A DNA stretch of 64,000 nt. Source: Allolobophora icterica. Taxonomy: Eukaryota; Annelida; Clitellata; Crassiclitellata; Lumbricidae. A program made the position numbers and the translations under genes. The stretch covers positions 72,204,779 through 72,268,778 of the forward strand of contig OY744604.1 in the NCBI GenBank assembly GCA_963556255.1, written 5' to 3'. This document shows, one piece after another, positions 1 through 64,000 of this stretch (positions within the stretch are counted from its first letter, which is position 1; every line of letters begins with the position of its first letter). The notes below the pieces were generated by a model, which was given only the letters and a program-made list of their open reading frames with translations, did not search any database and was not told the origin of the DNA.

Positions 1-940
<940 letters not shown>

Positions 941-959
941 GTGGGCCCATAGTTAAAAA

Positions 960-1195
960 ACTGCCTTCAGTTGGTCTATGGACAATACGTGCGGACTTCC
1001 ACGGTCCAGTATGAAACTTTTGCTGTTGTAGGCCAATCCTTCTTGGATAAATTGCGTAAAATAAAGCCCTTCAGTCTCTCTTTGCCGCTTTTTCGTAATC
1101 GTTTGAAAACCATTCTGTTCGATCGTGGTTTCATGGCTTTAGGTCTAAAAACGCTTCTGATGACTCTCCGAAAAGGCGCTATATAAATTTCTTAT
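960..1195 (+). pseudogene. Degenerate CR1-type LINE 3' end
   Basis: A conceptual reading (RTSTVQYETFAVVGQSFLDK, then LFRNRLKTILF) matches the usual C-terminal tail of CR1/L2-type reverse transcriptases, and the stretch ends with the GGCGCTATATAAAT segment typical of these 3' ends. Paralogous copies lie at about 8650-8880 (unit 2) and 32950-33185 (unit 4), so this insertion predates the duplication of the units. It is 5' truncated and not functional. Confidence 0.7.
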
Positions 1196-1520
1196 TCAAT
1201 TTCCAACATTTTTTATTCCTAATTTCGAGTTAATAATTAAAATGCCTACGCAATTGTTGAGCATACCGAACATCGGGTTCGGGCATGACGAACCATCCCG
1301 TATTAAACATTTCAGTAACGGTAAGAGGTTCTTAAAATAAAACGCATGAAGCAAACAAGCAGGAAATTATTTATTAAGTGAAGTGATTGTCTAAACGACG
1401 TATGTCTTAAAAAGAATAAGTATTTCAACACAGTTCTTTGTAATTACAGGCAATAGTTACTAAGATACTACAAATAGGCCTACACGAAATAGCCAGTTCG
1501 TCAATGTTCAATAGAGTTAT

Positions 1521-4504
1521 TTATTCTGTAAAACGGAAGATGGTTAAAGCATCATCTACAACAGCAACTACCTCATTTCTTTCTCTATTGAAGTGCACTC
1601 TGCTGGAGACAATGACAGTGGCCTCATCCAGCTGCGACCAAGTGAAATCCAGATGACTAAATTCAGAATCTAAAAGCTCAATTCCATTGCGCCGATCGGT
1701 TATCAATATGCGTCCATAAATGTCCGCATGATAAACATTCGTATAGGCACAAAGTGCCGACTGATATTGGCGCAGAATAGTGCCATCCACATCGACCTCC
1801 GTTAAATTTGTTTGCATTTGGTCATTACTTGAAACCAAGACAAGGTTTCCATTTGATTTTGAAATAATGGTATGGAAACGCGAAAAATCTGAGGACAACC
1901 TGATTTCACGTTGCAAGGAACCATTCGCATTATATATGCTTATCACGGGCAATGGATCACTACTTGTGCATCTTTGCCATCTGGAAAGGATTAAGCTACC
2001 ATTGGAAGTTACGGATAGAGTAGGATTTAGCATAGACATGTCATTAATCAATGTTGAAACTTTAAACTGGTGTTCATCATCTTTCGTAATGCGCAGGATT
2101 GAAATGTGATTTAATTGTTTATTGTTCAGTACATACACACAGTTTGACACGTTGCAAGCTGCTATGTCCTCTGGATCCGTTTCTATTAGCGGGATGACAT
2201 CTTTCACCTCTGCCATATTATTGCGGTCGTAGACATTAATATCGAAGCCTCCAAATCGTGATTTGTAAAGAATATATATTTCATCTTTAATTGTAGTTAT
2301 TCTGCAGACGTGTAACTGGAGCGGACACTGATGCATAATTTCCAAACTAATCGTCTTCGGAGCTAAAACATAGTTTTTACTCTGTTAGACAAATTGCGCA
2401 AAATAATGTCTAGTGCTAAACATTTCTTTCTTAGAAAGCGACACATTCTTATAATATACATAAGTGCATGCAAGTTGAAAAAAAAAACTATTTATAAAAT
2501 TGAGTGACCGTTGAAATTCTACTTCAGGTGTGAAGTTGAATGTACAATAAACTTGACACTTGAAACTTACACACGGAATTAATTGATGTCGTGAGAGTAG
2601 GCACTAGCTTTCTGCATCGATAAAAACATAAAGTGAACATATTACGAGGAAACTAATAACTGGGGTTATTCAAATCAGGTTGGGTAAAATCTCTACCCTG
2701 CATAAATCTAATCCCAGATTGCATTAATCGCACACATAAAATGAACTAACAAAATATCGAAGATTCCGCAGTAGGCCTACAAGCGATCGCCCGATCTCTT
2801 AATCTCATTGCAGCGTATTTTAATAATGCGGATGACGCGTACACACAATTTGAATTCGCGTGCAGTTTGCGCATAGGCCTATCGTCAGACGTGCCTTAGT
2901 ATGATCTGTTACCTTTCTAGACATGATCATTTGGAAACGTGCGTTTCTCCAGCGATAACTTGTCGATGGAGAGGTCGCTAGTTTAAATATCCCCTATCGC
3001 AGAATATGTTAAAGTGTTGGCTCTTTCTTATAGGGCCTACTAGCAACTTCAACCATTTCGAGAACAATTAGGCCCTGCCGTATACTGTCAGTGAGTAAAT
3101 CAGGCAGCAAGACAGAAGCCTGGCCACTCGGTTTGATATAGCCTACGCCCAAGTGAAAAAACCAAAATCGCTAACACTTCATGCTAGCTTAAGAATTACG
3201 CATTGACCGCAATTCTTATAATTTCATGTCCTCGTTTATCGCCCTCATCAAATTAAGCGACTTTGTATCTTTAATGAACTAACCAGTAACGTCAAGAGTC
3301 TTGCGGAGTTCATTTCGGAAGAAGTTGGTCCCAAGAATGTTGCTCCATTGCGAACACACAGTTCTGAGTCTACTTATCACAAGATCTGCCTTTTCCTTCC
3401 ACACACTTTTGGCCAGTCTCATACCCTTCACTTCCAGAACTACGGCTTTAATGAGGATGCACTCAATTAGCTCGTACGGTAGATCTTGCAGCTACAAGCG
3501 AAAGTCAAAAGATATCAAATCTGTTAAAACTTCATTGGAACTACTCAGCATGAAATCAACAGAATGGCAGGATCTTCAGGATCTGATAGCACCACAGCAA
3601 TCTAAACAGGGGATGCTTTCGAGCATCAACATACGTTGTATGGCTAAAGTCACCTAAACCGTGAAGACGAAATTGGCTCAGCATCGCATGACAGCTTTTT
3701 TACTTCACAGTTGACGCTGATTAAGTGACGTAAGCCTACCCAGAAGTCAACAAGGGGCTAGTAAGCTTAAATAGGCCGTAAATATATAGGCCAACATTTT
3801 TGCTACAATTTAGTAAACAACATAAAAGCTCCTTTTTTCTTGCGATATTTAATTAGCTATGAAGATTCATTCGAATTATTTACTTTTTTATTCCAATTTT
3901 ATAGATAAAGTGCTGTATTTGTGTAAGGTCTGCATTCTTTAAAGTATGATGAAACTGTTTGACTCGAGAAACAAGATAGAAAATATTGTTCTTTACACCA
4001 CACTATTCAAGCAATTCACAAAGTTGGGATTAAAAGAATATTGACGACTTGCAGTTTGAGGCAATGTAGCTTACCTTTATGTCATTCAACGAGGTGAGTT
4101 TTGCACGTTTAGCATTCTCATCTTCTTGGAAATCTGCTACAAGAGAAATAAATGCAATGTTCCTAAACCAATTTATTATAGAATTCTACACCACAATCAA
4201 GACAAGCAATTTTATTATAGTATTAATTATGAGGCTGTAGTAAAACGATGTACAGAACTGAACCTCTTGTGTAGCCTACTGCGTGTACATTCCATAAACA
4301 GATGGAAACTGTGCAATGGATTGGCTATGTCGTTCTGTCTTGCATTGACAAGTGTTCCGAAAAAGAGAGTGCTGAATGAATCATTGAAACGAGAAACCAC
4401 AATAAAGCGTATTTTAAAATATTTCCTTGTATTAACTCACAACATAAACCTTCATTTGTTTGCTCGTCATCACTGGATTCAGGTGATGTTCGTTTCTTCG
4501 ACAT
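1521..4504 (-). CDS. F-box-like / beta-propeller-like protein, unit 1
   Basis: Predicted four-exon gene of 391 residues; exons 4441-4504, 4075-4136, 3284-3491 and 1521-2362. Every junction has GT/AG signals and intron phases fit (1, 0, 1). Exon 1 starts MSKKRTSPESSDDE (basic then acidic). Exon 2 carries ENAKRAKL, like the Myc-type nuclear signal. Exon 3 (residues 43-111) reads LPYELIECIL...GMRLAKSVWKEKADLV, an F-box-like pattern. Exon 4 (residues 112-391) has recurrent short strands such as IYNANGSL and a VYDRNN...IAACNVSNCVYVLN block, resembling NHL/WD-type propeller blades. By family logic an F-box plus propeller suggests a substrate receptor of an SCF ubiquitin ligase, but this is inference; no Skp1 contact can be tested here. 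Paralogues are units 2-4. The start is chosen because the same ATG and first exon are conserved in all four copies. An AATAAA overlaps the stop codon. Confidence 0.72.
2363..3283 (-). other. Intron 3 of unit 1 gene
   Basis: No separate gene is seen. Sequence is paralogous to the intron 3 text of units 2-4 over much of its length, but it lacks the CAC-rich stretch with the possible 48-nt exon seen in unit 3. Confidence 0.6.
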
Positions 4505-4716
4505 GTCATATAGAAATTGCTACGATCTGCAGAAGAACAAACGTCGTCTCTTGCCGCCTGCCACATCTACCATCAAAAGCTATCAATTGTCAGAAACTCA
4601 AGAACGATTGCAAACGCAAACCGCCTACGACAAAAGTTTTAATGGGATTCTAGGATATATTTTAAAATTATGTTCAAATTGGAAGTAAACGAAAGCTTCC
4701 AGAATTTACAGAATTA

Positions 4717-4740
4717 TGACGTCTTGAAACTGTGACGTCA
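4717..4740 (-). promoter_or_regulatory. Paired CRE/ATF sites, unit 1 promoter
   Basis: TGACGTC and the full palindrome TGACGTCA are separated by 9 bp (TTGAAACTG), 213 bp upstream of the ATG. The same pair occurs at the same place in units 2 and 3. CREB/ATF-family bZIP factors bind this palindrome; regulation by them is inference. Confidence 0.7.
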
Positions 4741-4784
4741 CACAGCCGGCCAAGTTCAACCAAGGACACCTTTAGTTGCGCTAT

Positions 4785-5560
<776 letters not shown>

Positions 5561-5699
5561 CAATTGCAATCCTTATACGGATCAAGAAACACATTATTTC
5601 ATCTCCATCTCCCAATTAGTACTCACCAAACAGCTTACAATAAAGGCTACTCTATTTAAAGCGCTCTCGCCTTCACGCTGGAAACATCTTTTCACCTAT

Positions 5700-7420
5700 G
5701 GGCAAAGGAATGGCATGCCTCTAAGTATAACCTTATTGCAGCTTTCGACGCTGTCGACCACCAGCTACTGTTATCTAAACTCAGTAAAAGTTTGGTGTAT
5801 CTGGTACTGTCTTAAAATGGTTAGCATCTTACCTCTTTAATCGGTCTCAGCAAGTGGGTATTGGTACGACTCGGTCTTATTCTCTTTCTGCACTGCTAGT
5901 GTCCCTCAGGAAAATGTCTTCGGTCCCATCTATTTAAAATCTTCACTTCACCAGTTAGCCGCAGAGCCAATCACTTTGGAGTCCAGCTACAGCAGTATGC
6001 TGATGATACTCAGCTTTACATTGCTCTGTCACCAACGGATCAGTCTGGCAGAGCAATAGTAGAAGAGTACCTCTCTTCAGTGCATGCATGATTCTGCTTC
6101 AATGGTCTTGCTATAAACCCTGATAAGTTTGAGTTGCTCTTACCCTTATAATTCCACTGTTGATCTTGGATGCACTGTTGTTCTGCTATCAATAACTGCG
6201 GATGACCCTGTACAGCAGTGGTTTTCGACCTTTTTGTAGTGACGGAACCCTACACAAAGCATTCTTTTGCTCACGGAACTCAGCGCGTTTCGCCCGACCA
6301 ATTTTAAAAAAAAGAAATGTTATTGTAACGTGTAATGTATACTTGTAACTTGTGAAATTTGCAAATCGCTCCATAGCCATAGCTTTTCCGCCTCTCTGAA
6401 ATAAAACTCCCGTCAGAATTACGACAATTAGGCTATGTGAGCCATCCAACAAGCTCACCAGAATTCACCTCCGTAATTGATATCTCTCCTCAGGCTTTCG
6501 TTCAAAACATAAACAATGCTCTTTCAGATATCTTCTCCCGATTCCTCCTCTGCTTCTTACTTCTCTCGCCTTCCTATTCTAAACACCATCCACCATAATT
6601 GACTGTCTACTGCCTGACCCCCTAGATCTTGACCTGGAACCGATTTTGGTCATAAGCTTGAATGAGCGCTTGTGAATAAGCTGGTTTCCGCGATTCCAAT
6701 TATTTGGGCGCGATAGAAATTTCGAGATTGCGATTAAAATTAATGTTGAAGCAATATTTAGATAGTAGAATTTTAAACTTTGAATATCGTGTCTAGCAAG
6801 AATGACCGAAAGGTGTACAAAATTCTGCTCATTGCTCATCCTTTTGTGAATTGAGGTTGTGTTTTCTTAATTTTATTTTGAACTCCGGCGAAACCCCTGG
6901 CCGACGCTCGAGGAACCCTAGGTTGAAAACCACTAGGGTTCCGCGGAACCCCGGTTGAAAACCACTGCTGTACAGTAATCTCACATTACAATCCCACATA
7001 ACAAACCTTTGCGGATCTTGTTTCTATCATATCAGAGCAATACGGCACACAAGGTCTGCTGGTACCAAGGAAATAATACAGACCATGCATATTGCATAGC
7101 CTGTTCTCTTGTCTGTTCTCGCTTCGATTATGTCAGCTCTATGTGTGCTTGCATATCTAGATCTTAAAGTAAACGCATCCAAAATTCCCTGGCTCGCGTG
7201 GTTCCTAGTGCATCTTCTCAACAGACACATTAACTCTTCGTCGGAAGCATTGGCTTCCTGCAGAATTAAGAACAAGTTTAAACTGGCTTGATTTACCTAT
7301 AAAACACTCACAATGAGCACTCCTATCTACCTTCAATCAACGCTCCCTCCTTACATTCCGTCACGCTGTCTGAATGAGCTTCTGGTAATTATAAGCTTAA
7401 TCCTTTAGGAGGCAAACAAA
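5700..7420 (+). pseudogene. Decayed CR1-type LINE, split by a hAT element
   Basis: Broken reverse transcriptase frames on the plus strand. Recognisable pieces are AAFDAVDHQLLLSKL near 5733, YADDTQLYIALSPTD near 5997 (catalytic YADD), NPDKFELLL near 6118, then after the interruption ITNLC...FYHIRAIRHTRS near 6985-7050 and a HWLP-type tail near 7250. Many stops and frameshifts mean it is dead. Bases 6216-6967 belong to an inserted hAT element, so the LINE reads on across it. The 5' part is missing. Confidence 0.75.
6216..6967. mobile_element. Non-autonomous hAT element, 752 bp
   Basis: Terminal inverted repeats CAGTGGTTTTCGACC and (reverse complement of the right end) CAGTGGTTTTCAACC, flanked by a perfect 8-bp duplication CTGTACAG (6208-6215 and 6968-6975). 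CAG-starting ends and 8-bp duplications are hAT hallmarks. No transposase is encoded. It interrupts the LINE remnant at 5700-7420. Confidence 0.93.
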
Positions 7421-7516
7421 TTGTCCGGAGACATTTAATTAATAGTGTCTGGAATGGCTATAAACGTTTTATCCAATTCTGGCAGGGCCTTATTATTATT
7501 TTTATTATTTTTAAAT

Positions 7517-7619
7517 TCCGAGGTAAACATGATCCCTCTGGCGTCACAAAAATTTGTCAGGAGACAAAAGAAAACTAGTTATTCTGGAATGGTTACATCT
7601 CCTCCGGGTCCAGCTCGAC

Positions 7620-7691
<72 letters not shown>

Positions 7692-7693
7692 AT

Positions 7694-7724
<31 letters not shown>

Positions 7725-7727
7725 TTA

Positions 7728-7824
<97 letters not shown>

Positions 7825-8188
7825 CATAATCCGAGAATTCATGTCTAGGTTCTGTTCACTCTCAAAACGAGTTTCCCGCCGCTACCTCCGTTAAGAAGGC
7901 GATGTATAAAGACGGGTTTGTTGTTCTTTGGTTCCGGGCAGCTTTGACATAGCGCCTTGGAAGGCCACTGCATTGAAGCGCTGCACCATCACTGATAGAC
8001 TCTTGAAAAGGAAGTTTGATTCGCGGGAGTCATCGGTGGTTTTCGAAAGCCGGCGACCAAGTTCAGATAGAAAGGCAAGGCCTTCTCTGTTGAGGGGACC
8101 GAAGGTTTCCACCGCTACAGGTATGAAAATGTTATTATTATTATAATTATTATTATTATTGTTATTGTTATTATTATTATTATTATCA

Positions 8189-8244
<56 letters not shown>

Positions 8245-8400
8245 TTATTCCAAGGTAAATATGATCCCTCTGGCGTCAGAAAAATTTGTCAGGAGACAAA
8301 AGAAAACTAGTTATTCTGGAATGGTTACATCTCCTCTTCGACTGTTATTATTATTATTTTCCCTGAGGTAGGCCTACTCCCTCAGGAGTTAAAAAAATTA
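7517..8400. repeat. Duplicated 80-bp module with (ATT)n arrays
   Basis: A module starting near 7517 (ATGATCCCTCTGGCGTCA, then TTGTCAGGAGACAAAAG) recurs at 8258-8336, and a weaker third trace lies at 8365-8400. The first two copies end at GACTG followed by an (ATT)n array (7621-7824 and 8342-8356; another array at 8130-8243). This looks like repeated insertion of the 3' end of one retroelement with an ATT tail. Simple-sequence frames here are artefacts. Confidence 0.7.
7891..8112 (-). pseudogene. Retroelement C-terminal domain fragment
   Basis: A 73-residue frame, with ETFGPLNREGLAFLSELGRR, RESNFLFKSLSV and QRFNAVAF. From memory this resembles a short conserved C-terminal tail found next to reverse transcriptase-related ORFs in marine invertebrates; the exact family is uncertain. 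It sits between two copies of the ATT-tailed module, which supports a retroelement origin. Alternative: a decayed host exon. Confidence 0.45.
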
Positions 8401-8409
8401 TGCTAGGAG

Positions 8410-8504
<95 letters not shown>

Positions 8505-8513
8505 ATTATTATA

Positions 8514-8581
<68 letters not shown>

Positions 8582-8612
8582 CATTATTATTATTATTATT
8601 ATTATTATTGTC
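8395..8612. repeat. (GTT)n/(ATT)n compound microsatellite
   Basis: About 12 GTT units followed by a long ATT array with two AATT interruptions. Poly-Ile/Val and poly-Asn frames across it are not genes. Confidence 0.95.
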
Positions 8613-8649
8613 AGAAACTGAACGACTCTTGATATTTGGGTCCTCAATA

Positions 8650-8880
8650 TGCATTCCTGGGTTCACAGTTAAAGCTTGCTTTCAGTTGGTCTAGAGGCGG
8701 ACTTCCACCGTCCAGAACCGAAGTTTTGCTTCTGGAATAAATTGCATAATGAGCATTGCTCGGCCTTTCTTTGTTGGACGACCGGCGTGATGAGCCCTGC
8801 AAGACTTCTCCACTAGCCTTAATGCCACCCTGGATGGAAACGCTATTGACGAGTCTCTGAAGAGGCGCTATATAAATATT
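8650..8880 (+). pseudogene. CR1-type LINE 3' end remnant, unit 2 copy
   Basis: Paralogous to 960-1195 and 32950-33185: it contains the CGGACTTCCACNGTCCAG segment and ends with GAGGCGCTATATAAAT. Heavily decayed. It marks the start of duplicated unit 2. Confidence 0.6.
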
Positions 8881-8964
8881 CTATTACAACAGCAATTACT
8901 TCTGCAATTTCCAACAGTTTTTATTCCTAATTTTACGTAAATAATTAAAATGCCTAAGTAATTG

Positions 8965-9730
8965 TATTTCATTGTATTGTATTTCAAAACTTATAAAGCG
9001 CCTCTACACAGTGCCCACAAATCAGAGGCGCTCCCAGGGGGAAAGTCCTTGGGAATAAAGGCAAGTTTTAAGGCAACGAAAAGCTGTGGCAGGAGCACCA
9101 GATAGCAGTGCAGCCCGGACCGAAGGAGGAAGCTGATTGCACAATGAAGGGCCAATACTTGCAAAGGAACAAATAATTCGTCGATCAGAGGAACGAAGAG
9201 GAAGACATATGGAGTCACAGACAGGGCTGTAGTCGAGGGCATACGCGGGTATACAGCGGATACTTACCTCTGGAGATGAAATTTTGAGGAAAAAGAGAGG
9301 TTTTGACAGTCATAAATTTTTCTTAGACGAATTCCTAAAAAAAGGTCTTCAAATCTTTTTTACGTTGACACCAGCCATACTAACGCCGCTGGTCACCAGT
9401 AGCGTATACTCACCTCAAATTTTACCACTACAGCCCTGGTCACAGAGATATTCAAGAGCAAGTACCAGGTAAGATCGGCAAATATGGATAAGTACCTTTA
9501 GTTGGATGACGGCAGTAAGAGGAAGCCAGTGAAGATATTCAAACATGAATGTGGAAATATGGGAGAGCGTGGGAGACGGGCGATTAGTCCCAGCTGCGTC
9601 AAGAAGAGATTGTAGAGGGATGAGACGGGCTTTGGGGAGACCAATGGACAGACAGTTACAGTAATCTATGGGAGAGCAGTTGAAGGCAAGGACATTGGAG
9701 GTAAAGACCGGAGAGGAAACAGAACTTCGG
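8965..9730 (-). mobile_element. 5'-truncated CR1-type LINE fragment
   Basis: Minus-strand 3' end of the same CR1-type family as 22882-24758: a terminal ATTGTATT tail, then the AGGCGCTTTATAA segment, then the C-terminal coding tail (IDYCN, IGLPKARLIPLQS, LHWLPLTA). Compared with units 1 and 3 it interrupts the sequence downstream of the unit 2 gene, with a possible short duplication ATTG (8961-8964 and 9731-9734). Frames are broken. Confidence 0.75.
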
Positions 9731-9944
9731 ATTGTTGAGCATATACTTACAGAACATTGGGTATAGCACGATGAGCCATCCCGTATTACAAATTTCAGTA
9801 AAGGTAAAAGCATAATTATTTCTTAAAATAAATCGCACAAAACAAAGAAGAAGGTAATTATTTATTCAGTGAAGTGATTGTGTAAACGACGTATTTCTCA
9901 AACAGAATAAGTATTTCAACACAGTTCTTTGTAACTACAGGAAA

Positions 9945-10045
9945 TAGTTACTAAGAAATAGTTACTAAGAAATAATTACACGAAATAGTAACTAAGAAAT
10001 AGTTACACGAAATAGCTACTAAGAAATAGTTACACGAAATAGCCA
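9945..10045. repeat. Small tandem repeat, ACTAAGAAATAGTTAC units
   Basis: Several short, imperfect copies of a 16-32 bp unit just downstream of the unit 2 gene. The paralogous place in units 1, 3 and 4 has a single copy (TAGTTACTAAGATAC), so this is a local expansion. Confidence 0.8.
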
Positions 10046-11122
10046 ATTATTCGTCAAAGTTCAATCGAGTGATTTATTCTTCTGTAAAGCGGAAGATAGT
10101 TAGAGCATTACCTACAATAGCAACTACCTCATTTCTTTCTCTATCGTAGTGCAATCTGCTGGAGACAGTGACCGAGGCCTCATCCAGCTGGGAGCAATTG
10201 AAATCCAGGTGATTGAATTCAGAATCTAAAAGCTTCATTCTGCTGAGTCGACCGGTTACCAACATACGTCCATTAATGTCTACTTGGCAAACAGATCCGT
10301 GAACGCTAACTGACGACTGATATTGGCGTACAATAGTGCCATCCATGTCCACCTCCGTTAATTTTGTTTGTCTTCTGTCGTTAGCTGTAACCAGGACGAG
10401 GTTTCCATTTGATTTTGGAATAATGGTTCGGAAAGGGGAAAACTCTGAGGACAACCTGATTTCACTCAGCAAGGAACCATTCGCATTATACATGCAAACT
10501 GCGGGACATGGTTCACTTCCTATTCTCCCGAGCCACCTTGAAAGGATTAAGCTTCCATTGGAACTTACGGATAGAGTAGGATTTGGCAGCCAAATGTCAC
10601 TAATCACTGCTGAAAATTTATACTGATGTTCATCATCTCTCGCAATGCTCAAAATTGAAAACTGAAAATTCACTCTTCTGTTTAGTATATACAGGCAGTT
10701 TGACACGCTGCAAGCTGCGATGTCTTCCGGGTCTGCTCCTGATAGTTGGATGAAAACTTTCACCTCTGCCATATAGTTGCGGTCGTAAACAAGTATCTTC
10801 TGAGGTGCCCGGAGCACAAATATTTCATCTTTCATTGTAGTCACTTTGGAGACGGAGAACTGGAGTGGAAACTGATGCAAAATTTCCATACGAATCGTCT
10901 TCAGAGCTAAAAAAATATTTTTACTCTGTTACACAAATTGGGCAAAATAATAACAAATGCTAAACATATTTCTCAAAAGGCAAAACAAACTTATGAACTA
11001 TACGCATGCATCTTTATGTGGAAAAACCATTTATAAATGTTTAGATACAATGAAATACAATTTATAAAATGGACTGTCCGTATAAATTGTAGGGCCTACT
11101 TCAAGTGTGAAGTGGAATGTAC

Positions 11123-11875
11123 AAGACCAAGACCAAGACTTCTTTTCCTTTAAAAAATTTTCAAGTCGGACTACTCGCTATTTTAATGAAAACGTGAGTC
11201 CTTTTATTTTATTCAGGCAAATTAACTTTAAATGTAGACTGCAGAGAATTCCGAATTAGTATTTACAATAGCCTTTCATGCAAAATGTTATTCCAAATGC
11301 CTTTTATATTTTATAAAAAGCAATTCGCTCAAAAATTTCTGACCAAGATGTGTCTTGTGGGGCATCATAAAAATTCCGCCGTGTGGAAAAATACGTTCTA
11401 CAGGTGCTGAAGTCGCTGGCACACACAGTAGCTTTTGAAGCACTGGATGAACAAATATGCAAATCGTGAGCCTTTTGAAATCCTCCCATGGTTTGCCAGG
11501 CCGTCTGGCTTCAGAAAGAGTATTGGCAGGGCTTCCAGACACAGCATAACTTAGCAGCTGCTGCCGATGGGTTTTCCTGACCAACAAGACTTGCGTCCGT
11601 CCGTAAGTATTTGTCGTAGGCTATGATGTAAACAGGCTTGATAAATTTGTAAATTCTTGAGTGTTCTTAAATGACTGTTCATATTGACAGCGGGTTCAAA
11701 GTCTTGGTCTTGGTCCCGCAAGACCAAGACCAAGACCAAGACCAAGACTTTGAACCTCAAGACCAAGACCAAGACTTTGACCTTCAAGACCAAGACCAAG
11801 ACTTTGAACCTCAAGACCAGGACCAAGACTTTTGCTCTCAAGACCAAGACCAAGTCTGGAGGACAGCAAGTCTGA
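11123..11875 (-). mobile_element. Minisatellite-bearing hAT fragment
   Basis: Minus-strand copy of the family at 18593-20000. Its right edge reads (reverse complement) CAGACTTGCTGTCC, followed by arrays of GGTCTTGGTCTTGAGGTTC units. The middle (11288-11587, minus) encodes a hAT C-terminal dimerisation remnant with CVPATSAPVERIF and HKTHLGQKFLSELLF. The left side stops inside the array at the GTAC of intron 3, and unit 4 has extra intron text here, so insertion or repair came with a deletion. Confidence 0.8.
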
Positions 11876-12014
11876 GTATTACGAGGAAATTAATAACTGG
11901 GGTTGTTCAAATCAGGTTGAGCAACACCTGTGCACTGCTTAAAAATATCATTCTGCATAAATCTAATGCCAGACTCCATTAATCGCTCATACAAAAGACA
12001 GCCGATTACAGTTA

Positions 12015-12082
12015 TAGTGCTTTTTTCTTGAAAACAGGTTCCGGAACGCCGTTGCGGCGCGTTCCGGCTGGAAAAAACACTG
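12015..12082. mobile_element. Tiny MITE, about 68 bp
   Basis: Present in unit 2 but absent from units 3 and 4 at the same intron position. Ends are TAGTGCTTTTTTC and (reverse complement) CAGTGTTTTTTCC, with an internal GC-rich palindrome around CCGGAACGCCG/CGGCGCGTTCCGG. GTTA lies on both sides. Likely a hAT-type relic, but the family call is tentative. Confidence 0.5.
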
Positions 12083-13709
12083 GTTATGAGTAATATTCTA
12101 GTCCTCGTTAATGACAACTTACCGTAAGAAATTACATTGTAAATGAGAATAGTGGTTATGACGGTGGTTCTTGAGGTGTAAATGGTTGTGGTTTTTGTTT
12201 GTGGTAGTTTGTGGCAATGGCTTGTGGTTGTGGCTTCTGGTGGTGGTTTGTGGTGATAGTTTTGGTGTTGGCGGTGACAATGAAAGAGTAAGAATTCATT
12301 GTGTATCTAATTATCGATAAACCCTTTCTATGCAAACGCATGTATCTAACGTTTGAAACTTTTGTGTCTGTGTTCAGGTATGGGCGCAGAAACTTTAGAA
12401 AAGCGCCCTTCGTACCTCACAAAAGGGTTGCGTTCTTGTTAGAATGAATGGCGTCAATGTTCAATTAGAATAACTAGTAGGCCTATACTAGTGAATTTAA
12501 CTATACCGAGAACAATTAGGGCCTGCCGTATACTGTGGGAAGATTAGGCAACAAGTCAGTAGCCTGGCTCCCACCATGATATACCGAAGTGGAGAAACCT
12601 AAAATCGCTTACACTTCACGCTAGCTTAAGAATTACGCACTGATCACAATTCTAAATTCAGGTCCTCGTTGGTTGCACGCATCAAATTAAGCGACTTTTT
12701 TTATCATTAACGAACTAACCGTCTAGAGTCCTGTGGAGTTCATTTCGGAAGAAGTTGGTCCCAAGAATGTCGCTCCATTGGGAACAGACAGTTCTGAGTC
12801 TACTTATCACAAGATCTGCCTTTTCCTTCCACAGACTTTTGTCCAGCGTCATACTTTTCATTTCCATAACTACGGCTTTAATGAGGATGCACTCAAATAT
12901 CTAGTACGGTAGATCTTGCAGCTACAAGCAACAGTTAAAAGATAATCAAATCTGTTTAAACTGTTTAAACTCTAAAACATTAGAACTTCTCAGCTTGAAA
13001 TCAACAAAGTGGAAGGCTCTTCAAGATCTGTAAAAAAGACACAGAAATCCAAACAGAGGATGGTTTCGAGCATCAACTTACGCTGACATGTTAAGGTCAC
13101 TTACAACTTGAAGACGAAATAGACTCAGCATCATAGGACACATCAGTTGAGGCTGGTCAATTGGTATATTTAAAAGTAAACAATGTGGGTTGTTACCCTA
13201 AACAGACCGCTACTATTTAGGCTAACTTTTTTACTTCTAACTAGTAAGCAGCATGAAGGCTTCTTCATTTCTTGGGATATTTAATTAGTTATGAAGTTTT
13301 ATTCCACTTATTTACCTTTTTATATCCATTTTATAGATGAAGTGCTGTCTGCGTAAAGCCTACATTCTTTCACTCAAGAAACAGGATAGAAAATTTAATT
13401 AATGTCGATCTATAAAGTATTCATACAATTCACAAAGTTTGGATTAAAAGACTATTTATGGCTTGCATTTTAAGATAACGTAGCTTACCGTTGTGTCAAT
13501 CGACGAACTGAGTTTTGCACGTTTAGCATTGCCATCATGTTGGTATACTGCTACAAAAGGAATAAATGCAATTATTCTTTACATAATTGTTGCATGGAAT
13601 TCTATGCCACAATCGAGACAAGGATAATAATTGTCGTATTATGAGGTTTTAGTATAACCATGCACAGAGCAGACCGTCTCGTACACCTGCGTGTAGGCGT
13701 ATACGTTAC

Positions 13710-14007
13710 TGATGATGATGAAGAAGAAGAAGAGCAGTCCCTTAAGCTAGCCCTGAGGCAGCCATGGGTATGAAGTGTTAGCGACTTCATTTTCTTGACC
13801 TCGGTATACGAGGGTGGTGGCCAGTCCTCTGCCTCGCCGTGTCATCTTCCAACCGACAGTGTATGGTCAGTGTGCTCATTACAGGCTGGCTTGGAGGTAC
13901 AGTTGGAGCAAAGATCTCGACCAAAATTTTTGCCCTGGAGGGGATTTGAACCCCCAACCTCTCGACTGACAGTCCAGCGCGCTAACCACTACAATATCGA
14001 GTACCCC
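13710..14007 (-). mobile_element. tRNA-derived SINE
   Basis: Minus strand. The 5' head (13936-14007) resembles a tRNA: A-box-like TAGTGGTTAGCGCGC, anticodon loop CTGTCAG (GTC, Asp-like), B box GGTTCAAATCCCC. It is followed by a tRNA-unrelated body and a 3' tail of CTT/CAT repeats near 13710-13733. It is inserted in intron 1 of the unit 2 gene and absent from the matching place in units 1, 3 and 4. The acceptor stem pairs poorly, so this is a SINE and not a functional tRNA gene. Confidence 0.8.
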
Positions 14008-14091
14008 AGATGGAAACAGAGGCACGTATTTCTCACTAGCATTAACTAGTGTTCAAAAAATTTATGCTGACTGAGTCACTGAAAAGAGCGT

Positions 14092-14332
14092 ACTATTAAG
14101 GGCTAAAACTGCCTTGGCCCAGCATCGGGCGTTTGCTGTAGTGGGTCCCACGATCTGGAATGACCTTCCTCCTGTGCTCAGGGCCAAACTAATGACTGGC
14201 TTTTCCTCATCGGTCTCGCGTTTCCTAAAGGCATTTCTGTTTCCCCGGGGCTTCTGTGCTGAGAGCGCCTCTGAATAGTTATTCTGCGAGAGGGGCTTTA
14301 TAAATTTTTAGATACAATACAATACAATTAAA
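14092..14332 (+). mobile_element. CR1-type LINE 3' end fragment
   Basis: Plus-strand tail: a frame with AKTALAQHRAFAVVGPTIWN and VSRFLKAFLFPRGF, then GGGGCTTTATAAATTTTTAG and a 3' ACAATACAATACAAT tail. Typical 5'-truncated CR1 end, lying in intron 1 of the unit 2 gene. Confidence 0.8.
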
Positions 14333-14625
14333 ATAATGCTTCCCTGCATGAACTTACAATCTGAGTCTTCATTAGTTTCCTTGTCATTATTGGATTCAGG
14401 TGATGTTCGTTTCTTCGACATGGCCTTAGGAAAGTGCTATGAGCTGCAGAAGAAACGTCGCCTCTTGCCACAGTCAACATCAATATTGCAGGTAATACAT
14501 ATCCATTGTTGGTATTTGCTGAGAAATTTAAAGATTTAATGTAAATATTTCCTAGGGAATATTTAAAAATGGTGTTCAAATTAAAGAGGCAATCGAAGCT
14601 TCTAGCGAACCTTTCACACGAATTA

Positions 14626-14649
14626 TGACGTCTTGAAACTGTGACGTCA
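14626..14649 (-). promoter_or_regulatory. Paired CRE/ATF sites, unit 2 promoter
   Basis: TGACGTC and TGACGTCA, 9 bp apart and 205 bp upstream of the unit 2 ATG; same arrangement as units 1 and 3. Confidence 0.68.
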
Positions 14650-14727
14650 CAAAGTCGGCCAGGTCTAAACATGGATGCCTGCTGCTGCGCTATTTTTTCA
14701 TTAATAATTTTCATTGTTGGGTATTGG

Positions 14728-15142
14728 TAAGGTTGCCAGACGTCCGGCAAAAGGAGGACATGTCCTCCTTTTTGGCCTCTTGTCCTCTGTCCGGCAGGCA
14801 AAGCTAAAAACCTGGAAAATGTCCGGCTTTTTGCATGTTTGTTGTATTGGGCTAAATTGGCTATTATTTTATGGCCGTTTTAGCAACTTTACACTTGCAT
14901 ATTGTCCTTAAGTTCCATAATTAATCTACTAACTTATTTATTTTTTATTGCAGCTGTTTCCAGACGTTTCAAGTCCGTGATCAGAGTAATGTTACAACGT
15001 CACAGTGCTAATTTTATTTCCTGTTTCTTGGTTACTTACGAGACCCTCTGACTCTGGAGTGAAACAATCAATGCGTCCGCCTTTGTCCTCCTTTCCGGCT
15101 TTCGGTGTCGTCCTTTGGCTGCCCATGTATCTGGCAACCCTA
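14728..15142. mobile_element. Non-autonomous hAT-like element, 415 bp
   Basis: Ends TAAGGTTGCCAGA and (reverse complement) TAGGGTTGCCAGA, with a perfect 8-bp duplication GGTATTGG (14720-14727 and 15143-15150). The interior has repeated GTCCGG and AGGACATGTCCT palindromes at both sides. No coding capacity. Confidence 0.9.
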
Positions 15143-15179
15143 GGTATTGGTTAAATAGTTAATACCGTTATTAAAATGC

Positions 15180-16300
15180 TGATTCTACAACACTAATAGA
15201 GAATATATTTGTCAATGCCCTATCTTTAGGACTAGGGTCTGGAATAATAGTAAATGACATTTCAGACCATTTATTATTTGCCCATCCTCTAATTAATTTA
15301 TTTGGTAGTTCTCAGGCAAGAAGAATCGGAAAGTTATACATATAGGCTAATAACTGATCAGGCTTAGGGTAAATTTAAGACTGAGTTGAACTCTGTCAGC
15401 TGGACATCTGTTATTAGGGCTTGTGAATCGAACGACCCCTCCTTAGCATACAACCTGTTCTTTGACAAGTGTCGGAGCTTACATGACTTAGATTTTCCTA
15501 TTACACGCCGAAGTGAGAACACTACGGCGTCCGAAGGTGGGTCTTGCTTGGTTTTCAGACTATCTCCACGACAGAAAGCAATATGTTTCATATAATGACT
15601 ACATCACTGAACAAATAACTCTACGCTGTGATGTGCCTCCGGATCAATATTAGATCCGCTGTTATTCTTGATATGTAGGTCTATGCATAAACGATATCTC
15701 GAACTCCTCGGCAATTCTTCGTTTTATGATCTCTGCCGACGACACCAATGTATTTCTATCTGATAAATCTCTTGATACTCTATATGATAAGGTAAATAAT
15801 GAATTAGAAAGTCTAAAGCTAATAAACTATCTGTAAATTTATCAAAGACTAACTGCATCATATTCCGCTCGTGTAAGAAAACGCTTCCAATCATGGCATG
15901 GCTTGGCATGAAAATTGATAACAAAGAAATTATTAAGGTCACTTCTACAAAATTCTTAGGTGTATGTTGATACGCATTTAAACTTTAACGAACATGTATA
16001 TGCATTATTTCCAGGATTCGACATGCATTGAGGAGACCAATTCTACTGAATTTGTATTACACCCTCATTTTTCCTTATTTTTACTATTCTAATATCATTT
16101 GTGCCTCAAACTTTAACTGATACTTGAATAGACTCATCACTCTACAGAAGCTAGTTGTTCATATTACCGGTAGCATTTCCTTTAAGGAAAGTACTCATTT
16201 ATATTTTAGAAATCTTAGAATACTGTCTTTTCCAGACATAGATAAGTTGCAGATTGGCTTTTAAGGTTGGTTCAAACATAGTACTAACTATAACTGTTAC
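15180..16300 (+). pseudogene. Decayed jockey/CR1-type LINE (endonuclease tail and RT)
   Basis: Plus-strand broken frames related to the LINE at 46115-50668. Endonuclease end: TLIENIFVNALS and NDISDHLLF near 15192-15290; linker SVSWTSVIRACESNDPSLAY near 15390-15450; RT catalytic block with SADDTNVFLSDKSLDTLY near 15733-15790; downstream TKFLGV-like text near 15950. Numerous stops; not functional. Confidence 0.7.
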
Positions 16301-16430
16301 TATAACTTAAATGAAAGACCATTAACTGTTACTTGAATAGATTCATCACTCTACAGAAGCTAGTTGTTCATATTACCGGTAGCATTTCCTTTAAGGGAAG
16401 TATTCATTTATATTATAGTTATATTATTAT
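16105..16430. repeat. Two-copy direct repeat inside a LINE relic
   Basis: A roughly 95-bp block (GACTCATCACTCTACAGAAGC to TCATTTATATT, 16125-16210) is repeated at about 16330-16420 with few changes: a local tandem duplication of LINE sequence. Confidence 0.85.
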
Positions 16431-17640
16431 AGTTATATTAACTATAACTAAAATAAAATCTGTATAGAGAATCACACTGAGTCTCATCCGTCTGGGTCAG
16501 AGAGACCATGGGTCAGGCTACGATGGATTGGGAAGCATGTAGAGTGAGCGACGAACCGATTTACTTGAGTCTATAATTCATTTATTCATCTTCTTGAAGT
16601 CATATATTTGTTTAATTCATTCCTTCCTGAAGCCAAACGTCCATCTTTTCTTCTCTCTGTCTCTCTCTTTATCTATCTATTTCACTGTCTCTCTCTCTCG
16701 GTCTTTCCGTCTTGCATCTATTTTTGTTTCATGACTTAACGGACGCCACACATCAATCTGTCCACTCCTTCACCTTCTGTTCCTGTCTCATTGCATAATT
16801 CATTCCTTGCGTTCGTCCATCAATTCAAATGTCACGTTTCATTTGTCTGTCTATCTCTCCATCCTCCCAGCTGTCCATCCATTCATCTCTTTAGTCAATA
16901 ATATTGTCCGTCCGTCCATCCATATGTCTGTCTCTCCATGTGCCTCATTCTGTCTGTCCGTCTACCCTTTGTCCGTCCTTGCGTCCTTTCCAATAAATCG
17001 CCCATTATCCTGTGTTGAAAAATAGCTAAAATAGGCATTTCTTTTGCCTGTGAGTAAATTTATAAGCCGTGACCTCTACGTCACCCACGACGCAGATTAT
17101 TTTTGCTCTTGTACAACAATATATGCATCGCCGGCCTGTAATTCCATCTACACGAGTCGAGATATTTAATTCATTCATTCATTCTGAGAATTTGATATAT
17201 ATTTCAATTAACCATCGTAACAGAAGACAATAATTAGTAAATAGTGTCCGTGCTAGCGGGATTTTATCCCTTCTTGGCCTTCCTTTGATGCCAGCTTTAT
17301 TAGCATGAGTTCTAACTGTATTGTCTTGTTTCACGGTTTCAATAAAATATATTGATTTAATGATTGATTGATTGGTTGATTGATTGACAAATATTGACCA
17401 AATATTGACAAATATTGATTCAACTAACCAGCCGCTCTTGATCTCAGGCGACCAGTTAATCTCCGGACAAAACCGAAGTTGACAGCCGTTGATTGGCAAA
17501 ACTTGAATCCGACTTTATTAACCTGCGCATAATATTTGTCCGCCAAGATAGCTGACCTGCATGAGAAGCGGAGACATACGTTCAGTCCACACGAAAGGAA
17601 ACCGATGAGTGTGAAGCCGTAATTTCTGTGAACGTTGGTC
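16431..17640. other. Low-complexity stretch without genes
   Basis: Contains imperfect pyrimidine-rich CTGTCT/CCGTCCATC repeats (about 16640-16990) and short ATTGATTG and ATTCATTC runs (17165-17185, 17345-17390). No supported gene is seen. Confidence 0.6.
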
Positions 17641-18450
17641 ATTAGATGCGTTTCAGTTAGCTATCTGTCACGTTATCTAAAAAGGTCGGTTATGATTATG
17701 GCTGAATTAGCGTCAAACACAGCTAGGAATCACTAATGAGGTTTGGTCGAGTACGTGCGTTGCCTTTTAACTCTAAAACTCGGTACGCATAGCTACAGTT
17801 ATAGCATTGTTGTTTGTGATTTTATATCCACTAACGTGACAAGAGTAGGCTTATTTTGACAGATAACGTTTCATATCGCTATAGCGTCGTCTATAATCCA
17901 ACCTAAGAACTTCTATAGCGTCAATGTCATAATGCTTAAGGCATTAGTCGATGGTCGCTCACCTTGTGCTGTCAACTCCTGGAGCTCTAGCGATCGTCTT
18001 GATAAACATTCTCCATTGCTTCCTATTCGATTTTTGGTTTGGTGTGTCTCATGACGATTTTCTTGGCATGTTAGCAGGGGTGGTTTGCCATTGCCTTCCC
18101 CTGGTTTGGCCTGCCGTGCCCGTTCGTTCCCCTTCCAATGGAAGGGTACTAACGGTCCGCACCACGTGAAGGTGGGCACGGAGGACTTTGGTTCACCAGC
18201 CCAGGTCGGGTCCGAGTCTACGCTCCTAAGAGACGTCGGTCAGGTCGCCTCCCTGCTTTACTCTGAAACAGAGTGACTGATGAACCTTTGCGGCCCGACC
18301 TTTGTGGTCGCTATTAATCAAAATTGTGTGCAATCCAAATTCCAGGGTGAGTCCGGACGAAAGCCATGTAGAGTACGAGAAGACGCGGAAACAGCCTACA
18401 GTCTATAAACGCCTGATGCGAATGAAAACAAGGATTTTGGACGTTGAAAT
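17641..18450. repeat. Outer flank of unit 2, copy of 26365-26840
   Basis: 17641-17950 and 18313-18450 align with 26365-26840, to the right of unit 3 (shared landmarks GCTGAATTA, GAGGTTTGGTC/AAGGTTTGGTC, TACAGTCTATAAACG). The duplication that made units 2 and 3 therefore extends to here. Bases 17960-18304 are an extra insertion. Confidence 0.75.
17960..18304. mobile_element. Unclassified 345-bp insertion
   Basis: Flanked by a perfect 8-bp duplication TGGTCGCT (17952-17959 and 18305-18312). The paralogous empty site is near 26680 (GATGGTTGCTACTAATTAAAATC). The ends (CACCTTGTGC and, reversed, CAAAGGTCGG) are not clear inverted repeats, so hAT or SINE origin remains open. It contains GGGGTGGTTTGCCATTGCC near 18077. 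Confidence 0.75.
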
Positions 18451-18592
18451 TTAAAAAAAACTAGAGAATTATTATATAGACTACGTTGGACATCAAAAGC
18501 TGCAAACATAATGGACCCTGCAAATATATTGTAGGCCTACATTGCTTTTGGCAATGAAGCTTAGGAAGTGTGGCGGAGAGCCTCACGTTTAG

Positions 18593-20000
18593 CAGACTTG
18601 TTGTCCTCGAGATCAAGGTCTTGGTCTCGAGTGCACTCGAGTTCGTTTCTAAAAGTCTTGGTCTTGAGACCAAAAGTCTTGGTCTTGGTCTTGATGTTCA
18701 AAGTCTTGGTCTTGGTGTTGGTGTTGAGGTTCAAAGTCTTGGTCTTAGTCTCGCAAGACCAAGACCAAGACCGGCTGTCAATATGAAATCATTTAGACCC
18801 CTAACAAAACTCAAGAATTTGCATCATAGCCTTCGACAAATACAAGTCTTGTTGGTCAGGACAACCCAGCGGCAGCAGCAACTAAGTTATGCTGTATCTG
18901 GAAGCCCTGCCAAGACTTTTTCCTGAGCCAGACGGTCTGATAAACCATGGGATGATTTCAAAAAAGACTCATGATTTGTACATTTAAATCCAGTGCTTGA
19001 AAAGCTACGGTGTGTGCCAGCGACTTCAGCGCCTGTGGAAAGTATTTATTCACATGGCGAAATTTTTATGAGGTCCCACAAGCCACGCCTTGGTCAGAAA
19101 ATTCTGAGCGAATTGATTTTTAGAAAATACAAAAGACATTTGGAATATTGTATTGTATTGTATTTACGAATTTATAAAGCGCCTCTCGCAGTACAACCTA
19201 ATCAGAGGCGCTCCCAGTGCGAGGAGCCCCGTGAGAAAAGAAGTCTTAAGACAGCGAGAAGTAGCAGAAATGCCCCCAGTTAGGATCTGAGAACGAGTCA
19301 TGGAAGGAAGATCATTCCAGAGGGACGGGTCAACAGATGCGTAGGCACGGTGTTGAGCCATAGAATTCCGGGTCCGAGGAACCAAGAGGTAATGTCGGTC
19401 TAAAGAACGGAGAGGACGGCCAGAGGCAGCCGAAAGAGGTCGACAGATAAGATCACAGAGATAACGAGGAGCTTGACCTTGGAAAGCTCAAGAGGTAAGG
19501 AACAGGATTTTAAACTGGATACGCGCAGTGAGCGGAAGCCAATGCAAGTGCTCGGACATAAAAGTCGAGATATGGGAGTAGCGTGGAAGGCGGGCAATCA
19601 GACGAGCAGCTGCGTTTAAGACCGATTGAAGTGGAGACAGACGGGATTTTGGCAGGAATGACATTTTGCATGAAGAACTTTTGTTAAAGCGAATTCGGAA
19701 TTCTCTGCAGTCTGCATTTAAAGTTAATTTGCTTGAATAAAATAAAAGACTCACGTTTTCATTAAAATAGCGAGTAGTCCTACTTGACAATTTTTTAAAG
19801 CAAAAGAAGTCTTGGCCTGAATGTGATTTTTTGGGGTCTTGGTCTCGGTCTTGGTCTCGAGGTTCAAAGTCTTGCTCTTGGTCTTGGTCTCGAGGTTCAA
19901 AGTCTTGGTCTTGGTCTCGAGGTTCAAAGTCTTGGTCTTGGTCTTGAGGTTCAAAGTCTTGGTCTTGGTCTTGAGGTTTAAGGTCTTGACAACAAGACTG
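18593..20000 (+). mobile_element. Minisatellite-bearing hAT element with nested LINE
   Basis: Ends CAGACTTGTTGTCCTCGAG and (reversed) CAGTCTTGTTGTCAAGACC; perfect 8-bp duplication ACGTTTAG (18585-18592 and 20001-20008). Subterminal arrays of GGTCTTGGTCTTGAGGTTC-type units lie at both ends (18620-18770 and 19835-19985). The middle has a hAT dimerisation-domain remnant (CVPATSAPVESI, HKPRLGQKILSELIF; 18990-19145). A CR1 fragment (19147-19654) is inserted in it. The 5' transposase part is deleted, so the element is non-autonomous. Confidence 0.92.
19147..19654 (-). mobile_element. 5'-truncated CR1-type LINE nested in hAT
   Basis: Minus strand: ATTGTATTGTATTGTATT tail, AGGCGCTTTATAA-type segment, then C-terminal RT-tail coding text (LHWLPLTARIQFKIL, LPRYSHISTFM). 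A short repeat GGAAT flanks it (19142-19146 and 19655-19659). The uninterrupted sequence can be read at about 52235-52265. Confidence 0.88.
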
Positions 20001-20439
20001 ACGTTTAGTGTTATCTTTAATGAAAAGCGTTACAGAATTTTCAGCTTGATGCTATTTAGGCTTACGTCAACAGTTTTATTAGAGACAATATCATGCAATA
20101 GCGATAACATTCATAATCGAACTCTTCAGAAGTACTTTACGCGGAGTTTCCAAGGTAAATTTAAATGTACAAATTTATATAGCGAACTAGTTCGGACATG
20201 ACGAAACATCCCGTATTACAAATTCAAGTAAACTTAAGAGCAGAATTTCTTAAAATAAAAAGCATGAACCAAACATGAAGGAAATTATTTATTAAGTGAA
20301 GTAGGCTAATAATTGTCCTAGCGAAGTATGTCATGTCTCAAACAGAATAAGTATTTCAACATAGTTCTTTGTAATTACAGGCAATAGTTACTAAGATACG
20401 ACAATTACACGAAATAGCCAGTTCGTCAACATTCAGTCG

Positions 20440-20505
20440 AGTGATTTATTCTTCTGTAAACCGGATGACAGTTAAAACATTGCGCACAGTTCAAGTATAG
20501 AAAGT
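20440..20505 (-). pseudogene. Relic of the propeller gene 3' end
   Basis: Reverse complement reads VRNVLTVIRFTEE followed by a stop, the homologue of the last codons of units 1, 2 and 4. It lies downstream of the unit 3 gene, whose own C-terminus is unrelated in this part. Confidence 0.75.
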
Positions 20506-20610
20506 ACATGACACAGACGTTTTGCATTATAAGTATTCGCGTAACACACATTGCATTATAAACACCACCTAGTCGCTAGAGCCTACATTTACGTGTGGGC
20601 TTAACTGTCC

Positions 20611-23600
20611 TTATACACTAGGACCCTCTCTGAACTTCATGAGTGCAATGTAGGCCCCTCTAAAGTCAGCGCATTTCACTCCAATAACCTGATTTGTGGT
20701 GCTGTCAAAGTGCAGGTAGTCAAACTTGGGCAGCTTTGATGTGGAGGGGAGGCAGACAGGAAATTTATTAAACTCGGAATCTAGAACCTCCAATCTGTGG
20801 CCCTTCTCGTAGATTAAAATCCTATCATAGGTATCACAGAAACTGACGCTTGATTCAACACCCAATGGAGATCTAAATACGCGTAGATATTGGCCATTGG
20901 CATCAACTTCAGTAAGCACTGTTTGGCATTGTGCATCAACAGAAGCAATTATAAAATCTCCACCTGCTTTTGGGAGCACCTTGTCCCCGCAGCTTAAAAC
21001 TTCTGTGACTGCGGGAAGAAGCAGCTTCTGCCGCAACACCCCGTTGTCACAGAACTCGTAGAGTGTGACCGTTTTCTGACCGGTTTCCTCACATAATATT
21101 ACTAAACTGCCTTCTCTGGTCACGCTCATGCCTGAGACAGATGCTGTGAACCCGGTAATCCATGATGATATGTTAAATTGATTATATGCATCTTTCTTGA
21201 TGCGTTGGACTGACACAGAACATAATTCCATGTTCAGCACATACACGCAGTTTGACACGTTGCAAGCTGCCATATCTGTGGCACGTATGCCTGGTAGTGG
21301 GATGACATCTTTCACCTTTGCCATATTATTTCGGTCGTAAACATGGATAACGAAGTCCAGTTTTCCTGGCGTTACCATCAGAAATATTTCATCTCTCAAC
21401 GTGGTCACTTTGTATACGAAGTATGGTAAGTGGACCTGCTGAACGATCTCCAGCTTAATCGACTCCGGTGCTGAAAAAGTTGACTTTATTCTAAATTATA
21501 CTGTGCAAAACTTTTTCTCAAAAGCCAACATAGATTTAAAACTAATGACAATTTACGAAATGAACATAATAGAAGGAAATTAATAACTGGGATTGTTCGA
21601 ATCAGGCTGAGAAACACCTACATGTACACTGCTAACTAATACCACTCTGCATAAGTCCAATGCCAGACTGCATTAATCGCACACAAGAGACGGCTGTTTA
21701 CAGTTTTCAGTAATGTTCTAGTATTCGCTGATGAAAACCTACCGTACACAATTGCCTTCAAGATGAGCATGGTGGTGGTGACGGTGGTTCCTGAGGTGTA
21801 AATGGTGGTGGTTTGTGGTGTTTGTGGTGGTGGTTTGTGGTGATAGTTTTGGTGTTGGAGGTGGTGATGAAAGAGTAAGAATTCATTGCAGATCTAATGA
21901 TGAACCCTTTTAAAGCTACCATAATGTGTCTATCATTTAAATATAATATGTTGCATGTGTGTGTTCAGGTATGCACACGGAAACTTCAAAACAGCTAACT
22001 TAATACCTGACAAAGGGCTTCGCGTTTGCCAGAATAAATGGCGTCAAGATTCAATAAGAACAACGAGTTTATCTGTAAGGCGAAATGCTCAGATAACTAA
22101 TTAAGAAGGTCTCCACTTGCGGACGCTCAAACACATACAGTTAAGAGTTTCAGTGCAACCGAGTTAAAATTATAAAGAGCATGCGCTTTCGGCAGAGCCT
22201 TTATGCCTATGAAACATGGACATTCAATAAAGGCTGAAAGAGCAGATTTGCACGTAAGAAAAATTGCTACAGAAGAACGCTACAATTAAGCTGGTTAAGA
22301 GGCCAAACAAATCGAAGTAAGATGATGCAAGTGACCATCCCGATCTCTTTACTCATGTCTGTTGGATTAATATCAAACAGAAAAAGATATGTGTGTGATG
22401 ATGAGAACTTCAGAAGTATGGAAGGCATATGTCAGCATAATTTATGAATACGGAAGACTTTCAGGTCCTCTTTTATAGCACGCATAAAATTAAGCGACTT
22501 TGTATCTTTAATGAACTAACCAGTCGCCTCTTCCAGCGTCCTATAGACTTCTTTGCGAAATAAGCTAGCGTCGATGATGTCGCTCCATTGCACGCAAACA
22601 TCACCCAGTCTGTTCATAACAAGATCTGCCTTTTCTTTCCACACGCTTTTGACCAGCTTCATACCTTTCACTTCCATAACTACTGCTTCAAAGAGGATGC
22701 TCTCAATTACCTCGATCGGTAGATCTTGCATCTACAAGAAAAGTTAAAAGATATCAAATCTGCTCAAATACGTCATTAGAAATTCTCAGCATGAAATCAA
22801 CCAAATGGCAAGATCGTCAAGACCCGTAAACACCACAACAATTGAAATAGAAGATTTCTCGAGCATCAACTTTGTTGACATTGTATTGTATTGTATTGTA
22901 TTTAAACATTTATAAAGCGCCTCTAGTAGGGTGAACCGTTCAGAGGCGCTCCCAGTGCGCAAGGCCGAGAGAAAAGAAATAAGTCTTGAGGAAAGCAAAA
23001 GAAGATGAGGGGTTACTTATTAAAATTTGAGAGCGAGTAGAAGGAGACAGTGTATTCCAGAGAGAGGGACCAATTGAGGCAAAAGATCGGGACTTCGCCA
23101 TAGCTGTTCTAGTACGAGGAACTGAGAGATCAAATCTGTTTGAGGAGCGAAGTGGACGATGCGAAGAGACAGAAAGAGGCCGGTGAATTACATCAATTAA
23201 ATATTTTGGGGCGAGACCCCGCTGTGTCTTTGACACCAGAATAAGGATTTTGAACTTAATACGTGCAGAGAGAGGAAGCCAGTGCAGTTTCTCAAACATG
23301 AAGGATGAAATGCGTGAGTAGCGTGGCAGACGGGCAATTAATCTCGCAGCTGCATTTAGGACTGACTGCAGAGGCATGAGACGGACCTTAGGAAGACCGA
23401 TTAGAAGCGAATTGCAGTAGTCAATTCTGGAGCAAATGAAAGCATGGACCAGCGTTGTGAAAACAGAGGAAGAGACAGATCGTCGAACAGCCCTGAGACG
23501 CCTTAAGTGGAAGTAGGAAACACGTGTGAGGTTAGAGATGTGATCTTTGAAGGAGAGAGAGCTATCAAGCGTAACACCTAGGTCACGTACACTTGATGAA

Positions 23601-25877
23601 AAGGAGTAGTGAGGGAAGATTTCCAACAGGAGGGCGAAATCAATCTTAAGCAACTGTTGAGGGGAGCCAAACCAAATGAACTGGGTTTTGGAGGCATTAA
23701 GACAGAGACGATTTGAGGACATCCAGGAATGGAGAGACTTAGATAGAGACTCGATACGCTCAACTAAGTGCAATTGAGATAAATGAGACCCATGGACAAA
23801 AGCTTGCACATCATCAGCAAAGATATGACCAGTAGCTCCCGAGAGTGGGAAAAGAGAAGGAATGTCAGCCGTGTAGAGAATAAAGAGTAAAGGACCAAGT
23901 ACAGAGCCTTGAGGAACGCCCAGCTTAATGTGAATCCATTTTGTTCTAGAGTCGCCCGATATAATCATTTGGGTTCGTTCAGACAGATATGATCGAAACC
24001 AGCAAAGAGGAAGGCCCTGCAACCCATATGAAGTCTCAAGACGCTGAAGGAGAATACTATGATCTACCATATCAAAGGCTGCAGAAACATCGAAAAGAGC
24101 CAAGAGGCTAAGTTCAGCCCTGTGAACAGCAGAGTAGATTTCAGAGAGGAGAGAGAGGAGAGCAGTCTCAGTAGAATGATGAGCCCTAAAGCCTGATTGA
24201 TTAGCAGGAAGGAGTCCAGATTGCTCAAGATAAGGGAGGAGCTGAAGAGAGACAAGACGTTCAAGAGTCTTGGATAGGAAAGATAAATTGGAGATGGGAC
24301 GGTAATTATTGCAGAGATTAGTATCAAGATTAGGCTTTTTTAGCGAAGGAAAGACCAGAGCACGCTTCTGCGATGGAGGAATACACCCTTCGGAAAGCGA
24401 TCTATTAAATAGATAAACAAGAAAGGGAGCAAGGTCATCTAAAATGTCACTAATAACAAAAGGGGGTAGCGGATCGAGTTCACATGATTTAAGATTAACA
24501 GACGTTAATACTAAACGAAGGTCGAACTCTGAGATAGGACGAAAACTATCGAAGACAGTGGATGTAGATGTGAAGGTCGGAGGAGGAGCATCAGCTGTCG
24601 AAGCACGAAGTCGGTCGATCTTTGTGGAAAGCATTTCCTGAAACTCATCTGCAGTGAAAGATGGAGCTTCGGTAGAACGAGATGATCGCCCAAGGAGACC
24701 CGAGACAGACGACCACAAGCGTCTTGGATTTTTTCGTTGCGCAAGACTAGCTTTGGCTAGACATGTTGAGGTAATAATCTTTAAAACGTGAAGACGAAAT
24801 AGACTCAGCATCATAGGACATCGTTTTAAATTCACAGTTGACGCTGGTCATGTGGCGTATCCAGAAGTCAACGAGGTGCTATAGTTACCCTAAACAGGCC
24901 GTATCGTACATATCTGACCAACTTTTTACTTGGAATTGGTGAGCAACATAAAGGCTTCTTCTTTTTTGCGATTTTTAACGTCATGAAGATTCATTCCCAT
25001 TATTTACGCTTTTATACAAATGTTTTAATTAAAATGGTGTCTTAGTGTAAAGTCTGCGTTCTTTAAAGTGCTGATAAAACTGGCTGTCTCGAGAAATAGG
25101 ATAGAAAGTGTCGTTCCATTAGCCACACTATTCAAGCATTTCATAAAGTCTGGAGTAAAGAAGATTTGCAATTTAAGACGACGTAGCTTACCGTTGCGTC
25201 ACTCAACGACATGAGTTTTGCACGTTTAGCATTCTCATCTCGTTGGAAATCCGCTACAAGAGAAATGAATTCAATTATTCTTAAAACAATTGTTGCATAG
25301 AATTCTAAACCACAATAGAGACAAGTAGGCCTAACTGTATTGTAGCATGATGAAAATTTAGCATAACCATGCACAGAGCTGATCGTCTCGTGTACCTGCG
25401 TCCATAGGCGTAGCTACATTGAGGCAAGAGGTGGCAGTTGCCTCCTCTTGGTTTTATAAAGTTAAAAATTTTCCTTGGGTTATAGCCCTGCACCTAGGTG
25501 TTGCCTCCTCTTGAACGGTGAATCCTGGCCCAAGAGAAGAAATTTAAGAAGACATCCCAAAAAAGGTCATCAAAAAACGTCAACACATTTTTTGTCAATA
25601 TTTTTTGCCTCCTCTTGAAATTAAGTCTGGCTACGCTCCTGCCTGCGTGTACGTTACCGAATTATATACAAACAAATGGAAACTGCTATAAAACCGGCTA
25701 CGTAGGTCTGACTAGCAATACCAAGCGTTCGGGAAAAGTGAGTGCTGAATGAGTCATTGAAACGAGAAACCACTTGAAAGTGAACTATTAAATACTTCCT
25801 TGTATTAACTTACAATTTGAGCCTTCATCTGTTTCGTCGTCATTGCCGGATTCAGGTGATGTTCGTTTCTTCGACAT
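20611..25877 (-). CDS. F-box-like / beta-propeller-like protein, unit 3
   Basis: Predicted four-exon gene of 398 residues: exons 25814-25877, 25192-25253, 22521-22731 and 20611-21470; phases 1, 0, 1. Exon 1 begins MSKKRTSPESGNDDETDE, exon 2 contains FQRDENAKRAKL, and exon 3 is F-box-like (MQDLPIEVIESILF, KLVKSVWKEKADLV). The last exon keeps the VYDRNNMAKVKDVIPLPG and ACNVSNCVYVLN blade, but from the middle onward it is the most divergent copy (ends LMKFREGPSV), as if from an older paralogue. A possible extra 48-nt exon (21743-21790, acceptor CAG, donor GTAGGT, phase 1 to 1) would add 16 residues. Intron 2 holds a CR1 LINE (22882-24758) and intron 1 a hAT element (25403-25641). CRE pair at 26101-26124. 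The function, a possible SCF substrate receptor, is inferred from architecture only. Confidence 0.7.
21743..21790 (-). other. Possible 48-nt cassette exon in unit 3
   Basis: CAG acceptor, 48 nt open in phase 1 (GTTVTTTMLILKAIVY), GTAGGT donor. In unit 4 the matching 48 nt are also open but in a different frame, and in unit 2 the acceptor AG is lost and the shifted frame has a stop. A real exon is possible but weakly supported. Confidence 0.3.
22882..24758 (-). mobile_element. CR1-type LINE with open reverse transcriptase frame
   Basis: Minus strand, 5' truncated, in intron 2 of the unit 3 gene. A frame running from the 5' junction to 22940 encodes about 600 residues of a jockey-superfamily reverse transcriptase. 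Landmarks in order: NYRPISNLSFLSKTLERLVS, QSGFRAHHSTETALLSLL, motif A LALFDVSAAFDMVDHSIL, motif B GVPQGSVLGPLLFILY, motif C FADDVQAF, SKTQFIWFG, DLGVTLDSSLSFKDH, and the tail LHWLPLSARIKFKIL. The endonuclease part is absent (5' truncation). The 3' end has the AGGCGCTTTATAAATG segment and an ACAATACAATACAAT tail. GACAT lies at both edges. The unbroken frame suggests a fairly recent insertion, after units 2 and 3 separated. Confidence 0.9.
25403..25641. mobile_element. Short hAT-like MITE, 239 bp
   Basis: Ends CATAGGCGTAGCTAC and (reversed) CAGGAGCGTAGCCAG; flanking 8-mers CCTGCGTC and CCTGCGTG differ by one base. Several copies of TTGCCTCCTCTTG lie inside. The empty site is seen in unit 1 near 4275 (CTGCGTGTACATT). 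It lies in intron 1 of the unit 3 gene. Confidence 0.75.
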
Positions 25878-26100
25878 GGTATAAGGACAGTGTTATGATC
25901 TGCCTCTTGCCACAATCAACATCAATATTGCAAGAAATACTAATCGATTGTCGGTATCTGCTGAGAAATCTAACGAGAATAAGAAACTCAAGTGATTTTA
26001 CAAAAGGTTTAAATGGAATTGCTATGAAAGATTTTAAAATTATGTTCAACTTAAAGAATCAGTTGTTGGTTCTAGAGGAGCGAATCTTTAACATCAAATA

Positions 26101-26124
26101 TGACGTCTTGAAACTATGACGTCA
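26101..26124 (-). promoter_or_regulatory. Paired CRE/ATF sites, unit 3 promoter
   Basis: TGACGTC and TGACGTCA, 9 bp apart, 224 bp upstream of the unit 3 ATG. Confidence 0.68.
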
Positions 26125-26364
26125 CACAGCTCGCAAACAAGAGTCACAATAGACAGCGTCGCATATGATAATAATAAACACTAATGTAATTAATTCAAAA
26201 CGTCAAGTACGCAGTAAGATTACATTGAAACATGACAGTACAATTATTGCATGAAAGCATAATGCTGGAACAATTGGCCGACAACTGCGAAGCTTCCATG
26301 TTGCATTGTCGTAGAACGCGAAGGAAAAACAACCAGATTACTAGAGTGTGTTGCAGAACGTTAG

Positions 26365-26840
26365 GCATTAGATGCCTTTTCAATAAGCTATCGATCACAA
26401 TTTCTCAAAATGTCGGCTATGATTTCAGCTGAATTATCGTCAAAAACTGCTAGGAGTCATTAATAAGGTTTGGTCAAGTACATGCGTTGCCTTTAACTCT
26501 ATAACTCAGCACGCAGTGCTACTGTTGTAGCATTGTTGTTTGAGATTTAAGACCATGGACTTACGTTACCAAAGCATTTTGACAAACAACGTTCATATCG
26601 CAAAAGCATTGTCGATAATAATCTAATCTAAGATCTTCTATAGCTTCACTGTCTGAATGTTCAAAAATATTAGCCTAATCGATGGTTGCTACTAATTAAA
26701 ATCTTTGTGCAGTTCAAATTTCGGTATGAATCCGGTCAAAAGCCAAGAAGGGAGAAGACGTAGGCCTACACGGCGGTATCATAATCCTACAGTCTATAAA
26801 CGTCTGATGCCCATTAAAACAATAGTTGAAATTAAAGAGA
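26365..26840. repeat. Outer flank of unit 3, copy of 17641-18450
   Basis: Diverged copy of the unit 2 flank without the 345-bp insertion. No gene is seen. Confidence 0.75.
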
Positions 26841-26844
26841 GAGA

Positions 26845-27203
<359 letters not shown>

Positions 27204-27205
<2 letters not shown>

Positions 27206-27807
27206 TTCTTTTCTTCGTCGACTTCTTTCGTGATGAATGTTGACCCTCGAACTTTACAACTTTCCTAACTGAATCGGCGACGACGTCGATGACACATCTT
27301 CTCCAGTAAACAATAGCAACGCAAATTCAATACAAATATTATTTTATTATATCGACCAGAAGAGGGCGCTCGATGTCTACTCCAATGTCTATAAGGATAC
27401 ACTCATGCATGCATAGGGCGTCGCTCAGAGGGGTATCTGCGACGACTGAGTAGTCACGATCCCAGCTCTCACAAAAAGAAATTGGTGGGTCCTCTGCCCC
27501 ACTTTTATTACTCTGAACACAGCCTACAGGCAAGGACACCCAAAGCCATGTAGAATAAAGCTGTCTCTTTTTAGCCAAATAAAATTCAAGGGGCCACGTA
27601 ACCAATCTGAAATTTTAGAGGGAGTCTTTCCCCACTTTCATAGCAATGAGTGCTGAGTATAGTCTACAAAAACAGATGCAATTACCATAATGTGCGAATG
27701 TAACTAGAAAAGTGACTTTGCGATGACTTATGTGATCCTTGCTTGGAACTTCTCTGCAGAAGCCAAGGTCTCGCTCTCTTTCTGTATCAATCGATCTACC
27801 TAATATG
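27204..27807. other. Unassigned spacer
   Basis: No supported gene. A minus-strand frame at 27339-27605 shows no recognisable domain. Part of it (LLRGGTCC-type text near 27485-27535) weakly resembles 52995-53035, so a transposon relic is possible. Confidence 0.4.
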
Positions 27808-28739
27808 CAGGCCCGGATTTAGGCATGTGCACTATGTGCCAGTGCACAGGGGCCCCCACCACATAGAGGCCTCCACCACAAAGGTGCAAGAAATTTTTTA
27901 CTAATTATAAAATATTTCAGTAATGTGCATTGTGCACAGACACAATTTAACACAAATATCTAAAACAAAGAAAGTGTTAAAAAGTCAGAAGATAGTTTGT
28001 CTCGGGCATGAAGTAATGTCAAATTAGCGAAACTTTGCGTGTTTTCTTCTTCGCAAATTCGGTCACCAGATCCTCAAAGTTGATCTCACGCAGAATGTCA
28101 ACTTCTATGCTCATCAGAGCCAGATGGGACAACCGCTCATTCCCCATCGATGTGCGAAGTCTGTTCTTTTTGAGTTTCATTTTTGAGAATGAACGTTCCG
28201 CACTCCAGTATCTGACCATAAGCACCAGATACATGCGGAGTGCTATCTCCACATTAGGAAATGATCTCTGAACTTGTTTCTGGAGCATGAGCCGATATAT
28301 GAAATTCTAAATTCTGGGCTTTAATTCTGGCATACTATACTAGTTCTAGATTCAATGGCATGGCTGCCAAAACGTGTGTTTAATCTTGATAACTACTGTC
28401 ATGTTTCAATGTAATCTTACTGCGTATTTGTATTGGGCGTCCGCAGGAATTTTTCCAGAGGGGCAAAAAAATTTCTAGGGGGCAAAATTTTCTGGGGGGT
28501 AAAATTTTTGTAGAGGGATAAAATTACGTTTTTTGCATAAAATAGCTGACTTACTTCAATAATTGCTTTTTTGTATTGAAAATCGTGTTGGGACTGTTCA
28601 AATAATCATAAAATTCAAGATTATTTTATTTTCAAAATCCAGAGGGAAATGCCCCTTTACCCCCTCCGGACGTCCATGGTCCTATGGGCCTCCACCACAG
28701 CGGTGCACTGGGGCCTCCATCCAGGTTAATACGGCCCTG
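27808..28739 (-). mobile_element. Internally deleted hAT element with dimerisation domain
   Basis: Ends CAGGCCCGGATTTAGG and (reversed) CAGGGCCGTATTAACC; flanking 8-mers CTAATATG and CAAATATG differ by one base. A minus-strand frame (28019-28288) encodes the hAT C-terminal dimerisation domain, with SAERSFSKMKLKKNRLR and ERLSHLALMSIE. The rest of the transposase is missing. A shorter MITE (about 28432-28678) is nested inside. Confidence 0.88.
28432..28678. mobile_element. MITE of the CATGGGCGTCCGCAGG family
   Basis: Left part TTGGGCGTCCGCAGGAATTT and right end (reversed) CATGGACGTCCGGAGG. The interior (AAAATCGTGTTGGGACTGTT) matches 52639-52942. Ends are decayed and no clear duplication is seen. 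Confidence 0.7.
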
Positions 28740-28929
28740 CAAATATGTATCTAATTACCTGTGTTATTAATTACCTCTATACCTCTATTTCTCTATCTAT
28801 CTACCTATATCTATCCATCTAAGTATGTAAGTATTGGCCTATCCTTTATTAAAAAAAACCACCTGCTAGCCGCACTTTGGTGTACATAGTTCATCAAATT
28901 AATTTAAGCATATAACATCAGAATTACAA

Positions 28930-29480
28930 GGGTTTTACAGGCCGAGGAGTCGGCATTAGGTATAGTTCTATTGTGTGCCCTGGGCGCAGTGAGTATACGA
29001 CAGTTTTTTCTGGAGGCAACAACAGTAGGCCTACTGATGCTGGGTGGATTATGATGGCTGAGATAAGGTTAGAATCAGCTTTCTGGCAGAGTTGCTCGAA
29101 AGTAAGGTAGGGCTCCGGTAAAAATCGAGACCGATTGACTGAACCAATCGCCGCAATGATTGTTGCCTGAAGACGTGTACGACCATTTCCCCCACGTAGC
29201 CCAACCACGTTGGTGCCGCATACAACGTATACGCGACACTGTGGCTTCGCTTATCACATCACTCAGTGATTGGCCCGATAATCCATGGGCTTTAAGAACG
29301 CGGAGGGCATACATTGACTGCCTGGCCTTTAATTTTATATTATTTTTTACATGCATGTCGAAGTTGAATTGTTCTCTCATCGTAACACCCAAGACCTTCA
29401 GGTGCCCTACCCTGACACGACCCTGTATAACTTTGGCGGTATCCTCTTCCCGTCCCTTCCTATGTCGCCTAACGATCATT
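28930..29480 (-). pseudogene. LINE reverse transcriptase C-terminal fragment
   Basis: Minus-strand frames with VGHLKVLGVTMREQFNFDMH, then MYALRVLKAHGLSGQSL and, after a frameshift near 29205-29215, a tail with GALPYFRATLPE. This is the usual thumb/C-terminal layout of non-LTR reverse transcriptases. Non-functional. Confidence 0.7.
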
Positions 29481-29485
29481 TCCTG

Positions 29486-29930
29486 GATCTTTGAATGGTG
29501 CGAGACAGAGGAGTGTTCTATCGCCCTCCCTCTTTAACGTATTCATCAATTTGTTTGTTGTTCGACTGCGCCAACTTGATATAGGATGCCACATCATCTC
29601 CCTATTTATTGGCTGCCTGCATTACTCAGACGACATGTTGTTATTATGCCCATCTGTTAATAGGTTGCAAAACATGCTTGACCTATGTATGTCTGTTTCT
29701 AATGATTTGTCGCTGCAATTCAATCCTGCCAAGTCACATTGCATCGCTGTAGGTAAAGTTGGCTAAACTTGCAATTGCTCTCATGACTCTGAGGGACGCC
29801 TCGATTCCATGGGTGCAATCAATAAAATACCTGGGTGTGATGATTAACCATGGTAAATCGCTCAGTTTTAACCAGAACCTGTGAGACAGTCTTTCTTTTA
29901 CGCCTGTAATTGCATCTATGTAGGGCCTAC
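29486..29930 (+). pseudogene. LINE reverse transcriptase palm fragment, opposite strand
   Basis: Plus-strand frame RQRSVLSPSLFNVFINLFVV (motif B region), HYSDDMLLLCPSVNRLQNML (catalytic box reads YSDD instead of YADD) and NPAKSHCIAV, then a broken KYLGV-like text. It abuts the minus-strand fragment head to head at about 29483, so the junction is a rearrangement or a twin-priming inversion. Confidence 0.7.
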
Positions 29931-30165
29931 GACTGCACGTGCCAAAGATCTCAACGAGCTGGTTCAGCTATCCTTACAAGACAGCTAGGCCTATTGCTAA
30001 CCAATATTAACTTACGCCTCAGCCGTAGTTAAATAAATTATATGGTAAAACAGGAAGATGAACTGAACATATGTTGGAACTCTGTATATAGAAAGTTATT
30101 TGGTTTCAATAAATGGGAATCTGTAAAAGGCTTCATCTGTGGCCTTGGATGATTGGACTTGCATC

Positions 30166-30846
30166 CACTGGCGTCAACTTGTCCAAAATATTGGGGGATG
30201 GGGTCTTGACCAGAGGTGCAAAAAAACAAGTATTTTCTAGATGAAAAGTTGTTTTTTCGTTGTTTTTTCATTTTTTTCGTTTTTATGGTTTATGTTGTTT
30301 TGGTTGTTTTTAAGATTTTCAGATTTCGGATACGAAAAATCATGAAAAATGACACAAACAAGAGCTCCAACTCAGTTTACTTCAGTTGCAATTTCCGAAA
30401 ATTAAAAATCATTAAATCAATGTTATTAAAATAACTTCTACAAAAATAAGAAATTAATTTTTTAAACAGAAATTTTTTATGGTTTTCTTTTTTTCTTTTT
30501 TGTTTAAAACCAAAATCCGAAAACACTTTTTTCACCTCTGGTCTGTACAGTCAGCAGAGGCTTCCGGATTTACGTTAATGCGTATGAAATGGGGCTAAAT
30601 GTTTATATGTAAATTTGTTTCATATTGAAGATATTGAAGATAAAAATATATCTTTGTTTTATTATGAATTTCTGATAGTATTTCAGTTCTGTGTCTCTGT
30701 TTTTCTGTTTCTGAAGAAATTTGTCTATATTGAATGTATTTTAATATTTGAAGAAATTCTCCTCTCGATTTTTGGGAGGCATTGCCCCGGCTCCTCAATT
30801 ATTGGGGGGCACGTGCCCCGGCTGCCCCCCAGAGTCTACGCCTATG
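30166..30846. mobile_element. hAT-like element, 681 bp, with nested MITE
   Basis: Ends CACTGGCGTCAACTT and (reversed) CATAGGCGTAGACTC; perfect 8-bp duplication CTTGCATC (30158-30165 and 30847-30854). The interior has AT-rich sequence and a GGGGGGCACGTGCCCC palindrome near the right end. No transposase. It contains the element at 30211-30540. Confidence 0.87.
30211..30540. mobile_element. Nested MITE, 330 bp
   Basis: Ends CAGAGGTGCAAAAAA and (reversed) CAGAGGTGAAAAAAG. Flanking 8-mers GTCTTGAC and GTCTGTAC share six of eight bases. Very T-rich interior. Confidence 0.7.
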
Positions 30847-31203
30847 CTTGCATCACATTATTGAGGCGCCGCATGATGTTCTATTGGTGATTAGCTCGTT
30901 CAACTTCTAACCTTCTCCAGAATATCTTATGGTTACTTTGGAAAGCATTTCCTTTATGCTTCCGAACTCGTTGTCATTTTGAATAGCAAATCTAGTTTCA
31001 TAGGCTAACTGACACTTACGATCATTTTCCTAGTTTGCGTTTGAAGTTGTTTAATTTTCGTAGTTTGTGCTTTGAAATTCTGTTTACGTAGCATGTATGT
31101 TGTACTAGGCCTACTGTGACATTTGACTTATTCTTTGTGCCTCGGGGCGTACTAAAGTGCTCATTACCAGATCGCTGTTAACTGATAGAATTAGGATGTA
31201 CGT

Positions 31204-31843
31204 TAGGGTGGAGTGAAAAAAATGAAAATTCTAGAAAATGATCGTAATAGTGATGAATAGATGCCTTTTGGTATAGTTAGTTTTCATGCAAAATATTTCT
31301 TTTAAATTCGTTCGGGAAGATGTGCCCCAACGAGTCTTAAAATAAAAATTTCTTTGAAAAAATGTCAAATTTAGGAAAATTTCTAATTTTTTAAAATAAT
31401 TTAAAAACATTAACTGTAAGTGTTTAGGCATTTAATTATGACGTATTTAATTACCATACAAGAAAAAAATTATAAAATCTGCTTTCTAGAATGTGCCTCA
31501 ACGAGTTTTAAAATTTGACATTTTTCACAAATTTGTCAAATTTTGAAACAATTGTATAAACTTAAAAAAAATTAAAAACGCCATCTGTAATATTGTTTAA
31601 GCATGATGTATTTAATGACCATGCAAAATAAAATTAATAAATGATTGTATGTTAGCAATATTACATAAACAATAAACAACCCCAACAGACTGTACTTGTT
31701 AATCACTGATATTGAGTCAATACTTATATTATTCCATTGATTTAACTCGATTGAAATTCTGCTTTTGTATTAAAACAAGGCATTAGTTCCCGTGAACTAT
31801 TACGATCATTTTCTAGAATTTTTTGTTTTTTCACTCCACCCTA
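31204..31843. mobile_element. Non-autonomous hAT-like element, 640 bp
   Basis: Nearly palindromic ends: TAGGGTGGAGTGAAAAAA on the left, its reverse complement on the right, extending about 45 bp to GAAAATGATCGTAATAGT. Perfect 8-bp duplication ATGTACGT (31196-31203 and 31844-31851). Inside, ACGAGTYTTAAAAT and TTGTCAAATTT motifs recur. No coding capacity. Confidence 0.92.
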
Positions 31844-32075
31844 ATGTACGTGTAGCTGTCGTGTGCATACTTAACCATTTTATCTATGGAGTGTCGTGGC
31901 TTTAGTTTAGATATTGCTATAAGCTTAATATCTGTCTGTCTGTCTGTCTATCTATTTATATCTCATTCTTGCACTTGTAGATCGAAAACATCATTTTTCG
32001 TGAAACAAATAGTAGTCAATAACTGTTACAACCCAACCAATGAAGGGTTAGGTAATTTTTTAAGCAGTCAAAACT

Positions 32076-33280
32076 TAATAAAGAAATCAGTTCTGTTATT
32101 CGCTGACAAAGCACATGAGCTCCTCTGCAGTGGGTTCGGCCAATAATTTACTACCCTCGCTTTCAAAACCAAGCCACCACACGCTCCCAAGTAAACCCGC
32201 GCAACGAATAAATGCAGAGAGCAGAAAACTTCTGGGGATAGGGTAATATTTTGTCGACGTTAATAATTTAGCGCCGAAATAATATAGGCCTACATGTACG
32301 GTAACAATAATATTACAGAAGCCTATTATAGAAAGATAGATAGATAGCCAGATAGATACAAAACTAATCACTACTTCTTAACGTGGTAAAGGCTCTACAA
32401 TCTACATAACATCCTGGAAACGAAATATTATGCCCTAATAGATGTGGTCTATAGTCAATGGCGAGCCGATTTATTAAGTTCAGGAAATGGACAAAAATCG
32501 CAGCAATAAAGCGATTCTTGCGTCAAGAGCAGCAGCGCAAAATAATGACTTATGCCGAAAGACGCTAAACCGATTTCAGCGACTCAGTCCGAATGCAAAG
32601 CCCTCGAAGTCCGAAATGTTACGCGTGGTTGATGATGAGTCACCCGAGGCAGAAAGCGATGGGTGGCTGCCGACGGTGTCAGATTACTGCTTCTGATGAA
32701 TCTTCGGAGAGGGGAGGAAAACAAATAGGACCGTTGAAGCAATACCGAATCGAAACAACAGAGGCTTTGATCTTAAATGAAGAATGAACTCGATGCTTTT
32801 CTGCGACTTTCAGGTTCACACAGCGCGTCCTCACGCAGTGGCATAATTAAGAAATTCCGGCAATTCACCAGTTATACCGATGAGCCTTCTGGGTCCTCCT
32901 TCCCAAATAATAATCAGGCTCTCAGCGGCCCGCTCTTTGATATTTGGGCTCTCAATCTTCAGTTGGTCAAGGGGCGATATGCGCGGACTTCCACGGTCCA
33001 GTATGGAAGTCTTGCTGTTGTAGGTCCATCCTGTTGTAATAAATTGCGTAAATGAAGTATACTCAGCCGCTCTTTGCCTCTTTTCCGTAATAGCTTAGAC
33101 CATTCTGTTCGATCGCGGTCTCATTCATTGTTCTACGCTTCTAATGAGTCTCTCTTAAAGAGGCGCCATATAGATTCCTCATTACAAGTACAATAACTTC
33201 TTCAATTTCAAACAATCCTTATTCTTAATTTTGCGTAAATAATTAAAAAAACCTACTCAATTGTTGAGCATATAATATAC
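32076..33280. repeat. Flank of duplicated unit 4 (copy of 1-1240)
   Basis: Paralogous to 1-1240 and carries the same CR1 3' end relic (32950-33185, frame GRYARTSTVQYGSLAVVGPS). A 69-codon frame at 32487-32696 has no recognisable domain and is broken in unit 1. Confidence 0.75.
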
Positions 33281-33519
33281 AGAACATCGGGATCGGACAT
33301 GACGAAACATCCCCTATTACAAGTAAGAGCAGTATTTTTAAATAAAGCGCATGAAGCCAACTAGAAGGAAATTATTTTTTAAGTGAAGTAGTTATCCAGA
33401 CAATCTATGTCTCAAACAGAAAAAGTATTTCAAAACAGTTCTTTAAAATTATAGGCAATAGTTACTAAGATACGACAATTACACGAAATACCCAGTTCGT
33501 CAACATTCAGTCCAGTGCT

Positions 33520-36500
33520 TTATTCCTCTGTGAAACGGAAGATAGTTAAAGCATTACCTACAACAGCAACTAACTCATTTCTTTCTCTGTTGCAGTGCAC
33601 TCTGCTGGAGACAATGGCAATGCCCTCATCAAGCTTAGAACAATTGAAATCCAGATGATTAAATTCAGAATCTAAAAGTTCCATTCTGTTGAGCTGATTG
33701 GTTAGCAACAAGCGTCCATAAATGTCCGCATGATAAACATTCGTATAGGCGCAAAGTGATGACTGATGTCGGCGTAGAATAGTGCCATCCATATCGACCT
33801 CCGTTAAATTTGTTTGCTTTTGGTCATTACATGAAACTACGACAAAGTTTCCATTTGATTTCGGAAAAATTCCGCGGAAAGGCGAAAAATCTCTGGACAA
33901 CCTGATTTCATGCTGCAATGAGCCATTCGCATTATAAATCCTTATTGCGGGAAATAGTTCACTTCCTTGGCTTCTTAGCCACCTTGAAAAGATTAAGCTA
34001 CCACTGGAAGTTACGGAAAGAGTTGGATTTGACAGCCACGAGTCGTTAATCAATGTTGAAATTTTAAACTTGTCTTCATCATCTTTCGTAATGCTCAGGA
34101 TTGAAATGTGATAATATTTTTTCAAGTTAAGTACATACAAACAGTTTGACACGTTGCAAGCTGCTATGTCCTTTGGTTCTGTTCCTGGTAGCGGGATGAC
34201 ATCTTTCACCTTTGCCATATTGTTGCGGTCGTACACTTTAACAGAGAAAACCCCAACGTGTGATTTGTAGAGAATACATATTTCATCTTTTGTTGTAGTT
34301 ATTCCGTAGATGTTCAACCGGAGTGGAAACTGATGTAAAATTTCCAAACGAATCGTCGGCGAAGCTAAAAACATATTTTTACTGTCTTACACCAATTGCG
34401 CAAAATAATGACATATTAGTGTTAATTACATATTCTCTAAAAAGGCGAAATAGACTTATGAAATACACGCATCTTTTGTGAAAAACTATTCATAAACTGG
34501 AGTGTCTGTATTAATTGTACATGTACCACAAGTGTGAAGCAGAATGTACAAAAACCTGACACTTGAAAATTGCACACGGAATTAATGGATTGCTGTGAGT
34601 ACACTAGCTTCCAGAGTCGAGCGAGACATTAAGTGAACATATTACGAGGAAATTAATAACTGGGGTTGTTCAAATCACACTGAACAACATCTATACACTG
34701 CTAAATAGCACCACTAGGCATTAATCCAGACTTTAAGCCAGACTGCATAAATCGCACACACAGACTGCCTTTTAGAGTTAAGAGTAATATTCTAGTATTC
34801 TTTGATGACAACTTACTGTACAAAATTTGCATTGAAAATGAGATTGTTGGCGGTGATGGTGGTTCTTTACAAAGAACATGCGCTCTTAGCATAGTCTTTT
34901 ATGTCTACGAAACGTGGAATTTAATAAAGGCTGGATGTTAGAAATACACTGTTACAGAAGAATGCGACAATTAGGCTGGTGAAAAAACCAAAAAATCGAA
35001 GTTAGATGACACAACACAAGAGATCATCCTGAAGTCGTAATTCGTGTCTGATCGATTAATATGAAACAGAAAGAGAAATGAGTGATGAGGAGTATGAAAG
35101 GAATCATGTCAACGTAGTTTTTGGAACATAGATGACACGTGGAAAATTTGAATACTCATGTAGATCAGGTAGCCATGATAATATTCTGCTGAACTGGAGA
35201 AAACTAAAATCACTAACACCTCATGCTAGCTTAAGAATTACTCACTGACTGCAATTCTAAGTTCAGGTCTTCGTTTATCGCACTCATCAAATTAAGCGAC
35301 TGTTTATCGCTAATGAACTAACCAGTATCGTCCAGAATCCTGTGGACTTCATTTCGGAAGAAGTTGGCCCCAAGGATGTTGCTCCATTGCACACAGACAG
35401 TTCCGAGTCTACTTATCACAAGATCAGCTTTTTCCTTCCACACACTTTTGACCAGCTTCATACTTTTCACTTCCATAACAACGGCTTCAAAGAGGATGTT
35501 CTCAATTACCTCGACTGGTAGATCTTGCATCTACAGGCAAAAGTTAAAAGATATAAAATTTCTTTAAACACTTCATAAGAACTCCTCAGCATGAAATAAA
35601 CAAAATGGAAGGATCTTTAAGATCTGTAAACACCACAGCAATCTAAATAGAGGAGGCTTTCGAGCATCAACATACGTTGACAGGTAAAGGTCACTTAAAA
35701 CGTGAAGACGATATGGACTCAGTACTTAGTCAGTATCACAGGACATCCATTTTACTTCACAGTTGACTCTGGTTAAGTAGCGTTTCCAGAGGTCAACAAG
35801 GGGACCAGTAAGCCTAAACAGGCCGTAGCTATCTAGGCCAACTGTTTGCCTTGAATTAGTAAGCAACATAAAAGCTCCTTTTTTCTTGCGATATTTAATT
35901 AGCTATGAAGATTCATTCCAATTATTTACCTTTTGGCCAATTTAATAGATAAATTGCTGTTTTTATGCTGCATTCTTTAAAGTGCTGATAAAACTGTTTG
36001 ACTTGAGAAACAGGATAGAAAATGTCAGTCTATAGGCCTAAACCACACTATTCAAGCAATTCACAAAGTTTTGATTAACTCTTTCGCAGCCATATTGTTT
36101 TTGATAAATTTCACCATAATGAGTTTATATGAATACAAACACTTAAAATCTGTAGAAACATAGACATGTCCTATATCATTTTTTCGGTATTTTATTCCTG
36201 AACAATATTCTGTATGGAAAAGATGACCAATTATTGTGTTTGCCTCAAAGTTTAAAAATATATGAATTATTTTTTAAAATAAAAAACACAATTATAACAT
36301 TAAAAATTCATAAAAAATCTAAGAACAGAGTAACATGTAATAAAAACACTTCTAAATGTAGCCAATTTTATGGCAAACTTATAACAATGGGTGAAGGGCT
36401 AAAAAAAGTGAATTTTGACCATAAATTAGATTATATTTCTTTCACCCCATGATATGGCATTGGCCCACGCAACGGTTAGTTCGGTGATGTAGCCGTCTTT

Positions 36501-37540
36501 CAGACCCAAAACGTGCGCATAGTCAGTCGTATCAATTTCTTTCGATAGCCTTTCCAAATTGCCTGACCGATAAATTTTATTATCTGGACTTCGCTAACGA
36601 ATAAAAGAAATTAAACTACAGAGAAATTACCAAAATAAGCTTGTTTTCTCTAATCAATGTTGATAATCGGCCTGTGTAAAATTTGTCGTCCCACGCGGCC
36701 GCCGGCGATCACCATCTTCAAGTCTCGAAAACCTCTGCTTCGTCAAATATATTTGTTTCAGAGCCTTTACAACATTTATTGAACGATATAATTTATCTAT
36801 CTGGACTTGGCTGATGAAAAAACCATTAGATTATAGAAAAACGGCCAATGGCATAGAAGCGGACGAGGCTATTTGAAATTTAAATGCCTGAATGTAATAA
36901 TTATTATCGAAAACATCGCCAAATTTGCCCTTATAACTTCAAAAAATCACTGGAAAACCCATGCAAGGGTTTTTTATGGAATGTATAATCATTCTTCTAT
37001 CTAACGTGTATAAATAGAACTCTAAATATAGCTAATTTATCTAAATAGCTGGGTTCCTAATCCATGCAGTCTAAAACGACCGCAATGGCCGCGGAAGAGT
37101 TAAAAGAAGATTTATGAATTGCACTTCAAGACAATGTAGCTTACCGTTATGTCACTCAACGAACTGAGCTTTGCATGTTTAGCGTTCTCATCTTGTTGGA
37201 AATCCGCTAAAAGAGAAACAAATGCAATATTCTGAAACCAATTGTTTAATAGAATTCTAAACCACAATCGAGACAAGTAACTGTATTTAGTATTACTAAC
37301 GAGTCTGTAGTACAACGATGCACAGAGCTGAACATATGGAAACTGTGTTCTGGAAGTCTGGCTACGTAGTTCTGATTAGCATTAACTATGGTTCCGAAAA
37401 GTGAGTGCTGAATGAATCATTGAATCGAGAAACCACAATAAAGCGTATTTTAAAATACTTCCTTCTGTTAACTTACAACATGAGCTTTCATTTGCTTGGT
37501 CGTCATTGCAGGATTCCAATGGTGTGCGTTTCTTCGACAT
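33520..37540 (-). CDS. F-box-like / beta-propeller-like protein, unit 4
   Basis: Predicted four-exon gene of 392 residues: exons 37477-37540, 37145-37206, 35323-35530 and 33520-34364; phases 1, 0, 1. Exon 1 begins MSKKRTPLESCNDDQANE; exon 2 has DENAKHAKL (the nuclear-signal-like motif is weakened by R to H); exon 3 is F-box-like (MQDLPVEVIENILF, KLVKSVWKEKADLV); the last exon has propeller-like repeats (VYDRNNMAKVKDVIPLPG, ACNVSNCLYVLN, IYNANGSL, DIYGRLLL) and ends IFRFTEE. All splice sites are plausible (exon 2 acceptor TTTTAG). A TTAA-flanked element (36079-37099) sits in intron 2. The CRE pair present in units 1-3 is missing, because homology stops at about 37585 and AT-rich repeat follows. 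The coding part is intact but expression may be altered. Confidence 0.7.
36079..37099. mobile_element. TTAA-flanked non-autonomous element, 1021 bp
   Basis: Ends CTCTTTCGCAGCCATATTG and (reversed) CTCTTCCGCGGCCATTGCG, flanked by TTAA on both sides (36075-36078 and 37100-37103). The empty site GGGATTAAAAGAA is seen in unit 1 near 4027. TTAA duplication is characteristic of piggyBac and Kolobok transposases; the ends do not settle which. No transposase. Confidence 0.85.
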
Positions 37541-37589
37541 GGCATAAAGAAAGTGTTACGATCTACAGAACAAAAGTTCAACAGTAAAT

Positions 37590-37885
37590 TATACTGTTAT
37601 TTAAATATTATTTAAATAGTTCGTAATTATTTACTACACTATGTAAAATAGTTATGTAGATGGACCTACTGAAATAGCATTTAAATAGTATGTACCTATA
37701 TATTTATTTACTATAAATTTATTATAAAGCAAATTGTAAACCACCACTAGTTCTATATCTACAATGATTAAATTTGAATTCTATCCAGTGCTCAAGTAGA
37801 GACTAGTAATGCAGCATTCTCACCAAGAAAAGGAATCGTTCATCAGATGAAACTTTTTAAACTACTAAACTGAATGTTAATGTAA
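37590..37885. repeat. AT-rich repeat, unit 4 copy (part)
   Basis: Copy of 4840-5110. It continues at 41810-41904 and 44390-44480 after interruption by other insertions. Confidence 0.75.
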
Positions 37886-38574
37886 TACGTTTCGCTTTCT
37901 AGGACCACATTGTAATGACGGGCCATTGGAATCTTCCCACTTAGTGGGGACAAGTGGTCGGGCCCCCTTCCCTTCCACAGCAGATAGTCCTAGTAATGCT
38001 TCCACGGCCGACAGGACCTCAACTGGACATTCGCTCAAGGGAAATTTCCCTCCTGGCCCGCACTTAGTTCTTCTCAAAATTTCAGGGCAGGGAGAGTTAC
38101 AGGCAAGCAAGGGTATTCCCTCACCACCAGACGCGTTTACCCAGGATGACTGTGTGATAGGGCTTTAACCTAACGATGTCCGTGACCATTGGATGGAAAG
38201 TAACCCACTCCTGCAGATCAGGGTTCGTTTCAGCCCGTTATAACTACTGGTGCATTCAAGGGTAAGAGCCGGGCTGCTAAGTGATCCCTTTCAGCCCTCA
38301 TCTGTTTCAGTTCACGTAAAGTAAGAAGGTGTAAGTCGGGAGACATGTCAGACAGGTTGGGTGAGGACTCGACACTAGGCATCCTATTACCTCCCTCTCT
38401 CCTATCTTCCTCCGACCCAGACATTCTTATAGCCTGTCTTACCACTGACTTACTAAAATAGTAAGACTGGTGCATCTGACACAATTTCAAGTGATTAATT
38501 TCTATATTATGATTCAGTATGAGCAGCCAACACTTCAGTTGCGTGTAAAATAAACATAAATGAAAACCAATATT
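37886..38574. other. Unclassified insert, left part
   Basis: Absent from unit 1 at the matching place, so inserted. The minus strand has a frame at 38230-38586 (TLRELKQMRAERDHLAARLL, coiled-coil-like) and another at 37877-38110. Together they hint at a gag-like or other transposon ORF, but I cannot identify it. It continues at 41110-41800 after the long-TIR element. Confidence 0.4.
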
Positions 38575-41109
38575 GGGTGATTCCACGTCAGTTCAACCAA
38601 AGTGATTGACACGACCGACTCAGATTTACATGAAATTTTGCCCACTTGTTGGGCCATATAAGATATGCATAAAACCGCAAAAAAATTTTTTTGGTCAACT
38701 GCATTCCGAGATACGGGTCGACGAACTTTGACCTGACCCGCTCGACCTCGTACCTTTGGACGTCTGTATCTCAGCTTATTATATGAGAGCTAGGAAGGTG
38801 TTCTTGGTGTCATTATTCAGCTCTTTTGATGAACTATTTGGGCAAATTTATCATGACTGTTTAAAAGTTTAACATCGAAACCATATTCCACAAATGAGCA
38901 CTTTAACCTTGACCTTGACCTTTTCGCAACTTTTTTAAAATCTGAAAAAATTCACAGTTATACATTGAAGTGCCTTGAACATCCTCAGAAAAAATAAGAA
39001 TGGGATCTCTAACGGTTTTTTTTCCATAATTTTTGTGTGTATACAGTTACGTGCAAACTTCAATATCGCTGTCTCCTTAAATTGATATCGCACATGTTCA
39101 ACTTGCTACTGCTGTCTATAGTTCATTCTAGTAATTTTGAAGTGTCTTGAACATCTTCAGAAGACATCAGAATGGGATCTCTAATGGTTTTTTTTAACTA
39201 CAAAACTTAGTCTAGATGGAGGTGTATGCCAATTTGTAGGAAATCTGTTTTCTGCCAACACTGCTTGAAAACATAACATATTAATTTCTAAGTCTTAAAA
39301 CAATATAGTTTATGAACTATACTCTTGAATAAGTAGAAGAATAGAAGGAAAGAAATATGAACAAAAAAGAACCTGGGTTAAGATCACATGTATTCATTCA
39401 TTCAGAAAATTTATAACTAGTGCTCCATCAACATATGTACTATATTATATCCAATGCTCTTAATACATGTTCTTTTTGCTCACACATAGTTTTAAGTTAT
39501 TCTTAGGAATTTATTTGTGTACAATTTAACAACTATTATCACAGTTCTCAGGACGGCAGCTTTCTAATTTTACCATTTCCAAGTTGGTAGCAGTTTATCA
39601 GAGAAAAGATGTCTGAAGGTAAAGCTACAGGACTTCAAATGTCAAATTGTTGAATTTCCTCTGCAGTACCCTAGCCTAACCTGATGGTTTAATACATATA
39701 CATGCAGCATACAAGCCTTCATTGGTGAACTGTATTTAAGTAAGCCTGGTAATAAATTACCTTGGTACAAGTGATAAATTTTAAGTACTAGTGGATAATT
39801 AATCATTTCAGAGATCTATTAATTAGTCATGAATGTACAGTGTTGACTTGGAATTGTCCTCATCTTGAAACTGAAGAAGTGATAAATAGATCTTTAATTT
39901 ATATTATATAAATTATGAATCTTTAATTTATTTAGAACTTAGGGAGTTAGAGTATAAATTAGGCCTACATCAATTTTATGACAAATATGTTGTTCAGTTT
40001 ATATTATAAATTTTTTAATCTTTAATGGATATATTTCACTGTTCAAAATCATGAAACCTGTTTTCTGAAAATAAGAAATCTTTTTAGATACTCGCAGTGT
40101 AAGCAAGTCTTCTGGCAGTAGTAAAAGCAGACATAGTGTATGTTGCGATCCATTCAACTGTCATTTTAAATATGTGACCAAGGGATTAAGATCAGTACTC
40201 TTGAAGCATCTGAGAACCCACCAATATCTGAGGCTCCAACCAGGTGAAAAACTGTGCACCGCATGCCGAAAGCGTATCTCAACCAGCGTCTTGCCAGAAA
40301 AGAAGACATCGGCTAGCTCAGGAGCTCAACTTCATGATGAAGCTGAGCAGAGTGATGTGCCATTGTCCGCACATGTTTCGAGTTCGTCAAATGATGAATT
40401 CATTTCATTAAACCATGAGTTATCGGTCCTGAATGAAACATTAGGTGCCTTTGGGGAGTCTCCTGTTACATGTGATCTTAATCCAGGTTTTTTTCATATT
40501 TCTTCAGGACTTCTATTCTTCTACTTATTCAAGAGTATAGTTCATAAACTAGATTAAGACTTAGAAATTAATAAGTTATGTTTTCAAGCAGTGTTGGCAG
40601 AAAATAGATTTCCTACAAATTGGCATATACCTCCATCTAGACTAAGTTTTGTAGTAAACAAACTATTAGAGATCCCATTCTGATGTCTTCTTAGGATGTT
40701 CAAGACACTTCAAAATTACTAGAATGAACTATAGACAAAAGTAGCAAGTTGAACATGTGCGATATCAATTTAAGGAGACAGCGATATTGAAGTTTGCACG
40801 TAACTGTATACACCCAAAAATTATAGAAAAAAGAGATCCCATTTTGATTTTTTCTGAGGATGTTCAAGACACTTCAGTGTATAAGTGTGAATTTTTTCAG
40901 ATTTTAAAAAGTTGCGAAAAGGTCAAGGTTAAAGTGCTCATTTGTGGAATATGGTTTCGATGTTAAACTTTTAAACAGTCATGATAAATTTTTTTTGCGG
41001 TTTTATACATATCTTATATGGCCCAACAAGTGGGCAAAATTTCATGTAAATCTGAGTCGGTCGTGTCAATTTCAGTTGCAAATTTTGTTGATCTGACACG
41101 GAATCACCC
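38575..41109 (+). mobile_element. Element with very long inverted repeats, 2535 bp
   Basis: Starts GGGTGATTCCACGTCAG and ends with the reverse complement of GGGTGATTCCGTGTCAG. The inverted repeats extend roughly 600-780 bp inward (for example GTATACAGTTACGTGCAAAC near 39045 and its reverse near 40795). Flanked by TATT (38571-38574 and 41110-41113). The unique centre (about 39350-40510) holds a short spliced gene. The superfamily is not clear from 4-bp duplications and these ends. Confidence 0.85.
39608..40557 (+). CDS. Transposon-encoded Cys/His protein, truncated
   Basis: Predicted exon 1 is only MSE plus one base (39608-39617, donor GTAAAG). Exon 2 starts after TTTTTAG at about 40089 in matching phase 1 and reads DTRSVSKSS...HSVCCDPFNCHF, then GLRSVLLKHL and LQPGEKLCTACRKRIS, i.e. 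a CC..H..CxxC pattern suggesting a zinc-binding DNA-recognition domain. A donor may lie after GESPVT near 40470; the frame otherwise runs to a stop at 40555-40557. Catalytic residues of a transposase are not present, so the copy is internally deleted. Function unknown. Confidence 0.5.
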
Positions 41110-41815
41110 TATTCAGTTCTTGATCACTTATCTAATACAACAAACTAAAACAATATCACTGCCCCGGGCAATGATTTAAGTCTTATCCTAACCGAAACTT
41201 ATCAGAGGGGGTACCTTCACCTCGCAGAGCGTTAACTCTTACTTCTCAGTCGCTCTTACAAAATGGTCTAAGACAGTTATTATCATTAACAATGATAGTA
41301 TTATCAATGCAGTAAATTTCACTCTTACGACTAATTAAACGAAATCAACGTCAGGAACGCCTCTACCCTTGGTAGTGCTCGGATTTAATTCGATGGTAAT
41401 TACGGGCTTCAAAAAGAATATTTGAACTCCCAGAGTGTTGACTTAACTACTAAACTAGGCAGACTCCCTCAGAAAAGGCTTACATGTAGTCAATCAAATA
41501 ATTAGCCAAATTGCTGTCTTCTATCACACAAAATCGTCAACCATCAGAAACAACAATTCAAGAACCAAGCTTATACCACGTGCCAATATTAACCAATCAG
41601 GGCGGCCTTACTCCCAATTTCTTATCAGCGATTGGTCCGCTTAATTTACTCGCCGTAATTAGAGCAATCGGGCGCGTTTCTAAGGGTTCGCTGCATACAG
41701 GCAGAGCTCTGCATCCAGGCCTTATTAGGCGTGAAGAAATGACGGGTCATCACATTATTAATACAGCAGAAATTGCAAGCTGTCTAATTATCTGTAGGCG
41801 TAACTGAAACCTATA
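41110..41815. other. Unclassified insert, right part
   Basis: No recognisable gene. It ends about 41790-41815 where homology to the AT-rich repeat of unit 1 (5385-5410) resumes. Confidence 0.4.
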
Positions 41816-42000
41816 ATAGCTAAATAGTTTTAAATAGTCACGTGGTATTTGTAATAGTCCACAGATATTTACTATTTTAAATACTTTTAAAAAAGTTTTA
41901 TGTAGGGGAGAGTTGCCCTAATTGAAACGCTTATGCAGCAAACGAGATGAAACATGTTAATTACATGTGTTTTAGAAACTTATGATATGCATTACAATTG

Positions 42001-42704
42001 AAGGGCTTGCCTCGATAACCAGGTATGTCGACATAGGCCTACCTGGTTTATGTGAAAAAGTATGCCAGCGTGCTTGGAATATTGTATTCTATATAACCTG
42101 CAAATTTGGTGCAAATCTGATTATTTTTGAATTGGCTTTTGGATAAACAAGTTTGTCGACATATGGTATTTAGCAGCCGGCAGCATTACTCCAGTGCAAT
42201 AACCCGGTATGATAAAAAAAATTATCGTTTTTTCTAGTAATCTTTGTATTAAAACCGGTGCAATAATCAGGTTATTTGACATAGGGGCCTACCCGGTTCT
42301 TGACTGTTACTTACTCTACAATTCACTGATTTTGCGTTATTTTTTCCTTACTGTAATGTAGCTATGATGACTTACCTTTTTATTGCACGATTAATTTGTA
42401 CTGTTTGCTATTCACCATTTGGTGCAAGAATAAGGTATGTCGACTAACAGCAGGCGATGTTGGGTTATTGAGTGTCAATAACCAGGTATGAAGCAAAATG
42501 TCGTGAAAAAACATTAAAGTTATCTTTTGTATTGCATTATGTAACAATTTCGTGAAAGACAATAACAACTCAGACGGTGTTTCAAACAGCTTGTCGATAT
42601 CTCGTAAAATGGCTTAGATACAACAGTTTGAAGTGTCAAATCTTTGAAGCCATTTTCCCAAAACTCAAAAAATCCGACATACCTGGTTATTGATGCAAGC
42701 CCTT
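42001..42704. mobile_element. MITE nested in pogo-like element, 704 bp
   Basis: Ends AAGGGCTTGCCTCGATAACC and (reversed) AAGGGCTTGCATCAATAACC, flanked by CAATTG on both sides (41995-42000 and 42705-42710). The motif AATAACCAGGTATG with GTCGACATA recurs about five times inside in both orientations. No coding capacity. Confidence 0.83.
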
Positions 42705-43191
42705 CAATTGTCTACCAATAAACTACAAGTGTGGTTTATATCAAAGTTATAGATGTATTCTTTCAGAGGAAATTTAACCATTTTCAATGACACCCTAATG
42801 TTCCAATTAAGGAAACCAGTTGCCTTCATTGGAACACATGGTTGCCCTATTTGGAACACTAATTAGTATTTAGTTTTTTTATTATTGTTTTGCGTTTTTT
42901 ATTAAATTTTCAAGTTTCTTTAAACAAAATCAGTTTTTATTGTCATTCAGCACAATAGTATGTAAAGTTTATTGAGAAAGTGTGAAGTCCACGATGAATA
43001 AATGGATGTCAGGAAGCATGCGATGTCTTGTTCATCAATATCATCAACAGCTTGACTTGCTGGCAAGGAATTAACAAACGTTTTGTCACTTCTGCTACTT
43101 CTTTTTAGGAAGTGTACTTCAAACTTCCAACATCCTCATTACTATCATTTAATTTTTTTATCTGACCAACGTTGCAGTTTCTCAGGTTGGC

Positions 43192-43695
43192 CTAGCTATA
43201 CTTTACAAGAACCCATTTACCAACTGAAACCTCACTTGAATCGACCTGATTTTGTTTATTGGCAATCGGCAAGTGAATGTTACTTGGCTCTCTCAGTGAT
43301 AATTCGGGATGTCTTCTCATGAATGCATAATACCATTTCTTTCCAGCCATTCGAGTGTCCTGATTAAAATTATGCTTTAAATTATGGGCCTCAGCAAGGT
43401 CAAACGCCAACCGACGCAAATCATCTATGCGTAATCCAGAGAACATTGATTCCAGCTGCAAGCAATGTTCAACTAATTCCTTCTCTAAATCACTTGAGAG
43501 AGAACATGCATGGCCATGATACTTCACGTCGCCAATAGCAATTTTATTTTTTCCATTTGAATGTCTAGACAATGTTGCCTTCGGAATTCCATAGGTTCTG
43601 GTTGATTCTGATAGTCCCATATCTCCTCTTTGAACGGCTGATACTGCTCTTTCAATATCTTCGCCAGTCCATTCTTCATACACTCTTCTTGACAT
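43192..43695 (-). CDS. Pogo-type transposase N-terminus (psq HTH and CENP-B-type HTH)
   Basis: 167 codons. Residues 8-45 (EEWTGEDIERAVSAVQRGDM, YGIPKATLSRH) match the pipsqueak-type helix-turn-helix, and about residues 115-140 (GKKWYYAFMRRHPELSLREP) match the CENP-B/Tc5-type DNA-binding domain. Both are typical of pogo/Tigger/jerky transposases. The DDE catalytic domain is absent and the frame ends after about 30 unrelated residues (GKWVLVKYS). Likely a truncated transposase that may still bind DNA. Confidence 0.85.
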   Translation of the reverse strand: MSRRVYEEWTGEDIERAVSAVQRGDMGLSESTRTYGIPKATLSRHSNGKNKIAIGDVKYHGHACSLSSDLEKELVEHCLQLESMFSGLRIDDLRRLAFDLAEAHNLKHNFNQDTRMAGKKWYYAFMRRHPELSLREPSNIHLPIANKQNQVDSSEVSVGKWVLVKYS

Positions 43696-46007
43696 CTAAA
43701 TTTTAAAATATATACTACGTTTTAAAAGAGAGTTAGATTAACCCAAACTGTAAGATAATGAAACTGAACAGTGCTGGATTCAAGCATTTGCAAGAACTTC
43801 TAGATTAGTTTTCTAAAGACATAGAACAATAGAGGAGCAATCAATGAAGCTTCTTAAAACTGTAAAAAGCCTTTTCTGTGTAGATCTACACATTCGAAAT
43901 AGAAGTAGGGCCTAATAGTTCTATGAATAAATATATTCAATCCGAGTCTCCCTGAATGGAACGGCTGAGTTGCCCTAAATGAAACGTTCCATCCAGGGCA
44001 ACTTAGCAGTTCCATTCAAGGCAACTGGGACTACTTTTACAAGATGTTTAGTCCCATAAAATAGGTTGCATCACGCGCTCAGACCTTTATTATCATTCAA
44101 GCACACTTACCTTAGCTACAGATTAGCGTAGGAATTCAAAAGTTATTCGCTGTAACGCCGGTTTAATATTTGATCTTATCGATACAACTAATTTATAAGA
44201 AGTGTACCAAAATTATATATTTTAACTTTATTAAAGAAGTACAGCTCCTATCGCCACCAAACAATCCACCATGATGAATCGTACTTAGCGCAATACTACA
44301 CCAAGCGCAGACACATTAAATATGCATAATTCCGCGAAAAAAATAAAAATTCCAATCAAGGAGCCGTTCCAATATAGGAAACTCTCCCCTATACAGTAGG
44401 CCCCTACTATTTCCGATTGACCTATTCTATTTAAAAAAATAATCACCCTGCAGAGTATTTATTCCAACACGTAGGCCTACACTGAATTCTATTAATTCCT
44501 ATTGCTATCCTTACGCTTCCTAACATAATCCATTTGACTAGTATAAGACATACAGTAGCTGCTATATACAGATCTACTATACCGATCAAGTTTTGTTATA
44601 AACACTAGTACTGTGTTGCAAGACCTGCACCAGCTGCCCACGTATTGCATGTAGACAGTAGCATGATCGACTATAGATGTGTCCACAAATGCGGACAGAG
44701 GGCTAAATATGAAAGAACGGGCGCTCAGAGCATGTTAATGGAGCTAGGAACCAGACTTGTTGTCCTCGAGACCAAGGTCTTGGTCTCGAGTGCACTCGAG
44801 TTCGTTTTAAAAAGTCTTTGTCTTGGTCTTGAGACCAAAAGTCTTGGTCTTGGTCTTGGTCTTGAAGTTCAAAGTCTTGGTCTTAGTCTTGGCCTTGGTC
44901 TTGAGGTTCAAAGTCTTGGTCTTGGTTTCGCAAGACCAAGACCGGCTGTCAATATGAACAAAACTCAAGAATAAAAAAAATTATCAAGCCTGTTTGCATC
45001 ATAGCCTGCGACAAACACCTACGGACGGAGAGAAGTTTTAATTGTTAGTCAGGAAAACCCATCGGCAGCAGCAGCTATAGGTTATATGCTGTGTTTGGAA
45101 GCACTGCCGAGACTTTTTATGAAGCCATGGGAAGATTTCAAAAAGGCTCACGATTTGAACAGTTAAATCCTGCAGTGCTTGAAAAGCTACTGCAGTGTGT
45201 GCCAGCGACTTCAGCAGGAACGGATTAACCACTCGGGGGGGGGCCTATGCTATTTATGCACGGGGACCCTTGTCGTACTGAGCATGGAACGATGGGGAAG
45301 CCGTAAAGACATTATTATTACAGAGGTTTTATATAACGCCTCTTCAAGATTATCTACTCAGGAGCATGACAATCAACTTGTAGAAAAACATGGCAGGGTC
45401 ATTGTACCTTGCTGCTCAAATTTGTAGCCTATGCATTCAGCACTGCATTTTGGGACTATGCCTAAGCTTGTTTCAATTACAGTATATTGCCACATGCAGT
45501 TAGCATAAAATTTTAATAAAAATTTGAAAATGTTCTATTCATTTCTAACAGCTCAGAAACACTTGCGTCTTCTATAGCAGCTGCAAACTGCGCAATGATG
45601 TTCATCAAATGAAATGAATTTAAGTAGCCTATATATGCGCCTATAGCTATGACTCTCAGCCATGGGCGCCCGCAGGATTTTTTTCAGGGGAGGCCAGTCA
45701 CGGCCGGGAGCTCTGGCGGTGATCTTGTTTGACAGGTGGGGGGACACTTTTGAACTGATCTGGAAAAAAAGAGTTTTGAACTGATCTGCTCCAAAAAAGG
45801 TCCAAAAACATTTTCGCGCGTCAAATTTGAAGTACTTTTTTCGCTGTTTCTTCTAAATCTGGGGTCGGATGTATGGTGTGTCTATTTTATTAATTTAAAA
45901 TTTAGTTACAATCCTCTGTATTCTCGAATAGGGCCTACAATGATGGGATCTCGAAATGAACTGATCTAGTCTCTCTTTCTCCTCCCAATCTGAAAGCCCA
46001 TAGGCTG

Positions 46008-46115
<108 letters not shown>

Positions 46116-46853
46116 CCTACTTCTGATGAAATCCTCTTGATGGTAGACTGACACGTCTCTGGCGACCAGTTGCTCCGTCACCTGACCCCATCTTACCTGT
46201 ACTCTACCTTCCGTCTCTACAGAAGAAGTAACCGTTTTTTTCTAGTTAGCAATGTTAATATGTATAGTTAAGGCTGATTTTTTTTAAAGGGATAATTTGT
46301 CTTATCTTTAATTTTTCGTATTAAGTTTGTCTAGATTGTTTAGTTAAGGCTGACTTTTTGGTATTAAATTTGTCTATAGTGTATTGATTGTAATTTGCTT
46401 GGACTATTACGTAATTTTTCATCTTTAAGTTTGTTTAGATTGTTTAGTTAAGGCTGATTTTTTTTTATATGTGGTGATATATCTCATCTTTGATTTTTCG
46501 TATTAAGTTTGTTTAGATTGTTTAGTTAAGGCTGACTTTTTGGTATTAAATTTGTTTATAGTGTAGTGATTGTAATTTGCTTGGACTATTACGTTCTATA
46601 ATTCCCTTCGGTTCGGACTAGAATGACCGTATTGGCTAGATTAGTTTAAGTTCAGCCGACTCTGATGTAAATAGTATAGTATTTCGTTTTAAGACTAAAT
46701 CCTAATTGTTTTTCGTCCCTCCTCCTCCCCTTCTCCCTCCTCATTCTTTATTTCCTTTTCTCCTAATTTTCCATCTTTTCTAGTTAAGATTCGCTTGATA
46801 CTATTGTACTGCATTATTGGATCAGTCGCGAGCCGTGTGATTCTTATAGGTCG

Positions 46854-49800
46854 TTGAAGGACTTTAAACTGCCTACTGGCGATTTACTCTCCAGTGACTC
46901 GGACAATTGCACTGATGATGAACCGGAATTTTCAATTACCTGTACTAGACGAACTAAGGACCTTTGCCCCATTTGTTGTACAATTGACTGTTGCATCGTA
47001 TGTGAATGTATAATATGTTGCTGTCCCAAGTGTACCCTTTGTAGACTCCCTTTTCACCCCATGGTTGACGATGAACTCCAATTAGAGAGGGTTGGGTATA
47101 AGGAATTTGCTAAAGCCAATACCACTCTTCTCCAAAGTAGCCTTATAGGCCCACGTTTAGATATACTAACAAATGACCCCGATACCCGTCCTATATTGAG
47201 ATGCGCCGATATAGATCCCGATTGTAACTATTTAAATGATTTTACCCACGATAGCGCTTATTCCACCTCTTACTCACTTAACGAAGAATTTAAATCAACG
47301 GCACCTTCATTTTCTGTAATTCATGTCAATTGTAGAAGCCTCCTACCAAAATTAAATGAAATTAGAGACCTCCTAGAACTCCTACCTGTAACAATAATGG
47401 CATTGACCGAGACTTGGTTGGATGACAATCTTGTTGATCTTATTGTGGTGCCAGGATACCAGTTTGTCCATAAATCAAGAAATACAGTCAGAGGGGGAGG
47501 AGTAGGGTTCCTTATTAAAGAAGGGATATCCTTTGAATTATTGGAAAACCCAGGTCCTAGATCAGCACCCTTTTTAACATTCGAGGGTCTGTTTCTGCGG
47601 ATATCTCACAGAAAGGGTTCTACCACATTAGGTGTTATTTATAGACCACATGGCTTAAAAATTGACGAATTTTCAAGTGAAATTGATAACCTGCTTACCA
47701 GTATTATAAAAAAATCGAATGATATAATAATTGCAGGAGATTTTAATATAGACCTACTAAGAATAAGTGACCATAAGGGAACTGCCGGTTTCTATAACTG
47801 TATGATTTCTCACCATCTCCTACCGCTCATAACTAGGCCCACAAGAATAACCAGCCATAGCTCTACACTCATAGACAACATTTTCACAAATGCATGGCCC
47901 AAAGCTATTAACTCCTCTATCATTGTAGCTGACCTATCCGATCACTTACCAGTCACAGCCTGGTTCGACTATGGACTGCTCCAGCCTAAAAGACCTCCTT
48001 CTGAGAGCTATAGGCTCATCACAACTGAAAGGAAAACTGAATTCCTTCAGTCTGTCGCCCTCCTCAACTGGTCTCCGGTCCTTGAAGCCTGTGCTGAACA
48101 GGATACGAACAAGGCCTATGAGCAGGCTGTAATCTAGTCCCCCTCTTGTGGGGGGAAACAAGTTTCCTGGGGGGATTTTCCACCCCAACACGTGTCTACA
48201 TTACGATATTGCTGGAATCTGGGGGGAAACATCAATCCTGGGGGGGGAAATTTACCCCCCCAAAGACGTCTAGATTATTCACTGGCCTATGAGTTATTCT
48301 TACTAACGTACAAGAGAGCCTATGATGTATCCTTCCCCGTAATTACAACTAGTTCTAGATCTAAGACAGCCCCCAAGAAACCATGGATGACTCCAGGTCT
48401 CCTCAAATCCTGCAGAAAAAAAAATTACTGTATTTGAAATATCTAAAAAGCCCAAGCGAAATTAATAAAAAGCAATTTACAATTTATAGAAATAAATTCA
48501 AAGCACTTAGAATACAAGCTGAAAAGAATTATTACGCAGCCGAGTTCTGTATAAATAGCAATAACCTAAAAAAACTGGTCTCTGTTAAGAACCATTATTG
48601 GGAAGGGCGACACCCAGGACTCCAATATTGCTACTCTGAAAATAAATGGGGAAAAATTAACAGACCCCGAAACAATAGCAAACAAGTTTAACAACTACTT
48701 CACGGGCATTGCACAATCCTTGGCTAATAAGATTCCTAGTACCTCCAAATCCTTTGAAACATTTATGAATCCTTCCCAGGCAAGTTCCTTTGGTCTTAGT
48801 ACAACTTCCCCGGAAGAAATTTTGAGTTTGGGCCGCTCTCTTCGTTGCTCTCACAGCAAAGGAGTCGACGACATCGACCCAATTATAGCCCTTCCATCTC
48901 TGCCTAGTGTAGCTCTTCCTCTAGCAGAAATTATCAATTATTCTTCCTTTAGCTCGGGTGTCTTCCCTCAAGTGTTAAAAATTGCTAAGGTTGTCCCGGT
49001 GTTCAAGAAGGGTTCTAGAGAAGAAGTTTCCAACTACAGGCCTATCTCGGTTTTACCTTTCTTTTCAAAATTTTTCGAAAAGATCATGTATGAGCGTCTT
49101 AATACTTTTATTACTAAAGAAAATTTACTATTCCCCTCCCAACATGGTTTCCAGTCGGGGCATTCCTCCTACATGCCTCTACTTAGTATGCAAGATAAAA
49201 TTTCAAATGCCATAGAGAATAATGAATTTGCCCTAGGAATTTTCTTCGACTTAGCTAAAGCTTTCGACACTGTGAATCATAACATTTTATTAAATAAGCT
49301 AAATAAATATGGAATAAGAGGCACCCAATTAAAATGGTTCGCCAGTTATCTGAATAACCGCTCCCAAATTGTAAGTATTAATGGAATCCTCTCAGACCTG
49401 CGGGAGATAAAACATGGAGTCCCCCAAGGTTCGAACCTGGGTCCACTTCTCTTCCTAATCTATATCAACGACCTTCCTAATGTTTCTCCAAGTATGTTTT
49501 TTATTCTATTTGCCGATGATTCTAATGTGTTTTGTTCTCATGCCTCATTAGATTCACTATACCGCATAGTTAATACTGAGTTGGAATCCATAGCAGAATG
49601 GTTTCACTCCAATAAACTAACACTTAATTTAGATAAAACCAACTACATTCTTTTCAAGTCCCATAGGAAGACCTGTCCAGCTGAACCCCTTAAGCTTTAT
49701 ATTGATGGTACCTCAATTACTCAGGTGGTCTCTACTAGATTCCTGGGAGTGTATGTGGACCAAAACCTCAATTGGAAGGAACACATAAAGAATATCGCGA

Positions 49801-50342
49801 ATAAAATCGCGAAAAACCTGGGAATACTTTCTCGTGCTTCTAAATTAGTATCATCTAAGATCCGTGCTACCTTATACCACACCCTTATATATCCGTATCT
49901 CACTTATTGTAATGTTATTTGGGCCTCAACTTACAAATCAAGTCTAACAAGGTTAATAACCCTTCAAAAGCGAGCAATTAGGTACATAGCCAAACTCCCT
50001 TATGGGGCCCATACAGAGCAGGCCTTCTCCGAACATAGGCTCCTTAAAATTGACCAGATCAGAATTATGCAGATTGGAGAATTCATGTACCGTTTTGATC
50101 ACAAACTACTACCCCCTGTATACGATAACTATTTCTGCCGTACATTAGATCGCCACCCGTATCAGACAAGAAATTCCGGCCTATATCACCAACCATTTGC
50201 CCATACTAACACTCGTTTATTCTCTATTAGATTCACCGGGCCAGCCGTTTGGAATCAGATACCCCTAAACGTCCGACAATTGCCTAGTCTGTGGTCTTTT
50301 AAAAGAAAAATGCGTTCGTTCCTGCTTGAACATCGTATATAG
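46854..50342 (+). pseudogene. LINE endonuclease/reverse transcriptase ORF, broken
   Basis: Frame order is 46854-48137, then 48192-48437 after the MITE, a shifted piece 48383-48691, then 48720-50342. The N-terminus has a Cys-rich cluster (CPICCTIDCCIVCECIICCC). The AP-endonuclease follows: VIHVNCRSLLPKL, ALTETWLDD, IIAGDFNIDLL, SSTLIDNIFTN, SDHLPVTAW. RT: NYRPISVLPFFSKFFEK, FDLAKAFDTVNHNILL (motif A), HGVPQGSNLGPLLFLIYIND (motif B), FADDSNVF (motif C), TRFLGVYVDQNLNWKEH. Breaks: a MITE (48123-48284) brings in a TAG at 48135-48137; one-base shifts lie near the A-runs at 48416-48425 and 48568-48574, and these two shifts cancel. The homopolymer shifts could be sequencing errors. Otherwise the protein is well preserved, so this is a young copy. 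Confidence 0.88.
48123..48284. mobile_element. MITE inside the LINE ORF, 162 bp
   Basis: Ends CAGGCTGTAATCTAG and (reversed) CAGTGAATAATCTAG, with G-runs inside; duplicated GCCTATGAG (48114-48122 and 48285-48293; 8-10 bp depending on where the ends are set). It shifts the downstream frame by 171 bp, a multiple of three, so only the internal stop breaks the ORF. hAT-like. Confidence 0.88.
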
Positions 50343-51091
50343 CTTTATCTCTTTCAGGGACACCAGGGATTATTATGACCAAAGTGCGTTAACGAGTCCT
50401 TGGTTCACAGTTCCGAGTGTATATTGCCGAGTCCTTAGTTAAGATAAAAAGTATACTTTCGTTTTACGACCTACCAGTTATATGATAAAAAGATTGGCGT
50501 TTATACGTTTTGTAATTCTACCCAGGTGACACTGTTTAAGCGGGGTCCACGGCCCTTTTTGTGTCACCTGTGTACCCAAACTACAGAAATTGATTTGCCT
50601 GCTTTTTGTTTGATTTGTTTTTCTGTTCAGTTTGGATACCAAATAAAAGATTTGATTTTGATTTGATATATATATTGATTGTCTTATCTCTATATCCAAG
50701 TCCAGCCACTCTCTTCAGTCTTGTAGGATGACCCATGCAGAGAGAAACCCAAGCTATCTTTCAACACCTGTTCAACCTTTCAGACCGAGAGACTATACGG
50801 TTTCCAGCATCAATGATTCTCTTGGCAGTCGCCTTAGCTTGCTGACCCTGAGGTCAGGGCTGGCATTGACCGGCTCTATGTAGATTCCATTAGGCCTACT
50901 GTGTTATTTATATTAATTCTATAGTGCATCAACTCTAGGGTTTCTCGTCAACAGCCAGCACTTGCTGTTGCTTTCAAATTCAGAGAGAAAGGTTTTCAGT
51001 ATCCATGATTCTCTTGGCAGTCACATCATCATTTCCAGGGGGGGTCACGCGACCCCCCTTGACCTATGCTGCGGGCGCCCATGCTCTCAGC

Positions 51092-52123
51092 ACAGGCAGT
51101 GAAAATCGATCTTTTTAGCTACTTATAGACAGACATTGAAATGGGCTGAAAAGCAACCATTTTCTTGGTTTACACTCACCATTCGCTGGGCAAGAATAAA
51201 ACAGCTTATTATTGAAGTGGCGATTTTGTCCCTTGCACGAAATTGGTAGGCCCTAATCATTGGACTCGGACATGTTTCTGCAGGTTTCTGATCCCCCCCC
51301 TTTTTTTTTAGCAAATACTCAATAGTAGTCGCTGTAACTGGCAACCATTCATAGGTGTCATGCTGTCGAGTGACAATTAAGGAGGTTTTGTAAACTTTGA
51401 CGATTCGTTTTCAGACGGATGTGTAACAGTTGTTTCAGTATGTTCATTCAGTATTGTGAATTTGTGAGTCTCACCTGCATTAGCATAACCCCATCTGTGG
51501 GTATATGTGCATTGTCTAGCATGTAGACCTAGTGACAGCTCGCAGTTAGCAATGGAGTTGATAATGGGAGATGACATCCCTATACGTCGACGTCCTTCCA
51601 ATAGTAACAAGCAAATACACTGGTTGTGCTATATTTATCGCTGCCTTTTAACTTTAAATACATCCAAGCACGGGGCTGAAGCACACCAAGACCAATCATT
51701 CGATCTCAGTCTTTTCTTTAGCAGGTTGGCATTTCTTAGCACCGGAAAGCAGAAAAGTTCTAGGTATCGTGTACGTTTAAGAACATTAAATGATTTAAAT
51801 CTATAACTTAAATCCAGGGAACCAATCGCGTCGGAATAAAAACAAAAGTAACGCCAGACATTGACAGAAAGAAGTCGAGTAAAAAAACGCATGTACACCG
51901 GCAGTTGGTTACATGACTGACATTTCAAATTTGCAATTGGCTTAGTGCAAATTCTCGCTTAAACTAAAACTAAAGGCTAATAATTATGGCCAAATAATTA
52001 GGCCTATCTGGTGTCATAAATTTCATGTTTGTCCTGCAGCATTCCGACCTCGGCCGGGGGGCCCCTGTAAGCGGGGGGGGGCCATGCTAAAGCATTTTGA
52101 GCATACTGGTTAATCCGGCCCTG
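51092..52123. other. Own sequence of second hAT element, right part
   Basis: No recognised coding region. Several short frames (51123-51344, 51377-51610, 51507-51806) show no domain. Confidence 0.5.
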
Positions 52124-52638
52124 GACTTCAGCACCTGTAGCCTAGAACGTATTTTTTCACATGGCGAAATTTGTATGAGGCCCCACAAGGCACGTCTTGG
52201 TCAGAAAATTCTGAGCGAATTGATTTTTATAAAATACAAAAGGCATTTGGAATAAGATTTTGCATGAAGAACTTTTGTAAATACGAATTTCGAAATTCTC
52301 TGCAGTCTGCATTTAAAGTTAATTTGCCTGAATAAAATAAAAGACTCATTAAAGTAGCGATCGAGTAGTCCGACTTAACAATTTTTTGTAAGGAAAAGAA
52401 GTCTTGTGCTGAATGTGATTTTTTGGGTCTTGGTCTCGGTCTTGGTCTTGAGGATTAAAGTCTTGGTCTTGGTCTTCAGGTTCAAAGTCTTGGTCTTGGT
52501 CTCGAGGTTCAAAGTCTTGGTTTGGTCTCGAGGTTCAATGTCTTGGTCTTGGTCTTGAGGCTTAAGGTTTTGACAAAAAGACTGGTTGCTATTGTGGCGC
52601 CACTTCATTCCAAATAAAGACTTCTGTTTCGCCGTGGC

Positions 52639-52942
52639 CATGGGCGTCCGCAGGAATTTTTTTAGGGGGGCGCTAAATTATTTTAGGAGGGGGCAAACAA
52701 TTTTGGAGGGAGGCAAAATGACGCTTTTGCATAGAAAGAAATTTGCATAGAAACAATTGAAAGTTAAAAATAAATGATGATCAAGGACTTTACCTAAATA
52801 ATTAAGTGTTTCTTCGCATTGAAAATCGTGTTGGGACTGTTGCAATAATCATTATAATCAAAAGATTTTATTTTTATAAAATATTTGCAAAATCCAGGGG
52901 GGCGCAAATGCGCCCCCTTGCGCCCCCCTCCGGACGCCCATG
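52639..52942. mobile_element. hAT-like MITE, 304 bp
   Basis: Ends CATGGGCGTCCGCAGG and (reversed) CATGGGCGTCCGGAGG; perfect 8-bp duplication GCCGTGGC (52631-52638 and 52943-52950). Related to the third element of the nest and to 28432-28678. Confidence 0.92.
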
Positions 52943-53129
52943 GCCGTGGCTGCGTTTGGTAAAACTGCTAGCAGATGCAATAAGAAATTGAAGGGTCCTT
53001 TCTCCATTTTTATTACTCTGATACAGTAAATAATTCCACAATAGTTGAAAATGTCACCGAAGCGCAGTGCTGCTTCTGTGATGCGGTTACAGCATTGCCC
53101 ATTTTGAGCGGCTTTAAGCAATAAACATT

Positions 53130-53402
53130 TTGTCTGTCATTCCTTTGCACTTTGGGCAAACGTTGCCAGCAACCGCATACCATCTTGTCTTGAAATTTTT
53201 ACAAAGAATGTCTACTTCTATTCTTCGCATAGTAGTAAAAGAAAATCTTCAGTTCCAGTTAATACAAGATGTAGTTCAGGCCCAGAAACATAAGGTGTTG
53301 AAGCTGTGTGAAACACGTTGGCTGCCCCGTGAAGCAGACATTATGATCTTAACGAAACAAAAGTTGTGGTCGACTTGGATGCCGACTCGCCGACAACTTT
53401 GA
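53130..53402 (+). pseudogene. hAT transposase fragment
   Basis: Frame with QAQKHKVLKLCETRWLPREA, which resembles the conserved L..L..TRW..R segment in the middle of many hAT transposases. No ends or dimerisation domain are seen next to it. Weak call. Confidence 0.5.
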
Positions 53403-53769
53403 GTCATTGACAAGTGACGATTTAAAAAAATGACTAGTCAGTATATTTGATTCCACTCATTAGAGGAATATAAGAACTTATATTGTTATTAATGTAACTG
53501 TAGGTGGGTATGTTACTGTTAAATAGGCTAGTGTTATAATGCGATCATACTTAGTACTGGAGTGTTAGCTAAATATAATCTGGAGAAATCTGGGGATTTT
53601 TTTGACTAAAATCTGTGGAAATCTGAAAAACCTCACTGGTAACACTGACTGCAGGGAGCAGACAATTTCCCTGGATAGAGTAATATTAGGTCAACCTTCG
53701 CAGGACGGAGTACTTTTAAGAAACACGGATGACGGATTGGGGTAATTTTTTACCCCAAAATAATATGTA

Positions 53770-54478
53770 ATAGGGCCTATCTCAGCTCACAGGTAAGCTA
53801 CGATGACAAATGAAGTGTCAATTGTAACATTTCCAAGGTCAAGCAATCGATTTATCATAGTGTCAATAGTGTTGTAATACTACTTTCCAAGATGACGGCC
53901 AATATGGCCGCTTAAACACAAAAATATGTATATCTCAGCTCATAGATAAACTACAATGACAAATGAAGTCTCAATTGTAACATTTTCAAGTAGAGAATCG
54001 ACTTATCATAGGCCTAGTGGTAATAGTGTGCAAATGCCATTGTCCAAGATGGCGCCCACTATGACCGCCAAAACATAACAATATGTATGCCTCAGCTCAT
54101 AGGTAAGCTGCAATAACAAATGAAGTGTCCATTGTAGCATTCCCAAGGTCAGGAAATCGATCTATCGTAGTGGCAATAGTGTGGAATACTATTTTCCAAA
54201 ATGGCGGCAAAAATGGCCGCCAGACACAACAATATGTATGTCTCAGCTCATAAGTAAGCTACAATGACAAATGAAGTGTCAATTGTAACATATTCAAGGT
54301 CAAGGAATCGATTTATCATAGTGGTAATAGTGTGGAAATACTACTTTCCGAGATGGCGGCTAATATGGCCCCCAAAGCACAAAAATGTGTATATTTCAGC
54401 AGGTAGGTAGCCTACAATGACAAATGAAGTATCAATTGTAACATTTCCAAGGTCAGAGAATCAAATTATCGTAGTGTA
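53770..54478. repeat. Minisatellite, about 152-bp period, five units
   Basis: Landmark CTCAGCTCATAGGTAAGCTA recurs near 53780, 53933, 54089, 54241 and 54394, followed each time by TGACAAATGAAGTGTCAATT. Most units end with AAGATGGCGGC/ATATGGCCGCC, a YY1-like pair. Confidence 0.9.
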
Positions 54479-54479
54479 G

Positions 54480-54560
54480 GCTGACCATACGTCCCGGTTT
54501 TCCGGGACATGTCCCGGTTTTTTGTGGTGCGTCCCGGTGTCCCGACGACTTATGGGAAAT
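54480..54560. mobile_element. Single hAT-like end
   Basis: AGGCTGACCATACGTCCCGG followed by CCGGGACATGTCCCGG palindromes, typical of one terminus of a hAT element. The other end is not found. Confidence 0.45.
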
Positions 54561-54879
54561 TGCAAAATTGTCCCGGTTTCTGAGAAGGAAAAGAAATTGT
54601 CAACTTGGAAACGTCAGTTCTTTGTAAATGACAGAACTCAGAATAAGCTAATTCCCGCGACTTCGCTTTTTTGGATTGTAGAAATCTCTAGATTACGATT
54701 ACGAACCATATTATCGGCGCTATCGCTAATAATAGTTTGTAACTCGATAATAAATCGGAACGAAAGAGAGTTTGGAATTTATATATTATATCTTTAGTAA
54801 GTTTAGTTCAAAGTTTAAATGAAATATTAAGGAATAACGTGAAAGTTTTCACATTGCAATTTCATTTCAATACGATCAG

Positions 54880-54960
54880 AGGCGCGTTTACACATAGGCG
54901 CACTAGGCGCGTGCCTAGGGTCCCAAATCTGGGAGGGCCCCCAAACGATGAAAAATATTT
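54880..54960. mobile_element. Single hAT-like end
   Basis: CAGAGGCGCGTTTACACATA then GGCGCACTAGGCGCGTGCCTAGGG resembles a hAT left end; no partner end was found within the window. Confidence 0.45.
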
Positions 54961-56097
54961 TGTCCAATTATAGAATTAACCAATACAATTTGTCATGATT
55001 TCATCAAAATAATGGGGAATATTTAAGAGCTCAATTTATTGAAGAAGTAAAAATGGCCACGTATTTCGCGTTGATTGTTGATTCAGCACCAGATGTCAGT
55101 ATTTTTTTACTAAAATCATTAAAGCAAATAACTTCACATTCCTTGAAAATAGCTTCTATATAACTTAAGACGTAAGTAGTGTATAGACTGGGCATTGAAA
55201 GACAATAGATTGATGGACAATAGGGTGCGCTCAAGCATGACCGTTCCGCTAGCAGCGCTCTGCTATAGGCTGTCCGAGGAACGGCGCTCTTCTATTGGCT
55301 GACGCTCTCTGCCTGCCCAAATTGTTTAATGCTTTGCACGCTAGCCTATTTGATTGACAGGCCTACATATACTTACATACAAGCATATGCACACATATAC
55401 ATAAACATATACAATTAAATGGCTCATATTGTTTAGCCCTAGGTCATAAACCTTTTAATGTATAAATCAACAGGTGGTAATAAATAACTCTAACAGTCTT
55501 TATGCCAATATCATATATCAAAATTTTAAATTCTATTAACATTTGCACATAATGTTTAAAAGCATATTCTTTTACAAATATCACAAAGTCTTCTCGCTTT
55601 TAATATTTCTGTTACACACATTATTTGGCCTTCCCTCTTTGCCCAGCTTGTACACATGTAGAAACATACATATATATTAATATACACACATCAATAAGCA
55701 TAATATAAGAATATGCATACATTTATATTTACCCAATCATATGATTATACATATTCTGTTAGACTCGTTTTATAAATTTCTAAATAGTATACATATGTGT
55801 ATATGCAAGGAGATGTGTGTAGGTATTATGAATATACAACACATACATGCATATAACTATAAATTTCTATAGGTGTTTATATATGTATGGTAATCATAAT
55901 GATAATCTCCAAACTTCTAAAGCGCCACGCGAAGGTCAAGCGCAGGACACCAATCATTTCACAAGCGTTACATCAAATCAGATGCTGTTTCCAGAGAATA
56001 GTCCAAAAGAAGTCCGAGTCCAGTTTCCAGAAGGTCAAACCAAATCAGAGGGAGTTTTCAGAGAGTAGTCCAAAAGAGGTGTATGTATGTATGTATG

Positions 56098-56131
<34 letters not shown>

Positions 56132-56662
56132 TGCATGTATGTATGTACGTACGTACGTATGTATGTATGTATGTATGTATGTATGCACGTATGTATGTAT
56201 ATACCAGCATACAAACACTTAATACTTCAAAGCACCTCGAATCCTTCCAATCTATAAAGTCCAATAATGCACGCAGCCTTAGGGAAATGATCATCTTTAT
56301 TCAATCTATATCTCCTTTAAAGTGCAATGAAGCGTAACAACCCAATTCCATACTATAGACTCCTACCACATACACACACGCGCGCACACAAGTGCACTTA
56401 ATACGGTATACGCCCTCTGGGGAAATATAATAATGTATTAAACAATTCCATATAGACCTACCCTTTAAACTATAACGCACCGATTCTTTTCATAAATGAA
56501 TCCTTCAGCCAAGTCTGCCAATAATAGCCACCACAATCATAAATTCCACCTTTTAGAAGTTTAAACTTCATTCTTCCAAGCACTTTGATGTACATACACA
56601 TCCATTTAAACACCAGCCTAAACCGGTTTCATCTAAGCTACACGTCATACGCTTCGCATTTC
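54961..56662. other. AT-rich spacer before the polymerase gene
   Basis: No supported gene. It holds many ATACATAT motifs and an (ATGT)n array at about 56080-56200. The left terminal repeat of the Polinton-like element should lie in or before this stretch, but I could not locate it. Confidence 0.5.
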
Positions 56663-56663
56663 C

Positions 56664-56700
56664 TATAAAACGAGACGGTTCACACAACTTTAGTCATTCT
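56664..56700 (+). promoter_or_regulatory. Core promoter of the polymerase gene
   Basis: TATAAAA at 56664-56670 and TTTAGTCATTCT ending at 56700. The TCATTC initiator-like motif starts 30 bp after the start of the TATA box and 32 bp before the ATG. The same layout precedes the ATPase gene. Confidence 0.7.
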
Positions 56701-56725
56701 GCATCTCATCGTTCGTACAGCTGAA

Positions 56726-57511
56726 ATGGATGAGTCCAACAACCGTGATTTGATCGTCATCGAAGATCAACAGATGTCTGGTATGTACATATTATAAATT
56801 TAATAGAATACGCTTATATATTATAAATTTAATAGTATATGCTTTTATATTACATTATCATTCGTCTTTAGCAATCTCCATAATAATTTTTAATATTTTA
56901 ATATTTAACTGTTATACAATATTCTTATAACCATTTCTAAAGTTTATACCATTATTTTCTTATATTAATTTTAGTAATGGACCATTGGCACGTGGATATC
57001 TCTGACGCTGAATTTATTCAGAGTGTTGTACATTTTGACAACGCTCAACCATGTAAGTATATCATTCCATTATATGTATATAGGCCTATTAATATCATAC
57101 ATATATATATATATATATAATTCTTTAAAATATGCAGCATCATACATCCTTAGTTTTCTTTAAATATTAACTTGATATAACATTTTTATGTATACCTCGT
57201 TCTTATGCATATCATATCTAAAATATAAACCACAAACTTGTATTATATTTTAGCTGCAACAGATTGGTGCATTGAAACGACAGACAGTCAGTTGATGTCA
57301 TGCTTGGACAAAATGGAAATGGATATTGGCAATCAAAGTAATATATATGTTATATATTTAAAAGTATGTCTAATATATTTAAGACCATTTACATTATTAC
57401 AATATCATACATCTTCAGCATTTGCTAGAGTTATATATGTCTAATATATTTAAGACCATTTACATTATTACAATATCATACATCTTCATCATTTGCTAGA
57501 GTTATATTGTC

Positions 57512-57552
<41 letters not shown>

Positions 57553-57875
57553 ACTTCATCATTTGCTAGAGTTATATTGTCATGTATGTGTGTGTGTATA
57601 TATATATATATATCTCTTCATCATTTGCTAGAGTTATATTGTCATATATATATATATATCATTTTACGGATATATATATATATATAATTTTAATAAACAT
57701 TTATATTTACCATCAGATGATTCTGGTGATGGCTATGAGGTTGAGATGACTGACACAAACTTATTGGAGGCTGTTCAGATGATTGAGTATACAAATCCGC
57801 AAAATGGTAAGTATATATATATATTTATAACCATTTGAGTAAAATAATTTGTTTACTATCTTTTGCTTTATATAC

Positions 57876-57912
<37 letters not shown>

Positions 57913-58617
57913 ACCATTTGAACTTTTAAAAAGTTGATTTCTAACATTCGATTTATATATTTTCATTTTATTTAATCATCATTTAACATATAAGTTTTCA
58001 TAAGTATTCATTTAATGTCCTTTAGCATATTAATACATTATTAAATATACATCACGGGTATTTATATTTCTTAGTGCAGAATCAACAGAGTGAGGCTGAA
58101 CCAATCGACGACAATCATTGGAACACTATGGGAAATGAAGAACTATTGCAGCACGTTCAAGACTTTGAATTATCGGAAGAAAGAGGAAAAGAAGCACGTC
58201 GTCTCCAAAGGGGGAAAGAACTTGGTTAGAAACACACTTTAAAATTGTGAAGAATAATATTAATTGATTAATTATATACATGATAGTATTAGATTAAGTC
58301 AATTTATATAATTCTACACGATTCGTTTAAATTCTTAAGCGAGTGATTGAGTGAGTGAGTGTATGTGTGTGTGTGTTTGTGAATATGTATGTGTGTATAT
58401 GTATGTGTATGTGGATGCTAATGGTGTTTATGAAGTTGTCATAATATGTGTATACAAACAGCTTAAATCCAAACCGAAATTGATGCATGTGATTTCATCT
58501 GATTTGTCTTTATTTGATTTTGATTGTATGTACTGTAGTAAAGAAGCGGAGGGCAGACCAAATCGAGCCGTCAACCTCTGCACCCAAAAGGCAATGTAAG
58601 TTAACGTCAGAACTATA

Positions 58618-58669
<52 letters not shown>

Positions 58670-58875
58670 GCTCGTCATGATGTTTAAATTTGCATATATG
58701 TATGTGTATGTGCGTATGTTTGTGTGTGTGTGTAGGTCTGTGTAGGTGTCCCATTTTAGCGGGACTTGGCCCTTAGGGACATACTTTTATAACACTAAAC
58801 TGATAACCGTTGTTTTCTATCACTGTTAATCTGCAGTTTGTGTGTTGTAATAAAAACGGATTTGATTTGATTTGA

Positions 58876-58925
<50 letters not shown>

Positions 58926-59449
58926 CGCGTGTGAATGAGTGTATGAAGGAGCTATATTATACATATATTATCAACTTAAATCCAATCTAATTTGTTACAA
59001 TTCTGAAACATGTGGAATGATTTAAACAATATTTCCGAATTGTGTTGTTTTAGATTTTGATAGCTATTGTCGAAAATGCAGCGCGTATAAACGATCAAAA
59101 CTCACAGCCGATGGGTTGTGTGAAATATGCGGTAACCGTAAAGTCTGCAGCAGATGTGGCCAACATAGACAGGCGCGTTTCTTTGAAGATGGCAAAGACT
59201 TTTGCTCGACCTGTGAGAGAAAGGAGACATCCCCACAACTTCAGACTTCAATTCACAACACGTTTTCCGAACAGAACCTGTCAACAGATTCAAACATTCT
59301 GGATGTTGGATTGGCCATTCGTGCACTGCAAGACGATATCATACAAAGTCTGGAGAGAGGTTTATCAGAACAAGGGTATGTTAAACACATTTACATTATT
59401 CATTTGAAACTTTTACATATCCTAAAAATTTTCTATGTATGTATGTATG

Positions 59450-59497
<48 letters not shown>

Positions 59498-59690
59498 TAA
59501 ACCAACAACTTTAATCATCTCTATAATTTACTATAGTTATATGTCACTATATGATTTTACATATTTATTCGCTAAGCGTGACATGGTGCTTGGTATCATT
59601 ACATGCCTGTTGCCACCTACTGAATGTTTTGTGACAAATTTTCTTACATGTTGGCTGCTATGGCATATCATTTTCATATGGTTATGACTG

Positions 59691-59774
<84 letters not shown>

Positions 59775-62700
59775 TTACATGTCTGACGCCACCTACCGAA
59801 TGTTGTGTGAAAAATTTTCTTACATGGCAAATCATTTTCATATGGCTATGACTGCTATATATATATATATCATTACATGTCTGGCGCCACCTACTGAATG
59901 TTGTGTGACAAATTTTCTAACACATTGACTGCTATGACATATCCTTTTCACCACAGCATGGCTGGCGCCACCTACTGAATGTTGTGTGACATATTTTCTA
60001 ACACATTGACTGCTATGACATATCCTTTTCACCACAGCATGGCTGGCGCCACCTACTGAATGTTGTGTGACATATTTTCTAACACATTGACTGCTATGAC
60101 ATATCCTTTTCACCACAGCATGGCTGGCGTCACCTACTCAATGTTGCGAGACAAATTTTCTTGCATATTGTCTGCTATGTCAAATACTATTCAGATAGGT
60201 AATTATGTCTGCTAATATACATATTATGCTAACACACATATAACATATCTTACTTTTAGCGCAATGAAGTGGTTCTTGGCTGTAGACGTGCAGTTCGTCC
60301 GAGAAAATCCGGATGGAATGGCTACGACAACGGCATATCTCAGATCCGATCCTGTGATTCTTCTCAATCCAACGCAGATGGCAGCTCATATGGAGGATAG
60401 CATAAGTCGCCTAAACACACTTGTTGAATCCTTTACTTCTGAAGGTTCTGGATGGAGCGTGCATAACATTGGTAATGTAACATTACACTCAGCCACATAC
60501 GATCCCATTGGTGGATCATCATATATACAAACCCCTAGGTGGATTTCTCTAAAGAAAGCAACGGTCAATATTGTCAACAGCGACAATTACTGTTTCCTCT
60601 ACTCAGTGCTGGCACATTCACATTGTGTGAAGGTTCATGCTGAACGTGTGAATCACTACACAGAGTTTTTAAATGAAATAAATACGCAAAACCTCTCATT
60701 CCCCCTAGATATTGCTCAAATATCAGTATTTGAAGAGAACAACTCTGACTATTCAATAAACATTATATATCCCAATTCCGATGACAAAACCTTTGTTCCA
60801 CTGTATGCATCACCTCACCATAATAGGAGGTATGTAGTAAATTTGATGCTCTTAAGTGATGGTGAAAGAAGGCATTATATTTTAATACGAAGCCTTTCCA
60901 GACTTTTGGCCTCAAGAAATTCAACCCATCAAAAGACTTATCCATGCAATTTCTGTCTACATTGTTTCTCAACAGAGGACAGACTGAACGCACACAAACC
61001 TGAATGTGCGAGTCATGGGCTGCAAAATGTTCGTTATCCGCAAGCCCCAAATAATGTGCTATCCTTTACAAATCGGCAGCATGAAATGCAGGTTCCTTTT
61101 GCCATCTATGCCGATTTCGAGTGTTTTTTGGATAAATCAAAAAAAAAAGCTGGAAATTCGACAACTTTTTTGGATAACCATATACCCAGCGGATTCTGCT
61201 GTTTGACTGTATCAGCTTTCACTCAGTATAATGATGAGGAACCATATTTATATTCTGGGCCTAATGTAATGGATGCTTTCTTTGTACATTTGAAGAGTGA
61301 GCAAGTAAGGATAAACAACATCCTATCCAAGAACGAAAGAATGAAAGGCATGTCCAAACTACAGCTTCAAAATTACAATGAATGTCAAAATTGTCCCTCT
61401 TGTAACATTCTTTTGTCCCCTCAAATTAAAGTCAGACACCACTGTCACATAACTGGTGACTTCATTTCTGCCCTCTGCACCAAATGCAACCTGCAAATGA
61501 AGTTTAAAAAAAGATCCTTGGGCAAAAATGAAGGAAATTATTTGATTCCCATAGTTTTCCACAACTTGAAGGGTTACGACTCCCACATTATTTTAAAACA
61601 TTTAACCCGCTTTTTCGCACCACAAGACGTAAACGTCATAGCAAACAATATGGAGAAATATCTATCGTTTGAAATTGATGGTTTACGTTTTGTGGATTCA
61701 TTGCAATTTTTAAATTGTAGTTTGGACACCTTGGTTAAGAATATGTCCAAAGATGGAAGCGCAAAATTTGTTCATATGCGGAGGCTGTTTCCAAATGATC
61801 AACAGTTTAATCTTGTTCTTAAGAAAGGTATTTACCCATATGAATACATGCACTCGATCCAGAGAATGTCTGAGACCAGTTTACCATCCAAAGAGGATTT
61901 TTTCAGTCATCTTTCGGATGAGGGCATAAGCGATGATGACTATGCCCATGCTCAAGACGTCTGGCTAGCATTTCAAATGGCCACCATGCAAAATTACCAT
62001 GACATCTATTTAAAAACAGATGTCATACTTCTAGCAGACGTCTTTGAGGAATTCCGTAAGATGGCTCTAAATTATTACAAATTGGATCCCCTACATTACT
62101 ATTCCAGCCCCGGCTTAAGTTTTGATGCCTGCCTAAGAATGACCAACATTTCTTTGGAGTTATTAACAGACCCAGACCAATATCTATTCGTTGAAAAGGG
62201 CATGCGAGGGGGTGTTAGCATGATAAGCAATAGATATGCAAAGTCAAACAATCCATATCTAGCTCAAGGATATGATGAAAATGCCCAAAAGTCCTATATC
62301 ATGTATCTTGATTGCAATAATCTGTATGGCTATGCCATGAGCGAACCGCTGCCCACAGGTAAATTTCGGTTCCTAGATCCAGATGAGCTTGAAGATATCG
62401 ATTTTCGCTCGAAATCGGCAGATGATGGCATAGGGTACATTATGGAAGTGGATATTGAATATCCACCACATCTCCACGACTCGCATAACGATTACCCTCT
62501 TGCACCTGAAAAGATGGCTGTTACAGCTAACATGCTCTCGCCATATGCTCAAAATTTAGCTAACATGTTTGAAATTAATATTAATAATAAGACTGAAAAG
62601 TTGATTCCAAATTTCTACAAGAAATCGAATTACGTTGTTCATTACAGAAATTTACAATTTTATCTGCAAATGGGACTGCAACTAACTAAAATACATAAAG

Positions 62701-63578
62701 TACTGATATTTGAGCAGTCTAGGTGGTTGAAACCCTACATAGACTTTAATACTGCAAAACGTCAGTTGGCAACCACAACATTTGAAAAGGATTTATTCAA
62801 GCTTATGAATAATTCTATTTACGGGAAAACGATGCAAAACAATAGGAAGCATCTGAATGTGAAAATTGTTACCAATGAGAGGTCAGCAAAACGGTTTATT
62901 GCGAGACCAACCTTTCAGGCATTTAACATTGTGAATGAGGATGTAACAATTGTTAAACTGGTCAAAACAGATGTATATTTAAACAAGCCGATTTACGTTG
63001 GTATGTCAATACTTGACATTTCTAAACTACACATGTATAGATTTCACTATAATCACATTGTCAAATCGTACGGTGAAAGAGTAAAACTGCTTTTCACAGA
63101 TACAGACAGCTTGTGTTATAACATACAAACAGAAGATGTGTATGCAGATATGAAAATTAATCTACAGCACTATGACACATCAGACTATCCAAAAGATCAT
63201 CCTTTATACTCTCGCAATAATGCTAAAGTGCTTGGCAAATTTAAGGATGAATCAAATGGCATAGTGCCACATGAATTTATAGGGCTGAAATCAAAAATGT
63301 ACAGCCTCCTGTACCCCAATGAATACGAAAAGAAAACCGCCAAAGGCGTTAAGAGATCACACGTCGCCAAGTCTATAAGACACAGTCAATATAGGGATTG
63401 CCTTCTAAATGAAGTATCCACTAATGCAAAATTTTGCGTTATACGCAGTGTGAAACATCAGCTTCATACAACACAAATAGATAAGCTGGCTCTTTCACCG
63501 TACGATGACAAGCGCTATCTAATAAACAGTTGTGATTCGTATGCTTACGGACACTTTAGAATCGTCAATGATATTTAA
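56726..63578 (+). CDS. Family B DNA polymerase of a Polinton/Maverick-like element
   Basis: Predicted eight exons: 56726-56780, 56975-57052, 57254-57337, 57717-57806, 58075-58224, 58539-58595, 59054-59375, 60260-63578; 1384 residues. Six introns are phase 1, the last phase 2; all have GT/AG. Residues 1-170 are acidic. Residues about 175-226 form a Cys-rich region (YCRKC, CEICG, CSRCGQH, FCSTC), probably zinc-binding. Exon 8 carries a second Cys/His patch (CNFCLHCF, near residue 507), exonuclease motifs YADFECF (about 562), HNLKGYDSH (about 715) and DIYLKTD (about 861), then polymerase motif A YLDCNNLYG (about 960), motif B KLMNNSIYGK (about 1124) and motif C FTDTDSL (about 1223). This is the protein-primed family B type that replicates Polintons and related viruses. 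All catalytic signatures are present, so the last exon is not decayed. Introns hold (TA)n arrays and a LINE 3' end. The splicing model is inference; the exon 8 frame alone (start 60264) is a 1104-residue alternative. Confidence 0.85.
57400..57660. repeat. Tandem repeat in intron 3 of the polymerase gene
   Basis: Four copies of TTCATCATTTGCTAGAGTTA followed by TATTGTCATATAT and (TA)n/(TG)n runs. Confidence 0.85.
58735..58877 (+). mobile_element. LINE 3' UTR fragment in intron 6
   Basis: A hairpin (GTCCC...GGGAC around AGCGGGACTTGGCCC) followed by AATAAAAACGGATTTGATTTG. The same layout closes the LINE at 50520-50668 (AGCGGGGTCCACGGCCC inside a hairpin, then AATAAAAGATTTGATTTTG). A severely 5'-truncated insertion of that family or a relative, followed by a (TG)n array (58878-58925). 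Confidence 0.8.
59585..60180. repeat. Tandem repeat in intron 7 of the polymerase gene
   Basis: Unit with TGGCGCCACCTACTGAATG and GTTGTGTGACA recurs near 59610, 59780, 59880, 59960, 60041 and 60121. The last three copies have an 81-bp period; the first ones are separated by (TA)n arrays (59693-59771). Minus-strand repeat frames here are artefacts. Confidence 0.9.
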
Positions 63579-63876
63579 ATATTTGCATTTTCTTATGTTT
63601 GGTGTAGAATTTTGATTGTTTGTTATACAATTTGTTTATGTTCACTTTAGTATTTTGAACGATGTTTAAATATATTTGAAGATTGTAAATAAATTGATTT
63701 ATCGTGATGTTTTTTTTAAATGGTAAATTCGTGCATTAAAAACTTTGTAGGAAATAGCTGTACATAAACTGTGCAAGGTTGAATGTTATTGTTTAATGAC
63801 ATTCAGTCACAGATTGTACATAAATTGGTTTATCATGCTATAATGTATATTATATTATTGTGTGGATCATTTTGAA
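63579..63876 (+). terminator. Polymerase 3' UTR with poly(A) signal
   Basis: AATAAA at 63688-63693, 110 bp after the stop. An imperfect direct repeat (GATTGTAAATAAATTGATTTATC near 63681 and GATTGTACATAAATTGGTTTATC near 63812) lies in this spacer. Confidence 0.6.
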
Positions 63877-63912
63877 TATATAAATCTAAAACCTACCTTC
63901 GCTTTGTCATTC
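63877..63912 (+). promoter_or_regulatory. Core promoter of the ATPase gene
   Basis: TATATAAA at 63877-63884 and TTTGTCATTCT with TCATTC starting at 63907, 30 bp after the start of the TATA box; ATG at 63919. Confidence 0.65.
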
Positions 63913-63918
63913 TCTAAT

Positions 63919-64000
63919 ATGGATCCTACGTGGCAACATCCATTTTCGGCTATTGTAAGTGGACCATCTGGATGCGGTAAAACACAGTTTACCCTTAAGT
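63919..64000 (+). CDS. Packaging-type ATPase, N-terminus only
   Basis: The first 27 codons start MDPTWQHPFSAIVSG and contain a Walker A motif GPSGCGKT at residues 15-22, then QFTLK, cut by the window edge. The HPF..IV.GP.GCGKT start is the usual N-terminus of the FtsK/HerA-type (A32-like) genome-packaging ATPases of Polintons and adintoviruses. These pump DNA into capsids. The place right after the family B polymerase fits. The rest of the gene, including Walker B, cannot be checked. Confidence 0.8.
   Translation, partial: MDPTWQHPFSAIVSGPSGCGKTQFTLK

What the first reader, a model, noticed from the sequence alone, without database searches (positions are those of the whole stretch)
56726..63578. 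Polinton-type polymerase gene apparently split by seven introns
Eight exons can be joined with correct signals; six introns are phase 1 and exon 1-6 lengths stay in register. The long last exon holds all catalytic motifs. An intron-rich N-terminal part on a Polinton-like polymerase is unexpected and could reflect capture of host exons or long residence under host splicing.
Basis: partly seen in the sequence, partly recalled or inferred. Interest (0 to 1): 0.8.

Follow-up and report, generated by a model that had tools for sequence, protein, structure and literature searches.

The report
Spliced polymerase gene of a Polinton
A virus-like jumping element in an animal-like genome carries a DNA polymerase gene whose front end is cut into short pieces by introns, and the sister copies that were read carry introns there too, so the introns seem to travel with the element, which is unexpected for this kind of element.

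Summary
Eight exons with seven GT-AG introns (six phase 1, the last phase 2) keep one frame from 56726 to 63578. The gene is the protein-primed DNA polymerase of a complete Polinton: TIRs, 6-bp target duplication, and ATPase, integrase and adenovirus-type protease downstream. Exon 7 is not a captured host exon: it carries the first helix of the polymerase's terminal-protein domain, which most relatives encode without interruption. Nor are the introns an accident of this copy: the host genome has 42 matches to exon 8 (window included), and in 32 of 32 copies read (window included) intron 7 ends at the same base. A TATA box 54-62 nt before a short first exon was located in 10 copies, window included. 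Exons 2-5 each encode one copy of a short tryptophan/leucine repeat. Other copies carry one, two or four such repeats within a single exon, so introns 2-4 look particular to this copy; not all copies were read that far. No RNA evidence was available. Intact vertebrate Mavericks are reported intronless (PMC8097293). New variant of a known kind.

The parts
55169..55174 (.). target-site duplication GACGTA (left copy; the right copy lies outside the window, L067:6033-6038)
   Evidence: read from the flanks printed
55175..55492 (.). left terminal inverted repeat, starts AGTAGTGTATAG; 96.9% identical to the right one over 323 bp (the alignment includes 5 bases of flank)
56664..56699 (+). core promoter: TATAAAA 56664 and initiator TCATTC 56694; TATA to ATG 62 nt
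56726..56780 (+). exon 1 (55 nt, outgoing phase 1)
   Evidence: first exons of 9 other copies
56781..56974 (+). intron 1 (phase 1; phase-1 donor also in 8 of 9 other copies with a located exon 1)
56975..57052 (+). exon 2, one W-motif repeat (78 nt, phases 1-1)
57053..57253 (+). intron 2 (not seen in the other copies read)
57254..57337 (+). exon 3, one repeat (84 nt, phases 1-1); donor GTAATA weak
57338..57716 (+). intron 3 (not seen in the other copies read); 71-bp tandem repeats and (TA)n inside
57717..57806 (+). exon 4, one repeat (90 nt, phases 1-1)
57807..58074 (+). intron 4 (not seen in the other copies read)
58075..58224 (+). exon 5, last W-motif repeat plus charged tail (150 nt, phases 1-1)
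   Evidence: score 65 against paralog A's repeat exon, 0 of 1000 shuffles
58225..58538 (+). intron 5 (shared with paralogs)
58539..58595 (+). exon 6, basic linker with EPSTSA (57 nt, phases 1-1)
58596..59053 (+). intron 6 (shared with paralogs; absent in P0087)
59054..59375 (+). exon 7, cysteine-rich module plus first strand and helix of the terminal-protein domain (322 nt, phases 1-2)
59376..60259 (+). intron 7 (phase 2; same acceptor base in 32 of 32 copies read); 81-bp minisatellite inside
60260..63578 (+). exon 8, rest of terminal-protein domain, vOTU-like, exonuclease and palm regions
   Evidence: the vOTU and palm labels rest on PMC11071308 and recalled motifs
63688..63693 (+). AATAAA
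63877..63912 (+). TATA box and TCATTC initiator of the next gene; GTCATTCT shared with the exon 1 promoter
63919..64000 (+). start of the packaging ATPase gene (204 aa in all, continues beyond the window)

Best explanation
[quoted passage not shown] The host's RNA polymerase II starts at a TATA/initiator promoter just before exon 1, and the spliceosome removes seven introns to give one polypeptide of 1384 residues (transcription and splicing are inferred). Exons 1-6 encode an N-terminal extension with four copies of a short tryptophan/leucine motif. Exon 7 encodes a cysteine-rich module and the first helix of the terminal-protein (TP) domain. Exon 8 encodes the rest of TP, a vOTU-like region, exonuclease and palm. 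Introns 1, 5, 6 and 7 belong to the element family and are copied with it at DNA level. The repeat number in the extension changes between copies. In this copy the repeats are separated by introns 2-4, most likely through tandem duplication of an exon together with its intron; this last step is inferred and is the weakest.
Against: No transcript was seen. Exons 1-5 have no convincing match in the homologs' N-termini: the repeat pattern is in 0 of 93, and of the exons tested against 77 of them only exon 3 passed its shuffles, which I set aside because those relatives are redundant. Exon 1 has no sequence match, only position, phase and promoter. Borders of exons 3 and 4 are not unique. Paralog A lacks a GT at the exon 1 donor and paralog B has a stop in its repeat exon. 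4 of 30 loci do not show the usual GG|GTATG or GG|GTAAG at the end of exon 7. Evidence for exon+intron duplication is thin: introns 1-2 and 1-3 exceed all 100 shuffles, the other four pairs tested do not.
Confidence: 0.88

Rival explanations
1. The polymerase is translated from exon 8 alone, starting at the ATG at 60264; exons 1-7 are a chance chain or a separate short gene.
For: An in-frame ATG lies at 60264, and metagenome relative P0002 is called from the same methionine. The exon 1-5 peptides have no convincing outside match.
Against: That product would lack the first helix of the TP domain, which fits the profile in 73 of 76 relatives with 30 or more upstream residues. Exon 7 is present in 30 of 30 loci with an acceptor at the same base. 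No TATA/Inr pair lies between 57955 and 63876, but one at exon 1.
Confidence: 0.05
2. The N-terminal exons were captured from a host gene.
For: Short symmetric phase 1 exons are the kind that exon shuffling moves (established knowledge).
Against: Exon 7 is polymerase sequence. The repeats occur in other copies of the element. The genome search with the four-repeat exon gave 11 places: 5 lie within 2 kb of a polymerase copy listed; the other 6 were not checked for a neighbour.
Confidence: 0.03
3. The gene is real and spliced, but introns 2-4 are the ancestral state and were lost in the other copies (for example through a cDNA), rather than arising in this lineage.
For: One loss event could remove three neighbouring introns from the nearest paralog L052, which still has a single-repeat exon before its four-repeat exon. 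P0087 shows that copies without introns 6 and 7 exist.
Against: Several repeats in one exon are found in three visibly different groups of copies (no tree was built), which would need several losses.
Confidence: 0.3

Closest known systems
Vertebrate Mavericks/Polintons (PMC8097293, passages read)
   Same: Protein-primed PolB, integrase, ATPase, adenovirus-type protease, TIRs, 6-bp target duplication
   Different: [quoted passage not shown] its 134 intact elements are described as having intronless ORFs, so this is partly a matter of selection. Here the polymerase has seven introns
Polinton pPolB architecture TP-vOTU-EXO-PALM (PMC11071308, abstract and passages read)
   Same: TP domain resembling the LF/PAD of Y-family polymerases, followed by vOTU region, exonuclease and palm
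   Different: Here an intron cuts through the TP domain, and a cysteine-rich module plus a W-motif repeat array precede it; the word intron does not occur in that paper's text
Adenovirus E2B transcription unit (PMC7851563, passages read; the short first coding exon of Ad polymerase and pTP is recalled)
   Same: Protein-primed replication proteins of a Polinton relative, expressed through host splicing
   Different: Adenovirus TP is a separate protein and no repeat exon array is known to me; homology of the splicing patterns was not tested
Other Polinton family in the same genome (L012, L015, L017-L019)
   Same: Same polymerase type, about 40% identical
   Different: The TP helix runs into the polymerase in one open frame, without intron 7, in 5 of the 6 loci compared

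Membership tests
Polinton/Maverick | protein-primed family B polymerase | tested here: met
   [not shown]
Polinton/Maverick | retroviral-type (rve) integrase | tested here: met
   L067:629-1675, PF00665 E 1.5e-12 plus chromodomain
Polinton/Maverick | A32-like packaging ATPase | tested here: met
   L022:5156-5767, PF04665 E 3.2e-5, over cut-off; PF00910 scores slightly better
Polinton/Maverick | adenovirus-type cysteine protease | tested here: met
   L067:4240-4728, PF00770 E 3.3e-6, over cut-off
[quoted passage not shown]
   L067:2918-4273, PF21738 E 0.045, below cut-off; PDB search gave only unrelated repeat proteins at E 0.023 or worse
[quoted passage not shown]
   323-bp inverted match at 96.9%; GACGTA on both sides
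Polinton/Maverick | intronless genes (reported for intact vertebrate elements; not a formal criterion) | tested here: not met
   polymerase with 7 introns; intron 7 in 32 of 32 copies read
Spliceosomal intron | GT-AG ends and frame kept after removal | tested here: met
   7 of 7
Spliceosomal intron | removal from RNA | not testable with these tools
   no transcript data
Introner (intron-making transposon) | introns 2-4 similar to many other introns of the genome | not tested
   the genome search with intron 2 did not complete

The most novel reading that the evidence does not exclude
A mobile, virus-like element family keeps spliceosomal introns as a lasting part of its replication gene, one of them inside the terminal-protein domain, and has gained new introns at repeat borders in this copy, so that the number of motifs and the presence of a whole TP domain could be set by alternative splicing in the host.
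Probability: 0.3. Interest if true: 0.75.

Novelty: new variant of a known kind. Interest (0 to 1): 0.62.

Why it matters
Polintons are usually treated as compact, intronless, virus-like elements. A multi-copy family whose polymerase cannot be made whole without the host spliceosome bears on where these elements are expressed (nucleus), how they cross between hosts, and why gene callers and unspliced searches would miss the N-terminal part of the polymerase. Related copies that differ in repeat number and in introns 2-4 within one genome also offer a direct system for watching intron gain or loss. Adenoviruses, which PMC11071308 derives from Polintons, also splice their polymerase message (recalled), so the finding raises the testable question of whether that habit is older than adenoviruses.

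Tried and rejected
Host-exon capture and splicing by residence were considered and rejected (see rivals).

Scans of viral contigs with exon 8, P0022, P0020, P0005 and a DNA pattern gave no relatives. The alignment found 2 distant loci at 38%. The scan of prokaryote genome contigs gave 9 loci at 27-47%, none close. Searches with exon 7 alone and with P0087 residues 1-175 found nothing new. A gapped comparison of the exon 7 tail with 88 relatives was not significant (40 of 200 shuffles reach it), and the cysteine-rich head was only weakly so (6 of 200 against 77 relatives; individually 8 of 77 at p 0.005 or less, one of them without a CxxC). The ungapped register test replaced the tail test. Exon 3 exceeded 200 of 200 shuffles, but the relatives there are redundant, so I do not count it.

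Five relatives without the TP helix (P0005, P0011, P0019, P0020, P0022) have R or S at the third residue before K, as a read-through of an AG|N acceptor would give.

A first splice model with strict site thresholds missed exons 5 and 6. The genome search did not complete for a busy machine; the same request, or another one, was made later, and four searches were answered. (rve) only showed that integrase domains are abundant in this genome. The paper on adintoviruses was not held. A PDB sequence search with exon 8 gave nothing below E 0.38.
Full report
What is there. The stretch 56726-63578 holds eight exons that keep one frame over seven GT-AG introns; outgoing phases are 1,1,1,1,1,1,2, and the sum is 4155 nt, 1384 residues plus stop. 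Introns are poorer in G+C (0.16-0.32) than exons (0.38-0.53). A splice and codon model trained on exon 8 gives the region a best chain of 48.2 bits; 0 of 200 dinucleotide shuffles reach it (maximum 24.6). 7 of 106 real stretches of the window do; all 7 overlap long open frames on the same strand, 3 of them mainly the reverse-transcriptase/endonuclease frames. The model returns exons 1, 2 and 5 and the donor of exon 7 exactly, and exon 6 only at the lowest intron penalty. It gives other inner borders for exons 3 and 4 and a shorter or split exon 7, and at penalties 3 and 5 extra exons inside intron 7. The splice-site frequencies in it are recalled.

Promoter. On the + strand of the 64 kb, a TATA box followed at promoter distance by an initiator TCAKTY gives 13 pattern hits. 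Ten lie in (TA)n runs inside introns 3 and 4; the other three are 56664, 62 nt before the exon 1 ATG, and the overlapping pair 63877/63879 before the ATPase ATG at 63919. Shuffles give 0.73 hits on average, maximum 3 in 30 runs, so the telling point is the place of the hits more than their number. Both gene starts share GTCATTCT, which has no other + strand place in the window (three on the - strand). The ATPase promoter with GTCATTCT recurs in the two paralogs fetched first.

The introns belong to a family. The window is part of an unnamed 1.118-Gb genome. Exon 8 has 42 matches there, the window included, 41 others at 67-73% identity; 2 of the 42 have a stop inside (a lower bound). Loci were given for 30 of the 42 (window among them). 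In 30 of 30 exon 7 lies upstream, and the acceptor AG stands exactly 4 nt before the codon that precedes KW; the gap between exon 7 and that base is about 293-898 nt. 26 of 30 show GG|GTATG or GG|GTAAG at the end of exon 7; L036 has GTATAT, L040 GTTTG, L030 GCAAG, and in L049 the end was not covered. Two further copies of the 42, A (L020) and B (L021), were read from exon 1 on: exon 1 of 22 nt, a repeat exon of 210 or 216 nt, exon 6 of 69 nt, exon 7 of 325 or 331 nt, exon 8; phases 1,1,1,2 as in the window; TATA to ATG 62 nt as in the window. A lacks a GT at the exon 1 donor; B has a stop in the repeat exon. In four more copies (L053/L024, L055, L029, L036) exon 6 is bounded by an AG two bases before its first whole codon and, where shown, a GTGAG donor after one base. 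Between A and B, dN/dS is 0.21 in exon 8, 0.37 in exon 7 and 0.46 in the repeat exon (few changes). In 10 copies where a TATA box and ATG were recognised (window, A, B, L053, L054, L055, L063-L066), TATA to ATG is 54-62 nt, an initiator-like TCAKTH lies 29-30 nt after TATA in 8 of 10, and the first strong donor is at phase 1 in 9 of 10. The first exons of L063-L066 had been picked with phase 1 required; one search repeated the test without that. I did not establish an exon 1 for L052/L056 to L062.

The repeat array. Exons 2, 3 and 4 share W/Y-x5-D-x2-[LF]-[LIM]-x2-[VL]-x2-[FMI]-[DE]; exon 5 has it with one residue fewer (read by eye). As peptides the four are alike beyond all 1000 shuffles; as DNA only exons 2-3 are marginal (7 of 200). 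In other copies the same motif stands in one exon: four repeats in L052/L056, in L057 (a stop inside), and in L059, L060 (a stop inside) and L061 behind a run of aspartates; L062 covers the same four-repeat query in one frame, but my script read its neighbour L060 again instead of it. Three or more stand in L058 before a run of N; two in L053, L055, L063, L064 and L065, and also in L029 and L036; one in A and B; L066 shows one in a frame cut short. L052, upstream of the nearest paralog (73%), has a further single-repeat exon before its four-repeat exon, so single-repeat exons are not unique to the window. In L054 no repeat was found. Introns 2-4 were seen only in the window copy, but separate short exons are hard to find by the search used (the window's own were not listed), so 'only here' holds for the copies read, not for all 42. 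Introns 1-2 and 1-3 of the window are alike beyond all 100 dinucleotide shuffles; the four other pairs tested are not. That fits, without proving, duplication of an exon with its intron. One-to-one descent of exons 2-4 from the first three repeats of L052 could not be shown; exon 5 clearly matches its fourth.

The element. Inverted repeats of 323 bp (96.9%) lie at window 55170-55492 and L067:5715-6037. The TIRs start AGTAGTG, with GACGTA on both outer sides, so the element is about 15.8 kb. Downstream of the polymerase are an A32-like ATPase, an rve integrase with chromodomain, a double jelly-roll match below cut-off, an adenovirus-type protease and a PC4-like protein on the other strand; each match lies in one uninterrupted frame. 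Polymerases of a second Polinton family of the same genome, about 40% identical, read through the intron 7 site in 5 of 6 loci compared; the sixth, L014, has a stop just before the match.

How it works. Shown: gene structure, its conservation in sister copies, the domain cut by intron 7, the element around it. Inferred: transcription from about 56694, splicing by the host, priming by the TP domain, cleavage by the vOTU-like region (proposed for Polintons in PMC11071308), and a docking role of the W-motif repeats, for which I have no evidence beyond their repetition and the kept protein likeness. Exons 2-6 are all multiples of three, so each can be skipped without loss of frame; whether that happens is unknown.

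Known or new. [quoted passage not shown] its intact elements are described as having intronless ORFs, so an intron-bearing element might have been classed otherwise. I found no report of a spliced Polinton polymerase in the listings. Inside papers I looked for introns in PMC12721341, PMC12220804, PMC8097293, PMC11071308, PMC3671162 and PMC8363768 (passages) and read Polinton passages of PMC5718144. Subscription papers and most preprints are missing from that library, so this is weak evidence of absence.

Noticed in passing
46788-50342 (+): Two neighbouring frames with endonuclease (PF03372) and reverse transcriptase (PF00078): a non-LTR retrotransposon next to the Polinton.
   Followed up: no
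22943-24847 (-): A second reverse transcriptase frame of 635 aa (PF00078).
   Followed up: no
43195-43695 (-): Frame with Psq and Tc5-type DNA-binding domains (PF05225, PF03221), perhaps a DNA transposon remnant.
   Followed up: no
53778-54476 and L067:6302-6499: A 153-bp tandem repeat lies on both sides of the element, in opposite orientation, outside the TIRs and the target duplication.
   Followed up: partly
59876-60193: About four copies of an 81-bp minisatellite inside intron 7; the consensus unit ends CACCACAG, like a 3' splice site.
   Followed up: no
63877-63912; L020:9161; L021 (reversed) 9426: The ATPase gene has its own TATA/GTCATTCT promoter, seen in three copies: perhaps an element-wide core promoter.
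   Followed up: partly
L067:4827-5378 (-): The element carries a gene with a PC4 (p15) transcriptional coactivator domain, E 7.5e-20.
   Followed up: no
L058 (C1:91399320) and L056 (C1:91420352): The four-repeat exon occurs twice about 21 kb apart, 99% identical as protein over 86 residues, one copy beside a run of N: a local duplication or an assembly effect.
   Followed up: no
L059, L060, L061: Runs of aspartate of different lengths precede the repeats in the same open frame.
   Followed up: no
places of PF03175: 52 polymerase places are listed in this genome, most with open frames of about 1250 aa and no stop; the six compared belong to a second Polinton family, and five of them read through the intron 7 site.
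   Followed up: partly
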